A stretch of DNA of 64,000 bases from Bacteroidaceae bacterium (GTDB lineage: Bacteria; Bacteroidota; Bacteroidia; Bacteroidales; Bacteroidaceae): assembly GCA_017466325.1 (NCBI GenBank), contig JAFTUK010000008.1, positions 1 to 64,000 on the forward strand, in the 5' to 3' direction. Of the stretch, positions 1 to 64,000 are shown one piece after another. Each line of letters starts with the position of its first letter. Within the stretch, counting starts at the first letter, position 1. Position numbers and translations under genes: made by a program. Below the pieces are notes generated by a model. That model saw nothing but the letters and a program-made list of their open reading frames with translations. It did not search any database and was not told the DNA's origin.

Positions 1-1
1 C

Positions 2-82
2 AGAGAAAGCACTCAACTATACTCAGACGAAAGAGTCCACCAAATCCGTATGGGTAAGCAAGTGTTAAAAAATAAGGCCTAA
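2..82 (+). CDS. 3' end of an unidentified gene, possibly a tyrosine recombinase tail
   Basis: An open frame enters from the left edge and stops at 80-82, giving 26 residues that include STQLYSDERVHQIRMG. The spacing of Ser-Thr-x-x-Tyr followed by a basic helix resembles the end of tyrosine recombinases, where the nucleophilic Tyr sits in a T-x-x-Y context. That is only a resemblance over about 25 residues. A second frame is also open to position 68, so even the choice of frame is uncertain. The stop lies about 28 bases left of the inverted repeat of the invertible cassette. Confidence 0.3.
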   Translation, partial: RESTQLYSDERVHQIRMGKQVLKNKA

Positions 83-109
83 AAACAGTCAACCTTTTTC
101 AGGAAAAGA

Positions 110-248
110 CATAAATACTGATTTGTGTTGATTAATTATTAGTATATTTGTTAACTCTTTGTTTCTACTTTACCTTATCAACTATACCTTATATATAATA
201 TATACAGGTTATCTCCATCAGTTCACGGTCTCAGCAAAACGACCGTTT
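110..248. repeat. Left inverted-repeat arm of the invertible promoter cassette
   Basis: This arm is the reverse complement of 1068-1206. Within it, 112-157 matches 1159-1204 over 46 consecutive bases and 171-204 matches 1113-1146 over 34. The inner end, 235-248, matches 1068-1081 over 14. The sequence between these blocks is diverged and has at least one indel. Its outer end carries CAT (110-112), the complement of the susC start codon at the end of the other arm, so the arm is a copy of the susC 5' leader facing left. Confidence 0.95.
122..150 (+). promoter_or_regulatory. Inward promoter in the left arm, reading into the recombinase
   Basis: TTTG (122-125) and TATATTTG (143-150) match the Bacteroidetes -33 and -7 (TAnnTTTG) elements. 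The 17-base spacer is shorter than the usual 19-21. It would give a leader of about 135 bases before the recombinase start at 294. Confidence 0.5.
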
Positions 249-249
249 T
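236..249. other. Left crossover site of the serine invertase (predicted)
   Basis: AAAACGACCGTTTT is a dyad around a central AC at 242-243. Serine invertases cut at a 2-base core inside short dyad sites. It lies at the inner boundary of the inverted-repeat arm, and its mate at 1067-1080 has central GT, which is AC on the other strand. The sites are therefore inverted, which favours inversion over deletion. The flanks AAACG/CGT resemble, from memory, the B. fragilis Mpi consensus ARACGTWCGT. Confidence 0.75.
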
Positions 250-293
250 ATAGAATATCAACCAACAAACATTAAAAGCAATTAGAAAGTATT

Positions 294-947
294 ATGATTT
301 ACGGATACATCAGAGTGTCAACAGACAAGCAAACAGTGGAAAACCAAAGATACGAGATCCAACGTTATTGCGAAAGCAAGGGAATTTCTGTGGACAAATG
401 GATAGAAGAAACCGTGAGCGGAACGAAATCGTACTCGTCACGCTCGTTGGGCCGGGTGATAAAACGTATGGTCAAGGACGATGTCCTCGTATGCTCGGAA
501 CTCTCGCGCTTGGGCAGAACACTGTTCATGATAATGGAAATCCTCAGCCTTTGCCTCAACAAGGGATGCAGGGTATATACAGTCAAAGACAACTTCTGCC
601 TTGGCGACAACATAGAGAGCAAGGTCCTGGCCTTTGCTTTTGGCCTGAGTGCGGAAATAGAGAGGACACTCATAAGTCAGCGGACAAGGGAAGCCTTGCA
701 AAGGCTTAGGAACGAGGGCAAGCCTCTCGGGCGCCCCAAAGGGGCAAAAGGCAGGCATAACAAAATGCAAGGGAAAGCAGAGTTGGCGCGACAATTGCAC
801 AGGGAATATGGCGTAAAAGAGGCTTGCAAGATACTTGGGGTCAGCAAAAGCACGTTTTACAGATGTTGCGGCTTTAGACAAATGATAGCAAAATGTAAGC
901 AAAATGAGGGTGCGGATGTCAGTTCGCTAACAAATTGCCACAAATAG
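294..947 (+). CDS. Mpi/Hin-type serine DNA invertase
   Basis: The 217-residue protein is a small serine recombinase. YIRVSTDKQ at residues 4-12 contains the catalytic Ser9. Residues 67-74 (SELSRLGR) are the conserved S-x-x-R active-site segment. The long E-helix follows (AFGLSAEIERTLISQRT, about 115-131), then GRPKG and a C-terminal helix-turn-helix (EACKILGVSKSTFYRC). Length and order match invertases such as Hin, Gin and B. fragilis Mpi, and the opening MIYGYIRVSTDKQ is typical of the Mpi family. Ser recombinases of this class cut both strands at a 2-base core and rotate. The gene sits entirely between the two inverted crossover sites, so it would flip with the segment. It is probably transcribed from the promoter in the left arm. 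The about 60 residues after the helix-turn-helix region are basic and less conserved. Confidence 0.92.
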   Translation: MIYGYIRVSTDKQTVENQRYEIQRYCESKGISVDKWIEETVSGTKSYSSRSLGRVIKRMVKDDVLVCSELSRLGRTLFMIMEILSLCLNKGCRVYTVKDNFCLGDNIESKVLAFAFGLSAEIERTLISQRTREALQRLRNEGKPLGRPKGAKGRHNKMQGKAELARQLHREYGVKEACKILGVSKSTFYRCCGFRQMIAKCKQNEGADVSSLTNCHK

Positions 948-987
948 CCAAAAAGTAGTAATAAGAACAACATTTTTTCACAATTCC

Positions 988-1019
988 TTTGCTCACGTTG
1001 ATTAAATTTAGTACTTTTG
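988..1019 (+). promoter_or_regulatory. Outward promoter of the invertible segment, driving susC
   Basis: TTTG (988-991), 20 bases, then TACTTTTG (1012-1019): a full match to the Bacteroidetes TTTG-N19-21-TAnnTTTG promoter. It lies inside the invertible segment, downstream of the recombinase, and points to susC. Transcription would start near 1026 and give a leader of about 178 bases that runs through the right crossover site and right arm. Confidence 0.8.
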
Positions 1020-1066
1020 TGCCCAAATTGCGTTAAAATAAGTCAAAAGGGTCTATACGTCCCAAA

Positions 1067-1080
1067 CAAACGGTCGTTTT
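1067..1080. other. Right crossover site of the serine invertase (predicted)
   Basis: CAAACGGTCGTTTT matches the reverse complement of the left site at 13 of 14 positions. The central GT is at 1073-1074. Confidence 0.75.
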
Positions 1081-1206
1081 GTTGAGACCGCTTACTGATG
1101 AGAAAAAGCCTATATATATTATATATAAGGTATAGTTGATAAGGTAAAAAGAGCAAACGAGTTAACAAATATACTAATAATTAATCAACACAAATCAGTA
1201 TTTATG
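1068..1206. repeat. Right inverted-repeat arm, ending at the susC start codon
   Basis: Inverted copy of 110-248. It forms most of the susC leader and ends exactly on the ATG at 1204-1206. It contains an AT-only tract at 1111-1126 next to the 34-base identical block. Confidence 0.95.
1166..1194 (-). promoter_or_regulatory. Inward promoter in the right arm
   Basis: This is the mirror image of the left-arm promoter: TTTG (complement of 1191-1194) and TATATTTG (complement of 1166-1173), spacer 17. Here it reads antisense to the recombinase. After inversion of the segment it would read the recombinase in the sense direction. Confidence 0.45.
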
Positions 1207-4200
1207 AAAAAAAGACTCTCATTGATGCTTCTGTGCATGGTGGCAACCATTGCCGCTTGGGCGCAGACAGTTATCACTGGTACAGTAGTGTCTGCCGCTG
1301 ATGGCGAGCCCCTCATCGGCGCCTCTGTAAAGGTAAAGGGTGAAAAGACTGCAGCTGTGACCGACATGAACGGTAAGTTCAAGATCAGCACACAGGCCGG
1401 CAAGACCCTGGTATTCTCTTACATTGCCATGGAGGCAGTTGAACGTCCCGCCAAGAATGGCATGCGCGTGGAAATGAAGTCTGCCGAGGAGATGATGGAC
1501 GAACTGATGGTTATCGCTTATGGTACCCAGACACGTTCTTCATTTACCGGTTCTGCTTCTATCGTGGGAACTGAGGAGATTGCCAAGGTACAGGCTACCA
1601 ACTTTGCTGACGCTCTGAAGGGTAAGGCTGCCGGTGTGCAGATTACCACTGGTTCAGGCCAGCCCGGCACAACTCCCACAATCCAGATTCGCGGTTTCAA
1701 CTCTCTGAACGCCGGTATGTCTCCCTTGATTGTTGTGGACGGTGTCCCCTATGAAGGTTCTTTGAACGACATCAACACTCAGGACATCGAAAGCATCGTT
1801 GTACAGAAGGACGCAGCGTCTTCTGCACTGTATGGTGCACGTGGTGGTAACGGTGTGATTATGGTTACCACCAAGAGTGCCAAGAAGGGCCAGGATGCAA
1901 GGGTTACATTCGACGCAAAGTGGGGTTCTAACATGAAGGGCAAGGCTAACTATAGCCGTATCACCAATCCTGCAGCTTATTACGAGGCTTATTTCCAGAA
2001 GCTTAAGAACTACGCTATGGCAAAGCCCGGACAGGGTGCAGCCAATGGTCTGGGACTTTCTGAGGCAGAGGCATGGAAGTGGGCAAACCAGAACTTGATT
2101 GACGGTTCCGAGTTCGGTTTGCGCTATAACGTATTCACCCAGCCCGAGGGCCAGTATCTGATTGGCCGCGATGGCAAGTTGAATCCCAATGCCACTCTGG
2201 GCCGCATCGTTACCGGTGCCGACGGTAAGGACTACTACATTACCCCCGACAACTGGGAGGACGAGATCTACCACAATGGTCTGCGTCAGGAGTACAACCT
2301 GGGCGTAAGCGGTGCTACAGATCGCAGCACCTTCTATGCCAGTGCAAACTACCTGAACCACGAGGGTATCACATACAACTCTAACTACGAGCGCTTTACC
2401 GGCCGCATCAAGGCTGACTACCAGGCAAAGAAGTGGTTCAAACTTACTGCCGACATGAACTATTCTCACTTCGATCGCAACTCTGTGGACAACGAAGGTG
2501 ACGAACTTTCATCCAGTAACATGTTCTCTCTGCTGAACATTGCTCCCATCTATCCCGTATTCTATCGTGACGCACAGGGCAACATCATGTTCAACAAGGA
2601 GGCAGGCATCAAGGCATACGACTATGGTGACATCACCAACCTCGGTCTGGTACGTCCCTATCTGAACCAGGCCAACCCCATCTCTGACCTGTTGGTAAAT
2701 ACCAGTAACTCTGAGGGTAACACCTTCCGCGGTGTAGGTACTATCGACATCTACCTGCCCTATGGCTTCACCTTCACTTCTACCAACTCTGCCTACGTTT
2801 ACGAGAGCCGTGGTACAAGCGTTACCAATCCCTACTTCGGTCAGTACAAGAGCAGCAAGGGTATGGTTGGCAAGAGCCATTCACGTCAGTGGGACTTGAC
2901 CTTCGCACAGCGTCTGAACTGGCGCCAGACCTATGGCAAGAACGATATCGACGTGATGGTAGGTCATGAGTACTTCCGCAACCGCAACTATTCTCTGAGC
3001 GGCAGCAAGAGCAACATGTCTTCACAGGGCAACAAGGAACTTGACGGTGCCGTTATCGTACAGTCAACCGGTTCTTATTTCAGCGAGTACAACACAGAGT
3101 CATGGATGGCTCGTGGTATGTACAACTACGACAACCGCTACTTCGCTTACGCTTCTGTAATGGGCCAGGGTTCTTCTGCCTTCCATCCCGATCACCGTTG
3201 GGGTATGTTCTGGAGTGCCAGCGCAGGTTGGATGATGAGCAAGGAGAAGTGGTTCAAGGCTGACTGGGTAGACGAGTTGAAACTGAAGGCTTCTTATGGT
3301 GAGAACGGTAACGACCTGGGTATGCGCTACAGCTACTACTACACCAACCGTTACTCTATCGTAAATTCTGACAACAATATCGCTCTTACCCCCTCTACAA
3401 CCAAGGGTAACGAGGAACTTACCTGGGAAAAGAACTCCAAGTTCAACGTTGGTGTTGACTTCAGCCTGTTCAAGGGCCGCCTGACCGGTACCATGGAGTA
3501 CTACAACAACCGCACCGAGGACATGCTGGCAACAATTCCCTATCCTCCCACACTGGGTTACACCAGCGCACTGGCCAACGTAGGTAACATGAGCAACCAG
3601 GGCTTCGAAATGGAGTTGCGCGGTGACATTATCCGCACCAGCGATTTCAACTGGAACATCTATGCCAACATCTCTACCAACAGCAATAAGATTACCAAGC
3701 TTCACGAGGAGCGCAAGAAGCAGGAGTACGACGGTTACTGGGGTTACTCAAGCGGTTCTTACTATTACACAGAAGGTCTGTCACGCTATACATACTTCGG
3801 CAACAAGTATGCAGGTGTTTACAACGAGGAGACATATGCTCTCACAGGTGACGAGGTTTACGATCCTGCAAAGGGTGGTCTGGCCATGTACTACAAGAAC
3901 GTGTATAAGACTGACGCACAGGGCAATGTCCTGAAGGATGAGAACAAGGCCAAGATCGTAGAGAAGGTGATTGCTACAACCACATATTCTGAGGCTGACC
4001 AGTACGTTGGTGAGGATATGCTTGCCAAGGCATTCGGTGGTTTCGGTACCGGTTTCCAGTACAAGGGCTTTGACCTGAGCGTTGACTTCCAGTATCAGCT
4101 CGGTGGCAAGGTTTACGACGGTGAGTACCAGACCCTTATGGGCGGTATGGCTGGTTATGGCTTCCACACTGACGTTCTGAATGCATGGACTCCCGAGAAC

Positions 4201-4503
4201 TCTGGCAGCAATATCCCCCGCTTCCAGGCTTCTTACACCGGTATGACAAGTTCTTCAGACCGTTGGCTGACAAGTGCTTCTTATCTGACTCTGGGTAACA
4301 TCACATTCGGTTACACTCTGGACAAGAAGATTCTCAAGAGCGCACACATCGAGAGCGCACGTCTCTATTTCGTAGCAGACAACATCTACACATGGAGCAA
4401 GCGTAAGGGTCTGGATCCCCGTCAGTCTTTGACTGGTGGTTCAAGCGGTCAGATGTATTCTCCCATCCGTACTTTCTCATGCGGTGTTAACATTGTATTC
4501 TAA
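1204..4503 (+). CDS. SusC/RagA-family TonB-dependent outer-membrane transporter
   Basis: The 1099-residue protein starts with a signal peptide ending at AWA/Q (about residue 20). A CarboxypepD_reg-like domain follows (VITGTVVSAADGEPLIGASV, about 21-100), then a TonB-box-like stretch (ELMVIAYGTQ) and a plug domain with VDGVPYEG and SALYGARGGNGVIMVTTK (about 110-225). The rest is a beta-barrel ending in a hydrophobic, Phe-terminated strand (GVNIVF), as expected for BAM insertion. Such barrels import oligosaccharides or peptides, with SusD as the lid. The gene starts exactly at the end of the right inverted-repeat arm and precedes susD by 24 bases. Its expression should depend on the orientation of the invertible segment. 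The substrate cannot be told from sequence; the M6 protease downstream makes a peptide plausible. Confidence 0.95.
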   Translation: MKKRLSLMLLCMVATIAAWAQTVITGTVVSAADGEPLIGASVKVKGEKTAAVTDMNGKFKISTQAGKTLVFSYIAMEAVERPAKNGMRVEMKSAEEMMDELMVIAYGTQTRSSFTGSASIVGTEEIAKVQATNFADALKGKAAGVQITTGSGQPGTTPTIQIRGFNSLNAGMSPLIVVDGVPYEGSLNDINTQDIESIVVQKDAASSALYGARGGNGVIMVTTKSAKKGQDARVTFDAKWGSNMKGKANYSRITNPAAYYEAYFQKLKNYAMAKPGQGAANGLGLSEAEAWKWANQNLIDGSEFGLRYNVFTQPEGQYLIGRDGKLNPNATLGRIVTGADGKDYYITPDNWEDEIYHNGLRQEYNLGVSGATDRSTFYASANYLNHEGITYNSNYERFTGRIKADYQAKKWFKLTADMNYSHFDRNSVDNEGDELSSSNMFSLLNIAPIYPVFYRDAQGNIMFNKEAGIKAYDYGDITNLGLVRPYLNQANPISDLLVNTSNSEGNTFRGVGTIDIYLPYGFTFTSTNSAYVYESRGTSVTNPYFGQYKSSKGMVGKSHSRQWDLTFAQRLNWRQTYGKNDIDVMVGHEYFRNRNYSLSGSKSNMSSQGNKELDGAVIVQSTGSYFSEYNTESWMARGMYNYDNRYFAYASVMGQGSSAFHPDHRWGMFWSASAGWMMSKEKWFKADWVDELKLKASYGENGNDLGMRYSYYYTNRYSIVNSDNNIALTPSTTKGNEELTWEKNSKFNVGVDFSLFKGRLTGTMEYYNNRTEDMLATIPYPPTLGYTSALANVGNMSNQGFEMELRGDIIRTSDFNWNIYANISTNSNKITKLHEERKKQEYDGYWGYSSGSYYYTEGLSRYTYFGNKYAGVYNEETYALTGDEVYDPAKGGLAMYYKNVYKTDAQGNVLKDENKAKIVEKVIATTTYSEADQYVGEDMLAKAFGGFGTGFQYKGFDLSVDFQYQLGGKVYDGEYQTLMGGMAGYGFHTDVLNAWTPENSGSNIPRFQASYTGMTSSSDRWLTSASYLTLGNITFGYTLDKKILKSAHIESARLYFVADNIYTWSKRKGLDPRQSLTGGSSGQMYSPIRTFSCGVNIVF

Positions 4504-4527
4504 GTCGTAAAAGAATCAGGAATTAAA

Positions 4528-6147
4528 ATGAAAAAGATATTCAAATATTTGGGAAGCTCCGCAGCTGTCGCAGCCTGTGCCTTGACTCTGACCGGCTGTG
4601 TTGAGGAGACCCTTCCCCAGTCTGATATGGCAACTGACGAGATCGTTGCCGAGTCAACCTCTGCAACAGAGGGTCTTGCAAACGGTATGCCTGCCTATGT
4701 TACGGATGTATGGTCTACCAGTTCTCACTGCTATTTCGGCTATCCCGCAGAAATGATTGTACGTGACATGCTTACCGGTGACTATACTCATGTGGGTGAG
4801 ACCGGTTACAGCCACTTCATTTCATGGAACCGCAACCAGTACATGGGTCAGGACTACATGAAGCAGCAGTTCCACTGGAACTACTACTATGGATTCCTCA
4901 GCTCTGTAAATGGTGTTATCCGTGCTATTGACGAGGAGACGGCAGCACCTGGGCCTCTGGGCTATCTGGGTACCGCTTTGGCATATCGTGCTATGCTCTA
5001 TCTGGACTTGGCACGTATGTATGAGTTCCTTCCCAACGACAAGTTCCCTGACGGCAAGAATAGCGAGGGCAACACTGTGTTGAACCTGACTGTGCCCATC
5101 GTTGACCACCTGATTACTGAAAAGGAGGCTGAAGACAATCCCCGTGCTACACGTGAGGAGATGTTTGCCTTCATTCTGGGTGACCTTGACAAGGCCGAGA
5201 AGTATATCGTCAACCAGACCAACACCAACAACAACAGCATGCCCGACCTGGCTTGTGTCTATGGTCTGAAGGCTCGTCTGTACATGTGGGTAGAGCAGTA
5301 TGACAAGGCTAAGGAGTTTGCACGTAAGGCTATTTCTGCCGCCAAGGTTGCTCCTATATCTGAAGCAAGAGCATTGGGTTTAACTACTGGTTATAACACC
5401 TCTTCTGATTTCATGTGGTGCGCCAACCAGAATTCCGAGACTTATGCAGTACAGACCGGTATCATCAACTGGACTTCATGGGTAAGCAACCAGACCACTT
5501 TCGGTTACACTGGTGCTTCTACCATGCTCCACGTTGTAATGGACAAGAGCATGTACGAGCGTATCAGCGATACCGACTGGCGCAAGAAGCAGTGGGTGGC
5601 TCCTGCCGGTTCAGCTCTGGAAGGCCAGACTCCCTTCATGTCTGATCTGGACAAGGAAACCATGCCTGCTTATGCTTCCGTCAAGTTCCGTCCCAATGCA
5701 GGTGATGCCGAGGATTATCTGACAGGTGCTGCATCTGCTGTACCCTTGATGCGTGTTGAGGAAATGTACTTCATCGAGGCTGAGGCTGCCGAGCATGTTG
5801 CTGCCGGTACAGGTATTGCCCTGCTCACCGACTTCATGAAGCAGTATCGTGATCCCGCTTATGCTTACGCCGGTGAGGATGCCATTGACGAGATCGTATT
5901 CCAGAAGCGTGTAGAACTGTGGGGTGAGGGTCATACCTTCTTCGATATCAAGCGTCTGGACATGTCTGTAACCCGTGGTTACGAGGGTACAAACTGGCAG
6001 GATACACAGTCTCTGCTCAACACCAATGGTCGTCCTGCATGGACAAACTATGTGATTGTAAAGACTGAGGCTGCTAACAATGCCGCTTTGGTTAACTTCA
6101 ACAATCCTGACCCCAGCGACCTGTATCCAGCTTGGACAGCAAATTAA
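4528..6147 (+). CDS. SusD/RagB-family surface lipoprotein
   Basis: The 539-residue lipoprotein has a lipobox LTGC with the acylated Cys at residue 24, followed by acidic VEE, in keeping with surface export. The body shows the SusD TPR-like pattern: a helical N-terminal half (YLGTALAYRAMLYLDLARMY; ATREEMFAFILGDLDKAEKYI) and a C-terminal half ending in VFQKRVELWGEGHTFFDIKRLDM. The last is the family's conserved R-x-x-E-L-x-x-E-G-x-R/H-x-x-D-x-x-R segment. It would cap the upstream SusC barrel and bind the substrate outside the cell. It is co-transcribed with susC, and the next gene begins 87 bases further on, after a hairpin. Confidence 0.95.
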   Translation: MKKIFKYLGSSAAVAACALTLTGCVEETLPQSDMATDEIVAESTSATEGLANGMPAYVTDVWSTSSHCYFGYPAEMIVRDMLTGDYTHVGETGYSHFISWNRNQYMGQDYMKQQFHWNYYYGFLSSVNGVIRAIDEETAAPGPLGYLGTALAYRAMLYLDLARMYEFLPNDKFPDGKNSEGNTVLNLTVPIVDHLITEKEAEDNPRATREEMFAFILGDLDKAEKYIVNQTNTNNNSMPDLACVYGLKARLYMWVEQYDKAKEFARKAISAAKVAPISEARALGLTTGYNTSSDFMWCANQNSETYAVQTGIINWTSWVSNQTTFGYTGASTMLHVVMDKSMYERISDTDWRKKQWVAPAGSALEGQTPFMSDLDKETMPAYASVKFRPNAGDAEDYLTGAASAVPLMRVEEMYFIEAEAAEHVAAGTGIALLTDFMKQYRDPAYAYAGEDAIDEIVFQKRVELWGEGHTFFDIKRLDMSVTRGYEGTNWQDTQSLLNTNGRPAWTNYVIVKTEAANNAALVNFNNPDPSDLYPAWTAN

Positions 6148-6165
6148 ATTAGTACACATACACAT

Positions 6166-6204
6166 GGATTGATACAGCATAATTCCTAAGTGCTGTATCA
6201 ATCC
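6166..6204 (+). promoter_or_regulatory. Intercistronic hairpin between susD and the lipoprotein gene
   Basis: GGATTGATACAGCA (6166-6179) pairs perfectly with TGCTGTATCAATCC (6191-6204) across an 11-base loop. No T-run follows, so it is more likely an mRNA-stability or partial-termination element than a full terminator. Confidence 0.7.
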
Positions 6205-6234
6205 GACAATAACAATGTAATAAAATAATATATC

Positions 6235-8130
6235 ATGAAGATATTAAGTAGAATCCTTTCTATCGCTTTATTACTGCCTGCATTGTCTGTATTCGTTTCT
6301 TGTAGCGAAGAGCAAGACGGTTATGTTCCTGCTCCTCTGGAAAAAGGCGGCCAGGTATATTTCAATAGCGATAACACATCAAGTTTCACAGTAACTGATG
6401 TGCAGAACACGTTTGAACTCTCTCTTGGTCGTGTTGATACTGCCGAGACAGCAAGTTATGACCTGAAGGTTGTTGCAGACGAGGCAACACTGCCCTTGTT
6501 CAATATTCCTGCTGCTGTTGCATTCGAGAAAGGAGAGGCATTTGCAAAGGTTGCTTGTACTGCCAACACAACTGAAATGGAGTACGACAAGACTTATACC
6601 GTAAAGGTTTGTGTTGCCAATGCTCAGGACGCAACTCTCTATGGCCAGGATACTCTCACTATCTCTGTTACTTGTCCTGCTCCCTGGAAGTCTCTGGGTA
6701 TGGCAAAGTTCGCCGAGAACTTCCTTGACGGTTCCGGCACATACTACGACGTGGAGGTGCAGCAGAATGAACTCGCTCCCAATAACTTCCGCCTTGTAGA
6801 ACCTTATGCTGAAATTCTCGGCGACATCGCTGTTGACAAGTATCTTGAGTTCTTCATCCTGCCCGCAGGTTCTGAGTTTGCCGACTTTACCACAGACGCC
6901 GAGTATGTGATCTTCAACGACTATAACATGGGGCAGTGGAACAGCAACTACGCAGAGGACATCTTTGCTTTGCACCCCTATCGCTTCGGCCGCACTCCCG
7001 ACAAGTGGAACTACAATGTCGTTCTTGAATATCAGGAGAACGGTTTGCCTGGTGAGGTTTCTCTGGCTCCTCTGTACTACCTCTTCAATGAAGGTGGTGG
7101 TTGGGACAAGACTACTGCAAATACCATCAGCATTCTCTTCCCCGGCTACGTAAAGGCTGACTATAGCGCAAGTGTTGAATTTGCTGGTATATTCACTGCT
7201 AAGGACGGAAAAATCTATGCAACTGGCGACCTGACTCTGGGTGCTGATGCCTCAGACGTTAAAGCTATCGTAATGCCTGCTGATGTAGACGCAGCTGCTG
7301 TGGCTGATGCTATCGCGGCTGGTGAACTTGAAGCAGTTGACGTAAAGGCTGGCCGCATCGAGGTTCCCTTCAATGCAGAGGAACTGGGTGGCAACAACTT
7401 CCAGATTATCGTTGTTGTATTGGCGGAAGGTGCTGTCAAGAGCGTTGCAACCAATTCATTTGAGTACTATGGCGCCGGTAACAGCAACCCCTGGCAGTCT
7501 TTGGGTACAGGTTTCTATACTGACGACGTTCTGGTTCCCCTGTTCTATGAGGGAGGAACTCCTGTAACATACGAGGTGGAGATTCTGGAGCACACCGAGA
7601 ATCCCGGTCTGTACCGTATCATGGATCCCTATGCAAAGTCTGTTCATCCTCTGGGTGATGCTGACTATGCTCCCGAAGGTCTGTATATTGAGGTTAATGC
7701 AACAGATGCTGAGGGTGTTTACATCCAGCAACAGTCTTTGGGCATGGACTGGGGTTATGGTGAAATGCAACTTGTGACCAATGGTGCACGCTATCTGGCA
7801 TCAAACCCCTTTGAAGTAGTTAAAGGCGCAGGATATCTTGGTAAGGTTGCTGAAGGTGTTATTGTTTTCCCGACATTCACTCAAAGCAACGGTGCCACCT
7901 ATCAGGCTATTCTCTTTATGGGTGAGTCTGGTTATCTCGCTGGTATGAACAGCAAGATGGAGATTACCCTTCCCGGTGCCAACGCCTTTGCCCGTAACAT
8001 GGCTATAGCCAAGGCTAATACCACAAAGAGAGAGATGGCCAAGAAGTCTTTCTCTGGTGCTAAGGCAAATTTGAAGCTGAAGAAACTTCTGAACCTCCAG
8101 GCTGAAGAATGTGGTACACCTAATTCCTAA
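6235..8130 (+). CDS. Surface lipoprotein of the SusCD locus with duplicated domain
   Basis: The 631-residue protein has a lipobox (VSC, Cys23) followed by SEEQD, close to the acidic surface-export signals of Bacteroidetes lipoproteins. An N-terminal Ig-like region (about 35-145, ending in TLTISVTC) is followed by a domain opening with PWKSLG near residue 150. A second copy opens with PWQSLG near residue 419. Both continue with a tyrosine/valine beta strand and a PYAE/PYAK turn (FRLVEPYAE; YRIMDPYAK), so the region is an internal duplication. The C-terminus (from about 580) is Lys/Ala-rich. It has no catalytic signature that I recognise. By position it is the surface binding protein ('SusE/F-like') of the transporter. 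The specific family is not identified. Confidence 0.75.
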   Translation: MKILSRILSIALLLPALSVFVSCSEEQDGYVPAPLEKGGQVYFNSDNTSSFTVTDVQNTFELSLGRVDTAETASYDLKVVADEATLPLFNIPAAVAFEKGEAFAKVACTANTTEMEYDKTYTVKVCVANAQDATLYGQDTLTISVTCPAPWKSLGMAKFAENFLDGSGTYYDVEVQQNELAPNNFRLVEPYAEILGDIAVDKYLEFFILPAGSEFADFTTDAEYVIFNDYNMGQWNSNYAEDIFALHPYRFGRTPDKWNYNVVLEYQENGLPGEVSLAPLYYLFNEGGGWDKTTANTISILFPGYVKADYSASVEFAGIFTAKDGKIYATGDLTLGADASDVKAIVMPADVDAAAVADAIAAGELEAVDVKAGRIEVPFNAEELGGNNFQIIVVVLAEGAVKSVATNSFEYYGAGNSNPWQSLGTGFYTDDVLVPLFYEGGTPVTYEVEILEHTENPGLYRIMDPYAKSVHPLGDADYAPEGLYIEVNATDAEGVYIQQQSLGMDWGYGEMQLVTNGARYLASNPFEVVKGAGYLGKVAEGVIVFPTFTQSNGATYQAILFMGESGYLAGMNSKMEITLPGANAFARNMAIAKANTTKREMAKKSFSGAKANLKLKKLLNLQAEECGTPNS

Positions 8131-8152
8131 GAATTAGATAGATACATTAAGC

Positions 8153-8184
8153 AAAGGACGCTTACATTTGTGAGCGTCCTTTTT
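8153..8184 (+). terminator. Rho-independent terminator after the susCD-lipoprotein unit
   Basis: AAAGGACGCT (8153-8162) pairs with AGCGTCCTTT (8173-8182), running into a T-run to 8184. Transcription of the M6 protease gene would need read-through or its own start. Confidence 0.85.
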
Positions 8185-8223
8185 GTCCATTAATATAAAT
8201 ATAATCTTATCTATTGCTCGTAT

Positions 8224-10611
8224 ATGTATATGTTGAATAAGTATAAGTTAGTCCTACTCATCTTGCTGGCAATGTGTCTCCAGATGCAGGTTTTTGCAGT
8301 GCCAGCATTACCGGTGCTGAAGAAACTGAAGGTTGGAAGTGTTGAGTATTCCGTTACCTTGTGTGGTGACGAGTTCTTCCATTATTGGCAGGCAGAGACT
8401 GGTGAGAAGATTGTCAAGAGGCCTGACGGGCGTTTTCATATCCTCTCCTTCTATGAGACGGAAAACATGGTGCAGTTGGCTGCGGAGGCAAGAAACCGCG
8501 AGAATGTTCGCCGTACCCAAAAAAGGACACATGGTTTCCTGACATCATTGACTGGAAGCAAGAAAGGTCTGGTGATACTGGTAAATTTCAAGGACAATGC
8601 GTTCAGTACTTCTAATACGCAAAAGCTGTACAATGAGATATTCAATCAGTTGAACTATTCTGGTTATGGCATGACTGGCTCTGTACGTGACTATTTTCTG
8701 GCACAAAGTTACGGCCAATTTGACATGACGTTGGATGTGGCGGGTCCATATACTTTGTCTGCCTCAATGGCCTCGTATGGAGGAAACGATGCTAACGGTT
8801 CGGATATTGGTGTCAGGGCGTTTGCCAAGGAATCGTTCATGTTGGCCGATGCCGATGTCAACTATAAGGACTACGATTGGAACGGTGATGGAGTGGTAGA
8901 GCAGGTCTTTATCGTTTATGCCGGTTATGGTGAGGCCCAGGGTGCTCCTGCAAATACCATTTGGCCTCATTCCTATGGCCTGGCAGAACCGTTGATGTTG
9001 GATGGAGTGGGGGTATCACAGTATGCCTGCAGTTCCGAACTTCGTGGATACCGGGGACAAGAAATTGATGGTATAGGAACAGTTTGCCATGAATTCAGTC
9101 ATTGCCTGGGATTGGCTGACCATTATGACACACAAGGCAGTAACTTCGGAACAAGTTATTGGGACGTTATGGCAGCCGGTTCATACAACAACAACTCATG
9201 CACGCCTGCGGCCTACACCTCCTTTGAAAGATGGTCCATGGGATGGCTCGAGCCAACGGAACTGACTTCACAGACAGATGTGGCGGGAATGAAATCCCTG
9301 GTTGACTCTCCCGAGGCATACATCCTGTACAACGATGCCAATCCCGATGAGTTCTACCTGTTGGAAAACCGTCAGCAGAAGGGGTTCGATGCTGGTCTGT
9401 ATGGTCATGGTCTCTTGGTTCTGCATGTGGATTATGATGCCCAGGTGTGGGCTGCCAATTCTGTCAATGTAGCCTCTTCGCGCCAAAGAATGACTATTAT
9501 CCCTGCTGATGACCAAAAGACGAACAGTGTAGCTTCCCTGCGTGCCGACCCATTCCCCGGGACCATGGGCGTAATTGCGCTTACAGACAACACAACACCT
9601 GCCGCAGTCCTGTACAACAGCAATGCAGACGGACGGAAACTGATGGGCAAGCCTATCGAGGATATCACAGAGGACAAGAACGGACTGATTTCCTTCAAAG
9701 CGCTCTATCCCACCCTTTCTGCCCCGGAGCCTACCTACACATCATCTAACAATGCCGGTTCGTTCACTCTGAACTGGCCTGCAGTGCCGTACGCCGACCG
9801 CTACGAGTTGCAGGTTACGGAATATGGTGGCAAGAAGACTCCTCAGGAGTCGATGATAATAGAGGAAAACTTTGACGGAACATACAAGTCAACAGCAGGC
9901 TTTACCGACATTGGTTCCAAGTTGTCTGACTATCTGAGCACAAAAGGCTTTTCCGGTTCTGCTCTTTTCCAGTCTCCATACAAGTTGCGCTTTGGTACAG
10001 GAACAACGAAGGGCACACTGAAATCCCCTACCATAGACACACTTTCCACAGCACGCTTCACCCTTGTGCTCAAGGTGAAACCTTATACAGAGGGGACAGC
10101 GGTAAAAGGTTCTCTGAATGTAGTGACGGAACTCTCCAGCAGCATGAATGTGCCGTTCGAGTTCTCGGAAGAAGGCTATCTTGTGTTGTACCCCACAGAC
10201 AACATCGAAACGCTGTTCCTGTTCAATATCAAGCCCGACAGCCGCATGTACTTGAGTTACCTGGCTCTCTACGACGGCGAGTTTACGGCAGAGGAACTCG
10301 GACTTGATGCGTCTGCGAGAACAAGAGCAAGCATGCATCCCGTCACAACATACTACACCTCTGAACCTCAATACGTGTTCGAGGGAATGAACCCAACGTC
10401 AAGATACGAGATTATAGTACGTGCCATAGACGGTAACCGTTATTCCCCCTGGAGCAACGTCTGCTCTGTGGACTTTGGCTCAACGGGCATCACTGACATG
10501 CGTCAGGAGACAAGGGAACAGCATGTCTATTATGACCTTAATGGCCACCGTGTCCAGAACATGAACGCCAAGGGAATCTACATAATGAACGGCAAGAAGG
10601 TTCTGTACTAA
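8224..10611 (+). CDS. Secreted M6-family (immune inhibitor A-like) zinc metalloprotease
   Basis: The 795-residue protein has an N-terminal signal segment (LVLLILLAMCLQMQVFA). The zinc-binding motif HEFSHCLGLADHY begins at residue 289 (HExxH at 289-293), with a downstream SYWDVMAAGSYNN Met-turn and LLENRQ, all typical of peptidase family M6. A fibronectin-III-like stretch follows (YTSSNNAGSFTLNWPAVPYADRYELQV). The C-terminus, STGITDM...YYDLNGHRVQ...KGIYIMNGKKVLY, is a short tail also found on the 58206-61289 protein. It looks like a T9SS-type sorting tail, and SprA is encoded in this window. The gene is 93 bases after the lipoprotein gene, beyond a terminator. It probably supplies peptides to the SusCD transporter; this is inference. 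A second possible start lies two codons in (8230). Confidence 0.88.
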   Translation: MYMLNKYKLVLLILLAMCLQMQVFAVPALPVLKKLKVGSVEYSVTLCGDEFFHYWQAETGEKIVKRPDGRFHILSFYETENMVQLAAEARNRENVRRTQKRTHGFLTSLTGSKKGLVILVNFKDNAFSTSNTQKLYNEIFNQLNYSGYGMTGSVRDYFLAQSYGQFDMTLDVAGPYTLSASMASYGGNDANGSDIGVRAFAKESFMLADADVNYKDYDWNGDGVVEQVFIVYAGYGEAQGAPANTIWPHSYGLAEPLMLDGVGVSQYACSSELRGYRGQEIDGIGTVCHEFSHCLGLADHYDTQGSNFGTSYWDVMAAGSYNNNSCTPAAYTSFERWSMGWLEPTELTSQTDVAGMKSLVDSPEAYILYNDANPDEFYLLENRQQKGFDAGLYGHGLLVLHVDYDAQVWAANSVNVASSRQRMTIIPADDQKTNSVASLRADPFPGTMGVIALTDNTTPAAVLYNSNADGRKLMGKPIEDITEDKNGLISFKALYPTLSAPEPTYTSSNNAGSFTLNWPAVPYADRYELQVTEYGGKKTPQESMIIEENFDGTYKSTAGFTDIGSKLSDYLSTKGFSGSALFQSPYKLRFGTGTTKGTLKSPTIDTLSTARFTLVLKVKPYTEGTAVKGSLNVVTELSSSMNVPFEFSEEGYLVLYPTDNIETLFLFNIKPDSRMYLSYLALYDGEFTAEELGLDASARTRASMHPVTTYYTSEPQYVFEGMNPTSRYEIIVRAIDGNRYSPWSNVCSVDFGSTGITDMRQETREQHVYYDLNGHRVQNMNAKGIYIMNGKKVLY

Positions 10612-10652
10612 TATTGAGAAATAAACGCAGTACTACTTGCTTGAACAACTAA

Positions 10653-10706
10653 AGGCCTTTACTTGACAAAGTAGAGGCCTTTACTTTAGTAAGTAGAGGC
10701 CTTGCT
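10653..10706. repeat. 22-bp tandem repeat (2.5 copies), AGGCCT type
   Basis: Copies start at 10653, 10675 and 10697 (partial) with AGGCCTTTACTT. Each contains the palindrome AGGCCT and a TTACT/AGTAA dyad. It lies just 3' of the M6 protease gene and its hairpins may also end transcription. Nothing else is recognised in the 10612-11059 spacer apart from this array and the next one. Confidence 0.8.
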
Positions 10707-10911
10707 ATTTTTTAGGGAAACCCGTTTGCAACACCCTCTGAGTTCATTGTATCCTACATCCCGGCTTTATGTTTCCGTGGCGCGGACAACGGGCGCAAAG
10801 CCTTACGGTTAGTTTGCCGTCGTTGCCTTGTGTAAAAAAATCCACATCCGAGAAGACAGGAACCTGTCCTTATGACAACAAGGTGCAGAGGACAAGAAAA
10901 AAGCAAGCGGT

Positions 10912-11015
10912 CTCCAGTACCGATTTTTGTACCGCAATATCGGTACTGGAGTACCACCATGTCGGTACTGGAGTACTGCCGTGTCGGTACTGGAGTACTG
11001 CCGTGTCGGTACTGG
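10912..11015. repeat. 22-bp tandem repeat (3.4 copies) plus one inverted copy
   Basis: CGGTACTGGAGTAC recurs at 10941, 10963 and 10985, with a partial copy at 11007, always 22 bases apart. The spacers are eight-base variants of TGCCGTGT. An inverted copy at 10912-10924 pairs with 10939-10951 as a 13-bp hairpin. It lies between convergent gene ends (M6 protease and the ligase at 11060) and may serve as the operon's terminator. Confidence 0.9.
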
Positions 11016-11059
11016 CTAATGTTTTGGACAGGAGAATAAGGGGGTACGGATGGCCCTGT

Positions 11060-12223
11060 CTACTTCCCGGCATAAAACCTACGGTTCAGCTTGCCGTTGG
11101 GGGTGCGCTCTATGCGCTCCACCTGCTGATAGAATAGAGGTACCTGATATGGTTGCAGGCAGGATTTGAGGAACAGGGCCAAGGGTTTGGGGGAATATTC
11201 CGCGCCCTCTGCTGGGACGACCAGGAGTTTCAGTGCCCTGCCTGTGATGGGATGCTCCACAGGGACGCATATACAATCGGCAACAGACGGGAAGGTAAGG
11301 GCCGCATTCTCCACGTCAGTAGGGGCAACCTTATAACCACCCACGTTGATGACATCGTCCCTCCTGCCCAGGATGTGCAGACGGCCGTGCTCGTCTATGC
11401 GGCCATTGTCGGCCGTGTAAAAGGTGCCTTCGCGCAGAACACGGCATGTAGAGGCCTCATCGCCCCTGTAACCGCTCATCAGCATCGGGCCCTGACAGGC
11501 TATCTGCCCCTCAGGAGTGATGAAGACACGGGAATGGTGCATGGGACGGCCCACACAACCTGGGATGCACTCCCCGTCGTTGAAATTGTAGGTGCACAGG
11601 ATACCCGTTTCGGTGGATGCGTATGTATTGTAGAGGCGCGTATTGGGCAGTATGGTGCACAACTGCTGCATGTCGGCCTGCGATATGGCGGCGGCACCGG
11701 TTTCCAGGAACTCTATCCTGTCGGCATACCGTGCAAGGCGTCCGGCATTGAAGCGCAACAACATGCGTATGGCGGCAGGAACGAGGAACGTGGCCAGATG
11801 CGAGGAGGGATAGTCAAAGGCCGAGAGGAAGGCATCCATATCCTTCAACCCGTCAAGGACTATGAGCGTGCCGCCGCACATGAGCACGGGGAATATCTTG
11901 GACCAGCAGCCCAGGTGGTCCAAGGCTCCGGCCAGGACGAACACCGTGTCGCTGGAGAAACCCTGTGCCCTTATCAGGTTCTCGCTATTGGCTATCACCG
12001 CCTGCTGGCTGACAAGGACATCCTTGGCTTGCCCCGTGGTGCCCGTGGTGTGCAGGCAGAAGGTCTTGTCCCACCCCTCTCCAAGCAGGGGGATGGGAAG
12101 CGGACGGCACTCCTTCATCATGGGATAGAGACGGGAATAGGTTATCTCCTGTCCCTGGTGGATGATTGCCGGCTTGTCGGGAAACTTCTGCGCCGAGGCA
12201 AAGACATGGTCCAATATGGTCAT
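11060..12223 (-). CDS. Compact AMP-forming acyl/aryl acid ligase (ANL superfamily)
   Basis: The 387-residue enzyme shows the ANL core motifs: TTGTTGQAKDV (phosphate loop), YNTYASTETG (A5), ADNGRIDEHGRLHILGRRDDVINVGGYKV (A7-A8) and TPNGKLNR with the catalytic Lys near the end. Full-length ANL enzymes are about 500 residues. Here only about 50 residues precede the phosphate loop, so most of the usual N-terminal subdomain is missing. In aryl polyene clusters such a ligase (ApeH-like) activates the aromatic starter and loads it on an ACP. It is the last gene of the operon and overlaps the ACP gene by four bases (ATGA). Confidence 0.85.
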   Translation of the reverse strand: MTILDHVFASAQKFPDKPAIIHQGQEITYSRLYPMMKECRPLPIPLLGEGWDKTFCLHTTGTTGQAKDVLVSQQAVIANSENLIRAQGFSSDTVFVLAGALDHLGCWSKIFPVLMCGGTLIVLDGLKDMDAFLSAFDYPSSHLATFLVPAAIRMLLRFNAGRLARYADRIEFLETGAAAISQADMQQLCTILPNTRLYNTYASTETGILCTYNFNDGECIPGCVGRPMHHSRVFITPEGQIACQGPMLMSGYRGDEASTCRVLREGTFYTADNGRIDEHGRLHILGRRDDVINVGGYKVAPTDVENAALTFPSVADCICVPVEHPITGRALKLLVVPAEGAEYSPKPLALFLKSCLQPYQVPLFYQQVERIERTPNGKLNRRFYAGK

Positions 12224-12447
12224 CCCTTCTCCTCCAACTTCTTCTGCACCATCTGTGCCAGGCTCTCCAGATTCTTGAAGTTACGGGGAGTGGCATCCTT
12301 GTGCTCCAACGGTATGTCGTAGTGTTCTGACAGTATCATCATGATGGAGGTTATACCGAGAGAGTCAAGGTCGGTGAAGAGGAAGTCGGAGTCGAGGTCC
12401 ACCAGAGGCAGTGCATCCTCGATAAGATTGCGTATTTCTTCTTTCAT
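12220..12447 (-). CDS. Acyl carrier protein (first of two)
   Basis: 75 residues with the phosphopantetheine site DSLGITS (Ser near residue 30) in the usual four-helix pattern. The sequence diverges from the housekeeping AcpP motif (DSLD). It sits between the MMPL exporter gene (one base apart) and the ligase gene (ATGA overlap), so it is the likely partner of the ligase, carrying the starter unit. This pairing is inferred from position. Confidence 0.88.
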   Translation of the reverse strand: MKEEIRNLIEDALPLVDLDSDFLFTDLDSLGITSIMMILSEHYDIPLEHKDATPRNFKNLESLAQMVQKKLEEKG

Positions 12448-12448
12448 A

Positions 12449-14905
12449 TCATTGTTTGTTTTTGTTTACTATAACATCCGCCACGCGGAAAAGCAGTGGA
12501 GGCAGGAGCCATGCCATCAGCACCACGGAGGCCATGCCTATGAGGGTCACTTCGGCCAGCGAGTGCAGGGCAGGATGCTTGGCGAAGATCAGTGTGCCTA
12601 TGCCGGCAAACATAATCAGTGCGGACAGGATGATGCCGCGCTTGTACGAATAGAGCATGGGGCGGCCATGACGGCGCTCCCACAGGCATCCCTCCACCAT
12701 GAATATGGTGTAGTCATCGCCCTGGCCGAAGATGAAGGTGGCCAGGATTATGTTGATGAGGTTGAACTCTATGCCGAACATGCCCATGATGCCCAATATC
12801 CATATCCAACTGACCGCCATGGGCAGGAAGCACACAATGGCTATGCGGAGGCTACGGAACGAGAGCCAAAGGAACAGGAAGACGATGGCGGAGCATATCC
12901 ACCCGATGTAGTTGAAGTTGTCCGAAAGGCTGTCGGCCAAGGCCTTGTTCATGCTTGTAGAGTCGAAACAGGAGGGCAGAGCGCTACGGACATCCTCCAC
13001 GTGTTCCTCCTTCACCTCCATGTGGCGGACCACGGTGTACCTGCCGTGCAGGGAGTCAATGCTGAAGTTGTGGCGGAACAAGGACTCGTTTAAGGGTGCG
13101 AAATAACTGAAGTCCTGCACCTGTCTGTCCCGGCCGAGCATCTCGAAGAAAGGAGCGAACGTTTCGGGGAGGAAACCTGCCTCCTCCAAACGGCGGGGCA
13201 GTTCTTCATTAAAGGCATGGGAATGTCTGCGAACGAAAGAGACCCACGAAGCAATGCGCGCATCCTGGACACTGCCGGAAGGCACAAAACGGGCAAAAGC
13301 AGACGATGTGGCCAGAAAGTCACTGGTTTCCAGTGCATCAAGTATGTCACGATGGTTTAAGTCCTGTTCAAGGGCCTCGGCCATAGTATTGCAAGAGGTG
13401 GCAAGATACATTGTTCGCGTGTCGGCAACACCTTGCCCTGTGCCCTGCAACGTATCGCCATGGGAAGTGAGGCGCTTGAACAATGCCATGTCCCTCTTCT
13501 GTTCCCCAGTCATGTAGTTGAGATTGGCCACATTGGAGTCAAACCCTGCATATTGGCTAAACCAAGCGAAAAGAGGCGTAAGCAGCAGAACCGCCAGCAC
13601 CAGGAAGCGGTTGCGTTCGGGGCGATAACGGGAAATCCTGTATAACAGGCCACTGTCCTGAGGCTCGTCCACCGAGGGCCGCACCCTGAGCAGATGTGGC
13701 AGGAACAGGAGGACGAAGACTATCGTGCCCACCAGCAACAGGGAGGCAAAGAGTCCCAAATCCTGCAAGGCAGTGCTCTGCAACGGCAGGAGGGCAAGGA
13801 AGGCACCCACCGTGGTAATGTTGCCAATGACCAGAGGGGATTGCAATTCCCGTAGGGCGGCACGTATGTCCTTCTGGTGTGCCGTGTGGGCGATGACGTG
13901 CAGAGGATAGTTCACCGCTATGCCCATGATTATGGAAGATATGCCTATGACTATGATGGACACGGAATCCCTGAACACCGACATGCATGCCAGGGCGAAG
14001 AGAGCGCCCCAGAGCACAGAGGCACCTACCAGCATAATGTTCCTGAACGACCGGAACGTGGCAATAAGCAGGGCGAGGACGAGAAACATGGACAGGGAAA
14101 CAGCCAGGATGCTGTCCTGACGTATCCTGTCGGCATTGCCAACGGCTATCTGCGGTCCTCCGAGCATTCTGGCCTTCACCGCCGGGAAAGAGGCGTTCAC
14201 CTCGTCCATGGCCTCCTGCAGCATGTCCAGGAGAAGGGCGTTATGTGCCGTTTCGCTATTGCCGAAGGGAGAGGGGACAAGCACCAGGCCATACTTCATG
14301 TCGGGTGTGAAGATATAACCGTCCTGCAGGGAGAAGTCCGATGTCTTGGCACTGCCCTGCATCTCGGCAAGCACAGGACTGAAGAGTCCCAACGGGTCGC
14401 GCACAAGATGGTCGGCAAGAAAACCTCCGCCGGGAAGCATGAGCATCTCCTGTACCTCCTGCAAGCGCGTGGGGATGAAGTCCGGCCGGGAAAGGCTACT
14501 GTCCATACGCACGTAGTCGGCCGTAGTGAGGAAGTACGGTATGTTGGCATACACATAGTCCACAAGCCTGTCCTGCTGCTCCATGTCTATGGTGGCAAGA
14601 ATTCCCCTGCCCCACCCCATGGTGTCACGTTCCTGAACGGCCTGAACGAAAGCGTCCACGGCCAGCATGGTAGTATCCTCGCCCGAAGCATTCTCGAAGA
14701 TGACCACCAGATTGCCGGCACCCGAAATGTCCTGATATATGTCCATGGCCTGCCGCTCTTCGGAATCCAGAGGCAGGAAATCGGTTATATCCTCCCTGTA
14801 GGACAGGGTGGAGGCTCCCAATACCATTATGATGGTGGAAACTACAAGCACTCCCCATCTGAGCATCCTGTGCCCATGCAAGAAATCATATATACGTAAA
14901 ACCAT
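12449..14905 (-). CDS. MMPL/RND-type lipid exporter
   Basis: The 818-residue inner-membrane protein shows the duplicated RND layout. It has one helix near the N-terminus (WGVLVVSTIIMVLG), a periplasmic domain of about 180 residues, five helices (from ILAVSLSMFLVLALLIATF), another lead helix (FLVLAVLLLTPLFAWF), a second periplasmic domain, and a final helix group (IGWICSAIVFLFLWLSF to VVLMAWLLPPLLF). It carries LINIILATFIFGQGDDYTIF, the MMPL segment with an Asp pair in the membrane. This family exports lipids, and aryl polyene and flexirubin clusters contain one. It is preceded by the esterase gene three bases upstream. Confidence 0.88.
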   Translation of the reverse strand: MVLRIYDFLHGHRMLRWGVLVVSTIIMVLGASTLSYREDITDFLPLDSEERQAMDIYQDISGAGNLVVIFENASGEDTTMLAVDAFVQAVQERDTMGWGRGILATIDMEQQDRLVDYVYANIPYFLTTADYVRMDSSLSRPDFIPTRLQEVQEMLMLPGGGFLADHLVRDPLGLFSPVLAEMQGSAKTSDFSLQDGYIFTPDMKYGLVLVPSPFGNSETAHNALLLDMLQEAMDEVNASFPAVKARMLGGPQIAVGNADRIRQDSILAVSLSMFLVLALLIATFRSFRNIMLVGASVLWGALFALACMSVFRDSVSIIVIGISSIIMGIAVNYPLHVIAHTAHQKDIRAALRELQSPLVIGNITTVGAFLALLPLQSTALQDLGLFASLLLVGTIVFVLLFLPHLLRVRPSVDEPQDSGLLYRISRYRPERNRFLVLAVLLLTPLFAWFSQYAGFDSNVANLNYMTGEQKRDMALFKRLTSHGDTLQGTGQGVADTRTMYLATSCNTMAEALEQDLNHRDILDALETSDFLATSSAFARFVPSGSVQDARIASWVSFVRRHSHAFNEELPRRLEEAGFLPETFAPFFEMLGRDRQVQDFSYFAPLNESLFRHNFSIDSLHGRYTVVRHMEVKEEHVEDVRSALPSCFDSTSMNKALADSLSDNFNYIGWICSAIVFLFLWLSFRSLRIAIVCFLPMAVSWIWILGIMGMFGIEFNLINIILATFIFGQGDDYTIFMVEGCLWERRHGRPMLYSYKRGIILSALIMFAGIGTLIFAKHPALHSLAEVTLIGMASVVLMAWLLPPLLFRVADVIVNKNKQ

Positions 14906-14908
14906 CCT

Positions 14909-15817
14909 TTACCTTATAACCTTATCAAACCATTGCAGGAATTCTCTTCTCCACTGGCGGCACTCCTCCGTTCCCTTTACGTCGGATGCCCCGAAGCCGT
15001 GGCCTCCTGTCTGGTATTGCAGATAGACATGTTCTATACTCATGGCGGTCAGAGCAGAGTCCAACAGCTCCGAATTACGGCAATCAACAACAGGGTCGTC
15101 CACACAATTCACCAAGAACACAGGAGGGCAGTCCTGCGGAACGTGCTTTTCCAAGGAGAGAGAGTCCCTGAGCGCTCTGTCATACTTGCGGTATTCGCCA
15201 AGTATACCTCTGCGGGACCTCTTGTGCGTGCACTCGGCAGAAAAAGACACGACTGGATAAACAGGAACTACGAAGTCGGGTCTGCTACGGAACGAGTCAT
15301 ATACCTCGGCAACAGACATCACCAGATGTCCGCCGGCAGAAAACCCCATGGCACCTACTCTGGTTGTATCTATACGATATTCCATAGCGTGGTCCTTGAC
15401 ATAGAGAATTGCCTGTTGAAGGTCCTTCTGAGCATCCGGATACTGATGCCCCCTGTAAAACAGTCTCGTGCGGAAAGCAAAAGCAGGCCATTCTGCCGTG
15501 CGGTAATCCAGCACGAATGCAGATATGCCATTCTTTTGCAACCACTGCGCCACCAGAGTTCCCTCATTCTTGGTGTCATGCCAGAAATAACTTCCCCCGG
15601 GGCATACTATAACGGCCGGTGTCTCTGTCCCGCTAGCTATATACGGGGTGAGCGTTACTTTTTCACGAACATCCGTATCATGCCAGATGTTTATCGGAGG
15701 GAATTGCGGACATTTGGGTGCAGCAGATTCCGTGCCTTCCATAGCAAGACACGCAAATGTTCCCCTGACAAAAGCAAAAAGCAGGAGAAATAAAACAAGG
15801 CATCGCCCCAACACCAT
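14909..15817 (-). CDS. Exported alpha/beta-hydrolase (BD-FAE/acetyl esterase-like)
   Basis: From the Met at 15817 the protein has about 302 residues and opens with a signal peptide (MVLGRCLVLFLLLFAFVRG). The longer frame to 15850 would overlap the upstream gene and place an extra charged stretch before the signal. The hydrolase core has VIVCPGGSY (oxyanion segment), GFSAGGH (nucleophile Ser), DDPVV (Asp) and TGGHGFG (His). It resembles the esterases of xylan and glycan metabolism. In this operon it may deacylate or trim the lipid product or its carrier on the periplasmic side; that role is inferred from the neighbours only. Confidence 0.78.
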   Translation of the reverse strand: MVLGRCLVLFLLLFAFVRGTFACLAMEGTESAAPKCPQFPPINIWHDTDVREKVTLTPYIASGTETPAVIVCPGGSYFWHDTKNEGTLVAQWLQKNGISAFVLDYRTAEWPAFAFRTRLFYRGHQYPDAQKDLQQAILYVKDHAMEYRIDTTRVGAMGFSAGGHLVMSVAEVYDSFRSRPDFVVPVYPVVSFSAECTHKRSRRGILGEYRKYDRALRDSLSLEKHVPQDCPPVFLVNCVDDPVVDCRNSELLDSALTAMSIEHVYLQYQTGGHGFGASDVKGTEECRQWRREFLQWFDKVIR

Positions 15818-15840
15818 TTTACACTCACGAATAACCACAA

Positions 15841-17310
15841 CTACCTCCATTGGTCCATCCTATTACACATACGTGAATATTCATTTATATAATATCTGCG
15901 GAACCATGATGTTATTTCCTTGGTCGTTCCTATTTTGTCATACTCTTCAAAAGAAACCCTCTTCCTGACGGACAGAAGCATATGTCCCTTCCGCAGATAC
16001 TTACCTTTCTTAGGCAAGACATGCCCCATTCCGTACTCTATCATTGGCAATATATCCAAACGTAAGGTACGTGCTATATGAAACGCTCCCTTATAGAACC
16101 TGCCAATGGAACAATCCTTGGAACGTGTGCCCTCGGGATAGACCACGATGCTGTATCCACGTTTCACCAGAGACTGGAGTTTGGGCAATATGGCGTCTAT
16201 ACCCATAGAGACAGGATAGTATTCGGCATTCCGTATAACCATGCCGAAGAACGGACTGTTCCACACCCAATCGTTCGTCAGGATTACCAATTTGCTGGTT
16301 TGGGAGAGCATGACCATCAAATCGAGATGCGACTGATGATTGCATATTATTACAGCCGGACGGTTGAAGTCCTCGCCGTCGTTCTCGACAGTGTACCTGA
16401 CTCCCGGGATACCATGTCGCAGGACAATAAGTTTCGCCACGGAATTCAGGAGGCTATGCAATATGGCCGAGGCCTTCTCACGGCGAGTCCCCGTTGCCCT
16501 CAAGACAAGAGCGGTTGGAAGCAACACGACAAAACAGAACATCAGATAGGCAATCAGCGAATACATTGTCCTCAGGAAGGCAAGCAATACCCTGAACATC
16601 TTCAGGGGAAGCGCATACACTATGGCCAAGACGCAAAGGATGGTGTTAAGTACGGATATCCTTGTAAAATCTGCCACCGGTCTGAAATGTGAAACACGTT
16701 CCTCACGTGGAGGATAGTATACACTGACCTCCTCTGATATTATGTCTACTCCATGCCAACTGGAAAACACGAGCAATTCCAGTTCCGCCTCATACCTGCT
16801 TGTAAGGAGGGACAATCCGTGAAGTTTCCTCAAAGGATACAGTCTGTAGCCAGTCTGTGTGTCCTTAAGCATCACACCCGTCTGCACACTGAACCAAAAA
16901 TTGCTGAAGGAATTGGCAAACTTGCTCCCCAAGGACCTGTCTGCCTTGTCCAGACCTCTTCTCTGTCCCACTATGAGTTTGCCCGGATGCTTTATATTGG
17001 CCGAAAGCAGTACAGGTATGTCCTCGGGGAAGTGCTGTCCGTCGGCATCCAACGTGACGGCATAGGCAAAGCCCATGGATATGGCTTTGCGGAAACCGAG
17101 TTTCAATGCCTCCCCCTTACCGCCATTGCGTGCGTTCTCCACAAGCGTTATGCCATCCATGGAACGAAGCAGTTCTGCTGTTCCGTCTGTTGAACCGTCG
17201 CACACTACGATGACATCATCGCACTGCAACCTGGTCCTGCTGACCACATCACAGATAGTGGAGGCATTGTTGTACGTAGGGATAACCACGCAAATGCCAC
17301 GCTCACGCAT
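15841..17310 (-). CDS. Glycosyltransferase family 2 fused to a lysophospholipid-type acyltransferase
   Basis: Read from MRERGICVVIPTYNN (start 17310) the protein has 489 residues. A start at 17376 is possible but overlaps the dehydratase gene. Residues 1 to about 215 form a GT2 domain like dolichol-phosphate mannosyltransferases: VIPTYNN, DVIVVCDGSTDGT, and DADGQH as the metal-binding DxD. Two hydrophobic stretches follow (about 220-285). The C-terminal domain is a PlsC-type acyltransferase with NHQSHLD (HX4D, about 324-330) and VYPEGTRSK (about 390). The fusion joins sugar transfer and acylation on one membrane protein, and is known from aryl polyene-type clusters of Bacteroidetes. It would decorate or anchor the polyene to a lipid. 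Confidence 0.88.
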   Translation of the reverse strand: MRERGICVVIPTYNNASTICDVVSRTRLQCDDVIVVCDGSTDGTAELLRSMDGITLVENARNGGKGEALKLGFRKAISMGFAYAVTLDADGQHFPEDIPVLLSANIKHPGKLIVGQRRGLDKADRSLGSKFANSFSNFWFSVQTGVMLKDTQTGYRLYPLRKLHGLSLLTSRYEAELELLVFSSWHGVDIISEEVSVYYPPREERVSHFRPVADFTRISVLNTILCVLAIVYALPLKMFRVLLAFLRTMYSLIAYLMFCFVVLLPTALVLRATGTRREKASAILHSLLNSVAKLIVLRHGIPGVRYTVENDGEDFNRPAVIICNHQSHLDLMVMLSQTSKLVILTNDWVWNSPFFGMVIRNAEYYPVSMGIDAILPKLQSLVKRGYSIVVYPEGTRSKDCSIGRFYKGAFHIARTLRLDILPMIEYGMGHVLPKKGKYLRKGHMLLSVRKRVSFEEYDKIGTTKEITSWFRRYYINEYSRMCNRMDQWR

Positions 17311-17339
17311 AATCCTGCGCTGATGCCCGATATTATTAT

Positions 17340-17726
17340 TCAGTTCTGTCTGCATTTCAGTTTCATTCGCGCACATACATCCTTATCTGCCAGTATCGTG
17401 CAACTGGCATGCCATCCTGCGCCCTGCTTTTCGTATCTTATTTCAAATGTCAATTGGTGTAACGCATCCGGGCACACGGGCTTCAGGAACTTAGTAGCGG
17501 AAAGACTCTGCATGACCACCTCCCTGCCCAGATGGCAAGACAACAATTCCACGGCCATCTGCACAAGGCACACTCCAGGCGTGATGGGACTGCCAGGAAA
17601 GTGTGCAGCATATATTCCGTGCTCCCCGTCCAGAAGCACGTCATATACAGCCGTACCTTCCTCCGGCAGGGTTATGGGTTCCTGTGCTTCAGGCAATATT
17701 CTGTATAGACTATCGAGCAGTATCAT
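17340..17726 (-). CDS. Hot-dog 3-hydroxyacyl-ACP dehydratase (FabZ/ApeI-like)
   Basis: 128 residues with HFPGSPITPGVCLVQMAVELL (about 42-62), the FabZ active-site helix. The catalytic His is present. At the position where FabZ has the catalytic Glu (GVLIIEAMAQ) this protein has Gln (GVCLVQMAVE), so either the enzyme is altered or another acid serves. It would remove water from 3-hydroxyacyl-ACP to build the conjugated polyene. It overlaps the previous gene by 17 bases. Confidence 0.8.
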   Translation of the reverse strand: MILLDSLYRILPEAQEPITLPEEGTAVYDVLLDGEHGIYAAHFPGSPITPGVCLVQMAVELLSCHLGREVVMQSLSATKFLKPVCPDALHQLTFEIRYEKQGAGWHASCTILADKDVCARMKLKCRQN

Positions 17727-18147
17727 CTTCGTTTATAGGGGTGAATGCATATCTTATTCCTCGCCGGTCATTAGTGTACGTGGCGCTACCGTCTCTCATT
17801 GCATGGACAAGCCGGCGTAGGTCGCGACGCAATGTCCTGCGTATGTACCACTTGTCCATCTTGCCGAACACGGAGTGCAGGCGCACCTTGTCGTCCCCGA
17901 ATGTGTAGGAGAATGACATCAGCCCCACACCGAACTCGTTTACAACACTGCCGTGAAGGCCCGTGGAATCACGAAGCATCATGCAAACACCCGTCATGCC
18001 GCCCTTCTCCATCTCTATGCGCACATTGTACAGGCGTTCCTGCCCGTCGGCGGAAGGCAACAGTCCCTGCCCTGCCGCCACGAGGGGCAGAAGCACCGGC
18101 ATGAGAACCAGCAGCACAACTCTAATCCACTTGGAATACCTTGGCAT
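17710..18147 (-). CDS. Unidentified exported protein of the pigment operon
   Basis: About 145 residues, starting MPRYSKW. A hydrophobic leader (VVLLVLMPVLLPLVAAG) is followed by a compact beta-rich region: LYNVRIEMEKGGMTGVCMM, VNEFGVGLMSFSYTF, KVRLHSVFGKMDKW. The C-terminal half is basic (YIRRTLRRDLRRL). I do not recognise the family. The pattern suits a small periplasmic or outer-membrane lipid-handling protein. It overlaps the LolA-like gene by 26 bases and the dehydratase gene by 17, so translation is probably coupled. In other aryl polyene clusters a LolA-like protein is accompanied by a small outer-membrane partner (DUF3261 type), and this gene may fill that place. Confidence 0.55.
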   Translation of the reverse strand: MPRYSKWIRVVLLVLMPVLLPLVAAGQGLLPSADGQERLYNVRIEMEKGGMTGVCMMLRDSTGLHGSVVNEFGVGLMSFSYTFGDDKVRLHSVFGKMDKWYIRRTLRRDLRRLVHAMRDGSATYTNDRRGIRYAFTPINEDDTAR

Positions 18148-18748
18148 CAATATCCTTGTCCTTTACAATATTCTTCAGTTCTATCACCGTACGGTCACCG
18201 TTCTTCTCCGTCATCTCCACACGTTCCGTGTTGCCCGTCCCGGGATTGTACATCAGCAGTATGGTCGTGTACATACGGCGCAGGTCCTTTTTTCTGGGCA
18301 GAAGGGTCACGGTCCAATACTGCCCGTCGTCCTTGACACTCGCTTCAAAAGCCCCGGCATCCGTCAGGGCCGTTCCCGTCATGGTACCTATCATCACCGA
18401 GGTTATCTCCTTCATCATCTTGTTGCGTGCCACATCCACAACATCCTTGCCTCCATCCTTGCACAGGACCACCTTGGTGCCGTTAAGCAGGAAGGTGTAC
18501 GCGTATGGCGACGTGTACTCCCACCTAAGGCGGTCCGGCCGGCTGTACTTCATGCTTCCCTTGGAGACCATGTCACGCCGCATCATGCGCATGTGCTTTG
18601 TCTGCACTATGTCGCACTGCAATGTGGATACCGCCTCTGCCGAACGGGCTATGGCCTTTATCATGTCCTGCTCGGACAACTGCCGGGCCATGGCCGTCAG
18701 GGAGAGCACCGACATACATATTATAACGTATAGCCTCTTCATCATCAT
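18122..18748 (-). CDS. LolA-like periplasmic lipid/lipoprotein carrier
   Basis: 208 residues with a signal peptide (VIICMSVLSLTAMA). The LolA-type half-barrel pattern follows: VSTLQCDIVQTKHMRMM, SKGSMKYSRPDRLRWEYTSPYAYTFLLNGTKV, a long acidic/basic stretch, then strands such as YWTVTLLPRKKDLRRMYTTILLMYN. Family members ferry hydrophobic molecules across the periplasm, and aryl polyene clusters commonly encode one dedicated to the product. Here it lies between the small SMR-type transporter and the unidentified exported protein. Confidence 0.8.
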   Translation of the reverse strand: MMMKRLYVIICMSVLSLTAMARQLSEQDMIKAIARSAEAVSTLQCDIVQTKHMRMMRRDMVSKGSMKYSRPDRLRWEYTSPYAYTFLLNGTKVVLCKDGGKDVVDVARNKMMKEITSVMIGTMTGTALTDAGAFEASVKDDGQYWTVTLLPRKKDLRRMYTTILLMYNPGTGNTERVEMTEKNGDRTVIELKNIVKDKDIDAKVFQVD

Positions 18749-18766
18749 TATTTGTTTTTGCTCCTG

Positions 18767-19129
18767 TCACCGGGCTATGCAATAGCATCCTGCCATTATC
18801 AGTCCCACACCTATCCACTTGCTCATCCCCACGGGTTCGTGGAAGATGAAGGCAGACGCCAGCATGCCGAACACATAACTGAGCGACACCATAGGGAAGG
18901 CCATGGAGAAGGGGAAGTTGCGCAGTATATGGAACCACAGCAGGCTGCCTGCCGCAAAGCACACTCCGCAAAGGGCGAATTGCCAGTTCAGCAGCACCGA
19001 CTTCCAGAACTGCGCGTTCATGCCGAAGGGCAGCATCCTTTGCAGGGCAAACTTCAGGAACACCTGTCCTACGCTTACCAATGCGCTCTGGACAACGGCC
19101 ATAATCAGGAGTTGTAGTGTACGGTTCAT
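18767..19129 (-). CDS. Small four-helix DMT/SMR-type membrane protein
   Basis: 120 residues with four hydrophobic helices (LLIMAVVQSALVSVGQVFL, WQFALCGVCFAAGSLLWF, MAFPMVSLSYVFGMLASAFIF, WIGVGLIMAGCYCIAR). It resembles EmrE/ArnE-type half transporters, in which a dimer flips polar-headed lipids or drugs. Its start overlaps the stop of the ketosynthase gene by four bases (ATGA). A role as flippase for the glycosylated lipid intermediate is an inference. Confidence 0.75.
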   Translation of the reverse strand: MNRTLQLLIMAVVQSALVSVGQVFLKFALQRMLPFGMNAQFWKSVLLNWQFALCGVCFAAGSLLWFHILRNFPFSMAFPMVSLSYVFGMLASAFIFHEPVGMSKWIGVGLIMAGCYCIAR

Positions 19130-20865
19130 TCTGCTTTCAACAATATGCTGTGTGAATATATCTCAGGCATCGGGGGCAATCCCACCGATGCACGGTATCT
19201 GTTGACCAAATCCACACCCTCGTCATGGCACCCTACCAGCACGGTCCTTGCCTTGCCGGTGCGTATCAGGTCGCGGGCATCGCGCAAGGCCCATTCCATG
19301 GATCTGGCGCCCTGGGTGTAAGTGGTATTATAGCCATGGCATCCCAGGCGTATAGCCACACTGCTGCCTATGGTGTTGTGCGTGCTCTGCATGAACAGAG
19401 TGGGTCCCAGCAACTGCTCGCCTCCACGGCACATGTCGTCCAGGAACTTCATGCTGGTCTCCATCATTCCATAGGCCGTGGCCGTGATGATGGCATCCGG
19501 ACATTCCGTGTTCCCTTCCTTCAACACCCTCATGGAGGTCAGCATGGCTGCCTTCAGCAGGCGTCCCATCCTTCGGGACTCCATAGGCGGGACGAACTCT
19601 CGCAACTGAGAAAGTTCCGCTACGTCGCTGACAATACTTTCTGCCACCACACGTACCCTCTGCTCGGGAACAGAGGTCACCTTCTTGGGTCCGGGTTCTG
19701 CCGACAACACCATTGCAGAGTCATTTCCTCCGAAGCCAAAGGAGTTGCAGAGCACATGCCTGAGTTCCATACTCCTGTTTTCGGAAAGGACGGGCACACA
19801 AGCCTCATCTCTGGTGTCCACCCCCATTGCGGCAGGAGCCAGCCCGTCCTTCATGGCCATAAGGCACAGAACTGCCTCTATGGCTCCAGATGCCGATGTG
19901 GTATGTCCCGTCAGGGACTTGGTTCCGGACACCAACGGCATGGCATCGGCAAACACGCCGTATATAGCCTGGCTCTCGCTCCTGTCGTTGTTGGGCGTCC
20001 CCGTAGCGTGTGCATTGACATAGGGTATGTCCGATGGCTTCAGGCCGGCCATGTCCAGTGCATCCTGCATACAAAGCCTTGCACCGAGTCCGTCATCGGA
20101 AGTTGCCGTCTGGTGATAGGCATCGCATCTGTTGCCCCACCCTGTCACATACGCATATCGGGCATTGTCCGAGGGTGTCATGACAAGGAAGGCCGCTCCC
20201 TCGCCCAGGTTCAAACCTGCACGAGTGGCATCGAACGGGCGGCAACGCTCATGATCCAGTATCATCAGAGTGTTGAAACCGTTCAGATGGAACTGCGACA
20301 GAGCCTCGCTTCCGCCAGCGATGACGTAATCCGCCTCTCCGTTCTCCAACATTCGTGCACCGAGGGAAATGGCATTGAGGGCAGACGAACAGGCTGTAGA
20401 CACGGTGCATACCTGTGCCCCATCCAATCCCGCCAGTTCTGCCATCTGCTCGGAGCTGGCTCCGCAGTCGTGGGTCTTCATCAGGTGAAGGTTGCCGTCA
20501 CCGGACATCAGTTCCTCATAGTGGCTCTCCGTAACGTCCATTCCGCCCACGGTGGTTCCGCAGACAAGGCACACCCTGCCAGCATCCTGCGGTACAGGCA
20601 CAGAAGCATCTGCCAAGGCCTGGCGTATGGCCAGAGTGCCCAGAAGGACGGTGCGGCATACGACAGCATCCTGCGGTATCCCCAGCATGTCCTTCAACTG
20701 GTTGTCGGACAGTTTAACCTCTCCCACAGGCAGGTCCTTGTGGACCGACCTCAGATACTGCATGCTGCCTATACCTGACCTGCGCTCCACAAGCGAGCGG
20801 TGCACCTGTGCGGCATCGTTGCCTATGGCCGATACTATGCCTATGCCGTTTATGCCTATGTTCAT
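19126..20865 (-). CDS. Beta-ketoacyl-ACP synthase fused to a chain-length-factor-like domain
   Basis: 579 residues. Residues 1 to about 395 are a FabF-type ketosynthase with STACSSALNAIS (nucleophilic Cys), HATGTPNND (first His), SGTKSLTGHTTSASG (Lys and second His) and NSFGFGGND near the end. Residues about 415-579 match the pattern of Ketoacyl-synt_2: RRMGRLLKAA, PDAIITATAYGMMETS, FMQSTHNTIGSSVAIR, RTVLVGCHDE. In Proteobacterial aryl polyene systems that domain is a separate protein (ApeC, chain-length factor). Here both halves of the usual heterodimer appear to be joined. It would elongate the polyene chain on ACP. The ACP gene is nine bases upstream. Confidence 0.85.
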   Translation of the reverse strand: MNIGINGIGIVSAIGNDAAQVHRSLVERRSGIGSMQYLRSVHKDLPVGEVKLSDNQLKDMLGIPQDAVVCRTVLLGTLAIRQALADASVPVPQDAGRVCLVCGTTVGGMDVTESHYEELMSGDGNLHLMKTHDCGASSEQMAELAGLDGAQVCTVSTACSSALNAISLGARMLENGEADYVIAGGSEALSQFHLNGFNTLMILDHERCRPFDATRAGLNLGEGAAFLVMTPSDNARYAYVTGWGNRCDAYHQTATSDDGLGARLCMQDALDMAGLKPSDIPYVNAHATGTPNNDRSESQAIYGVFADAMPLVSGTKSLTGHTTSASGAIEAVLCLMAMKDGLAPAAMGVDTRDEACVPVLSENRSMELRHVLCNSFGFGGNDSAMVLSAEPGPKKVTSVPEQRVRVVAESIVSDVAELSQLREFVPPMESRRMGRLLKAAMLTSMRVLKEGNTECPDAIITATAYGMMETSMKFLDDMCRGGEQLLGPTLFMQSTHNTIGSSVAIRLGCHGYNTTYTQGARSMEWALRDARDLIRTGKARTVLVGCHDEGVDLVNRYRASVGLPPMPEIYSHSILLKAE

Positions 20866-20874
20866 GTATCTTTC

Positions 20875-21132
20875 CTACTTTGTCCTGTGTTCCGCTATGT
20901 ATGCAGCCATGGTGGCAAGGTTTCTGAAGATAGGCTTTGCCTCGGAAGCCGTGGCAAGACGTATGCCATAATACTTCTCCATCAGCACTATCAGTTCCAG
21001 CGCATCGATGGAGTCCAGGCCAAGTCCTTCGCCAAAGAGGGGTGCCTCGGCATCGATATCCTCCGGAGTCAACTCCTCAAGGTTAAGTACATCGATAATT
21101 CTTTCCTTCAGTTCAAGTATCAATTCTTCCAT
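20875..21132 (-). CDS. Acyl carrier protein (second of two)
   Basis: 85 residues with GLDSIDALEL, the canonical phosphopantetheine Ser context, at about residues 38-47. An Asp/Glu-rich helix II and a C-terminal YIAEHRTK follow. It lies between the two ketosynthase genes and overlaps the upstream one by 20 bases, so it is probably the elongation ACP. Confidence 0.9.
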   Translation of the reverse strand: MEELILELKERIIDVLNLEELTPEDIDAEAPLFGEGLGLDSIDALELIVLMEKYYGIRLATASEAKPIFRNLATMAAYIAEHRTK

Positions 21133-22876
21133 TGTTATTATGATTGTGTTTATATATACTTATTTCCGCTTCAAACTCGTTCTCGTCCGGACAATCTATC
21201 CAACCAGCCACCATTCCGTCCGGACATGATGATTTCAACATGGCGGCATACACCATCTGCGACATCAGCGTGCTGTCCTTCTCCGGCAGGATTATCAAGG
21301 ATGTGGCTCCCTTCATATCGTGCCGCATGGCCACCTCTCCCAGCATTACATTAGGAAGAGTGTACACGAACGTGGCCGGACCGGGAAAGAATTCCCCGGG
21401 GACGGATATTGTGCCCTGATGCTTTCTGTCGGACAATATCGACGACGAACGGTTGAACAGCATTGCATCGCATCCGCTTAGCGTTCCTTCCCCCATGGCT
21501 TTCCGAAGCAGTTCGAATGCCACAAAAGCCAGTCTTGAAAGTACATCCATGCGGTAGAAGCGCGGGTAATCCGATGAGGATGTACGGTACAGTTCGGTCA
21601 GCATATCCTTTCCGTTGCACGAAAGTGGTATTGAAGTCCCGTCTACCTCGGCCGTTTCCGAGGTTATCCTTACCGTATGCCTTGCCACGGGCATGTCTCC
21701 TACGGGATACGTCCCATTTCCATGCATAGCCACCGAGTCTGCCTCGCCCATAGTATATAGCAAGGCACCGTTACTTCCTCCGAAGCCCGACATTATCTTT
21801 ATGAACGACTTTTTGTCCGTGGGTCTCAGGTCTGGACTTGCATTTATCCTGCCACTGACTCCACTTTCCGCATACCCCGCCACTCCGGGTATCCAGCCCT
21901 GGGCGACGGATTCCATGGTCAAGACGGTCTCCACCAGTCCTGCCGCGCCCATGGTGTGTCCGAAATAGCCTTTCAGGGCAGACAAGGGGACATCCGAAAG
22001 TCCAGCCCTTTCTATGGCCACGGACTCCATCTGGTCGTTGTACATGGTGGCGGTTCCGTGCGCTCCTATTGTGGCAAGGCTCTCCGCACTGATGCCGTCC
22101 GTCACATATTCCAGTGCCCTGAAGCATCCCTCTCCCTTCGGTGAGGGGTTTGTTATATGGAAGGCGTCATTGCGCACACATCCCCTTTTCAGGTGCCACA
22201 TGCCCCCGTTGCCCGGTACACGGTCAGAGGCAAAGACCATCGTTGCGGCAGCCTCGCCAAGGTTCAGGCCCGTACGTTCCATGTCGAACGGACGGCAGGG
22301 GTCTTCGGACAGTGCCTTCAGGCAGTTGAAGCCCGAGACTATGAATGCTCCCTGACAATCGGCGCCCACAACCACGGCATAGTCGTATGCTCCGCTGTCC
22401 AGCAGGTCCAGTGCCTGTACCTGTGCGGCCACGCCGCTTATGCAGGCATTGCACACAACCAACGGCTTTGTTGTTATGCCAAGTGCCAAAGCAATCCTGG
22501 AAGCGGTGTTTCCGGGAAAAACGCCGTCGCCGACGGGTTCCTTGCCGTCCAGCAGTTCTATGTTCCCCTTCGTGGTGCTGAGTATAAGCAGGACTCTGGA
22601 GTCCGATACATCAATGTCAGTATGCGAAAGGGCGTCCCTAACGGAATGCAGCACCATGGACTCGAAACGTGTGAACGGTTCCCTGGCATCGGCACTTTCC
22701 TGCAAGAGCGCATGCTCCTGCTCTTGGGAAAACAGAGAGGCACACACGTCAAAGGGCAGGCCCCAAGGACGTTCATTACGCAGCAATGCGCTACGTCCGT
22801 CCCTCACAGCCAGGAGGTTCTCCTCCGTGGTCATGCCCAAAGGCGATGTTATGTTTGTTGACAATACCCTTATCAT
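21113..22876 (-). CDS. Beta-ketoacyl-ACP synthase with C-terminal half-ketosynthase extension
   Basis: 587 residues. The ketosynthase core keeps all three catalytic positions: VVCNACISGVAAQ (Cys), GAHGTATMYND (His), LKGYFGHTMGAAG (Lys, His), plus MSGFGGSNGALL. A linker of about 60 residues leads into a further domain (about 450-587): VLSRLAFVAFELLRKA, CDAMLFNRSSSILSDRK, FVYTLPNVMLGEVA, ATSLIILPE. Its order of elements mimics the N-terminal half of a ketosynthase, as in the neighbouring 19126-20865 protein. The paired ketosynthases may act at different chain lengths or as priming and elongating enzymes. It joins the upstream dehydratase gene by an ATGA overlap. Confidence 0.85.
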   Translation of the reverse strand: MIRVLSTNITSPLGMTTEENLLAVRDGRSALLRNERPWGLPFDVCASLFSQEQEHALLQESADAREPFTRFESMVLHSVRDALSHTDIDVSDSRVLLILSTTKGNIELLDGKEPVGDGVFPGNTASRIALALGITTKPLVVCNACISGVAAQVQALDLLDSGAYDYAVVVGADCQGAFIVSGFNCLKALSEDPCRPFDMERTGLNLGEAAATMVFASDRVPGNGGMWHLKRGCVRNDAFHITNPSPKGEGCFRALEYVTDGISAESLATIGAHGTATMYNDQMESVAIERAGLSDVPLSALKGYFGHTMGAAGLVETVLTMESVAQGWIPGVAGYAESGVSGRINASPDLRPTDKKSFIKIMSGFGGSNGALLYTMGEADSVAMHGNGTYPVGDMPVARHTVRITSETAEVDGTSIPLSCNGKDMLTELYRTSSSDYPRFYRMDVLSRLAFVAFELLRKAMGEGTLSGCDAMLFNRSSSILSDRKHQGTISVPGEFFPGPATFVYTLPNVMLGEVAMRHDMKGATSLIILPEKDSTLMSQMVYAAMLKSSCPDGMVAGWIDCPDENEFEAEISIYKHNHNNNGRIDT

Positions 22877-23301
22877 ACCATCAGTTTTAACTCTGCCTCA
22901 GCCACCGTGCGGCCATCGCTTTCAATCCTGCCCGTACATGACATCATACCGAATGCCTCTGCCCCTACAAGCATCTCTGTCCTAAGCAGATCCCCAGCCT
23001 TCACCTCGGCAAACACGTCCATACTCTTGACCGCGGCTATCACACCGGGCTTTGCGCTACTGTACAGGAATCCCATACGCACGGCACACGCCTGGGCCAT
23101 AACCTCCAGCAATGCCGTGGGGGCAAGGATACCCGACCTGCAGAAAGGATTGTCGGGACGGACAACGGTTTCTACCACCACCCTTCCTTCATCGCACTGC
23201 ACCAGCACATCCACCATGCGGAACGACTCGCCATGCGGCATCAGTCTTCCGAGGTCCATGCCACGCAAATCCTGTTCTCCGGTCAAAGCATGCTCCATCA
23301 T
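22873..23301 (-). CDS. Hot-dog dehydratase (ApeP-like)
   Basis: From the Met at 23301 (ATGA overlap with the upstream gene) the protein has 142 residues; a start at 23307 is also possible. LMPHGESFRMVD contains the single-domain hot-dog active-site His, and TALLEVMAQACAV supplies the helix with Glu. It ends in a beta strand (TVAEAELKLMV). The layout matches the second, shorter dehydratase of aryl polyene clusters. With the 17340-17726 protein it makes a pair of dehydratases, one with Glu and one with Gln in the active-site helix. Confidence 0.8.
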   Translation of the reverse strand: MMEHALTGEQDLRGMDLGRLMPHGESFRMVDVLVQCDEGRVVVETVVRPDNPFCRSGILAPTALLEVMAQACAVRMGFLYSSAKPGVIAAVKSMDVFAEVKAGDLLRTEMLVGAEAFGMMSCTGRIESDGRTVAEAELKLMV

Positions 23302-24173
23302 ACCCAATACTCGAAATAGTTATACCACTGTGTAGGGTAACGGCGTACCGTCCTTTCCATATTATCTATATAGGCTTGGGACAGACTTTCAACCTGCTTC
23401 GCCCTCGGTGCTTCTGCATCATATTCCAAAGGGGTGATGAATACGGTATATTGTCTGGCAGCAGTCTTGATAACGTCCACGGCGATAACCGGTACCGACT
23501 TCATGACAGCAATGCTGAAAGGTCCCTGAGGCAACAACACATCGCCACCAAGCAAACGCTTTCTCAGGCTCTTGGTCGAACCGTTTATCCTGTCGGCAAG
23601 CACTCCAAGCATCTCTCCGTCGGACAGTATGCGGTTTATCTCAAAAAGATGGCTCATATCATCCATCACCGGAACCATGCCGATATTGTTGTCCTCAAAC
23701 AGGCGTTGACGGTTCTCCATCACCGAAGCCTTTTCACCGCTGAACAGCAACACATTCATGCGCTTTCCCACTGACTTGAATGTATAGCCTGCCAACTCGT
23801 AATTGCCCACGTGAGAACTCATCATCATAAAGGAACCGGGAAGGGCAATCAATCGTTCCACATGCTCCATGCCCACCACCTTGACATCAAACTCCTTTCC
23901 TGCATACATGGCAAAGCGGTCAATCACCAACTGGGCAAACATACAATGGTTCACATATGTTTTCCACAGCGACTTGCACCTGCCGTACTTCATACGCTCA
24001 CGCATGAACCTATATATATACGTACGACTAGGATTGACAAGCAGCACGACAGGCAATACGAAAACAAACGTGAAAGCATAAAGCACCCTCACATCAAGCA
24101 CCCTGAGCAATCTGATGAGCCAAAGGTGCATCCAACCGTTGCCGTATGTCTTACCGCTCCACTGCCGTTTCAT
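23298..24173 (-). CDS. LpxL/HtrB-family acyltransferase
   Basis: About 291 residues from the Met at 24173, which overlaps the methyltransferase stop by four bases (ATGA). An N-terminal hydrophobic stretch (VLYAFTFVFVLPVVLLV) precedes the acyltransferase motif SSHVGNYELAG (HX4E). Downstream are GVLADR and a C-terminal RRYPTQWYNYFEYW, which is typical of LpxL-type enzymes. These transfer acyl groups to lipid acceptors at the inner membrane. In this operon it could attach the polyene acyl chain to a lipid, as proposed for aryl polyene clusters. A role in lipid A is possible but the gene's position argues against it. Confidence 0.85.
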   Translation of the reverse strand: MKRQWSGKTYGNGWMHLWLIRLLRVLDVRVLYAFTFVFVLPVVLLVNPSRTYIYRFMRERMKYGRCKSLWKTYVNHCMFAQLVIDRFAMYAGKEFDVKVVGMEHVERLIALPGSFMMMSSHVGNYELAGYTFKSVGKRMNVLLFSGEKASVMENRQRLFEDNNIGMVPVMDDMSHLFEINRILSDGEMLGVLADRINGSTKSLRKRLLGGDVLLPQGPFSIAVMKSVPVIAVDVIKTAARQYTVFITPLEYDAEAPRAKQVESLSQAYIDNMERTVRRYPTQWYNYFEYWV

Positions 24174-25270
24174 ATCCTGCACACGAGTATGCTATGCCCC
24201 TGGCCGAGTCCGTCGTGTATCTCCTCAACATGCAGACCAGCCGTTTTTACCAATCTTATCATATCCTCGGAATGGTACATCTTGCTGTTGCCGTTGGCCA
24301 ATGCCGTAAAATACAGACTGGTCATCGTCAGACAGAATGCCGCCGGTTCAAAGCGCTGTCTGTCCCAAAGGGTCTCCATTATATACAGACGGGTGTCCGA
24401 AGTCATAGCCGCCTTTGCCCTTGCCAGTATGCTCACAATCTGCTCCTCCGAGAAGCAGTCCAGGAACTGTGACATCCAAATGGCATCCAGACCTCCCTCG
24501 CGCCGTGGGAACACGGATGCCTCGTCCAGCAGGTTGATGCCATGTCCCTTTATGCGTTCCGAACCTTCACGACCGGCAACATTCTTCTTCATCATCTCTA
24601 TCTGCTGGGGCAGGTCGAGTATGGTAACCTCAACCTCATCGTCGTAGCCGACACATTTCAGCGCCCACTTCCCGGTATTGCCACCGACATCATACAAGGA
24701 ACGTGTGGCATGCTTGCGGAAGACTATTTCCAATGCCTCGGGGAAAGAGGAGTCGCTATAGAAATGGTCGAAGCCGAACCAACTCTTCTGCACCTGTTCG
24801 GGCAGAGAGGAAAGCCCCTCGTATATAGTTGGCCACGAGCCGAAATGTTCCAAACCGGCAGGACGGCCCTCCCTCAGGGATTCTTCAAGGCGGAACCAGC
24901 CCTCGTAGTTAACATCGTGATTGAAGTCCATATTAACCCTGGTGGCCTGGTCGGTAAGCAGGAACCAACCAGTCTTGGAAATGCGGTATCTGTCTGTCGT
25001 TGTATCGATATGTACTGTACCTATGCACAAGGAAGCCTCAAGGAGGCACTTGACGGCATACTTGGACAGGGATACCTTTTCCACCAACTCGTCCTCCGTC
25101 AAGCCGTCGTCACTGTCGCGCAAGGCATCCAGTATCCCGAACTTGACCATCAGCCGTGATGCCTGGAACACCACTGGTCCCCACGCTATGAACTCGGCAA
25201 GCCTTTGGGCATCGCGGGCAGAAAGGCTGTCCTTTGTATATCTATCCCTTAAAGACGGAAACAAATGCAT
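24170..25270 (-). CDS. SAM-dependent O-methyltransferase (Methyltransf_2/COMT-like)
   Basis: From the Met at 25270 the protein has 366 residues. The Met at 25330 is ruled out because the promoter -7 box lies at 25297-25304. An N-terminal winged-helix dimerisation part (FQASRLMVKFGILDAL, LTEDELVEKVSLSKYAVKCLLEAS) is followed by a Rossmann domain with SAM motif I (YDVGGNTGKW) and VTILDLPQQIE. This fold methylates phenolic hydroxyls. It fits the methoxylated aromatic head groups known for aryl polyenes and flexirubins. It is the first gene of the 15-gene operon. Confidence 0.85.
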   Translation of the reverse strand: MHLFPSLRDRYTKDSLSARDAQRLAEFIAWGPVVFQASRLMVKFGILDALRDSDDGLTEDELVEKVSLSKYAVKCLLEASLCIGTVHIDTTTDRYRISKTGWFLLTDQATRVNMDFNHDVNYEGWFRLEESLREGRPAGLEHFGSWPTIYEGLSSLPEQVQKSWFGFDHFYSDSSFPEALEIVFRKHATRSLYDVGGNTGKWALKCVGYDDEVEVTILDLPQQIEMMKKNVAGREGSERIKGHGINLLDEASVFPRREGGLDAIWMSQFLDCFSEEQIVSILARAKAAMTSDTRLYIMETLWDRQRFEPAAFCLTMTSLYFTALANGNSKMYHSEDMIRLVKTAGLHVEEIHDGLGQGHSILVCRI

Positions 25271-25296
25271 TGTATATCCTATATTATATCCATGCG

Positions 25297-25327
25297 CAAA
25301 GATATGAAAAAAAAGGCTAAGACACAA
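25297..25327 (-). promoter_or_regulatory. Promoter of the 15-gene pigment-type operon
   Basis: On the minus strand: TTG (25327-25325), 20 bases, TATCTTTG (25304-25297). This full match to the Bacteroidetes consensus places the start near 25290, leaving a leader of about 20 bases before the methyltransferase ATG at 25270. No other consensus promoter was noticed within the operon, whose genes overlap or are a few bases apart. Confidence 0.8.
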
Positions 25328-25560
25328 CAACGTTGCCCATAAATTGGGATTTCAGGCACAAGGACCAGTTGTCACGTCAAACGGTCAAACATGCTGATGA
25401 AGCATGAAAACAATTCGGCATGAGAGGAAGAGAGGAAGGAAAACGCCGGCAGGCATGCACTACTGTTTGTAAATATTATTTCACAGCCACCAACATCCGT
25501 GAAGAATACCTCCGGGAGCAAAACTCCATATCCTCGGGAGGACAGCCTCCTGTCGTCCCG

Positions 25561-25652
25561 ACAACAAGGACGTGTCACCCGGGGTAACAAGGGCGAGTCA
25601 CCCGGGACAACAAGGACGAGTCATCGGGGAGGACAAACATGGCTTGCCCGGG
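25561..25652. repeat. 23-bp tandem repeat (3 good copies and a diverged fourth)
   Basis: Copies start at 25561, 25584 and 25607 (ACAACAAGGACGNGTCACCCGGG), and a weaker copy at 25630 keeps GCCCGGG. The CCCGGG core is palindromic. The 25331-25918 spacer otherwise shows only the operon promoter and the hairpin at 25860-25895; an open frame over this array has no coding character. Confidence 0.85.
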
Positions 25653-25859
25653 TAGTTACACGCGCAGCCACGCGCAGAGCACAAGTCGCTAATACGCAAT
25701 ACTTTACTCACACCTCAAGAAAATCACCGCCAAACATCTGCGCCTCTCTCCACATCTTTCAGGAGACCTCGCCCGGCGACATGCGGTCTTGTAAAAATTT
25801 TCTCACACCCTAAAACAACACCACATACAACAGAGCCTGGCTCTGGCAACACGTACACA

Positions 25860-25895
25860 CACATCAGGGGCCGGAACATTCCGGCCCCTGATGTG
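25860..25895 (-). terminator. Strong hairpin downstream of the GH110 gene
   Basis: A perfect 17-bp stem (25860-25876 with 25879-25895, CACATCAGGGGCCGGAA) has a 2-base loop. It lies 24 bases past the stop of the minus-strand GH110 gene. No T-run follows, so termination is likely but not certain. Confidence 0.65.
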
Positions 25896-25918
25896 TTATA
25901 TTAAGGAGGACTTCCGTC

Positions 25919-27772
25919 CTATCTGTTCAGTTTCACCTCCCTGATGATGTTGCCGCCGCGGTAGAAGAGGAGGTCCTCAATCTCCACGTTGTTGACACGT
26001 TGCAGAAGGAACTGGTCCTTGTTCCAATGGAAGGGCTTGTAGTCGGCATTCTTCACCACCTTGTTGCCCTTGAAGAGGAGACCGTCCACACTCTTGGCAT
26101 AGAGGATAGGAGCATCGAAGGTTTCAAATACGTTGTTCTCAATGCGTATGGCGGTCTTCTTGCCTCCGTGGAAGAGTTTCTTCTGCCCGTCCAGGTTGGG
26201 TATCTCGGGATAGATGGAGATGACGGCATTGGTGAACTGGAACTGGTTGGTGAGGGCATTGATGAAGCGGTTGTTGCGGATGGTGACATCGCGGCATGCG
26301 CCTGTCTCGAACCAACCGTTGCAGTCTCCGCAAAGCAGAATGGCGCAACCCGAGGTGTGGTCGAACAGGTTGTCCTCCACCAGAACACGGCGCGGCGTGC
26401 TGAAGAGAGTGCCACGGGCACGGTTGTTGCGTATGGTGTTGTGGGCAAAATAGACCTCGGGAGTCCATGTGAGGTTCTCTATGCCATAGCCTGCCTTCTC
26501 GGAGATTTCCTCAGGCAAGGGTTTCTTGAAGCGGATGCGGAAGGTCTTGGCTCCGTCCATGCCCTTGCCCATTTCCTTGGCAACGGCATCTATGGGAGTT
26601 ATCTCCACCACCTCGTTCTCTCCGTCGAGGAGTTCCATGGTGGCAGAGCGCACGAACTGCACCTTATCGCCCTTGTAGCCCCAGTCAAAACCATAGGCCT
26701 GGGAGTGCATGTAGCGGCCCTCCAGGGTGTAGTCGTCAACACGCTTCACCACCTTCAGATAAGTGCCATGAACGTTGATGGCATCGTCCATCATACCCTC
26801 GTAGAGACCGTTCACGGAGGTTATCTTGCCCTTGCAGGCAGAGAAGTGGGTGGCATCGGCCTGAGTGGTGAAATAACGTGCGTCGCCGTCGCCCTTCAGG
26901 CATACGGAGAACCCGTCTAGGTCGAGATTCTCGCTCATCTGCGCAAGCAGACCCATACCCTCGGCATAGTGCATCTTGATGTTGTACAACCTGGTGTCCT
27001 TACAATGGGTAACGAACAGGCCGGGGGACGGACGTTCCCAACTTCTCAGCGCCAGCACGGTGCCGGGCTTCAGTCGGGAATCCTTCCAACCGGGAGCATT
27101 CAGCATGCCCTCCCCCACTTCCTTCACATTGGCAATGGGACAATACAGGTCGGAGGTGTTGTAGACGATGTGGCGTGTGTCGCCCTCAAAAGCAATGGCA
27201 TACTGATGACGGAAACGCCATCCGTTGCCGTAGGTGATGAAGTTGCCATCCTTGTCCACCTCGTACTTGACCCACGGAGCCGGCTTGAAGGAAATGCCCT
27301 TCTCCGGGTCGTTCTCCACAACGGTTATCTGTGAAATCTGAGGGTTTTCAAAGTCAATGCTGAAATTCTTCAACATGCAATCCGTGGAACGTACCAGCGA
27401 CATGGGCATCATGCGACCGTGGAAAACCAGTTCCGCACCCTGTCCGTCCAGGACGAAGTCGTGAAGGTCCTCCATGGGTATGCCTACGGGGCGAGGCTGT
27501 GGCTGGTCGTGATTGGATACGTAGTAATTGCGACTGGCGGCATCCTCGGGGTGGAAGTCGTAGCGCCCCTCGGAAAGGAGCAGGACGGCCTTGTCGCCCT
27601 TGCCTATCTCGGTGCGGATGGTCTCTATGGCCTTCTTCATGGCCGCCGACTGGCTCTTGCCGGTATTGGGGTGCAGGCCGAGGTCGGAACCTTTGTAGAC
27701 CCTCTCGCGTGCCATGGCGGGCAGGACAGAGCAGAGAAGTGCCAGCAGGAATAGACTGATGGTTTTATTCAT
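25919..27772 (-). CDS. GH110 alpha-1,3-galactosidase
   Basis: 617 residues with a signal peptide (ISLFLLALLCSVLPAMA) and right-handed beta-helix repeats (VTIRNNRFINALTNQ; AIRIENNVFETF; GLLFKGNKVVKN). The segment GLYEGMMDDAINVHGTYLKV with the preceding QADATHFSACKGKI is, as I recall, characteristic of GH110 exo-enzymes of Bacteroides (GlaA/GlaB type). Its Asp pair lies in the active site. These release terminal alpha-1,3-galactose, as on blood group B or linear alpha-Gal epitopes. It is the last of three same-strand glycosidase genes. Other beta-helix enzymes cannot be wholly excluded. Confidence 0.8.
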   Translation of the reverse strand: MNKTISLFLLALLCSVLPAMARERVYKGSDLGLHPNTGKSQSAAMKKAIETIRTEIGKGDKAVLLLSEGRYDFHPEDAASRNYYVSNHDQPQPRPVGIPMEDLHDFVLDGQGAELVFHGRMMPMSLVRSTDCMLKNFSIDFENPQISQITVVENDPEKGISFKPAPWVKYEVDKDGNFITYGNGWRFRHQYAIAFEGDTRHIVYNTSDLYCPIANVKEVGEGMLNAPGWKDSRLKPGTVLALRSWERPSPGLFVTHCKDTRLYNIKMHYAEGMGLLAQMSENLDLDGFSVCLKGDGDARYFTTQADATHFSACKGKITSVNGLYEGMMDDAINVHGTYLKVVKRVDDYTLEGRYMHSQAYGFDWGYKGDKVQFVRSATMELLDGENEVVEITPIDAVAKEMGKGMDGAKTFRIRFKKPLPEEISEKAGYGIENLTWTPEVYFAHNTIRNNRARGTLFSTPRRVLVEDNLFDHTSGCAILLCGDCNGWFETGACRDVTIRNNRFINALTNQFQFTNAVISIYPEIPNLDGQKKLFHGGKKTAIRIENNVFETFDAPILYAKSVDGLLFKGNKVVKNADYKPFHWNKDQFLLQRVNNVEIEDLLFYRGGNIIREVKLNR

Positions 27773-27866
27773 GTTCGTGTTTGTTTAATGATAGAGTACA
27801 GAGGACTGGGGATAAGAGTTTATGGCGGTGGATATAATATCTGTCATACCCCCTCCCCTTTCGGGA

Positions 27867-27887
27867 CTCCCCCTGTCTCAGGGGGAG
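27867..27887. repeat. C/G-rich hairpin in the GH110-GH125 spacer
   Basis: CTCCCCCTG (27867-27875) pairs with CAGGGGGAG (27879-27887), preceded by another C/T-rich run. The spacer 27773-28049 also holds the 9-bp and 7-bp arrays listed separately. No promoter for the GH110 gene was recognised here. Confidence 0.55.
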
Positions 27888-27964
27888 AAAGTGGGTGATT
27901 GCGTTCGCCGTTCACTTTGTTCCTTTGAAACAGGGGGCGAAGATGGCTTTTAGAATTTTTCAGA

Positions 27965-28000
27965 ATAATCGGAGTAATCAGAGTAATCGGAATACTCGCA
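27965..28000. repeat. 9-bp tandem repeat, four units (ATAATCGGA type)
   Basis: ATAATCGGA, GTAATCAGA, GTAATCGGA and ATACTCGCA follow each other without gaps. It abuts the 7-bp array that begins at 28004. Confidence 0.85.
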
Positions 28001-28003
28001 GTT

Positions 28004-28045
28004 TTCCGTTTTCACCTTTCCGTTTTCACCTTTCCGTTTTCCGTT
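28004..28045 (-). repeat. 7-bp tandem repeat at the GH125 stop codon, six units
   Basis: On the minus strand, four bases after the TAA of the GH125 gene: AACGGAA (x2), AGGTGAA, AACGGAA, AGGTGAA, AACGGAA. The same heptamers recur after the GH92, TolC-like and sprA genes. Confidence 0.9.
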
Positions 28046-28049
28046 CCCC

Positions 28050-29474
28050 TTACTTTCCGTACGCCTTGATTACCAGTTCGCCGAAGAGGCCGTTGGTCCA
28101 TGCGAACCATGAACGGGTGAAGTCGGCGGGATTGTTGGGATTGAAACTCTCGTGCATGAAGCCTGTACCGGCATCGGTCTTGACAAGCAAGTCCACGCAT
28201 TCTCTCTGTTCGTTCACATCATTACTGGTAAGACCCTTCATGATGATGCTCATGGGCCATACCTTGTCCAGGCCTGTGTGGGGAGAGCCGATAGCGCCTA
28301 TCTTGGTGCCTTCATAGGTACCGGTGAAGAAATAGGGGTTGTCCTCGCTCCATATCATGCGACGTGTGTTCTGGTAAACTTCATCGTTGACAGATACCAG
28401 TTCCGGGCAAAGATAGGGAAGTGCCAGCAGAGAAGGAGCATTGGCATCGTCCATGAGCAGATATGAACCAAAGCCGTCTACCTCGAAAGCATATACCCTG
28501 CCATACTTGGGGTGCACAACAGTGGCATTCTCCATCAAACCCTTGTGAATCTCGTGAGCAAGAGCCAGGCATTCCTTTGCCTTGCCTGCATCCTTATTGA
28601 CCTTCTCCAGAATGACGGCAGCCTTGCGCAACACACTCTCCGCAAAGAAATTGGCAGGAATCAGATATGGGAATATCTGGCTGTCGTCAGAGGGACGGAA
28701 GGCACTGGCTATCATGCCGCATGCCTTGGCAGGATGTCCGTAGCCGTAGTTGCTGTATGTATCATGCAACACATGTGTCTTGCGCTGGAACTTGTAACTG
28801 GTCTTTGTGCCGTTCTTGCGCTGCTGCTCGCGGAAAAGAGCCAGTATCTTGTCCAGAGCATTCTGCCACAGTTCGCCGAAGATGCTGTCGTCTCCTGTCA
28901 GGAGCCAGTACTGGTAGGCCAGACGCAGGGGATAGCAGAGGGAGTCTATCTCGTACTTGCGCTCGTGCACACCCTTCTTCATAGTGGTGTAGTCGGTTGC
29001 CCATTCGCTCTCCTTCGTGGGATCGTTCAGGAAGGCATTGGCATAAGGATCCAGGCAGATGAACTCGAACTGCTGGAGGATGACGCCACGGATCAGTTTG
29101 GCCAATTCGGGGTCGTCCTGGATGTAGTTGATGTAGGTCCACACCTGTGCACCAGAGTCGCGGAGCCACATGGCATCGATATCGCCGGTAATGACGAAGG
29201 TGCGGTCACCGTCGGGGAATACAGTGGTGTCCAAGGTGTTGGGGAAACTGTTCTGGAACATCTGCCAGAGTTTGGGAGACACCTCCACCAATTTTGAGTG
29301 CATATCCTTGATTTGCTTCTCCACAGCCTTGCTGGTGAAGCAACGCTTCTTTACGGGGGGACGGTGATAGAATGTGTCGGGGACCTGGATGGACACGGGC
29401 ATCTGCACAGGTATCTCTGATGCCATCGCACCCGTAGCAAGGGCGCAGGCCAGCATGAATGCTTTTACTCTCAT
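28050..29474 (-). CDS. GH125 exo-alpha-1,6-mannosidase
   Basis: 474 residues with a signal peptide (FMLACALATGAMA). The sequence follows family GH125 (pfam06824): GDIDAMWLRDSGAQVWTYI near residue 95, EIDSLCYPLRLAYQYW, FLNDPTKESEWATDYTTMKKGVHERKYE, GTYEGTKIGAIGSPHTG, and FMHESFNPNNPADFTRSWFAWTNGLFGELV at the C-terminus. This (alpha/alpha)6 barrel removes terminal alpha-1,6-mannose from N-glycans or mannan. It stands between the GH110 and GH92 genes on the same strand; the three suit stepwise trimming of glycan ends. Confidence 0.92.
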   Translation of the reverse strand: MRVKAFMLACALATGAMASEIPVQMPVSIQVPDTFYHRPPVKKRCFTSKAVEKQIKDMHSKLVEVSPKLWQMFQNSFPNTLDTTVFPDGDRTFVITGDIDAMWLRDSGAQVWTYINYIQDDPELAKLIRGVILQQFEFICLDPYANAFLNDPTKESEWATDYTTMKKGVHERKYEIDSLCYPLRLAYQYWLLTGDDSIFGELWQNALDKILALFREQQRKNGTKTSYKFQRKTHVLHDTYSNYGYGHPAKACGMIASAFRPSDDSQIFPYLIPANFFAESVLRKAAVILEKVNKDAGKAKECLALAHEIHKGLMENATVVHPKYGRVYAFEVDGFGSYLLMDDANAPSLLALPYLCPELVSVNDEVYQNTRRMIWSEDNPYFFTGTYEGTKIGAIGSPHTGLDKVWPMSIIMKGLTSNDVNEQRECVDLLVKTDAGTGFMHESFNPNNPADFTRSWFAWTNGLFGELVIKAYGK

Positions 29475-29586
29475 AACGATATTACTTAGGTTGTTAGGTT
29501 GTTTGTTAAGAATGACAAGTCAAACGGTTCTTCCACCTGTAGGGACGTTGCTCCAGAGTCCGCCTTGTGCTATTCTGCTTTCATCC

Positions 29587-29606
29587 GGACACGGCATGCC
29601 GTGTCC
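29587..29606. repeat. Perfect 20-bp palindrome in the GH125-GH92 spacer
   Basis: GGACACGGCATGCCGTGTCC is self-complementary over all 20 bases and is followed by CTAC; GTAGGGAC occurs about 50 bases to its left. It resembles dispersed REP-like palindromes seen in many genomes. The rest of the 29475-29629 spacer shows nothing else recognisable. Confidence 0.75.
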
Positions 29607-29616
29607 CTACGAGTGG

Positions 29617-29630
29617 CAGTTTTCCGTTTT
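29617..29630 (-). repeat. 7-bp repeat units at the GH92 stop codon
   Basis: Two heptamers, AAAACGG and AAAACTG, start on the last base of the GH92 TGA. Confidence 0.6.
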
Positions 29631-31813
29631 CACTTTTTAAGTTCTGCTTCCAGAACGCCACCGGCCATTATCTCGTCGTGAGTGATGTATGTACGGTCGA
29701 GACGCTTGCCGTTCAGTTTCCAGCGCTTTACGGCCGTGCCCTTGCCCTTGGTGCGGACGGTGAAGGTCTTGCCCTCAGCCACATCAAAGGATGCCTCGCG
29801 TGCCAAAGGTGCAGACAACTGGTAGATACCTCCACAGGGTTCCACCTGATACAGGCCCATTGCGGCCATCACGTACCATGCCGACATCTGGCCCACGTCC
29901 TCGTTGCCGCAGACGCCGTCGGGCTTGTCGGTGTACATGGTCTTGAATACCTCGTGGATGCGTCGGCTGGCCTTGTCGGGCTGGCCGAGATAGTTATATA
30001 TATATATTGTATGGTGCGAAGGCTCGTTGCCATGGGCATACTGGCCAATGAGACCGGAAATGTCGGGGTTGGCATCGGCATTAAGTTTGCTGTCGGCAAG
30101 GAAGAGGCTGTCCAGACGGGCCTCGGCCTTCTTTTTGCCACCCAGCATATCTATAAGTCCGTTCACATCATGAGGCACAAGCCACAGGTACTGCCAGGGG
30201 GTTCCCTCGGTATAGTCCTTGGTGTGGTGTGAGGGGTTGAAGCCCTCCGTGGTGCGGAAGTTGCCGGCCTTGTCCTTGGCGCGGAAATATCCTACTCGCT
30301 CGTCGTATATCTTCTTGTAGCACATGCTCAGGTTGTGGAAGCGGACGCTGTCCTCCTTGTGTCCCAGACGGCCGGCCACCTGTGCCACGCTCCATGCGGC
30401 CAGATAGTACTCCATGTTCTTGGACACGGTCTCTATCTCGGGGCTGTCGAAAGTCAGGTAGCCATACTTCCACAGTTCGGTCTTTCCACGGTCGGGGATA
30501 CCACGGTACTGGAACCTGCGGCGCTCGGGGGTGGTCTCAGGGTCGCCCATGCTCTGCTTCAGGTACTGGTAGGCCTTTTCATAGTCAAAGCCCTTCACAC
30601 CCTTCAGAATCATGTCGGCCAGGACGGGCACGCCGGGTTCGCCCACCATGCAATAGGTGTCGGTGCTGTGCAGATGCCACATAGGCAGTTCGCCGTGCTC
30701 CTTGCAGATGGCCATCATGGTCTTGGCCCAGTCGGCGAGTTTGTCCTGCATCATCAGTGTGGCCAGGGGGTGCAGGGCACGGTAGGTGTCCCAAAGGCTC
30801 CATGTGGTGTAGTTCTGGAAATCGGGAGAGCGCTGGATCATGCCGTTGGCTCCCATATAGTCACCTGTAACGTCGTTCCACACCTGGGGTGCGAAAAGCA
30901 CATGATAGAGAGAGGTGTAGAATATGGTGCTGTCGCGGGGAGAATCAAACTTGGCACGGATGCGACCCAGTTCCTTGTTCCAACGCTCCTTGGCCTCGGT
31001 ACGCACGGTGGCAAAGTCCTTCTGGTGCTGCTCCATCTGCAGGTTGGCCATGGCACCCATCTCGCTAACAGGAGATATGGCAACATGAGCCTGAACCACA
31101 TCACCGGGCTTAACATCGAAGATGGCCTGGGCATAGCGAGAATCTATGCTGTCGATGACAAACTCCTTGACGGGACGGTCGAACCTGATGGCATAGTAGA
31201 CAATATGGTTGGTCCAGCCACGGCTGGCACGGTATCCGGCCAGAGTGAACATGTCATAGGGCCAGATACGTGTCTCTGTGGCACGGTCGCCTATACCGCC
31301 TTCCAGATCGAGGACGATGTTGGCATAACGGTTGCCCTTGGGGAAGGTGAACTTGTGTATGGCGGTTCGGTCGGTGGCGGTCATCTCTGCCTTGATGTGC
31401 GACTTATCCAACATCACGCTATAATATCCAGGTTCCACCACCTCGTGCTTGTGGCTGTAACGGGAAGCAATGGAGTTGATAAAGTCCTCACGGGAACCTG
31501 CAGTAGCGGCATAGCCATAAATGGGCATCAGGGTGATGTCGCCCAGATCGCTGCATCCCGTTCCGCTGAGGTGGGTGTGTGCAAAACCGATAATGCTGTC
31601 GCCGGTTTCATGGTAACCGCTACACCAGTCCCATCCGTGGTAAGGCTGCACAGGTCCCACATTGACCATACCCCAGGGTACGTTGGCTCCGACAAAGACA
31701 TGACCGTGAGCACCACTGCCTATCATAGGGTCCACGTACTCCGTATATTGCGAAAACGCACGGGGTACGCACATGAAAACAAATGCCATAAAGGCAAGAA
31801 GATACTTTTTCAT
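29630..31813 (-). CDS. GH92 exo-alpha-mannosidase
   Basis: 727 residues from the Met at 31813. The longer frame from 31849 would start inside the promoter. After a signal peptide (YLLAFMAFVFMCVPRAFS) comes YVDPMIGSGAHGHVFVGANVPWGMVNVGP and GWDWCSGYHETGDSIIGFAHTHLSGTGCSDLG, the hallmark N-terminal lobe of GH92. The catalytic barrel includes WSLWDTYRALHPL, GNEDVGQMSAWYVMAAMGLYQV and QYAHGNEPSHHTIYIYN. GH92 enzymes are Ca-dependent and mostly remove alpha-1,2- or alpha-1,3-linked mannose from high-mannose glycans or yeast mannan. It complements the GH125 enzyme encoded next. Confidence 0.95.
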   Translation of the reverse strand: MKKYLLAFMAFVFMCVPRAFSQYTEYVDPMIGSGAHGHVFVGANVPWGMVNVGPVQPYHGWDWCSGYHETGDSIIGFAHTHLSGTGCSDLGDITLMPIYGYAATAGSREDFINSIASRYSHKHEVVEPGYYSVMLDKSHIKAEMTATDRTAIHKFTFPKGNRYANIVLDLEGGIGDRATETRIWPYDMFTLAGYRASRGWTNHIVYYAIRFDRPVKEFVIDSIDSRYAQAIFDVKPGDVVQAHVAISPVSEMGAMANLQMEQHQKDFATVRTEAKERWNKELGRIRAKFDSPRDSTIFYTSLYHVLFAPQVWNDVTGDYMGANGMIQRSPDFQNYTTWSLWDTYRALHPLATLMMQDKLADWAKTMMAICKEHGELPMWHLHSTDTYCMVGEPGVPVLADMILKGVKGFDYEKAYQYLKQSMGDPETTPERRRFQYRGIPDRGKTELWKYGYLTFDSPEIETVSKNMEYYLAAWSVAQVAGRLGHKEDSVRFHNLSMCYKKIYDERVGYFRAKDKAGNFRTTEGFNPSHHTKDYTEGTPWQYLWLVPHDVNGLIDMLGGKKKAEARLDSLFLADSKLNADANPDISGLIGQYAHGNEPSHHTIYIYNYLGQPDKASRRIHEVFKTMYTDKPDGVCGNEDVGQMSAWYVMAAMGLYQVEPCGGIYQLSAPLAREASFDVAEGKTFTVRTKGKGTAVKRWKLNGKRLDRTYITHDEIMAGGVLEAELKK

Positions 31814-31846
31814 CGTATTACTATTTATTAACGTTAATTCTGACCT

Positions 31847-31854
31847 CAAAGATA
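31847..31854 (-). promoter_or_regulatory. Promoter -7 box of the GH92 gene
   Basis: TATCTTTG on the minus strand, 33 bases before the chosen start. No clear -33 TTG at 19-21 bases. Confidence 0.55.
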
Positions 31855-31897
31855 CAATTTATAAGGATAATATCCTCGTTATTCTGTGCATTTTTAA

Positions 31898-31905
31898 TAA
31901 CTTTG
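31898..31905 (+). promoter_or_regulatory. Promoter -7 box of the secreted zincin gene
   Basis: TAACTTTG, 54 bases before the ATG at 31960. The -33 element is weak. Confidence 0.5.
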
Positions 31906-31959
31906 CGCACAAATTAGTGCACAAGACACAAAATCTCACTAAACTTAAACATAAACAAC

Positions 31960-34341
31960 ATGAAAAAAGTACTGCTGCTTTTCATGGCAGCCGCCCTCAT
32001 GGGCATGCCCGTAGAGGCAAAGAAAAAGGACAAGAAGAAGAAGGGCAAGGCAAAGACCGAAGCGCCTGCACCTGCTCCCAAGAAAAAGGAGGCAAAGCCC
32101 AGCATCTCACGCAAGGGCATGCTGAACGTGGAAAAAGTAGGCACCGACTGGTTCCTGGAGGTTCCCGACAGCCTGCTGGGCAAGGACATCCTGGCCGTGA
32201 CACGCTACACCTCCACTCCCTCCAGTTCCGGCCAGTTCGGCGGCGAGGAGTGCAACGAGCAGGTTGTGTTCTTCCAGATGAACCCCGACAGCACCCTGCT
32301 TCTGCGCTCTCGCATGACCATCAACCTGGCCGACAGCACCGAGGCAATCTCCAAGGCCATCAACGTGAGCAACGAGCACCCCATCATAGGCGCCTTCAAG
32401 TTGGAGAAGCACAAGGACGGCAAGTCACGCATCAAGGTGACACAGTTCCTCAACTCCGACAACCCTCTGGGCATGATGTCATACGTAAAGAAGTCCTTTA
32501 CCCTGGGCATGCAGGACGCTGCACTGTCGTATGTGGAGGACATCAAGACCTTCCCCACCAACACAGAGTTCCGTCTGGTGAAGACCTACAACAGCACCGG
32601 CAGGTCACTGCCTGCATCGGCATATACCGGCAAGGTTACCTTCGGTTTGAACATCAGCATGGTACTTCTGCCCGAAGAACCCATGATGCCCCGTCTGTTT
32701 GACCAGCGTGTGGGCTATTTCACCCATGGTTTCAACAAGTTCAGCGACGAGCAGCAGCGTGTGGGCGAGCAGATTATGATCTCACGCTTCCGTCTGGAGC
32801 CCAAGAACGCCGAGGATGCCGAGAAGATGCGCCGTGGCGAACTCATCGAACCCAAGAAGCCCATCATCTACTACATCGACCCTGCTACTCCCAAGCAGTG
32901 GCGCAAGTACCTCATCATGGGTGTGAACGACTGGCAGGCCGCTTTCGAGAAGGCCGGTTGGAAGAACGCCATCCGCGGCGAGGAATGGCCCGAGAACGAC
33001 ACCACCATGAGCATGGAGGATGCACGTTTCTCCATGATCCGCTATCTGGCAAGCCCAATTGCCAATGCCTACGGTCCCCATATCTCCGACCCCCGCACGG
33101 GCGAAATCATGGAGGCTCACGTATGCTGGTATCACAACGTGATGTCATTGGTTCACGACTGGTACATGGTACAGGCCAGCAGCATAGACGAGGCTGCACG
33201 CAAGATGCACTACAGCGAGGAACTGATGGGCGAACTGATACGCTTCGTTTCCAGCCACGAGGTTGGTCACTCACTGGGTCTGCGCCACAACTTCGGTTCT
33301 TCTGCCATGGTTCCCACCGACAGCCTGCGCAGCAAGGCGTGGGTGGAGAAGTACGGCCACACTCCCTCCATCATGGACTATGCACGCTTCAACTATGTGG
33401 CTCAGCCCGAGGACGGCATCAGCCAGAAGGGCATCTTCCCCCGCATAGGCGACTACGACATGTGGGCCATCGAATGGGGTTACCGTCCCATGCTTGATGC
33501 CAAGACTCCCATGGAGGACCACAAGGCTCTGGAAGCCATGACACAGAAGGCGCAGAAGAATCCCCGTCTGTGGTGGGGCGATGGCGAAGGCCTGCGTGGT
33601 GTTGACCCACGCCGCCAGACCGAGGACCTGGGTGACGATGCCGTGAAGTCAAGCACATACGGCGTGATGAACCTGAAGCGCGAAATGGCAGAACTGCCCA
33701 AGTGGACCTTCGACGAGAACGATATCCACGACGAGAACCTCTCCACCATGTACGGCCAGATGCGCGGCCAACTCCAGCGCTATGCAGGCCACGTGGCAGG
33801 TTACATCGGCGGTACATACCAGACCTACTACACCCGTGCCCAGGGCGGCACAACCTTCGAGCCCACACCTCTGAATAAGCAGAAGGAGGCTCTCCAGTGG
33901 CTGGACAAGAACGTGCTGAACGAGCCTGTTTGGATGCGCGAATACGACTATTGCAAGACCATGACACGCGACACACGCACACTCACCCAGCCCGTAGCAA
34001 CCTATGCGGCATCACATCTCATAAACCGCATGAACTACCTGAACGACCTCTACCCTGCCGACAAGTACATTGCCGACATCGTACGTCTCTGCTTCTCCGA
34101 GGCTCAGAGCGGCAAGAGTGTAAGCAACTATCGCCAGACCTTGCAGAACGCACTCACCGTATTGCTCATCAACCGTTTCCAGGGTCTGAGCGAAGCTGTT
34201 GCCTCTGCACCACGCGCCAACACTCTCCTTGCCCTCAAGAGCATACAGAGCAAGATAAGGAATGCCGGTGCCGATGCCAAGAGCCGCGCACACTTCCAGA
34301 ACCTCTCTGACCAGATAGAGCGTGCCCTGGTGGTGAAGTGA
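31960..34341 (+). CDS. Secreted zinc-dependent metalloprotease (DUF5117/DUF4953-type)
   Basis: 793 residues. The signal peptide (VLLLFMAAALMGMPVEA) is followed by a Lys-rich low-complexity stretch (about residues 20-50). A DUF5118/5117-like region (WFLEVPDSLLGKDILAVTRYTSTP) leads to the metzincin-type motif SSHEVGHSLGLRHNFGSS (HExxHxxGxxH, about 428-438). SIMDYARFNYVAQPED follows as the Met-turn. All three zinc His residues are present. The C-terminal part carries a DUF5117-like repeat (YLNDLYPADKYIADIVRLCF). Such proteases are common in Bacteroidetes and their substrates are unknown. The gene is divergent from GH92 and ends at a clear terminator. Confidence 0.88.
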   Translation: MKKVLLLFMAAALMGMPVEAKKKDKKKKGKAKTEAPAPAPKKKEAKPSISRKGMLNVEKVGTDWFLEVPDSLLGKDILAVTRYTSTPSSSGQFGGEECNEQVVFFQMNPDSTLLLRSRMTINLADSTEAISKAINVSNEHPIIGAFKLEKHKDGKSRIKVTQFLNSDNPLGMMSYVKKSFTLGMQDAALSYVEDIKTFPTNTEFRLVKTYNSTGRSLPASAYTGKVTFGLNISMVLLPEEPMMPRLFDQRVGYFTHGFNKFSDEQQRVGEQIMISRFRLEPKNAEDAEKMRRGELIEPKKPIIYYIDPATPKQWRKYLIMGVNDWQAAFEKAGWKNAIRGEEWPENDTTMSMEDARFSMIRYLASPIANAYGPHISDPRTGEIMEAHVCWYHNVMSLVHDWYMVQASSIDEAARKMHYSEELMGELIRFVSSHEVGHSLGLRHNFGSSAMVPTDSLRSKAWVEKYGHTPSIMDYARFNYVAQPEDGISQKGIFPRIGDYDMWAIEWGYRPMLDAKTPMEDHKALEAMTQKAQKNPRLWWGDGEGLRGVDPRRQTEDLGDDAVKSSTYGVMNLKREMAELPKWTFDENDIHDENLSTMYGQMRGQLQRYAGHVAGYIGGTYQTYYTRAQGGTTFEPTPLNKQKEALQWLDKNVLNEPVWMREYDYCKTMTRDTRTLTQPVATYAASHLINRMNYLNDLYPADKYIADIVRLCFSEAQSGKSVSNYRQTLQNALTVLLINRFQGLSEAVASAPRANTLLALKSIQSKIRNAGADAKSRAHFQNLSDQIERALVVK

Positions 34342-34372
34342 ATACATGCACAAAATAACGTTTACAATAATC

Positions 34373-34405
34373 AGGCCCCGAATCCTATGACTCGGGGCCT
34401 TTTTC
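34373..34405 (+). terminator. Rho-independent terminator after the zincin gene
   Basis: AGGCCCCGA (34373-34381) pairs with TCGGGGCCT (34392-34400), followed by a T-run. Confidence 0.9.
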
Positions 34406-34442
34406 ATTCTCTTTTCAGGTCCTCCCGAACGGGAGAATGTTA

Positions 34443-36044
34443 TTACGAACGCCTTCTCAACCCACTGAGTTTTGCAAGATACTCGATGCCGGCTACTGCC
34501 CATATGGGGACACGGCGTACATTAGTGCGCAGGGCAGGAATATCCAGCAGGAAGAAGGTCATTGTGGCAAAGAGGGATATCCAGATGATGATGCCATAGG
34601 ACTGCTTTATGGCAACGGCCATCATGGAGGGAAGGAAATCGTGCTCCATGAAGGCAGGGAAGTTAAACGTAGTCATGTCCAGTCCCGTAAGGGTGAGGTG
34701 CGAGCCGTAGCGTGCCATGTTGTCGCTGAGGAAGTGCGAGAAGATGCTGGTATAGAAACCATAGCCTGCCGCTCCAGCCAGATACATGTGGATGATGTTG
34801 AATACGAATAGTCCCATGAAGAACTCAAAGAGTTCGTGCACGGACTCGTGCAAGGCCCACATGAGACTGCTGGACAGAATGCAATAGGCACATCCGCGTA
34901 GGGCTATGGCCAGACGGAACTGCTCCAGATTGGTGTGCACGTCGAGGTTCACGTACATCAGTACGGCATACCCCAGGATGCAGGCAAAACCAATGCCCAG
35001 GAGTTTCCATATCTTCCACTTGAAGACCTTCAGCCAAAGCAGGGAAATGACTACACCCACATAGACTCCGGGCAGAGCCCACAGGTACTGTTCCTCCTTG
35101 GTGTGCTCCTCCAGATGGAAGACCTCCACGTAAAGTATCTCCTCCAGACAATGCTTGGCACCAAGCAGAAGTTCCGCCAGAGCCACCACGGCAAGGATGG
35201 CCACGACATTGCGGTAGGTGAAGATGCGCAGGGACAGAAGGGGTTGCTCCACGGTGCGCAGGCGGTGCAGGATGATGCCAAGGAGCAGCACGGACAGGCC
35301 TGCCATGATGCGTATCCCACGGTTGTCCATCCACATGAGGTAGTCGCCGTAGATGAGGATATAGGACACCATGAGCATGAGCACGCTGATGAGAAGTCCG
35401 CTCTGCAGGTCAAGACCCTTCAACGGCATGCGCTGTGGCATGGGACAGAAGGGGCGGCACAGAAGCAGTTGCGTCAGGACGATGAAGCACATGGTGCCTA
35501 CGGTGAAGACGTGCATCATCTGCCACGTGAAGTGGTATCCGAACCATGCTGCCAGGAAACCGCTGCCCTCTATGGCCGTTAGCAGGACAATGTGAAGGAC
35601 GGGGAAGAAGACGGCGAAGTCGCGCCTTGGTGTTATCCACAACTGTATGTTGCTCATGCACTCGAATGTGCCCTGCAACTTTGCCATGCCGGAGATGAAG
35701 CACACTATCATGAGCAGGCCCATATTGGTGCAATACATGGTGATGATGTTGCACACGGCTATGGTTATGGCGGCACCTATGAGCAGTTGCTGGTTGGTGA
35801 AGCGGAACTTCATCCTGAACAGCAACGGGAAATAGATGGCCATGCCTGCCAGGCCGCAATAGAGAAGCATGAGCAGGTCCTCGATCATAAAGTTGGTGGT
35901 CCCTCTGATACAATCCAGTGCTCCCAGATAGATACCGCCGGAGAACTGTACGCAAAAGACCGTGAGCACATATATCCACGGCCGGATGGCCTTGGGCACC
36001 CAACCGCGGAACATGGGCATGGAGAATGACATTGGCGCCTCCAT
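34443..36044 (-). CDS. MFS transporter, EmrB/DHA2-like
   Basis: From the Met at 36044 the protein has 533 residues. Its ATG shares a base with the stop of the HlyD gene (TGATG), which supports this start over 36062. About 14 hydrophobic helices are visible, starting with PWIYVLTVFCVQFSGGIYLG and ending with SYGIIIWISLFATMTFFLL, in line with 14-TM drug:proton antiporters. A loop rich in His and Glu (EVFHLEEHTKEEQYLW) lies mid-protein. It should work with the HlyD and TolC proteins encoded upstream as a tripartite efflux pump. Confidence 0.85.
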   Translation of the reverse strand: MEAPMSFSMPMFRGWVPKAIRPWIYVLTVFCVQFSGGIYLGALDCIRGTTNFMIEDLLMLLYCGLAGMAIYFPLLFRMKFRFTNQQLLIGAAITIAVCNIITMYCTNMGLLMIVCFISGMAKLQGTFECMSNIQLWITPRRDFAVFFPVLHIVLLTAIEGSGFLAAWFGYHFTWQMMHVFTVGTMCFIVLTQLLLCRPFCPMPQRMPLKGLDLQSGLLISVLMLMVSYILIYGDYLMWMDNRGIRIMAGLSVLLLGIILHRLRTVEQPLLSLRIFTYRNVVAILAVVALAELLLGAKHCLEEILYVEVFHLEEHTKEEQYLWALPGVYVGVVISLLWLKVFKWKIWKLLGIGFACILGYAVLMYVNLDVHTNLEQFRLAIALRGCAYCILSSSLMWALHESVHELFEFFMGLFVFNIIHMYLAGAAGYGFYTSIFSHFLSDNMARYGSHLTLTGLDMTTFNFPAFMEHDFLPSMMAVAIKQSYGIIIWISLFATMTFFLLDIPALRTNVRRVPIWAVAGIEYLAKLSGLRRRS

Positions 36045-37090
36045 CAGTACAGCACCTTGCATTCCACATTATATCCTGCACGCAGGCGTGCCAGGTCCTC
36101 GGGACTGTTTCCCTCCAAGGAAATACGCACCGTTATGCGTTGCTCCACCTTCACGAAGTTGCCCGTTGCATTGTCTATGGGCAGGAGTGAGAAAGAACTG
36201 CCCGTAGCATCGGAGATACGCTCCACGGTGCCCTCATACACCACACCCGGTACGGCATCGGCCTGCATCTGTACCTTGGCGCCCACCTGTATGTTGGGCA
36301 ACTGGCTCTCCTTGTAGTTGGCCTCCACCCACATGTCGGTATCGTCCACTATGTTCACCAGCGTCTGGCCGGGGTTCACCAACTGCCCCTCCTGTATGTC
36401 CTTGGTGCCGAGCACGCCGTCCGTGGTGGCAATGATGTAGCAATAGGACAGGTTCAGGCGTGCCAAAGCCACGGCGGCCTCGGCCAGGCGCAGTGTTGCC
36501 TGTGCGGCGGAAAGGTGGTATCCCTGCTCGGTCTTCACCATCGACTGGGTGGCATGTGAGCGCTGTACCTGCTGGTATCGTGCCTTGGCAGAGAGGTATG
36601 CCGTGCGCATGTTGTCGTACTGTTGTTGGGTGACGGCTTTCTGTGCCAGGAGTTTATCGAAGCGGCAGTATTCGCGCTCGGCATTCTCCATGTTCACGCG
36701 GGCCTCCTCAATACCGGCCTCGGTAACGTGCATGTTGCTCTGCGTGGTCTGTATGCTTGTACCTGTGGCCTTCAGCCCCTCCTGGGCACGTGCCAGGTCA
36801 GCCTCGGCCTGAGCCAGGCGCAGGCGGAACTCGGTATCCTCGATGATGACCAGCGTATCTCCCTTCCTTACGGGCTGGAACTCCTGAAAGCGCACCTCGC
36901 GGATGAAGCCCTGCACACGGGTGTTCTGTGGCACTATGTGCTGACGCACACGCGCATTGTCGGTAAACTCCACATCTCCGAAGTGCACGAACTGGCAAAC
37001 CACGAAGACGGCACCTGCCACAAGCAGCAGGACAATGAAGATGTTATAAACTATTCGGCTGATATTGTTCTTTTCCATTATTTCCATCAT
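36044..37090 (-). CDS. HlyD/EmrA-family membrane fusion protein
   Basis: About 348 residues from the Met at 37090 (MMEIMEKNN; 37078 and 37132 are alternatives). One N-terminal helix (IVYNIFIVLLLVAGAVFVVCQF) is followed by TDNARVRQHIVPQNTRVQGFIREVRFQEFQPVRKGDTLVIIEDTEF, the biotinyl-lipoyl domain of EmrA. Then come a coiled-coil hairpin (about 85-200, Ala/Gln/Glu-rich) and beta-barrel segments (QEGQLVNPGQTLVNIVDDTDMWVEANYKE). It links the inner-membrane MFS pump to the outer-membrane channel. Confidence 0.92.
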   Translation of the reverse strand: MMEIMEKNNISRIVYNIFIVLLLVAGAVFVVCQFVHFGDVEFTDNARVRQHIVPQNTRVQGFIREVRFQEFQPVRKGDTLVIIEDTEFRLRLAQAEADLARAQEGLKATGTSIQTTQSNMHVTEAGIEEARVNMENAEREYCRFDKLLAQKAVTQQQYDNMRTAYLSAKARYQQVQRSHATQSMVKTEQGYHLSAAQATLRLAEAAVALARLNLSYCYIIATTDGVLGTKDIQEGQLVNPGQTLVNIVDDTDMWVEANYKESQLPNIQVGAKVQMQADAVPGVVYEGTVERISDATGSSFSLLPIDNATGNFVKVEQRITVRISLEGNSPEDLARLRAGYNVECKVLY

Positions 37091-37180
37091 TATATTTTTA
37101 AATTGACTGTTTTTTGTATTTAGTTGGAGCACAGGAAATCACAGATGGGACATATTTACACAGTCCCAATCAAGCGTCTA

Positions 37181-37215
37181 CCGATTTCCGTTTTCCGTTC
37201 TCCGATTTCCGTTTT
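37181..37215 (-). repeat. 7-bp tandem repeat at the TolC-like gene stop codon, five units
   Basis: Starting on the last base of the TGA: AAAACGG, AAATCGG, AGAACGG, AAAACGG, AAATCGG. Confidence 0.9.
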
Positions 37216-38609
37216 CAAAGTCCTCCCACGGTATATTTCAGTTTGTAGTAGTTGTAGAGCAGGGAGATGTAGGCATCCACCAGTGCCATTTCTGCCGCCA
37301 GTTTCATATTGGAAGCATCCAGCATGTCGGTGAGCAGAGCCAGGTCGTTCTCATAGCGGTTGTTCACCACATCGTAGTTCTGAACTGCCAGATCCACCTG
37401 TTTGCGCTGGGTCTTCACGTCGGTAAAGGAGGTAAGGAAGTTGACATACTCAGCCTGCACACGGGAGTCCATGTGCTCGCGTGCCATGGCCAGACGCTCG
37501 ACCGACTGGCGGTGCTCCTTCTTGGCCTTGCGTATGGCGTTGCGGTTGTTCCAGAGACTGCTGAGTTCGTATTTCACTCCCAGGCCCACGAACCATGAGT
37601 TCACGTTGGCATCCACGGGAATCAGGTCGTTCACAAAAGGACCGCCCAGATTATCCTCTATGACCATAGCCACCGTGGGACGTGAGGCGGCTTTCACGCC
37701 GTTCACCTTCTCCTCTGCCATGGACACGGCAAGGCCTGCCTGTCGCAACTCGGGATTATTGCTCTGAGCCAGGGTCTGCCAAGCATCCTCCGCCTCATGT
37801 GCCTTCAGTGCAAGGCCGGTGGAGACAAGATATGCCGAGTCAGGCAACACCACCATACCTTCGGGCAGATGCAGGGTGGTGACCAACTGATGGTTGATGA
37901 TGGACCTGGCATCCTGCAAACGGGTGCGTGTCAACTGGAGGCTCTGCAACTGCAACTCATATCGGGTAAGGTCGTTCTGCAACACAGTGCCCTGCTCCAT
38001 CCTGGCCTTCATGTTCCCTATCACCTGCCTGGTAAGGGCAATGTTCTTGTCCACCACCTTCAACTGGTTGCCCAGGCGGAACAGGTCCAGATAGAAGCCC
38101 GTCAGGAGGAATCGCACCTGCTGGCGGTCCTTCTCCACATCCAGCACAGCCATCTCCTTGCCCAGGCCTGCCATGCGTATGCCCGAGGATATGGCACCTC
38201 CGGAGTATATCACCTGAGTGACCTGGGCCGTGAAATAGTTGCCCCAGTGCGGAGTGTCCTGCTTGCCGTTCGTCACCTTCTGTGGTCCCAGGCCTGCCAG
38301 GATAACGTCCGTGGTTCCCGAGGTGGAGAACCCACGGCTCATCAGCGTGGCATTGCCAATGTAACTGCCAGACAGGCTTAGGTTCACCTGTGGCAAACGG
38401 GCACTGCGGGCGGCTTTCTCGCCTTCAGTGGCGGCCTCCAGCCCAATGCTCCCTACTCGTATGGCACGGCTCTCGCGCTCGGCCAATTCATAGATTTCGT
38501 GCAGGCCCATCACCCTACCCTCTCCTATGGCAAGGGTATCTTGGGCGCGCATTCGAGAAGCAGACATCATTGCCGGTAGCAACAATGCCAGCCAAATGGT
38601 TTTCTTCAT
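37215..38609 (-). CDS. TolC-family outer-membrane efflux channel
   Basis: 464 residues with a signal peptide (IWLALLLPAMMSASRMRAQ). The TolC pattern is repeated twice: long helices with ALA/ARSARLPQVNLSLSGSY near residue 75 and RQAGLAVSMAEEKVNGVKAASRPTVAM near residue 290, each followed by an outer-membrane strand. It precedes the HlyD and MFS genes on the same strand, so the three encode a complete pump. A regulator is not visible next to them. Confidence 0.92.
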   Translation of the reverse strand: MKKTIWLALLLPAMMSASRMRAQDTLAIGEGRVMGLHEIYELAERESRAIRVGSIGLEAATEGEKAARSARLPQVNLSLSGSYIGNATLMSRGFSTSGTTDVILAGLGPQKVTNGKQDTPHWGNYFTAQVTQVIYSGGAISSGIRMAGLGKEMAVLDVEKDRQQVRFLLTGFYLDLFRLGNQLKVVDKNIALTRQVIGNMKARMEQGTVLQNDLTRYELQLQSLQLTRTRLQDARSIINHQLVTTLHLPEGMVVLPDSAYLVSTGLALKAHEAEDAWQTLAQSNNPELRQAGLAVSMAEEKVNGVKAASRPTVAMVIEDNLGGPFVNDLIPVDANVNSWFVGLGVKYELSSLWNNRNAIRKAKKEHRQSVERLAMAREHMDSRVQAEYVNFLTSFTDVKTQRKQVDLAVQNYDVVNNRYENDLALLTDMLDASNMKLAAEMALVDAYISLLYNYYKLKYTVGGL

Positions 38610-38651
38610 ACCTTATTATATTATATAGCGGTTAGCGGGGATTATTCTATG

Positions 38652-38659
38652 CAAAAGTA
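38652..38659 (-). promoter_or_regulatory. Promoter -7 box of the efflux operon
   Basis: TACTTTTG on the minus strand, 43 bases before the TolC-like gene. No convincing -33 element. Confidence 0.5.
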
Positions 38660-38902
38660 TGAAAAAATACGGCGTACAGGTTCTCTGCACACCGCAACCT
38701 TTTAAGATTGTTTAACACTCCGACTTTACGTTTCCATGAAAATACGCTAACGTTCTCCTGTTATATGAGATGTGTTTCTTTTCTTCTCAACACATAAAAT
38801 AAAGCTATGTTATGCTACACGGGAAGGGCAAAAACGAGGTCACATCTTGAACAATGGGAAAGAAACATTCCGTATATATACCCCAATGACAATTATTTTT
38901 CG

Positions 38903-38910
38903 TATGTTTG
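38903..38910 (+). promoter_or_regulatory. Promoter -7 box of the TerB-DnaJ gene
   Basis: TATGTTTG, 29 bases before the ATG at 38939. The spacer 38610-38938 holds this box and the divergent one; nothing else was recognised. Confidence 0.5.
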
Positions 38911-38938
38911 CACCCGAATTCATTAAAAGGAATCAACT

Positions 38939-39709
38939 ATGGGATTTGGAAAATGGATTGGGGGCATTGTCGGCTTTATGGCGGCGGGTCCCTTAGGTGC
39001 CCTGGCAGGCTATGCCTTGGGCAAACTGTTTGAAGACAACGGCAACAACTATGACAACGGACAATCCACCTATGCCGACCCCGTTTATGGACAGAGGAAC
39101 AGTTTCCTGTTCTCCCTACTGGTGATGGCATCGTACATCATCAAGGCCGACGGCAAGGTGATGCATAGCGAAATGGAATTTGTCCGCCAGTTCCTTCGCG
39201 TCAACTTCGGCGAAGCGGCCGTAAGCGAGGGCAACCAGATTCTGCTCAACCTCTTCGAGCAGAGGAAACAGATGGATGCCAAGAACCCGGCCGCCTTCAG
39301 GAATGCCATCCACGAGTGCGGTTTGCAGATAAGGCAGAACATGAGTTATGAGCAACGCCTGCAACTGCTCAGTTTCCTTGCCAAGATAGCGCAAAGCGAC
39401 GGCAATGTATGCCAGGCGGAAATCGAGGCCTTGAAAGAAGTGTCCATAGCAATGGGGCTCTCTGCCGAGGAGGTGGAGTCAATGATGAACCTGGGTGGAA
39501 AGTCTCTGGAGCAGGCCTACAAAGTCCTTGAAGTAGACCCCTCTGCCTCGGACGATGATGTAAAGAAAGCCTACCGCAAATTGGCACTAAAGCACCATCC
39601 CGACAAGGTGGCAACCTTAGGCGAAGACGTTAAGAAAGCGGCAGAAGAAAAGTTCCGTCAAATCAACGATGCCAAGGAAATGATATTCAAGGCAAGGGGG
39701 ATAAAGTAA
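38939..39709 (+). CDS. DjlA-like protein: glycine zipper, TerB domain, C-terminal J domain
   Basis: 256 residues. Residues about 7-31 are a Gly/Ala zipper ([21 protein letters not shown]) that could insert in or contact membrane. Residues about 55-175 form a TerB-like helical domain ([51 protein letters not shown]). It has two copies of the A.SDG.v...E metal-binding-type motif. Residues about 192-256 are a J domain with the HPD tripeptide in [10 protein letters not shown]. Such proteins are DnaK co-chaperones of the DjlA type. Confidence 0.88.
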
Positions 39710-39735
39710 AATCCCTCAAATCCATAAACATGGCA

Positions 39736-39767
39736 ATGCCCCGGACCCTTACGAGAGTTCGGGGCAT
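39736..39767. terminator. Hairpin between convergent genes
   Basis: ATGCCCCG (39736-39743) pairs with CGGGGCAT (39760-39767). There is no T-run. It lies 27 bases after the TerB-DnaJ stop. Confidence 0.5.
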
Positions 39768-39795
39768 GTTGTATGCAGATACCTGTCAACAACCC

Positions 39796-39860
39796 AGTAC
39801 TCCGTGCGGGTACTGCAGTACCCGTGCGAGAGTACTGTAGTACCCGCACGGGAGTACTGA
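39796..39860. repeat. 22-bp tandem repeat (three copies), AGTAC type
   Basis: Units at 39796 (21 bp), 39817 and 39839 (22 bp each) start with AGTAC and end with GTACTGN. Units one and three are inverted relative to each other in the core (CCGTGCGGG versus CCCGCACGG), so the whole array can also fold as a long hairpin. It lies between the convergent TerB-DnaJ and DUF6078 genes. Confidence 0.9.
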
Positions 39861-39919
39861 GGTGGTTTCTGGGGAAGAATCCTTTGACTGTGTAGTCTAA
39901 TGATTTTGGCAGACTACAA

Positions 39920-40354
39920 TCAGTCGAAATAGTTTGTGAGTTCTTCGTAATTGTCAAAGGCAATCTTATCGTGGAATCCCACTTCTGCAAGAGCAGCAAG
40001 GACTGTTTCCTGCTCGGCAGGAGAAAGGGCAGTAAGTCCACGACGTCTGTCGAAATAACCGTTACGTCCAAAGCGGCCTATTAGCGTTGTCATGAATCTC
40101 TGATACTGTTCGGGCAACAAGCATTTCTGGACGTTGGTAAATCCACGGGCATACAACACCGGCTTGGCACTGCGGTAGAATTGGCAATCCTTGTCCTTGG
40201 AGCAAAGTTTGGGGTTAATCAATCGGATATAAGTCTGAGTCTCCATCAACTGAGGGTATGCCACAAAATGCAGGCAATCAGCAGACAACGGACAATCGGA
40301 GTATTGGCATGCGGCAAACTCTGCCGGCAAGGAAGAATATGTTTTCTTATGCAT
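39920..40354 (-). CDS. DUF6078-type small cysteine-containing protein
   Basis: 144 residues without signal or membrane segment. The N-terminal half has five Cys in CQYSDCPLSADC and NPKLCSKDKDCQFYR, a spacing that could bind zinc or an iron-sulfur cluster. The C-terminal half is helical (LPEQYQRFMTTLIGRFGRNGYFDRRRGL; SPAEQETVLAALAEVG). It looks like a Bacteroidales-specific family I associate with DUF6078. The function is not known. Confidence 0.65.
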   Translation of the reverse strand: MHKKTYSSLPAEFAACQYSDCPLSADCLHFVAYPQLMETQTYIRLINPKLCSKDKDCQFYRSAKPVLYARGFTNVQKCLLPEQYQRFMTTLIGRFGRNGYFDRRRGLTALSPAEQETVLAALAEVGFHDKIAFDNYEELTNYFD

Positions 40355-40402
40355 GGTATTATTGGACCTTTTTTATGCTATGTAACAGTGTGCCACCCTC
40401 CC

Positions 40403-40774
40403 CTACTTCATGAACACGAAGTACACCGCCATGATCATGCACACGAAGGCGGCAAGGTGGTTCCAGTGCAGGGATTCGCCTCGGAAGCAGGTTACGGTGT
40501 AGATGGTGAAGACCACGAGGGTGATTACCTCCTGGATAATCTTCAACTGAAACAAGGAGAAGGGACCTCCGTTGCCACGGAAACCATAGTGGTTGGCCGG
40601 AATCATGAAACAGTATTCCATCAGTGCCAGACCCCAGGATATGAGTATGATGACATACAGAGGTGTGTTGCCGTGCAGGATGTGCATATCCTGCAACTTC
40701 AGGTGTCCGTACCATGCAAGTGTCATGAATATGTTGGACACAATAAGGAGGAGAATGGGTAGAATGTAATTCAT
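40403..40774 (-). CDS. DUF486 small membrane protein (DMT superfamily)
   Basis: 123 residues with four helices (ILPILLLIVSNIFMTLAWYGHL, LYVIILISWGLALMEYCFMIPANHYG, IIQEVITLVVFTIYTVTCF, LAAFVCMIMAVYFVFMK). WYGHLK, the segment E-Y-C-F-M-I-P-A-N and GPFSLFQLKIIQEV are family hallmarks. It is an inner-membrane protein of unknown transport role. Confidence 0.85.
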   Translation of the reverse strand: MNYILPILLLIVSNIFMTLAWYGHLKLQDMHILHGNTPLYVIILISWGLALMEYCFMIPANHYGFRGNGGPFSLFQLKIIQEVITLVVFTIYTVTCFRGESLHWNHLAAFVCMIMAVYFVFMK

Positions 40775-40812
40775 ATAGGTTTAGAGTTTACTGAGTAGTG
40801 AGTAGTGGGCGA

Positions 40813-40833
40813 TTTCGTTTTCCGTTTTCCGTT
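40813..40833 (-). repeat. 7-bp tandem repeat, three units, in the sprA-DUF486 spacer
   Basis: AACGGAA, AACGGAA, AACGAAA on the minus strand, the same heptamers as those at the sprA stop codon 55 bases away. Confidence 0.75.
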
Positions 40834-40887
40834 CGTCATAGAACACTGATGACACAGATGCGACGGATTTACACAGATTCAGTTCCG

Positions 40888-40929
40888 CTCACCTTTTACC
40901 TTTCCGTTTTCCGTTTTCACCTTTCCGTT
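40888..40929 (-). repeat. 7-bp tandem repeat just after the sprA stop codon, six units
   Basis: AACGGAA, AGGTGAA, AACGGAA, AACGGAA, AGGTAAA, AGGTGAG in register, starting four bases after the TAA. Confidence 0.9.
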
Positions 40930-40933
40930 CGTT

Positions 40934-43900
40934 TTACCTTGTCAGTGCAAACTTCATACTGAGACCGAAGTCCTGTGTTACGGTGGGATATGCCGATGAC
41001 GAGAGCAGAGGAGCGGAGCGCTGGCGGTCGTAGAAGAGCGTCATGGTAACGTAGCGGCTCATGGTATAGTCTGCACGGAACGAGGCCTTCACCGCCTTGT
41101 TGCCGGAGGTTGCCTCGGACAGGCCTGTCTGAATGTCACGGCGGATGGCATCCTGATTGCGTATTGAGAAGTCGAAACGCAGGGACAAGGCATGTGCAAA
41201 GTTGCTCTTGCTGCTGCTCTTTATGTTCTCGCGTCCGTCGCTACGCGTTTCGCGGTTCTTCAGGGCACGGCTCTTTGAGGTGCTGCGCATGGCCTTCTTG
41301 CTGGCACGCTTGCTGCCGAATATGCTGCCCAGGCGGAAATCGTTTATCTTGTATCCCCATCCCAGAACGAAGTCGCGCGACCCCGTTTCCGTGAGTTGTG
41401 CACTGGTGATGGACAGGTTCATGACGCGGGTGGTACGGTACTCAGCCTTCAGGGTCATGTTGTTATGGAATGTGAAGTTCAGGCCGATAAGCGGAGCGAA
41501 ACTCTCGTTTATGCTCACCATGCTGATGTCGTAGCAACTGCTGGGTTGGAATGCCCCGGTAGCTTGATTGGTAGTGAAACCCATATCCGTACCGTGCATG
41601 AACTCCATCCACGAAGCGTATGAGTTGTAGGAACCTACGGCATATACGCTCTTGTAGCCGTGTGTCACCGTCACGCTCTTGAAGTAGTCGCGTATGAAGG
41701 GCAGGTTGGAAAGTCCCTTGTAGGTCAGTGTCCAGTTGGGGAGCATCCTTGCCAGAGACGGGAAGATGTTCAGTTCGCGTGTGGTGCCTCCACCGGTGTA
41801 TGCGGCAAGGAAGGCCGGTACCATCACGTCAGCACCATACATGTTCACAGGCGTAGTGTTGCCCTTTGCCGGGTCTCCGGCACTGCCCAGATAGGGACGG
41901 CCCGACGGGTCCTTGCCACCGATGTACTGAGCCTCCACACGTTGCTGGTATACCGGCAACATGGAACGGAACTTCTCGAACGTGGGGCTGTAGTAGCCGT
42001 TGGAGGCATTGCCTGTACCGGCAAAGGCAGAACCAAGTGAAACGATGGTCATGTTGAAGGAACCTGTCTGTGTGGTGGGTGAACCCTCATACATATATTG
42101 TATGCTCTTTGAGCGGTTCATGGTGCGGGACATGTTCAGATCTATCTTCAGGTCGGTGAAGGGTTCCAGCGTGGCCTTTATCTGCAGGTCCTCTGTGGTG
42201 GACGAGGTGGCAGGGGTGGACAGGCTGTCCGCACAGATGAGCCAGCCGCGGTCCTTGGCCGTCTCTATGTAGTTGTCGGACACGAAACCGAAACCGAAGC
42301 CTACACCAGGAGCGAAACCGTGAGCGGAAGTCATTCGCTGGCCCAACAGGTCGCCTACCTCAGGCATGAAACCAGACATGGACAGGTTGTAGGAGTTTCG
42401 GTACGACACGGACACATTCCTTACCATCATGGCAAAACGTGCTCCTGCCTGAGCCCACTTGTACCACTTCTCTTCGCTCAACTTAGGTTTGGCTATCACG
42501 TTGATACGAACCTTGGAGGTATCCATGGCCTGTGTCATCAGCACGATCTTGTTTTCGTCCAGTTTCTTGTACTTCACCTTGTAGTCGTGTCCCTTGCTGT
42601 CCTGGATGCGGACGATGAGACGCTTTGACTTCTGGTTGTGTGTTATGGTCATGGCACTGTCCGGGGCAAGCACTATTTCGCGTGCATAGCCCTGTGTGCG
42701 CTTCTTCCTGTCCTTCTGGGCCGATGTGCCCTTGGCATTGGATTGCGTACCCTTGGGCATGGTGCGTGCCAGTATGCTGTCCACGCTCTCACCGGTCCTC
42801 TTGGATTCCTCCTCGGCCTTCAGGCGTGCCTCTTCCATCTTGTCCTTTTCGCGCTGTTCCTTTTCCTTCTCACGCTTCTTCTCGTTGCGCTTCTTGTTGG
42901 CTTCGGACTTGGCATTGGAAGCAGAAAAGACACGGTTCACCTCCTTCAGGAAGGGAGACTTGTTGTATAGGGTCTCCAGTGCCAGTTTGCCATTTACGTT
43001 TATGCTGCGCTGTGTGTTGATGGTATGGCCCAGACTGGTTCCGTCCTCCAGTTCGGCACCACGTTTCCATGAATATTGCGAGTTGTAGGATGCATCGGCG
43101 GTTATCCAGTCAAATGCCGGCAACTTGTTGATGGGCAGTTTGTAGGACATCGTGGCACTCTGGCTGTAGTCCAGCGGACGGCCGAAGCCGGCAAGGCTGA
43201 GGTTCACACTGTCCTTCCATGCCTCGTACTCATCGGGATAGAGGTCCTTGTTGACCACCACATTGGGTTGTTCCACCTCGGCATGCGTGGCGCTCTGGAA
43301 GGAGAAGTGCAGAGCCTTGAAGATGTCCCAACGCAGTGAGAAGTTGCGGTTCCACAGATATGTGCTGCTCCATGTGACAGGCAGGGTCTGGGAATTGCCG
43401 ATGTTCTCCAGGTCGCGCTCCTGCAGTTCATAGTAGGTACGTCCCAGGTCTGTGTTGAAGGTAACGCTCTGCGGAGCGAACGCTATGTTCTGGTCCTTTA
43501 TTATCTGTGCCCACTTGTTCTTGGTACTCCACTTGCTGAAGGGTTCCCAGTTCTTCCAGTTCGGCGACCAGGCATAGGACATGGAGGCCTTCCATGATTT
43601 GTTGTACTCATAAACCGTGGTCTCTCCCTTGTCCTCGCTATCCGAACTGGAGTATGAGAAGGTGAAGTTGGCAGGGTCGTAGGGCATGGGATGCTTCTTG
43701 CTGGCGATGTTCACCTTGGCTCCGGTAATGGAGAAGTTGCGGTTCACGGACCTGGTGGATGTCAGGGAGACAATGGAGTCCTTCTCCTCCTGTGTCTGCG
43801 TGGCATCTAGGGCATCGGACAGGAGCATGTCCGTGTCGAGCGGGTTGTACTTGGGCTTGACAATGTGCTTGCTGTAACTGTAGTACACGGGGACAGTCAC

Positions 43901-46900
43901 CTTGGCCTTTTCTGGCAGAAGGCGGCCCAGGTCGGCACTGGTGGTGAACTGATACTGGTAGTCATCCTTGTCGCTGCGCTCGGACACCGTCTGCTCAATG
44001 CCGCCGAAGCCTGCCGTCACCATCTTGCCGGTGGCAGAGAAGGAACCTATGTCGGACAACTGTATGTTCAGGTTGCCCTGTGCGGCCCAACCGCCTTCGT
44101 TGGTGAATTCCTGCAGGCGCAGTTCGTTGACCCACACCTCCACACTGCGGTTGGCATCGGCATGGTTGCGGATACCTATCATTATGGTCTTCACCTCGCC
44201 CAGTGAGGGATTGCCTATCACAGCAATGCGGTTGCTGGGCTTGTTGGGGTCGTAACCTGTATAGAGTTGGCTATAGGAAACTCCGTTCTTGTTGCGCAGG
44301 CGCTTCAGGTCCACAAGCATGTCCAGGTCGAAGTCGAACATGTTTGCTTCGGGCCATACTGCCACGCGGTCGTCATAGGAGTTGTTGTTGTACTTGCCGC
44401 TGCTCTTTATGGGAGTCAGTTCCAAGGGTATCTCGTACTCGTAGTAGTTGTTGCGGTAATCGGAACCCAGACGCAGAAACACGCTCACCTGACCGCTCTG
44501 CAACGGAGTGGCGTCGGGGTCTGTTGCCTCCAGTTGGTTGGCATGGGCAAAGAGTTGCAGGTGCCTGTACTTGCGCATGTCGTACTTCACGTTCTTGTAC
44601 ACGGCACGGGCATCGTTGGGACCGAGGTTCTTCACCGTCAGGGCCAAGGCCTGCTCGTTGCTCTCCATTAGCGTACCGCTGCTGGCATCCGTAACACGTG
44701 ATATGCCGGGGGGGACGACATAGTTCACCGGCACACGGTCGTTGTTCTCCTCAATGTTCACCGCCGTTATGGTGAAGTCGGTGTTGGCACTGGTGGCCAC
44801 ATTGCCGGCATACAGGGTGTTCTCGTATGTACGCCAGTCGCCATGCACGAGGTCCAGAGTGCCGAAGCGCAGGATTACCTCGTCCGTGAAGTTGGTCATG
44901 AACATGCGCATGAAGCGGATGTTGGAGAAGTCGGATATGCCGCCTATGCTCTCGCGGTCGGAGTCGTGCAGGGGAATGCGGATAAGGTACCAGTCTATGT
45001 TTTCTATCTCGCCGTTGCGCAGGGTTACGGTAGAGGTGCGTGTGTCCGAAACATACTTGCCGCCGGGGCGCAGGTTTTCTGGAGTGATGGGCAGATGGTA
45101 CTGCCAGTACTTCTCGCTTTCGCCCAGGGTATAGTCAGTGTTGATATCCTCAATGTCCGGAGTGTTCTTCCATGCCGTTTCGTAGCTTTCGGGCGAGTTC
45201 TCGCTGTCGGGCGAGTTGCCTTGGGGCATGTTGATGCGCTTGTATCGCTTCAGCACGGGCACCTTGTCGCGGTCGTAGTCCGAACCGCGGAAGTAGTGGT
45301 AGTTGTCGTTGGCAGGGTCGGCCAGCAGTTGCTGGCGCACGGTATCGGGCAGATGTGCCAATGAACCGCTGTTCAGTTCGTTCCAGAAGTCCATGTAGGC
45401 CCCGTAGGTCTGCTCCTGGGCGTCATTCAGACCGTTCAGGCCAAGGTCCTGCTTTTCGCGTGAGCCTCCCTCGTTGTTGAATGCGTAGGTTATGCTGTTG
45501 GTCTTGGGCACATAACCCCATGCAGTCTGCTCCACATAGTTCATGTTGCCGTCTATGGGCAGTCCGCTCTCGTATGCTTTTCTGCCGTCCTTCAGGATGT
45601 CCTCGCTTATTTCTCCAAGGTTGATATAAAGGTCGCCGCCCAATTTCTGCTTTGTGGTGCCGTCCCTCTTCTCGTAGAAGAAGGGGTCCATGAGCCAGAA
45701 CTCTATGTACTCGACGTTCTGTGCCTCAAAGTCGGTGTTGTCCATCTTGCGCATCATGCCGCCCCAGCGCTTCTCGGGGTAGAGCAGGTTGCCACGGGCA
45801 TCCACCTCGGTTGTGAGGTTGTAGGGTCCTCGCTCCTGCGGATAGAAGGCCATGTTCAGGACGTTCAGCGTAGAGTTGCTGTTGTAGGAGGTCTGCGACT
45901 TGTTGGGGTACAGTTCCAGTTCGTAGACGGCACGGACATAATGGTTGGACAACTGGTTCAGGTCGCTCTTGATGTGGCTTGGGGTCAGCGTAGAACTTCT
46001 GTTCGTGAAGATAGGGTCCACGCAATACCATGCAAGCAGGGCACGGTTGTAGCCGTAGGCCACGTCATTGGTCAGCCTGCTCTCGGCAAAGCGTCCGGCA
46101 AGGTTGCTGTTTCTTGAAGGGCTGGGCACGGAGGCTATCTGCCAGTAGGTTGGCTGGATAAGAGTGGTCTTGCGCTTTGTGTCCTCAAAGTCATCCAGAT
46201 ATGATGCACCTCCCTGTGCCGTACCGCTCTGTCTGGCTATCAGTTGGGCAACCTGTGCGTCAAAACTGATATTACTCGGCTGGGTGGCGTCGACGAACGG
46301 TATGGCATCGAGCCAGTTGGTGAGCCATTGCGCCTTGTGCTTCCATGAAACATGCATACCCCAAAGAATGTTGTTCAGGGCCTCGTTGCCCATGCTCACC
46401 TTGGTGGTCAGTGGCTGTTCGCTGAGGTATTGGAAGGTACCGCCGATGACGAGGTTCTTGTTCACCTGGTAGTCGGCGTTGAAGCCCACGAAGGTCTTGC
46501 GTTGCATGCCGTAAGTGTCGTTGCTCTCCACAGAGGCACTGATGGGAGTGCCGGCATCTATGATGCCCTGGTTTATGATGGTGACACGACCGTTATTGTA
46601 GTCAACGATGTAGTCAGTGTTCTCCACCAGTGTGACGCCACCTGCCGTGACCACAACCGAACCCGGTGCTATGTTGTATGCCCCGAGGTCTATCTCGTTG
46701 GCGGCCGAACCCTTGTATTGTCCGGTAAGCAAGAACTTGTTCTTCTCTGCCATCTGTTTGGCGGCAGTCTTGGTGGTGTCGTAGAGTTCCTGGAACACAT
46801 ACTTGTCTGCCATAGCCTTGCCTCCACGTGCCTCAATCCACTGGCGCAGATGCTGGCCGAAAGGTTCTGCCACGGGGAAGATGATGCGGCCCTTGTACAC

Positions 46901-48847
46901 GGTGTATCCGTCTATGAAGTCAAACTGTCCGTTGGGGTGGGGCTTGTTGTTGGCATCCAGACGGTCCAGATTCATGGCACGGAGCAGGATGGTTCCCTTC
47001 AGGGTATCCTCGGGCAGGTAGTTGAGATACACGCCACTGGAGTCCGACTGATATTTGATGTCCAGGCGGAACTTCTCCTTCTGCAGAGTGTTGGCGCCAA
47101 GGGGATAGATATTGCGCATCATCAGTCTCCATGTGGGGAGCGACGGACTGGTGGTGCTACCCTTCAGCATCTTCAGCATCAGTGCCTGGTCGGTGCTTGT
47201 AAGGTCGCTGGAGAACTCACCCACCTGATAGGTCTGTGCACCGTAGGTGTATTCGTAGGCCACGGCCAGAATGTCGTCGGGCTGTAGAGTGGTGTTCAGG
47301 GTCAGCGTACCCAGTTCCGCATTCAGGTGGTACTCGCTGGGAGAGAGCAGTCGGGCAGACTGCAACTTGTCATAGTCGAAGGAACCCTGCAGGCCGTACT
47401 CGCCGTCCAGGATGTTCCCCACCTGGCTGATGTCGCGCACGCCGGGATTCTCTATCAGCGTGGTGTACTCGTTGTTGGCGCGGTTGTGTGGCACGGTCCC
47501 TCCCGTTCCCAGCCACGGACCACGGATGTTCTGCGGTTCGCCCAGATCGGTCAGGGCAATGATGTTGCGGGTGTTGGTGGTTGTTCCTGTCTTGTTGGTT
47601 ATCCACACCTCTATGCGCTTGATGGTGACGCCGCTGGCTATGGTGGGCAGGGTGCGCATGTTCTTGTCGTAGGTGTCGCGGAAATGGTGTGCCAGATAGA
47701 AGTGGCGGTTCTCTTCGTAGTCCGTTACCTCTATCTCGTATGATGTGGTGTTGGAACCTCCACTGCCCGACACGCTCTTGCTGGCCGACTTCTTCTGACC
47801 GAAGACGGTCTGCAGTTTCAGTTTGCCGAACTGCACGTCGGTGCGCAGACCGAACAGGCTGCTCACACCTGGCACGAGGCTCATGTTGGAAGGCATGGAA
47901 ATGTTACCAGCCTCCACCAGTTTTATTATCTCGTCCTCCTTGCCCTCGTACTTCAGTTTCAGGTTCTGCGCGTCGTAGTCAAAGGTGGCATCTGAATTGT
48001 AGTTCAGGTTCATGTTCACCTTGTCGCCCACCTTGGCATTGACGGTCATGTTTATCTTCATGTCGAAGTCCAGACCGAAGGAACTTCTGCGGCTGGCGGC
48101 AAGTGTGGGGTTGTCCGTAGACTTCATGTTGGCGCCTATCTTCAGTTCTGCCGAACCCTGGGTCTTGATGTGCACGCCGCCGGGACCGAATATCTTTTCT
48201 GCCGGACCCAGTGAGAAGCGCATGTCGGTGAAGTCGAACTTGCTGTTGCCCTTCGTCAGGAAGAGTTCCTGATTGCGCTGCCTGTAGTATTGCGCTATGC
48301 TCTGGCGCAGGCTCCAGTCCATGTACTCCTCGGTGGTCATCAGAACTGGAGGGGTGAGGTAACTGGTTGCGGTAAGCAGGTCCAGACCCTTGTCGTTGAC
48401 GGGCAGGAAACTGCCCAACTTCACGTTAGTGGCGTTCTTGTCGTCACCCGATGCCGACTTGCTGGAGGTGGTCTGGGACGTGGACTTGCCCTTCTTGGTA
48501 TCCTTGGACTTGCCGTCACTCTTCACGAGGGTCGTGCCCACCTGGTATGTCCCGTTCTTCTCGTCGTAGGTGACCTCGGTCTTCAGGTTGTCGGGGTCCT
48601 CAAGGTCGGCGGAACGGTGCTTTACGTCTTCGGTAGTTTCCGTGGAGGTTCGGCGGACAGAATATCGCGGCTTCTTTTTCTTTGTGGTATCGTTTTCCAG
48701 CTCGTCGGGGCGTTGTCTGGAGGTAGTCTCCTGTGCGTAGGCGCGCGTAATAAAAAAAGGTAGACATGAAGGCACAAAAATACCGGCGACAGGCAAGACA
48801 ATACCCATCACCAGCATCAGCAGTATGATTCTGTTACGTTTCTTCAC
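40934..48847 (-). CDS. sprA: SprA/Sov, outer-membrane translocon of the type IX secretion system
   Basis: 2637 residues with an N-terminal signal segment (IILLMLVMGIVLPVAGIF). Size and sequence fit the SprA (Sov) family, the giant 36-strand barrel through which T9SS cargo leaves the cell. Visible family features include FDFTDMRFSLGPAEKIFGPGGVHIKTQGSAELKIG near residue 200, repeated barrel strands with YxFxTxxDLGRLLPEKAKVTVPVYYSYS (about 1640), and a highly charged KKREKEKEQREKDK stretch near residue 1995. The last strand ends in FALTR. It is downstream of ruvA (38-base gap), as I recall for sov in Porphyromonas. The window encodes at least two candidate cargo proteins with matching C-terminal tails (8224-10611 and 58206-61289). 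Confidence 0.95.
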   Translation of the reverse strand: MKKRNRIILLMLVMGIVLPVAGIFVPSCLPFFITRAYAQETTSRQRPDELENDTTKKKKPRYSVRRTSTETTEDVKHRSADLEDPDNLKTEVTYDEKNGTYQVGTTLVKSDGKSKDTKKGKSTSQTTSSKSASGDDKNATNVKLGSFLPVNDKGLDLLTATSYLTPPVLMTTEEYMDWSLRQSIAQYYRQRNQELFLTKGNSKFDFTDMRFSLGPAEKIFGPGGVHIKTQGSAELKIGANMKSTDNPTLAASRRSSFGLDFDMKINMTVNAKVGDKVNMNLNYNSDATFDYDAQNLKLKYEGKEDEIIKLVEAGNISMPSNMSLVPGVSSLFGLRTDVQFGKLKLQTVFGQKKSASKSVSGSGGSNTTSYEIEVTDYEENRHFYLAHHFRDTYDKNMRTLPTIASGVTIKRIEVWITNKTGTTTNTRNIIALTDLGEPQNIRGPWLGTGGTVPHNRANNEYTTLIENPGVRDISQVGNILDGEYGLQGSFDYDKLQSARLLSPSEYHLNAELGTLTLNTTLQPDDILAVAYEYTYGAQTYQVGEFSSDLTSTDQALMLKMLKGSTTSPSLPTWRLMMRNIYPLGANTLQKEKFRLDIKYQSDSSGVYLNYLPEDTLKGTILLRAMNLDRLDANNKPHPNGQFDFIDGYTVYKGRIIFPVAEPFGQHLRQWIEARGGKAMADKYVFQELYDTTKTAAKQMAEKNKFLLTGQYKGSAANEIDLGAYNIAPGSVVVTAGGVTLVENTDYIVDYNNGRVTIINQGIIDAGTPISASVESNDTYGMQRKTFVGFNADYQVNKNLVIGGTFQYLSEQPLTTKVSMGNEALNNILWGMHVSWKHKAQWLTNWLDAIPFVDATQPSNISFDAQVAQLIARQSGTAQGGASYLDDFEDTKRKTTLIQPTYWQIASVPSPSRNSNLAGRFAESRLTNDVAYGYNRALLAWYCVDPIFTNRSSTLTPSHIKSDLNQLSNHYVRAVYELELYPNKSQTSYNSNSTLNVLNMAFYPQERGPYNLTTEVDARGNLLYPEKRWGGMMRKMDNTDFEAQNVEYIEFWLMDPFFYEKRDGTTKQKLGGDLYINLGEISEDILKDGRKAYESGLPIDGNMNYVEQTAWGYVPKTNSITYAFNNEGGSREKQDLGLNGLNDAQEQTYGAYMDFWNELNSGSLAHLPDTVRQQLLADPANDNYHYFRGSDYDRDKVPVLKRYKRINMPQGNSPDSENSPESYETAWKNTPDIEDINTDYTLGESEKYWQYHLPITPENLRPGGKYVSDTRTSTVTLRNGEIENIDWYLIRIPLHDSDRESIGGISDFSNIRFMRMFMTNFTDEVILRFGTLDLVHGDWRTYENTLYAGNVATSANTDFTITAVNIEENNDRVPVNYVVPPGISRVTDASSGTLMESNEQALALTVKNLGPNDARAVYKNVKYDMRKYRHLQLFAHANQLEATDPDATPLQSGQVSVFLRLGSDYRNNYYEYEIPLELTPIKSSGKYNNNSYDDRVAVWPEANMFDFDLDMLVDLKRLRNKNGVSYSQLYTGYDPNKPSNRIAVIGNPSLGEVKTIMIGIRNHADANRSVEVWVNELRLQEFTNEGGWAAQGNLNIQLSDIGSFSATGKMVTAGFGGIEQTVSERSDKDDYQYQFTTSADLGRLLPEKAKVTVPVYYSYSKHIVKPKYNPLDTDMLLSDALDATQTQEEKDSIVSLTSTRSVNRNFSITGAKVNIASKKHPMPYDPANFTFSYSSSDSEDKGETTVYEYNKSWKASMSYAWSPNWKNWEPFSKWSTKNKWAQIIKDQNIAFAPQSVTFNTDLGRTYYELQERDLENIGNSQTLPVTWSSTYLWNRNFSLRWDIFKALHFSFQSATHAEVEQPNVVVNKDLYPDEYEAWKDSVNLSLAGFGRPLDYSQSATMSYKLPINKLPAFDWITADASYNSQYSWKRGAELEDGTSLGHTINTQRSINVNGKLALETLYNKSPFLKEVNRVFSASNAKSEANKKRNEKKREKEKEQREKDKMEEARLKAEEESKRTGESVDSILARTMPKGTQSNAKGTSAQKDRKKRTQGYAREIVLAPDSAMTITHNQKSKRLIVRIQDSKGHDYKVKYKKLDENKIVLMTQAMDTSKVRINVIAKPKLSEEKWYKWAQAGARFAMMVRNVSVSYRNSYNLSMSGFMPEVGDLLGQRMTSAHGFAPGVGFGFGFVSDNYIETAKDRGWLICADSLSTPATSSTTEDLQIKATLEPFTDLKIDLNMSRTMNRSKSIQYMYEGSPTTQTGSFNMTIVSLGSAFAGTGNASNGYYSPTFEKFRSMLPVYQQRVEAQYIGGKDPSGRPYLGSAGDPAKGNTTPVNMYGADVMVPAFLAAYTGGGTTRELNIFPSLARMLPNWTLTYKGLSNLPFIRDYFKSVTVTHGYKSVYAVGSYNSYASWMEFMHGTDMGFTTNQATGAFQPSSCYDISMVSINESFAPLIGLNFTFHNNMTLKAEYRTTRVMNLSITSAQLTETGSRDFVLGWGYKINDFRLGSIFGSKRASKKAMRSTSKSRALKNRETRSDGRENIKSSSKSNFAHALSLRFDFSIRNQDAIRRDIQTGLSEATSGNKAVKASFRADYTMSRYVTMTLFYDRQRSAPLLSSSAYPTVTQDFGLSMKFALTR

Positions 48848-48885
48848 GCTATATTAAACGAGACCCGCCCTCTGTTTATTGTGCC

Positions 48886-49494
48886 TCAAAGCATTTTTAA
48901 CGCCAATTTGATGACTTTCTCCACAGGGGCATCCGGTTCTTCGGACAATATCTTGTGAACAACCTTGTGCGTGGGCGCAGGACTGAAGCCGAGCATGGTG
49001 AGGGCTTGTGTCGCCTCGTCGGCAACCTCGTTGTTAAGTATTGTCGTGCCCTTTGCAATACTTTGTGAGCCTGCCTGCAATGTATCGTCTGCCAGGGCCA
49101 TAATCTTGTCGCCAAGGTCCACGATGATGCGCTGGGCAGCCTTCGGTCCGATTCCCTTCACCTGGGTAAGCATCTTGGCATTGCCGCCGGAGATGATGCT
49201 GCACAGTTCCTTGGGCGTAAGCGCGGAAAGTATCATGCGGGCTGTGTTGGCACCTATACCGCTCACGGTGATAAGGAGCAGGAAAACCTCACGCTCCACC
49301 TTGGAGGAAAAACCCCACAACTGGTATGCGTCCTCGCGTATGGATTCGTATATCAAAAGTTTCACGTCCTCCTTGCCCTGGATGGAGGCATAGGTGTTCA
49401 GGGTGATATTCACTCCATAACCCACTCCCATGCAGTCCACCGTGGCCATCGTAGGCTCCAGTTCTGCCAGTTTTCCTCTAAGATACTCTATCAT
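48886..49494 (-). CDS. ruvA: Holliday junction branch migration protein RuvA
   Basis: 202 residues, the usual length. The N-terminal OB fold ([30 protein letters not shown]) leads into two helix-hairpin-helix motifs ([36 protein letters not shown]) and a C-terminal domain III ([13 protein letters not shown]) that contacts RuvB. It binds four-way junctions in recombination repair. It precedes sprA on the same strand, so sprA may share its transcript. Confidence 0.96.
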
Positions 49495-49516
49495 GGATGT
49501 CCGTTATTTTTGCGTG

Positions 49517-49524
49517 CAAAGATA
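49517..49524 (-). promoter_or_regulatory. Promoter -7 box of ruvA-sprA
   Basis: TATCTTTG on the minus strand, 23 bases before the ruvA ATG. Confidence 0.55.
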
Positions 49525-49544
49525 CAATAATTTGCCCGATTCTC

Positions 49545-49575
49545 TTGCGTCTTTCAGTCAAATATACTACTTTTG
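49545..49575 (+). promoter_or_regulatory. Promoter of the etfBA-acyl-CoA dehydrogenase operon
   Basis: TTG (49545-49547), 20 bases, TACTTTTG (49568-49575), giving a leader of about 28 bases before etfB. Confidence 0.75.
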
Positions 49576-49610
49576 CACAGATTAACGTGTAAAGTGCAAA
49601 AACCTACAAT

Positions 49611-50498
49611 ATGAAACTGAACATTGTTGTGCTTGCCAAGCAAGTACCCGACACACGCAACGTGGGACCCGATGCCATGACTCCGGAAGGCACCGTCAAC
49701 CGTAGCGCTCTGCCTGCAATTTTCAATCCCGAGGACCTGAATGCCTTGGAACAGGCACTGAGACTGAAAGACCAGAATCCAGGTACCACAGTTACCATCA
49801 TAACCATGGGCCCAGGCCGTGCCGCCGAAGTAATCCGCGAGGCCATGTACCGTGGAGCCGACGGTGGCTATCTGCTTACCGACCGTGCCTTTGCCGGTGC
49901 CGACACACTGGCCACGAGTTATGCGCTGTCTACCGCCATCAAGCACGTGGCACCCGACGTGGACCTGATTATCGGTGGCCGTCAGGCCATCGACGGTGAT
50001 ACTGCCCAGGTGGGTCCGCAGGTTGCTGAGAAGTTGGGACTGAACCAGATAACCTACACCGAGGAGATTCTGTCCTGCCAGGACGGCGTCATCCGTGTGA
50101 AGCGCCACATAGACGGTGGTGTGGAAACGGTGGAGAGTGCCCTGCCCTGCGTTCTGACAGTGAATGGCAGCGCTGCACCTTGCCGTCCGCGCAATGTGAA
50201 ACTGGTAATGAAGTACAAGCGTGCCCTGGCTCCCATGGAGTTGCCTCAGGGCAGCGGATACGGAGACCTGCCCTATGCCTCTGAATACGAGAAGAAGGAC
50301 TACCTGAAGTTGGGCCAGTTGAACTGTGCCGACATAGATGCCGACCTCAACCAGTGCGGTCTGGCAGGCTCGCCTACTAAGGTGAAGGCCGTGGAGAATA
50401 TCGTCTTCAAGGCCAAGGAGAACAAGATACTGACAGGAAGCGACGAGGACATCAATGCCCTTGTGCAGGAACTTCTTGCAAGTCACACCATAGGATAA
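49611..50498 (+). CDS. etfB: Electron transfer flavoprotein beta subunit
   Basis: 295 residues. It opens with MKLNIVVLAKQVPDTR. The ETF domain contains DLNALEQALRLKD, TIITMGPGRAAEVIREAMYRGADGGYLLTDRAFAGADTLATSYAL, LIIGGRQAIDGDTAQVGPQVAEKLGLNQITY and PRNVKLVMKYKRA, all typical EtfB segments. It is somewhat longer than the usual about 260 residues because of its C-terminal arm. It pairs with EtfA (21-base gap) to pass electrons from the acyl-CoA dehydrogenase encoded third. Confidence 0.95.
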   Translation: MKLNIVVLAKQVPDTRNVGPDAMTPEGTVNRSALPAIFNPEDLNALEQALRLKDQNPGTTVTIITMGPGRAAEVIREAMYRGADGGYLLTDRAFAGADTLATSYALSTAIKHVAPDVDLIIGGRQAIDGDTAQVGPQVAEKLGLNQITYTEEILSCQDGVIRVKRHIDGGVETVESALPCVLTVNGSAAPCRPRNVKLVMKYKRALAPMELPQGSGYGDLPYASEYEKKDYLKLGQLNCADIDADLNQCGLAGSPTKVKAVENIVFKAKENKILTGSDEDINALVQELLASHTIG

Positions 50499-50518
50499 GA
50501 GAAGGAGGGACAAAGGAT

Positions 50519-51541
50519 ATGAACAATGTATTCGTATATTGCGAGATAGAAGGCACACGTGTTGCCGAAGTGAGCCAGGAACTGCTTACCAAGGGCCGTA
50601 AACTGGCAAACACCCTGGGGGTACAACTGGAGGCTGTGGTTGCCGGAAGCGGCATAACAGGCAAGGTGGAGGAACAGATCCTGCCTTATGGAGTAGACCG
50701 TCTGCACATCTTTGATGCAGAGGGACTGAGCCCCTACACCAGCAAGCCTCATACGGCAGTGCTCGTCAACCTGTTCCGCCAGGAGCAGCCTCAGATTTGC
50801 CTGATGGGTGCCGATGTGGTGGGCCGCGACCTTGGCCCACGCGTGAGCAGTGCATTGCACAGCGGTCTTACCGCCGACTGCACCGCTCTGGAGATAGGTC
50901 CCCACGACGACAAGAAACTGGGCAAGCACTACGACAGCCTTCTCTACCAGATCCGCCCTGCCTTTGGCGGTAATATCGTGGCAACCATCGTCAACCCCGA
51001 GAACCGTCCGCAAATGGCAACGGTACGCTCCGGCGTGATGAAGGCAGAGATACTTGACCCGAATTACAAGGGCGAGGTCATCATCCAGGACGTTGCCAAG
51101 TTCGTTCCTGAAACGGAATATGTAACCAAGGTGCTGGACCGCCATGTCGAGGCTGCCAAGAACAACCTGAAGGGTGCTCCAATCATCGTTGCGGGTGGTT
51201 ATGGCGTCGGTTCCAAGGAGGGCTTTGACCAACTCTATGAACTGGCCCGCGTACTGCATGCCGAGGTGGGCGCCAGCCGTGCCGCCGTGGATGCAGGCTT
51301 CTGCGACCACGACCTGCAGATAGGCCAGACAGGCGTTACCGTGCGCCCCAAGGTGTACATAGCATGCGGCATCAGCGGTGCCATACAGCATGTGGCAGGT
51401 ATGAAGGAGAGCGGTATCATCATCAGTATCAACTCGGACGAGAACGCCCCCATCAACCAGATTGCCGACTATGTGATTAACGGCACCGTGGAAGAGGTCG
51501 TGCCCAAACTGATAAAGTACTACAAACAAAACAGCAAGTAA
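50519..51541 (+). CDS. etfA: Electron transfer flavoprotein alpha subunit
   Basis: 340 residues. The N-terminal half shows PHTAVLVNLFRQEQPQICLMGADVVGRDLGPRVSSALHSGLTADCTALE. The C-terminal FAD-binding half has VAGGYGVGSKEGFDQLYELARVLHAEVGASRAAVD, TGVTVRPKVYIACGISGAIQHVAGM and SDENAPINQIADYVINGTVEEVVPKL. These are the conserved EtfA signature. It carries FAD at the dimer interface. The dehydrogenase gene begins three bases after its stop, so the three genes form an operon. Confidence 0.96.
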   Translation: MNNVFVYCEIEGTRVAEVSQELLTKGRKLANTLGVQLEAVVAGSGITGKVEEQILPYGVDRLHIFDAEGLSPYTSKPHTAVLVNLFRQEQPQICLMGADVVGRDLGPRVSSALHSGLTADCTALEIGPHDDKKLGKHYDSLLYQIRPAFGGNIVATIVNPENRPQMATVRSGVMKAEILDPNYKGEVIIQDVAKFVPETEYVTKVLDRHVEAAKNNLKGAPIIVAGGYGVGSKEGFDQLYELARVLHAEVGASRAAVDAGFCDHDLQIGQTGVTVRPKVYIACGISGAIQHVAGMKESGIIISINSDENAPINQIADYVINGTVEEVVPKLIKYYKQNSK

Positions 51542-51543
51542 CA

Positions 51544-53262
51544 ATGGCAAACTATTATAGCGATATAAACGAAATCAAGTTCGAACTTGAGAACAGTCCG
51601 CTCATGCAACGCATAGTGGAACTGAAGGAACTGGACTATGCCGACAAGGACACGCACGACTATGCCCCGCAGGACTTTGCCGATGCCATGGATTCCTACG
51701 ACCGTCTGCTGGACATCGTGGGCGACATCACGGGTAACGTGGTGGCGCCAAATGCCGAGGCTGTGGATGCCGAGGGCGCCCATCACGAGAACGGCCGTGT
51801 GCGCTATGCATCAAAGACATACGAGAACCTGCAGGCCATGAACCAGGCAGGACTGAACGGCATGACCATGCCCCGCCGCTATGGTGGCCTGAACCTGCCC
51901 GTTACTATCTATACCGCCGCCAACGAGATGGTGGCAACGGCAGATGCAGGTTTCCAGAACATCTGGTCCCTGCAGGACTGCATAGAGACCCTCTATTGCT
52001 TCGGCACGGAGGAGCAGCGCCAGAAATACATCCCCCGTGTGTGTGCCGGCGAGACCATGTCCATGGACCTTACCGAACCTGATGCCGGCAGCGACCTGCA
52101 GAGCGTAATGCTCAAGGCCACCTACGACGAGGAGAACGGTTGCTGGCGCTTGAACGGTTCAAAGCGTTTCATCACCAACGGCGACAGCGACATACACCTT
52201 GTCTTGGCACGAAGCGAGGCCGGCACACGCGACGGCCGCGGTCTGTCCATGTTCATCTACGACAAGCGTGACGGCGGTGTGGACGTGCGCCGCATAGAGA
52301 ACAAGATGGGCATACACGGTTCTCCAACCTGCGAATTGGTCTACAAGAACGCCAAGTGCGAACTCTGCGGCGACCGCAAACTGGGTCTCATAAAATATGT
52401 CATGTCGCTGATGAACGGTGCGCGTCTGGGCATTGCTGCACAGAGCGTCGGCCTCAGTCAGGCTGCATACAATGAGGCCATTGCCTATGCACGTGACCGC
52501 CGTCAGTTCGGCAAGGCTATAATAGAGTTCCCTGCTGTGGCAGAGATGATTTCCAACATCAAGGCACGCTTGGATGCCGGTCGTGCGCTGCTCTACCAGA
52601 CAGCACGGTACGTGGACATCTACAAGAACCTCGAGGATATTGCCCGCGAGCGCAAACTCACTCCCGAAGAGCGCCAGGAACTGAAGCAGTACTCCCGCTT
52701 GGCGGATGCCTTCACACCCCTTGCCAAGGGTATGAACTCAGAGTATGCCAACCAGAATGCCTATGACAGCATCCAGGTGCATGGCGGCAGCGGTTTCATG
52801 CTGGAGTATGCCTGCCAGCGCATCTACCGCGATGCACGTATTGCAAGCATCTACGAGGGTACTACCCAGTTGCAGACGGTGGCAGCCATACGCTACGTCA
52901 CCAACGGCATGTATGCCACCGTAATCCAGGAAATGGAGCAACAGGCCATGATGGCAGGCCTGGAGGGGGACAGCACACTGCGCCGCCTGAAGGAAATGGC
53001 CAGCAAGTTCAATGCCTGCACAGCCGCCGTCAAGGACTCTGGCGACCAGGACTTCCACGACCTTTGCGCACGTCACCTTTATGACATGGCCGGCAACATC
53101 ATCATGTGCCACCTGCTTATGCAGAACGCCCTGAAGGCTCCCGAACTCTTCGGCCGCAGTCTGCAGGTTTACGCAAACATGGCCGATGCCGAAGTGGAGA
53201 AGCACTTCACCTGGATCCGCAAGATGACTCCCGAAAAGGTTGACTTCTACCGTCAGGCATAA
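51544..53262 (+). CDS. Acyl-CoA dehydrogenase with C-terminal extension
   Basis: 572 residues, longer than the about 380 of standard enzymes. The core has MTMPRRYGGLNLPVTIYTAANEMVATADAGF, MSMDLTEPDAGSDLQSVML, RFITNGDSDIHLVLARSE, RDRRQFGKAIIEFPAVAEMISNIKARLDAGRALLY and HGGSGFMLEYACQRIYRDARIASIYEGTTQLQ. That is the flavin, substrate and C-terminal E/D-x-x-x-YEGT pattern of the family. About 120 further helical residues follow, as in long-form Bacteroidetes dehydrogenases that pair with their own EtfAB. The substrate (for example butyryl- or other short-chain acyl-CoA) cannot be fixed from sequence. Confidence 0.9.
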   Translation: MANYYSDINEIKFELENSPLMQRIVELKELDYADKDTHDYAPQDFADAMDSYDRLLDIVGDITGNVVAPNAEAVDAEGAHHENGRVRYASKTYENLQAMNQAGLNGMTMPRRYGGLNLPVTIYTAANEMVATADAGFQNIWSLQDCIETLYCFGTEEQRQKYIPRVCAGETMSMDLTEPDAGSDLQSVMLKATYDEENGCWRLNGSKRFITNGDSDIHLVLARSEAGTRDGRGLSMFIYDKRDGGVDVRRIENKMGIHGSPTCELVYKNAKCELCGDRKLGLIKYVMSLMNGARLGIAAQSVGLSQAAYNEAIAYARDRRQFGKAIIEFPAVAEMISNIKARLDAGRALLYQTARYVDIYKNLEDIARERKLTPEERQELKQYSRLADAFTPLAKGMNSEYANQNAYDSIQVHGGSGFMLEYACQRIYRDARIASIYEGTTQLQTVAAIRYVTNGMYATVIQEMEQQAMMAGLEGDSTLRRLKEMASKFNACTAAVKDSGDQDFHDLCARHLYDMAGNIIMCHLLMQNALKAPELFGRSLQVYANMADAEVEKHFTWIRKMTPEKVDFYRQA

Positions 53263-53277
53263 AAAGACCAAAGTCTC

Positions 53278-53313
53278 TAAGGACTTTAACGACCTTATAG
53301 ACCTTAAGGTCGC
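53278..53313. repeat. 9-bp tandem repeat, four units (TAAGGACTT type)
   Basis: TAAGGACTT, TAACGACCT, TATAGACCT and TAAGGTCGC, 15 bases after the dehydrogenase stop. Confidence 0.85.
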
Positions 53314-53323
53314 ACTATAAAAA

Positions 53324-53353
53324 AATGCACTGGTCATATTTGGCCGGTGCATT
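53324..53353. terminator. Bidirectional terminator between convergent genes
   Basis: AATGCACTGG (53324-53333) pairs with the complement at 53344-53353 (one G-T pair). On the minus strand it is followed by a seven-T run, which suits pgeF; on the plus strand it ends the etf operon. Confidence 0.7.
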
Positions 53354-53365
53354 CTTCATTAAGCC

Positions 53366-54034
53366 CTATGGCTGGATTTCTATCCAATTGTAGTTCCTGC
53401 CCGTATTTATGGTTTCGCGACGGGCAGAATAGTAAAGTTCTGATGTAAACGTATCAATTCCTGCCGTATGGATAGCACTAACACCGCACTGCTCCAATAT
53501 CCAACGGTTGGCATCCCACAAATCAATGTGCCATTTACCCAAAGACCCAGGCGGCATTCCAGAAGCAGGCGGCCAACGACGGGCTATCCTTTCCATCGGG
53601 AAACCTTCCGACCGGAAACGGTCATAAACCTCCTCCCCCACCTCAAAAGAAGCCAGAGATATACTGGGACCGATGATAGCAGAAAGATCACTGCCATCAG
53701 ACCCCATAGCCAGGATAGTCTTTTCCACAATGTATTGGACCGTACCTTTCCATCCGGCATGGATTGCAGCAACAGAACGCAACTTTCTGTCGTAGAGCAA
53801 AACTGGGACACAGTCCGCCGTTTTAACTGCCAGACACAAACCGGGCACGTCTGTAAAAACAGCATCAGTGTCATCCGGACGGCCAAATGAGTTTACCTGC
53901 AAGACATTATCGGAGTGTGTCTGACGTGGCAAAGCGAGAGGTTTGCCACAACCGACAGCCCGCAATTCGTCAAGTCCCTCCCCCTTACCAGTGGAAACCG
54001 CGCGAAGCCAACCTGGAGTTTCGTATACAAGCAT
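53366..54034 (-). CDS. pgeF: Peptidoglycan editing factor PgeF (YfiH/laccase-domain)
   Basis: 222 residues. The metal-site residues of the YfiH family are present: the His of PRQTHSDNVL, the Cys of VKTADCVPVLLYD, and the His of SVAAIHAGWKGTV. IGPSISLASFEVGEEVYDRF and a C-terminal YYSARRETINTGRNYNWI complete the pattern. The family hydrolyses mis-incorporated L-Ser from UDP-MurNAc intermediates and has older multicopper oxidase or purine-nucleosidase assignments. The DUF4831 gene lies 15 bases upstream on the same strand. Confidence 0.9.
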   Translation of the reverse strand: MLVYETPGWLRAVSTGKGEGLDELRAVGCGKPLALPRQTHSDNVLQVNSFGRPDDTDAVFTDVPGLCLAVKTADCVPVLLYDRKLRSVAAIHAGWKGTVQYIVEKTILAMGSDGSDLSAIIGPSISLASFEVGEEVYDRFRSEGFPMERIARRWPPASGMPPGSLGKWHIDLWDANRWILEQCGVSAIHTAGIDTFTSELYYSARRETINTGRNYNWIEIQP

Positions 54035-54049
54035 AGAAAACTGGAGAAA

Positions 54050-55180
54050 TCAGAACAAGGACCTACGTTTCTTTTCCTTGCTCTCATCGGCCCTGAGTTC
54101 CTTCACCCCACCTGTACTCTGGAAGAAAGTAACCTGAGTATCAGACATCTTGTTGAAAAGTTCTCCCGACAGGAGTTCCACACGTCCAAACTGGGCCATA
54201 GGGATTTCCATACTGACATAAGTGTCCTCTACATCGTATATTTTCAATTCTGTGCGTACAGGCACATTGCAATAGACTCCGCTTTGGAACTTGGCCTTCT
54301 TGGCCTCTGCCTTCTCGTCCTGTACCACCTGGGGCAGCATCTCCATACACTTTATGCTGATATAGACAGGAGCACCTGCCATGTCGTCATGGTCCACCAA
54401 GCCCAATCTCTTGGAAAAACGGCACAGAAGCAATTTGTCCGTTTCCTTTGCAGGGATAATATCAAAGACATACACCACCTCGCTCACTTCCTTGGTTCCG
54501 GCAAAGACACTGGTCAGCACTTGCTGCTGATGCTCCAGTCCATCAAGCATAAGTTTTAGTTGTTGTCCGTCTTTGGGAGTATTATCGGCCTCTCCTCTCA
54601 ACAGGGCATCACGGCTTTCTCTCACCGTATATATTTCCTGTGCTATCAGTTCTGCCGTCTTGGCCTGAGAACCGGCCTGCAGCATCTCACGAGTCAGATA
54701 GTTGTGCAATTCGCCTTTGGTCACAGTCGCCTGGGCTTTCTTTCCCCTTGGCAGAGGAGGCAGGACTTCCTCGCCGGCAGTTGTGTTTATAGCAAGCAGC
54801 AGGCCATCGGAACTCAGGCTTACCAAAGGTGCCACCGTCTGGCCCTTCAGTTTCAGGCTGTAAGCCTTGCTCTTGTCTGGAACTCCATAGGGCTGAAGCA
54901 TAATGTCCTTGAGACGCCAGGTTACGGAAGTCTGCAATGGCACATCCTGCATACGCATATATTTGTAGGCATACATATTATATTCGCCGGGAATGACAAC
55001 TTCCTTCTCTGCCGTCACCACAACACGAAGTGCCGTTTTGGGCAGGAAATAATTCACTCCCTCCACAGTACTTCCCGGCACAAACTCCTCTATCATGGTC
55101 TGGGCCATCGAATGGGAACAGAAGATTCCTGCCAAAAGCAAGGCAACAATCCGTAATTTCTGCAAATTTGACTCCTTCAT
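54050..55180 (-). CDS. DUF4831 family exported protein
   Basis: From the Met at 55180 (MKESNLQ) the protein has 376 residues; the longer frame starts at 55192. A signal peptide (IVALLLAGIFCSHSMAQ) precedes a beta-rich body with FVPGSTVEGVNYFLPKTALRVVVTAEKEVVIPGEYN, YMRMQDVPLQTSVTWRLKDI, LLAINTTAGEEV and a C-terminal KELRADESKEKKRRSLF. These fit DUF4831, a Bacteroidetes family of unknown function. The Lys/Arg-rich end is unusual for a periplasmic protein. It is the first gene of a two-gene unit with pgeF. Confidence 0.8.
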   Translation of the reverse strand: MKESNLQKLRIVALLLAGIFCSHSMAQTMIEEFVPGSTVEGVNYFLPKTALRVVVTAEKEVVIPGEYNMYAYKYMRMQDVPLQTSVTWRLKDIMLQPYGVPDKSKAYSLKLKGQTVAPLVSLSSDGLLLAINTTAGEEVLPPLPRGKKAQATVTKGELHNYLTREMLQAGSQAKTAELIAQEIYTVRESRDALLRGEADNTPKDGQQLKLMLDGLEHQQQVLTSVFAGTKEVSEVVYVFDIIPAKETDKLLLCRFSKRLGLVDHDDMAGAPVYISIKCMEMLPQVVQDEKAEAKKAKFQSGVYCNVPVRTELKIYDVEDTYVSMEIPMAQFGRVELLSGELFNKMSDTQVTFFQSTGGVKELRADESKEKKRRSLF

Positions 55181-55217
55181 CCGTAATATCATATCTGTTT
55201 TTGGTACGTTTCACTGA

Positions 55218-55225
55218 CAAAGATA
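55218..55225 (-). promoter_or_regulatory. Promoter -7 box of the DUF4831-pgeF unit
   Basis: TATCTTTG on the minus strand, 38 bases before the chosen start. Confidence 0.5.
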
Positions 55226-55279
55226 CAAAAAAACTTAAAACAACGGCACCTCACTTACGTATCTTTAAACTATTTTTAC

Positions 55280-55287
55280 TACCTTTG
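55280..55287 (+). promoter_or_regulatory. Promoter -7 box of hpt
   Basis: TACCTTTG, 30 bases before the ATG at 55317. The spacer is shared with the divergent DUF4831 gene. Confidence 0.5.
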
Positions 55288-55316
55288 CCATAGAGATACA
55301 TATTTATACATATCCA

Positions 55317-55853
55317 ATGAGTACAATACGGGTTCTCGACAAGGATTTCAGCCCAACCATTCCGGCCGAGGAAATCATGAGGCAGGTACGCCGCGTGGCT
55401 GCCGAAATCAACCGCGACTATGAGGGTCAGTCTCCATTGTTCCTGGTCGTATTGAACGGTGCGTTTATCTTTGCTGCCGACCTGATGCGCGAGATTACGC
55501 TACAGGCAGAAGTCTCTTTCGTAAAACTGGCATCCTATGCCGGCACAGCCACCACAGGCACAGTACGCGAGGTAATCGGTTTGAACACCGACATCACCGG
55601 ACGCCCAATCATCATTGTGGAAGACATTGTGGAAAGTGGCATCACCATGGCACACATGATCGACACCTTGAAGAAGCAGAACCCCAAAAGCATAGACATC
55701 TGCACCCTGTTGGTAAAACCACAGAAACTGGAGGTGAAACTGGACATCCGGTATACCGCCATGGAAATTCCCAACGATTTTATTCTGGGATACGGTCTGG
55801 ACTACGACGGTCTTGGACGCGGACTTAAGGACATATACACGCTAATATCATAA
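55317..55853 (+). CDS. hpt: Hypoxanthine phosphoribosyltransferase
   Basis: 178 residues, the usual length. PLFLVVLNGAFIFAADLMREI forms the PPi-binding loop, VSFVKLASYAGTATTGTV the flexible loop, and IIIVEDIVESGITM the PRPP-binding motif with two acidic residues. ILGYGLDYDGLGRGL at the end supplies the Mg-binding aspartate region. The enzyme salvages hypoxanthine/guanine to IMP/GMP in the cytoplasm. It is followed by adk, 34 bases on. Confidence 0.95.
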   Translation: MSTIRVLDKDFSPTIPAEEIMRQVRRVAAEINRDYEGQSPLFLVVLNGAFIFAADLMREITLQAEVSFVKLASYAGTATTGTVREVIGLNTDITGRPIIIVEDIVESGITMAHMIDTLKKQNPKSIDICTLLVKPQKLEVKLDIRYTAMEIPNDFILGYGLDYDGLGRGLKDIYTLIS

Positions 55854-55887
55854 TGAGTAGATACAAACTTAATACATTATATATATT

Positions 55888-56466
55888 ATGAAAAATATCA
55901 TTATCTTCGGTGCCCCCGGGTCTGGCAAGGGCACATACAGCGACGAGATAGTAGCCAAGTACAACATGGGCCACATCAGCACTGGCGATGTGCTCCGCGA
56001 ACAGATCAAGGCCGGCACAGAACTGGGCAAGACTGCCCAGGGCTATATCGACAACGGCCAACTGCTGCCCGACGAACTGATGATCGACATTCTGGCAAGT
56101 GCGTACGACAAGTTCCCTGCCGGCAAGGGTGTTATTTTCGACGGTTTCCCCCGCACCATACCACAGGCCGAGGCTCTGAAGAAAATGTTGGCCGAGCGAG
56201 GACACGACATGGGTATGATGATAGAACTCATTGTGGACGAGGACGTTCTCATGGCCAGACTGCTGAACCGTGCCAAGGAGCAGGGACGTGCCGACGACAA
56301 CGAAGAGACCATCAAGAAGCGCTTTGCCGTCTACCACTCACAGACAGCTCCCCTGTCCGAATGGTTTGCCAACGAAGGCATCCGCAACACCTTCTCATGG
56401 TCCGAACTGGGCAGCAAGGAAGGCATGCTGGAAGCCATCTTCAAGACAATAGACGAACAGGCATAA
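55888..56466 (+). CDS. adk: Adenylate kinase, short-LID form
   Basis: 192 residues. The P-loop is GAPGSGKGT (8-16). HISTGDVLREQI, GVIFDGFPRTIPQAEAL and NRAKEQGRADDNEETIKKRF follow. The last shows the short LID of the small isoform, without zinc-binding cysteines. It interconverts ATP+AMP and 2 ADP. It sits between hpt and obgE on the same strand, grouping nucleotide metabolism genes. Confidence 0.96.
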   Translation: MKNIIIFGAPGSGKGTYSDEIVAKYNMGHISTGDVLREQIKAGTELGKTAQGYIDNGQLLPDELMIDILASAYDKFPAGKGVIFDGFPRTIPQAEALKKMLAERGHDMGMMIELIVDEDVLMARLLNRAKEQGRADDNEETIKKRFAVYHSQTAPLSEWFANEGIRNTFSWSELGSKEGMLEAIFKTIDEQA

Positions 56467-56475
56467 CCACCTCCT

Positions 56476-56511
56476 TAAAGTCCCTAAAGACCTTAAGGAC
56501 TCTAAGGTCCC
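56476..56511. repeat. 9-bp tandem repeat, four units (TAAAGTCCC type)
   Basis: TAAAGTCCC, TAAAGACCT, TAAGGACTC, TAAGGTCCC, starting nine bases after the adk stop. Confidence 0.9.
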
Positions 56512-56533
56512 ATTATCCCCCTAACCCCTGACA

Positions 56534-57691
56534 ATGGAAAGCAACTTTGTAGACTACGTGAAAATAGTGTGCCGCTCGGGAAAAGGCGGACGAGGTTCCA
56601 TGCACATGCATAGAGCCAAATATGCCCCCAACGGAGGTCCCGACGGAGGCAACGGAGGACGTGGCGGACACGTGATCCTGCGAGGCAACCACAACTACTG
56701 GACATTGTTGCACCTGAGGTACGACCGCCATATATTTGCCACACACGGAGAAAACGGAGGCAAGAACAAGTCCACCGGAGCAAACGGAGAGGACCGATAC
56801 ATCGACGTACCGTGCGGAACTGTGGTCTACAATGCCGAAACAGGTGAATACATCTGCGACGTCAAGGAAGACGGGCAGGAGGTGATACTGCTAAGGGGCG
56901 GACGCGGAGGTCTGGGCAACTGGAACTTCGCCACATCCACAAACCAGGCTCCGCGATATGCACAGCCCGGAGAACCCATGCAGGAAATGACCGTGATAAT
57001 GGAATTGAAACTTCTGGCCGACGTGGGCCTTGTGGGTTTCCCGAATGCCGGAAAAAGCACACTCCTGTCCAGCCTGTCCAGCGCAAAACCCAAGATTGCC
57101 GACTACCCCTTCACCACCATGGAACCCTCACTGGGCATCGTATCCTACCGCAACGGCCAGTCCTTCGTGATGGCAGACATCCCCGGCATCATAGAGGGTG
57201 CCAGCGAAGGGCGTGGACTGGGACTGAGGTTCCTGCGGCACATCGAGCGCAACTCCCTGCTGCTGTTCATGGTACCCGGCGACACGGACGACATCAGAAA
57301 GGAATATGAGATACTGCTGAACGAAGTATCCACGTTCAACCCCGAACTGATGGACAAACAGCGTATCCTGGCAGTAACGAAAACCGACCTGCTGGACGAC
57401 GAACTTCAACAGATGCTTTCAGAGGACCTCCCCACCGACTTGCCCGTAGTATTCATTTCTGCCGTCACGCAAAAAGGCATAATGGAACTGAAGGACCTCC
57501 TTTGGAAAGCCCTCAATGCCGAAAGCAACAAGATTGCCGCCATCACACACGAGGAAAGCATCGTACACCGCAACAAGGACATCTCACTGCTGCAACGCGA
57601 GATGGAAGTTGAAGGTGAGGACGATGACATAGAATTCCTGGACGAAGACGAATACGAAATCGAAGACTACGAGGAAGAGGATTGGGACTAA
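56534..57691 (+). CDS. obgE: Ribosome-associated GTPase Obg
   Basis: 385 residues. The glycine-rich Obg fold (about 1-160) has [38 protein letters not shown] and [12 protein letters not shown]. The GTPase domain has G1 [10 protein letters not shown], the switch I TT in [12 protein letters not shown]3 [13 protein letters not shown]4 TKTD and G5 FISAVTQKG. The C-terminal tail is strongly acidic ([26 protein letters not shown]). Obg acts in 50S assembly and stringent-response control. It follows adk by 67 bases and ends at a clear terminator. Confidence 0.96.
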
Positions 57692-57720
57692 CCCCGCCTC
57701 CACTCCAAGTTCCCTGCAAC

Positions 57721-57751
57721 AAAGTTGCCTCCCTGCGAGGCAACTTTTTTT
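57721..57751 (+). terminator. Rho-independent terminator after obgE
   Basis: AAAGTTGCCTC (57721-57731) pairs with GAGGCAACTTT (57737-57747) across a five-base loop, then a T-run. Confidence 0.92.
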
Positions 57752-57767
57752 GCGTCCCGTTCCTCCC

Positions 57768-57795
57768 TAAAGTCCCCTAAGGTCCTTAAGGTCTC
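57768..57795. repeat. 9-bp repeat, three units (TAAAGTCCC type)
   Basis: TAAAGTCCC, one extra C, TAAGGTCCT, TAAGGTCTC. The units are shared with the array at 56476. Confidence 0.8.
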
Positions 57796-57826
57796 TCCCC
57801 CACTTCCCCCCTCCCCTGTCCTCGGT

Positions 57827-57924
57827 GGCGGTGAAAATCGCCGCCAGTGGCGGCAAAGTTTATCGCCAGTGGCGGTAAAGTTCACCGCCACTGGCGATGA
57901 AATCTGTTGCCTACGACGGCAAGG
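57827..57924. repeat. 22-bp tandem repeat (4.4 copies), GGCGG type
   Basis: Units start at 57827, 57849, 57871 and 57893, with a partial one at 57915. Each begins GGCGN/GACGG, has an A/T-rich middle and ends in CGCCAGT, CGCCACT or TGCCTAC. CGCC of one unit pairs with GGCG of the next. The 57692-58205 spacer holds this array, the 9-bp array, the terminator and the promoter at 58107. Confidence 0.9.
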
Positions 57925-58106
57925 TACCCCCGCCCCTATCCGCAGGGATGATTCCCCTGTAAGAAAAAGAATGACCCCTTAGTGAAAAAGCACAACATTT
58001 CATGAGTTTTGCTTACTCCATGTGTCAATTCGGGATAATTGTCTGTCAATTTCACATAATGGGAGTCCATTTTTTCCACTAACGCAGGAATTATGCCCGA
58101 TTTCCC

Positions 58107-58137
58107 TTGTGATTTTTAATTAATTTACCTAAATTTG
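58107..58137 (+). promoter_or_regulatory. Promoter of the large secreted protein gene
   Basis: TTG (58107-58109), 20 bases, TAAATTTG (58130-58137): a full consensus match, 68 bases before the ATG at 58206. Confidence 0.8.
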
Positions 58138-58205
58138 CATCGCGTATAGTACTGTATAAACAGACAGCAACAAAAAATATACAATACAACACAAATAACA
58201 AAACA

Positions 58206-61200
58206 ATGAAAAAGTTACTACTTTCACTTGTTGTGCTACTCGCTACTTTAGGAGCATGGGCACAAACACAAATTACTGATGCGGCAGCCTTAGCTAATGA
58301 CAAGGCTTATTCAGTATTCACCGCACGTGGTGGTTGGGCCGTAGATGCGTATGGAACAAAATTCCAATCCACCAATGACCTTGGCATGGGATTGACAGCC
58401 AATTTTGGAAACATCCAACAGGCATTCAGTTTCAAGACCATTGACTCAAAAATTTACCTCTACAGCATTTATGCAGAGAAGTACGTTAACAATAATGCCA
58501 CATTGTCCGAAACTCCCCTGCATGACATTACACTGCTACCCCAAGTCGGGGGATTTTTCGTAATTAAGTTTGATGACAGTCATTACATCAACCTTGGTGG
58601 TAGCAAACAGATGATTATTGACGGATGGTCTACTGCAGATGAAGGCAACAAGGTTACTATCACCGATATTACAGAAACTACAGAATATATTCAAGGACTG
58701 GTAGACACTGAAATACAAAAAGCCAGAGAAGGCCTTGATGCTGCGATTGTAAATGCTGAGAAGTTTCTCACTTACGACGAAACACCTATTACCTTGTCCG
58801 AATCCAATGTTTCTTGCAATGACCCAGAACCATTATCTAACGAAGGAATAATCGGAAATCTCTTTGATGGTGATCCTGCCACCTATTTCCATACACGTTG
58901 GAGCGGTAGTGATAAATCGGTACACTACCTGGAAATTGCTTTGGCAGAAGACATTGAGCAATTCAAATTCAACACCACAAATAGAAATGTAAGCGCAAAC
59001 ATCCCAGCCACTTACAGGATTGAAGGTAGCAACAATGGCACAGACTTCACAGAAATTGCAATTGTTAATAGCACAGCCAAAACTGCCGGTGCAGAATTCA
59101 ACTCCAATGCAGTAGGCAAAGAGGGTACAGCATACCGCTACTTACGCTTCAATGTGATTGACTGCTACACCAGTTACAACATATTTTGGCACCTCGCTGA
59201 GTTTTCACTCAACAAAGCAGTTCTGCAGGACACATATTCCAACGAGCAATGGATGACTGCCATCAACGAGGCAAAGTCTGTCTATAATAATCCGGAAGCA
59301 ACTGCAGAAAGTCTGAGAGCAGCCACACAAAAACTGGAAAATCCCGACTGGCTGACTCCAATGACCGTAAAGTATTCTTTCAAATATAACGGTGAGGAAA
59401 AGTATACACAAGAAATGGAGAATGTTTTGCCCGGCAGCAACTATCCCGATATTTCTGTCACCCTCCCATTCGGTGTATATGCCAGCAAGCCCGCAGGACA
59501 TGTAACAGCAGACAACGTAGTAGACGGAGTCAAGACTGTAGAGATAGAACTGACAATAAATCTCCCCTTCGTTCCTGCAGCCGACTATGCATCTATTAGC
59601 AACTGGTACTACCTATCTATCTATGAAAAGCCTGTATATTACCAGGATGGACAAACTGCTATAGAACTGAGCGCTGGAGATATTCCTGTGGACAACAAGG
59701 ATGCCTACACTTGGGCATTTGTAGGTGACATCTTCGATGGAAACTACATGCTGTACAATTTGGCAACCGGTTCTACCAAGATTCTCTCATCGACCACAAG
59801 CACAGATGATGGTAATACAGGTGCCAATACCCATCCACTCCTTACAGAAACACCCGTACCCGACGGAAACAACACATACTGGACTCCTACTAACAGCACC
59901 AATGCCACAAACGGGTTCTATCTGGCTCAGAAAGGTTTCCCCAATAACAGAATGAACGTACGCAATGACAAACTTGCATACTGGACTGGCGGTGCCGATG
60001 TCGGTTCTACATTTACCGTGAAGGAGCGTAACTTTGCAATTACTGCAGATTTGGAAGAACTGGTAGCAAAGGCTTCTGCCATTAACTATGGTACCACTGT
60101 AGGTTATTACACACAGGCAAGCGTAGAAGAACTGAAAGCCGCAATAGATGAGGCCAATGCTGCAATAGGTGGCGAACCCACCCAGGACGAAGTAAACGCT
60201 TTGGAGTTGAAGATTACAAACGCAGTGGCAGCCCTCAAGATTGTTCTCCCCGAAAAAGACAAGTTCTACAATATCGTTAGTGCAAACACCAGTTACGCTG
60301 CTGGCAAACAGATTTATGTAAGCGACGACGCTGGTCTGAAATTCGACACACCAACCGGAAAGAACATAGGTAACGTCTTCCAGTTCGTTCCCGTGGAAGA
60401 TCAGGAAGATCAGTTCTATGTTTACAATGTAGAACGCGGCCTCTACATCTCTACAAACAAAGCACACGCTAACGGACAGCAAAAGGCTGAGTTTGCCATA
60501 ACCAATCTTGCCAAACCCATTACAATAGCAAACATGGGTAGCGAAAACATCGTCAAGTTGACCCCCGTTGGTGGCGCCATGATACACGCACAGCAAGCAA
60601 ACTCTGTAGTGGTTGCTTGGGACAATAATGACTACAAGAGTGCTTCTGCATGGAAAATTGTTGAAGTTGAAGACATGACTACACAGTTGCACACACTGAA
60701 AGTAGGTGAACTGGGTTACTCAACAATCTATCTGGCATACGATGCCGTGATTCCTGCATTTGAAGGCGATAACGGTGTTTACGTAGCCGAGCAGGTTAAT
60801 GCAGAAGGCACAGCAATGAATTTGAAGAAGATTGAAGGCGTCCTTCCCGCAAACACCGGTGCTATCGTAAAGGCTCCTCAGGGAGAGTACGAATTCGCTT
60901 ACTCAGAAGCCGCAGGCACCGAAACTTCAATGCTGAAGGGTTCTACCTATGACAAAAACATTGTTGCCACAGCAAACAAAAACCACTACATCCTTTCTCA
61001 CGAAGAGGGTGAGGTTGCATTCTTCAAGACCACAACGTCAGTCCTTGAACTCGACGGAGAATATGTCAACATTTTCTTCAATCACGCATTCAAGGCCTAC
61101 CTGCCCATCGAACAGGGTAGCGCAGCAAGATCACTCGTTTTCAACTTCGGTGGCGAAACCGGTATCCACGACATCGAGAGCGGTGATTTGAATGGAGGAA

Positions 61201-61289
61201 ATGCAGAAATCTACGATCTGTCCGGACGCCGCGTCCAGAAGGCACAGAAGGGTCTGTACATCATCAACGGCAAGAAAGTTGTGCGTTAA
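58206..61289 (+). CDS. Large secreted protein with F5/8-type-C domain and T9SS-like tail
   Basis: 1027 residues with a signal peptide ending at GAWA/Q (about residue 20). Residues about 190-345 match a discoidin/F5/8 type C domain: IIGNLFDGDPATYFHTRWSG, HYLEIALAEDIEQFKFNT, IPATYRIEGSNNGTDFTEIA, YRYLRFNVIDCYTSYNIFWHLAEF. A FIVAR-like three-helix stretch occurs twice (NEQWMTAINEAKSVYNNPEATAESLRAATQKLEN; TQASVEELKAAIDEANAAIGG). Sugar-binding and adhesive roles are typical of these domains. The end, TGIHDIE...IYDLSGRRVQKAQKGLYIINGKKVVR, closely resembles the M6 protease tail and is a candidate T9SS sorting signal. No catalytic domain was recognised. A small peptide gene follows 100 bases on. Confidence 0.85.
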   Translation: MKKLLLSLVVLLATLGAWAQTQITDAAALANDKAYSVFTARGGWAVDAYGTKFQSTNDLGMGLTANFGNIQQAFSFKTIDSKIYLYSIYAEKYVNNNATLSETPLHDITLLPQVGGFFVIKFDDSHYINLGGSKQMIIDGWSTADEGNKVTITDITETTEYIQGLVDTEIQKAREGLDAAIVNAEKFLTYDETPITLSESNVSCNDPEPLSNEGIIGNLFDGDPATYFHTRWSGSDKSVHYLEIALAEDIEQFKFNTTNRNVSANIPATYRIEGSNNGTDFTEIAIVNSTAKTAGAEFNSNAVGKEGTAYRYLRFNVIDCYTSYNIFWHLAEFSLNKAVLQDTYSNEQWMTAINEAKSVYNNPEATAESLRAATQKLENPDWLTPMTVKYSFKYNGEEKYTQEMENVLPGSNYPDISVTLPFGVYASKPAGHVTADNVVDGVKTVEIELTINLPFVPAADYASISNWYYLSIYEKPVYYQDGQTAIELSAGDIPVDNKDAYTWAFVGDIFDGNYMLYNLATGSTKILSSTTSTDDGNTGANTHPLLTETPVPDGNNTYWTPTNSTNATNGFYLAQKGFPNNRMNVRNDKLAYWTGGADVGSTFTVKERNFAITADLEELVAKASAINYGTTVGYYTQASVEELKAAIDEANAAIGGEPTQDEVNALELKITNAVAALKIVLPEKDKFYNIVSANTSYAAGKQIYVSDDAGLKFDTPTGKNIGNVFQFVPVEDQEDQFYVYNVERGLYISTNKAHANGQQKAEFAITNLAKPITIANMGSENIVKLTPVGGAMIHAQQANSVVVAWDNNDYKSASAWKIVEVEDMTTQLHTLKVGELGYSTIYLAYDAVIPAFEGDNGVYVAEQVNAEGTAMNLKKIEGVLPANTGAIVKAPQGEYEFAYSEAAGTETSMLKGSTYDKNIVATANKNHYILSHEEGEVAFFKTTTSVLELDGEYVNIFFNHAFKAYLPIEQGSAARSLVFNFGGETGIHDIESGDLNGGNAEIYDLSGRRVQKAQKGLYIINGKKVVR

Positions 61290-61389
61290 GTGAGAGCAAA
61301 AGCAAGGTTCAATTCAATTTCGCCGAAGCGGTGAAGTAATTGAGATTGCAAAAGACAAAAAGTAACACAATATTATATTGAATAAAGAT

Positions 61390-61572
61390 ATGAAAAAAGC
61401 GTATATATCACCTATGCAGAAGACCGTGATGTTGGACACATCCTGCAACACCATGTTGCAAGTCAGCATGGGTCTGAAGGACAACGAAAAGAATCCTAAC
61501 GACGAAGACGTACAGCTGGACCGCGAAAAGGAAATCCTGGATTTCAATGTCTGGGACATCTTCTGGGAATAA
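61390..61572 (+). CDS. Small Bacteroidales peptide of unknown function
   Basis: 60 residues from the ATG at 61390 (MKKAYISPMQ); a TTG at 61378 would add four. The opening MKKAYISPxxxxV, followed by a short hydrophobic stretch with one Cys (DTSCNTMLQVSMGL), then a highly acidic middle and an aromatic end (FNVWDIFWE), recalls a family of short Prevotella proteins I know only as hypothetical. It has no classical signal peptide. It sits between the large secreted protein and a strong terminator, so it probably shares that transcript. Confidence 0.65.
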   Translation: MKKAYISPMQKTVMLDTSCNTMLQVSMGLKDNEKNPNDEDVQLDREKEILDFNVWDIFWE

Positions 61573-61593
61573 TCAAGTTCACATAAGAACTCC

Positions 61594-61634
61594 AAGACCG
61601 CCACGGATAGTTTCCGTGGCGGTCTTTTTTTTAT
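61594..61634 (+). terminator. Rho-independent terminator
   Basis: AAGACCGCCACGGA (61594-61607) pairs with TCCGTGGCGGTCTT (61613-61626), then a T-run. Confidence 0.95.
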
Positions 61635-61690
61635 ACATGGCACTATTGGTGCCCCCAATAAATATATTCTATTGCTATCCGCTCGTCCAC

Positions 61691-62899
61691 TCACCGCTCA
61701 TACAGGAAAGCGAAGTGGGCAGGAATGTCGCCCGTGCGCACCTTCCATAGGAGGAGGCCTTCGGGAGAGAAGCAGAACAGGGTGCCGGGATTGACGTGGG
61801 TGCGGGCATCGCCAATGAGTATCTCGCCCGTATGGGGATGGACGGCAATGCCGTAGGGTTCCATGATGGAGGCATCGGTACCGTCGGTGATGAAGTTGGC
61901 GGTGAGAACCTGACGGGTGCGGACGTTGACAATACCGTAGTTGGTATGGTTCTGCATGGTGGCGTAGGAGAACTCGGTGCCTATCACATACAGGGAGTCG
62001 CCACGGAGGGTCATGTTCTCCACCACAAGGTCGGTGCCGTCCTGAGTGGTGATGCGCCGTACCTGCGGAGTGCCGGCCGGGTCGGTGACGCAGAAGAGGG
62101 CACTGGTGTTGCCATAGTAATCACCACGGGAGGATACCCACAACTGCCCGTCAGGGTCGGCCAGGAGATGGTGGAGGTTGACGGCCACGGGGATGCGCAT
62201 TTCCTCGCGAAATGTGGCAAGGTCGATGACGGAAACGGTGTTTTCATAGTTGGGGAACATGTAACCGCCGCTATTGGCAACGAATATCTTGCCGTTGGCG
62301 ATGTCCAGACGGTCGGGTTGGAAACCAACGATGCACGTGTCCACCTTCTCCAGCGTGGCGGTATCTATCTTCACCACCATGCCTTTCTGTTCGTAACCGG
62401 GATTTATCTGCACAGGTCCGGCATAACTGGTCACGTAGGCATAGCCCTCGTGGAAAGCGATATAGCGGCAGTTGGCCAGATTGACCTGCCCCACCCTGCG
62501 TGCTGTACGCGCCTCCATCACCTCTATCTTGTTGCTGCAATTTATCACCGCCCACATACGGTTGCCATAGATGCGGAGGTCGTTGCCCACGTCGCCCAGT
62601 TCCTTGACGGCAGAGGGGTTGGCATTGCCATAGATGTTGCGGATGTATGTGCCAGTGGTGTAGTCGTAGAAGTCCATGGTGCACTTGTTGCTGCCCATAT
62701 TGCCCTCGTTAAGCAGATAGAAGCCAAGGATGCTGTCCGTCCGTGTGCCACCCACCTCTTCTTCCTCGCTGGGCCACACGATGATGTCGTGGCGGCAGGA
62801 TTGGAGGAGGAGGAGAGAGAGGAGAGAGAGGAGGACCCTCCCCCAACCCCTCCACAAGGGAGGGGAGTATAATGTATTCGTAGGTGATTGTTTGTGCAT
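61691..62899 (-). CDS. BtuG-like surface beta-propeller lipoprotein (DUF5074/YncE-type)
   Basis: 402 residues with lipobox LLLLQSC (acylated Cys near residue 35). The body consists of propeller blades: SILGFYLLNEGNMGSNKCTMDFYDY, NDLRIYGNRMWAVINCSNKIEVMEA, YAYVTSYAGPVQINPG, PDRLDIANGKIFVANSGGY and PYGIAVHPHTGEILIGDA. A TonB-dependent receptor is encoded immediately upstream. That receptor-propeller order is the arrangement of BtuB-BtuG in Bacteroides, where BtuG captures cobalamin at the surface. The first 20 residues (SPPLWRGWGR) are encoded by a dispersed C/T-rich repeat, so the signal peptide may have been rebuilt by insertion. Confidence 0.72.
   Translation of the reverse strand: MHKQSPTNTLYSPPLWRGWGRVLLSLLSLLLLQSCRHDIIVWPSEEEEVGGTRTDSILGFYLLNEGNMGSNKCTMDFYDYTTGTYIRNIYGNANPSAVKELGDVGNDLRIYGNRMWAVINCSNKIEVMEARTARRVGQVNLANCRYIAFHEGYAYVTSYAGPVQINPGYEQKGMVVKIDTATLEKVDTCIVGFQPDRLDIANGKIFVANSGGYMFPNYENTVSVIDLATFREEMRIPVAVNLHHLLADPDGQLWVSSRGDYYGNTSALFCVTDPAGTPQVRRITTQDGTDLVVENMTLRGDSLYVIGTEFSYATMQNHTNYGIVNVRTRQVLTANFITDGTDASIMEPYGIAVHPHTGEILIGDARTHVNPGTLFCFSPEGLLLWKVRTGDIPAHFAFLYER
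62831..62867. repeat. Dispersed C/T-rich repeat inside the lipoprotein signal-peptide region
   Basis: GAGGACCCTCCCCCAACCCC and onward. It is an inverted copy of 62954-62990 with few mismatches, and codes for SPPLWRGWGR-type residues. Confidence 0.75.
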
Positions 62900-62953
62900 T
62901 AGTTTTATTTTGGGGGTATATATAATAAGGTGTAGGTGCTGCTGTAACCACTC

Positions 62954-62990
62954 CCTCCCCTTGCGGGAGGGTTGGGGAGGGGTCCTCCTC
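62954..62990. repeat. Dispersed C/T-rich repeat, inverted copy, at the TonB receptor stop
   Basis: The copy ends on the stop codon of the TonB receptor gene. The 62868-62953 stretch between the two copies contains the lipoprotein start codon. Confidence 0.75.
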
Positions 62991-64000
62991 TACCACTCCA
63001 CCTTCACACTCCCCTTCCAGTTGCGTCCAGGCATGGGATAGTTGTGTATGACATCGTATTGCTGGTTGAAGAGGTTGTTGCACTCCAGGGCAAAGGTGAG
63101 GGCGAGACGAGGGAGTTGCCAACGGTAGGTTGCCGACAGGTCGTGCGTGTACCAAGGCTGTTCGTAGTTCTCTCGGATGTTGGCACTGGTATGGTAACGC
63201 TCGCCCACGTAGATGAACGAGTAGTTAAGTCCGAGATTCCGCCACGACAGATTTCCCGCCACGCTACCGCTATGCCAGGGGATGTATGCTATCTGGTCTC
63301 CGTAGGTGCCATAGTAGGGATCGTTGTCAGTAGGGTCGGTACGGTCGGTGGCCGACTGGTAGGTGTAGTTCAGGCAGAGCACCAGCGACCAGTCCCTGCG
63401 CCAACGCATAACCGCCTCTGCCGTTGCCTCCACACCGGCAATGTGCACCTTGCCCACGTTCATCATCATCCAGCGGTACTGGCCCGAGCCCTTGGGAATG
63501 GCGACAATCTTGTTGTCCACCATATTGAAATAGCCGTCGGCCTTCACCTCCACATGGCGGAACAGGCCACGGTACCAGTCGTGCGAGTAGATGAAGCCAA
63601 GGTTCCACTGACGGGTCGTCTCGGGTTGGAGCGAGGCATTGCCAACCTCGGTATAGTAGAGGTCGTTGAACGTGGGCAGGCGGAAGATGCTTTTATAGAG
63701 AGCACGGAGCGAGAGGTCGGAGCAGTCCTTCAATGGCTGATAAGACACGTACACGGCCGGTGTCCAGCGGCTGGTGGCATTGGAAACGGGGTCGGATGTG
63801 ATGCCCTTGGTGGTACGGTCCCACACATTGGTACCAAGAAGCGATGCCATCAGGCGCAAACGGCGGTATTCGTATTGCGTGGCAAGGGCAAGCAGGAGTG
63901 TGTGGCGCACGGGAAAGACGAAGTTAGTGAGCGAGGCATCCAGCGTGTTGTACTGATAGTCGGCGGCCAGGTTCATCTGCCAACCGGGCAGGAGTTCCAC
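62990..64000 (-). CDS. TonB-dependent outer-membrane receptor, C-terminal part (BtuB-like)
   Basis: 336 residues are present and the frame runs off the window end, so the signal peptide, TonB box and plug are missing. Barrel strands alternate aromatic and polar residues. The BtuB/FepA-type segments include YKSIFRLPTFNDLYYTEVGNASLQPETTRQWNLGF, HVEVKADGYFNMVDNKIVAIPKG, VGKVHIAGVEATAEAVM, YTHDLSATYRWQLPRLALTFALECNNLFNQQYDVIHNYPMPGRNWKGSVKVEW. The last residue is Trp, a usual barrel end. With the propeller lipoprotein next to it, a cobalamin receptor is the best guess. Any cobalamin riboswitch would lie outside the window. Confidence 0.88.
   Translation of the reverse strand: MELLPGWQMNLAADYQYNTLDASLTNFVFPVRHTLLLALATQYEYRRLRLMASLLGTNVWDRTTKGITSDPVSNATSRWTPAVYVSYQPLKDCSDLSLRALYKSIFRLPTFNDLYYTEVGNASLQPETTRQWNLGFIYSHDWYRGLFRHVEVKADGYFNMVDNKIVAIPKGSGQYRWMMMNVGKVHIAGVEATAEAVMRWRRDWSLVLCLNYTYQSATDRTDPTDNDPYYGTYGDQIAYIPWHSGSVAGNLSWRNLGLNYSFIYVGERYHTSANIRENYEQPWYTHDLSATYRWQLPRLALTFALECNNLFNQQYDVIHNYPMPGRNWKGSVKVEW

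Follow-up and report, generated by a model that had tools for sequence, protein, structure and literature searches.

An invertase gene enclosed by inverted repeats, next to a SusC/SusD operon, raises the question of what its segment controls: the expression of that one operon, or a choice between two. We consider this question for the left end of a 64,000-nucleotide stretch of DNA, hereafter the window (positions 1 to 64,000 of contig JAFTUK010000008.1, assembly GCA_017466325.1, Bacteroidaceae bacterium, related to Bacteroides and Prevotella), which belongs to a metagenome draft of 2.59 Mb in 56 contigs, 88% complete. The contig that carries it (C20) starts at window base 1, and the left context of the locus is, therefore, truncated. 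The features on which the argument turns are given below, with C5 denoting another contig of the same genome and IS an insertion sequence.

1-111, no strand: right end of the IS, 96% identical to C5:35952-36062
112-114, no strand: TAA, target-site duplication of the IS
112-235, minus strand: left arm, the 5' leader of susC2
122-150, plus strand: inward promoter-like site TTTG-N17-TATATTTG in the left arm, proposed invertase promoter (0.004 expected per arm)
236-248, plus strand: left crossover core AAAACGACCGTTT, an exact 13-mer at the inner edge of the left arm
294-947, plus strand: serine invertase of the Mpi family, a 217-aa open reading frame (Pfam Resolvase; NCBIfam NF009949; R7, S9, R72 and R75)
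988-1019, plus strand: outward promoter-like site TTTG-N20-TACTTTTG facing susC1 (TTTG at 988-991, 20-bp spacer, TACTTTTG at 1012-1019)
1068-1080, minus strand: right crossover core AAAACGACCGTTT, an exact 13-mer at the inner edge of the right arm
1081-1203, plus strand: right arm, the susC1 leader
1166-1194, minus strand: inward promoter-like site TTTG-N17-TATATTTG in the right arm, identical in sequence to that of the left arm
1204-1525, plus strand: shared susC head, the first 107 residues being 91% identical to susC2 and the rest 26%
1204-4503, plus strand: susC1, SusC/RagA family, 1099 aa, ATG at 1204 (TIGR04056, 758.7 bits against a cut-off of 368.25)
4528-6147, plus strand: susD1 (Pfam SusD_RagB and SusD-like_3)
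6235-8130, plus strand: putative lipoprotein, 631 aa, so named from its N-terminus
8224-10611, plus strand: M6 metalloprotease (PF05547; TIGR03296, 199.6 bits)
C5:31451-34426, minus strand: susC2, in the same genome as the window, 97% identical to its copy in the sister genome G047

Identity between the two inverted arms (110-248 and 1068-1206) amounts to 89% across 139-140 bp, and the match resolves into three ungapped blocks of 88-98% each; the best ungapped block scores 48, whereas shuffling the mononucleotides of the downstream side 40 times gave 11 at most. The core at the inner edge of each is a near-palindrome with an asymmetric AC at its centre, and the 2.59-Mb assembly (88% complete) holds no exact copy of it other than these two. 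When one mismatch is allowed, the whole of that assembly yields six matches, the same number as for the reversed-pattern control, and distant targets for the window invertase were rejected on this ground. Within the arms there is also an AT-rich palindrome around ATACCTTATATATAATATATA, at 183-204 and 1113-1134; this was rejected as a special part of the switch, since the genome has eight further places that match it over 21-43 bases.

The enzyme encoded between the cores is full length and scores 114.8 bits against the Pfam Resolvase model (PF00239). Its score against the NCBIfam model for the Mpi family (NF009949) is 280.9 bits, a narrow pass at a cut-off of 272. Arg7, Ser9, Arg72 and Arg75, which we take to be the catalytic residues, are invariant across the 12 sequences compared, and the best matches among solved structures carry the title DNA-invertase (4m6f, presumably Gin, 57 bits). 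An earlier note on this DNA had described the locus as a Hin-like, self-contained unit: inverted repeats with an invertase and an outward promoter inside them, facing susC1 as sequenced. The anatomy stands, given the arms, the cores, the open reading frame and the site at 988-1019; so does the self-containment, as enzyme, promoter-like site and recombination sites are all present, and the assembly offers no further exact core. The word Hin-like, read as kinship, is not upheld by an enzyme that passes the Mpi-family model, if narrowly.

With a limit of E 0.001, the invertase is matched in 19 of the 139 genomes of the genus. In a tree of these enzymes, built with no known Hin or Gin protein, the two-way label was given to six rows (including L035, of which one side is visible) and requires three changes; 259 of 500 shuffles do equally well, and the bootstrap is unsettled. 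One clade for the two-way invertases was, accordingly, not upheld, although the tree leaves room for a single origin. Enclosing inverted repeats with a score of at least 18 were detected in 9 of the 115 invertase loci scanned, a set in which two genes are partial, some entries are near-copies and some contigs end too soon for repeats to show; as a general trait of such invertases they were rejected on this count.

With respect to transcription, a type of Bacteroidales invertible promoter with the elements -33 TTTG and -7 TANNTTTGY, placed beside a local invertase gene, is described in PMC8748976. One strict outward match occurs in the window segment, where 0.11 would be expected, and this site (988-1019) would drive susC1; judged from promoter direction alone, susC1 would be ON as sequenced. 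Across the six loci compared, strict matches occur in the segments of three; that of L175 points the opposite way relative to its invertase, and in the segments of L034, L037 and L038 the -7 element alone is matched. Between the core and the invertase start codon there are just 45 bp, probably too few to hold a promoter, and we propose that the inward site of the arms serves instead. It is found in 4 of 11 arms over the six loci, against 0.23 expected, two of the four being the window's own near-copies, and no strict promoter site facing outward was found in the same 11 arms. Being present in both arms, the inward promoter would transcribe the invertase in either orientation.

What lies to the left of the segment is revealed by the IS. 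The sole full copy in the assembly, at C5 34429-36062, is ~1.6 kb long, has rve transposase domains (and is presumably IS3-like), and its ends, TGTCTT.../...AAGACA, form terminal inverted repeats by eye. The C5 copy lies 2 bp upstream of the susC2 start codon, where C5 reads ...CATAA and then IS; the window reads IS and then TAAATACTG, and in G047 the sequence is uninterrupted, CATAAATACTG (L043). From this, the IS appears to separate susC2 from its own leader, with TAA duplicated. Indeed, window 110-248 is 98.6% identical to the G047 susC2 leader (L043 9464-9602), and the homology continues on the other side of the segment, window 1202-1525 being 93% identical to the start of susC2. The earlier note had the right repeat ending exactly on the susC start codon; as a matter of design this is not supported, the edge being instead that of the IS insertion (the last two bases of which, CA, extend the arm match by chance), and the homology runs on into both susC genes. 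Its one-sided ON/OFF reading is likewise not borne out, as the left arm is the susC2 leader and both flanks carry susC operons in relatives.

Within the window genome, the adjacency of susC2 and the window rests on the TAA duplication together with G047, where DNA corresponding to the C5 stretch (97.7%) and to the C20 stretch (97.9%) is found on a single contig, C18. Beyond the IS, C5 continues into DNA whose G047 counterpart is on another contig, C28; either C5 is chimeric at the IS, or it was rearranged there by recombination between IS copies.

The same sister genome, a draft of about 40 contigs and 88% complete, also bears on inversion itself: in G047, the promoter-bearing end of the segment is joined to the susC2 leader, i.e. 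it is in the opposite orientation. Among the alignment columns of the G047 arm in which the two window arms differ, 14 (two of them gaps) follow the left arm, one follows the right arm and one neither, the last such column being 2 bp short of the core. With the first base past the core, G047 changes over to the right end of the window segment, with the exception of one odd column and another at the ragged end; the point of exchange is thereby mapped to 14 bp, CAAAACGACCGTTT, around the core. We regard this junction, for which each orientation is drawn from a separate draft genome and not both from one strain, as strong comparative evidence for site-specific inversion at the core, the expected product of which it represents. 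At this locus, G047 has neither the opposite arm nor any of the susC1 operon as far as window 10911, and 138 codons, two thirds of the gene, are missing from the start of its invertase; the absence of susC1 refers to the switch locus only. The window genome and G047, thus, each appear to have lost one side of the switch. Short repeats around CCAGTACCGACACGG, at window 10911-11014, adjoin the end of the G047 deletion, and a similar stretch lies near 74200 of the same contig.

The arrangement recurs. Four further loci (L034, L037, L038 and L175), each in another genome, likewise have an invertase flanked by divergent susC operons and accompanied by inverted core-like sites; no IS was seen at L037. 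The centre of the core is AC in the window, L034, L035, L037 and L038, and GG in L175, and the arms are otherwise different. A motif search located the core pairs of L034, L035 and L037, and the pairs of L038 and L175 were picked out by eye; when near-palindromic inverted pairs were sought blindly, only the window yielded its core. A single susC is present in L035, the contig of which stops where the second repeat ends. L042 and L085 have susC on both sides and no matching core pair; indeed, no clear core pair was found in L036, L042, L085 or L111, though susC is nearby in each, and L111 has an inverted CGACCG pair in unlike surroundings. Among the nine repeat-bearing loci, two (L102 and L107) are not adjacent to susC. 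At L107 (8104-10243), in an uncultured Prevotellaceae metagenome-assembled genome, a similar invertase is flanked by small genes in inverted orientation, the products of which begin MERKxYxKPFM; this is possibly a different invertible cassette. The nearest invertases, at L032 and L033 (~72% identical), have no enclosing repeats. They lie beside M6 protease genes in SusC/SusD neighbourhoods (L032 9231-12274 and L033 5779-8911), and it is possible that they are relics of such switches.

In the window genome, the two members of the SusC pair share a head and differ in the body, and the pattern extends to some other loci: the paired SusC proteins are 89% identical in the head and 40% in the rest at L034, and 90% and 27%, respectively, at L037. 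The pattern is also seen in L042, is weak in L085 and is absent in L175, and the head was not found in three other SusC proteins of the window genome. L038 was left out of this comparison because its two susC genes, read from the expected ATG, stay open for 52 and 29 codons only; they may be broken or misassembled. The shared heads could be explained by conversion between inverted copies, or by a common periplasmic partner.

The operons have a further common element. Each of the ten gene sets of the window/C5, L034, L037, L038 and L175 has, on its own strand, a peptidase gene of type M6 or C10, membership of a single operon being taken from gene order and strand. The pairs are M6/M6 in window/C5, C10/C10 in L034, M6/C10 in L037, C10/C10 in L038 and M6/C10 in L175. 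In the map of L085, which has susC on both sides, no peptidase is labelled, the peptidase Pfam scan having covered neither L085 nor L042. Pfam confirmed SusD for eight of these ten sets; that of the C5 set rests on its G047 counterpart, and the left SusD of L034 on DNA similarity only. For the 631-aa putative lipoprotein, Pfam and NCBIfam profile searches found no family, and similar proteins occur in several related operons. In the window genome, two of the three M6 genes and two of the five SusC genes above cut-off (there are 11 weaker matches) are in the two switch operons, and both of its C10 genes lie on contigs other than C5 and C20. It is from the peptidases in these operons that we infer a possible role in peptide uptake.

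Taken together, we consider it probable that the locus is a self-contained, either/or selector, in which an Mpi-family invertase chooses between two divergent SusC/SusD-protease operons. The observations behind this are the sequence anatomy, the opposite orientation and mapped exchange in G047, the IS with its duplication, and the recurrence of the arrangement; the activity of the enzyme and of the promoters, co-transcription, reversibility in living cells and the substrate are what we infer. The segment of ~0.8 kb between the inverted cores would supply both the serine invertase and one outward promoter. The enzyme would exchange strands within the core, between half-sites AAAACG/CGTTTT and about the AC centre, such that the promoter would face either susC1 (to the right, as in the window) or susC2 (to the left) and drive, in either orientation, one of two divergent operons encoding SusC, SusD, a lipoprotein and an M6 protease. 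The arms would give both susC genes one leader, and would provide an inward invertase promoter in both orientations; the paired SusC proteins have a near-identical head on differing bodies. The likely outcome is clonal variation in a surface importer and protease set, perhaps for peptides. In the window genome, the left output has probably been severed by the IS that parts the susC2 ATG from its leader, and susC1 alone would now be switchable.

Other readings of the locus have to be weighed against the selector. The most serious of them, which we nevertheless think unlikely, is that the switch is a decayed relic: the segment once inverted and is now locked, with the invertase or its expression defunct. 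The truncated invertase and missing susC1 of the G047 locus would fit such decay, as would the IS at the susC2 leader of the window genome and the absence of repeats around the close invertases at L032 and L033; against it, the window invertase is full length with its catalytic residues conserved, and both cores are exact. A cassette that turns susC1 alone ON and OFF, its left arm having no target of its own, is improbable. The window does show an IS and no gene start past the left arm, and the present strain may act in a one-sided manner, but the contig begins at window base 1, the left arm matches the G047 susC2 leader, susC2 itself is in the window genome, and relatives have operons on both sides; on these grounds, the one-sided cassette was rejected.

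Inversion might also have come about through homologous recombination between the long arms, along with the shared susC heads, the invertase taking no part. The substrate for it exists, in 139-bp arms and ~320 bp of susC head that are 89-93% identical, and the longest inverted matches reach 801, 403 and 336 columns at L014, L017 and L018 (the short loci of L034, L037 and L038, respectively). However, the G047 exchange falls inside 14 bp with the core and not elsewhere in the arm, and the core motif is kept while the arms differ between species, which makes this route very improbable. The last reading, that misassembled draft contigs have produced the repeat arrangement or the difference in orientation, draws on the fact that both genomes are drafts, that the window contig starts inside an IS and that C5 is perhaps chimeric; it is scarcely credible in view of the like anatomy, with different arm sequences, in several other assemblies, and of a TAA duplication that fits exactly.

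The selector that we favour has points in common with several known systems. In the hin/fljBA system of Salmonella, the serine invertase gene lies in the segment, with an outward promoter near its far end and short palindromic sites that have a 2-bp asymmetric centre. The window locus shares the invertase gene within its own segment, the outward promoter and the short palindromic sites with such a centre; it differs in an enzyme that passes the Mpi model, and in having as its alternative targets two divergent operons with SusC/SusD and peptidases. In Bacteroides fragilis, the mpi gene is located outside the capsule promoters that Mpi flips, whereas the window gene is inside its segment and finds only two exact sites in the assembly, not many distant ones. 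Tsr0667 of the same species is a tyrosine enzyme; the window, in contrast to the shufflon of Tsr0667, has two states, a serine enzyme encoded in the segment, and two exact sites rather than three or more. RagA/RagB of Porphyromonas gingivalis is a peptide importer of the SusC/SusD type, a pair of the same type as that in the window, where the peptidases suggest peptide uptake as well; we know of no invertible promoter for RagAB. In the sources consulted, the invertible promoters of the Bacteroidales are mainly ON/OFF, with enzymes encoded outside the segment.

Mpi of B. fragilis inverts 13 regions, and Tsr0667 brings about inversions of the shufflon type, which affect nine regions besides three SusC/SusD clusters (PMC4747536); the likeness to the window is, in the former case, one of recombinase family (NF009949) and Bacteroidales promoter type (PMC4747536 and PMC12632263), and, in the latter, that inversion decides which SusC/SusD set is expressed. 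The invertible promoters of PMC8748976 lie downstream of the invertase gene, whereas the window segment encloses its own. Invertible regions in or near SusC/SusD systems are reported in PMC10939037, and inversion near such genes is, therefore, already known. According to PMC11892184, invertases near invertons are generally not regulatable by those invertons, and the hin/fljBA flagellar switch is treated in PMC11868660. In the open-licence literature searched, we found no description of the two-way SusC/SusD arrangement.

Whether the locus stands for an undescribed class in the Bacteroidales is, in our judgement, evenly balanced. In such an either/or class, a segment-encoded Mpi-family invertase would pick between divergent SusC/SusD-protease operons, the paired SusC proteins having a near-identical N-terminal head (signal peptide and CarboxypepD-like domain) and a swapped body, and the arms promoting the invertase both ways. 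If this is true, peptide-foraging systems would be varied clonally, as flagellins are in Salmonella. A compact two-way unit of this kind would split a clonal population over the nutrients that it takes up, or over the surface proteins that phages or immunity see, and it is small enough for the whole unit to be tested in a laboratory host. Moreover, the two sister genomes, each apparently one-sided, suggest a route by which such switches become fixed in one state.
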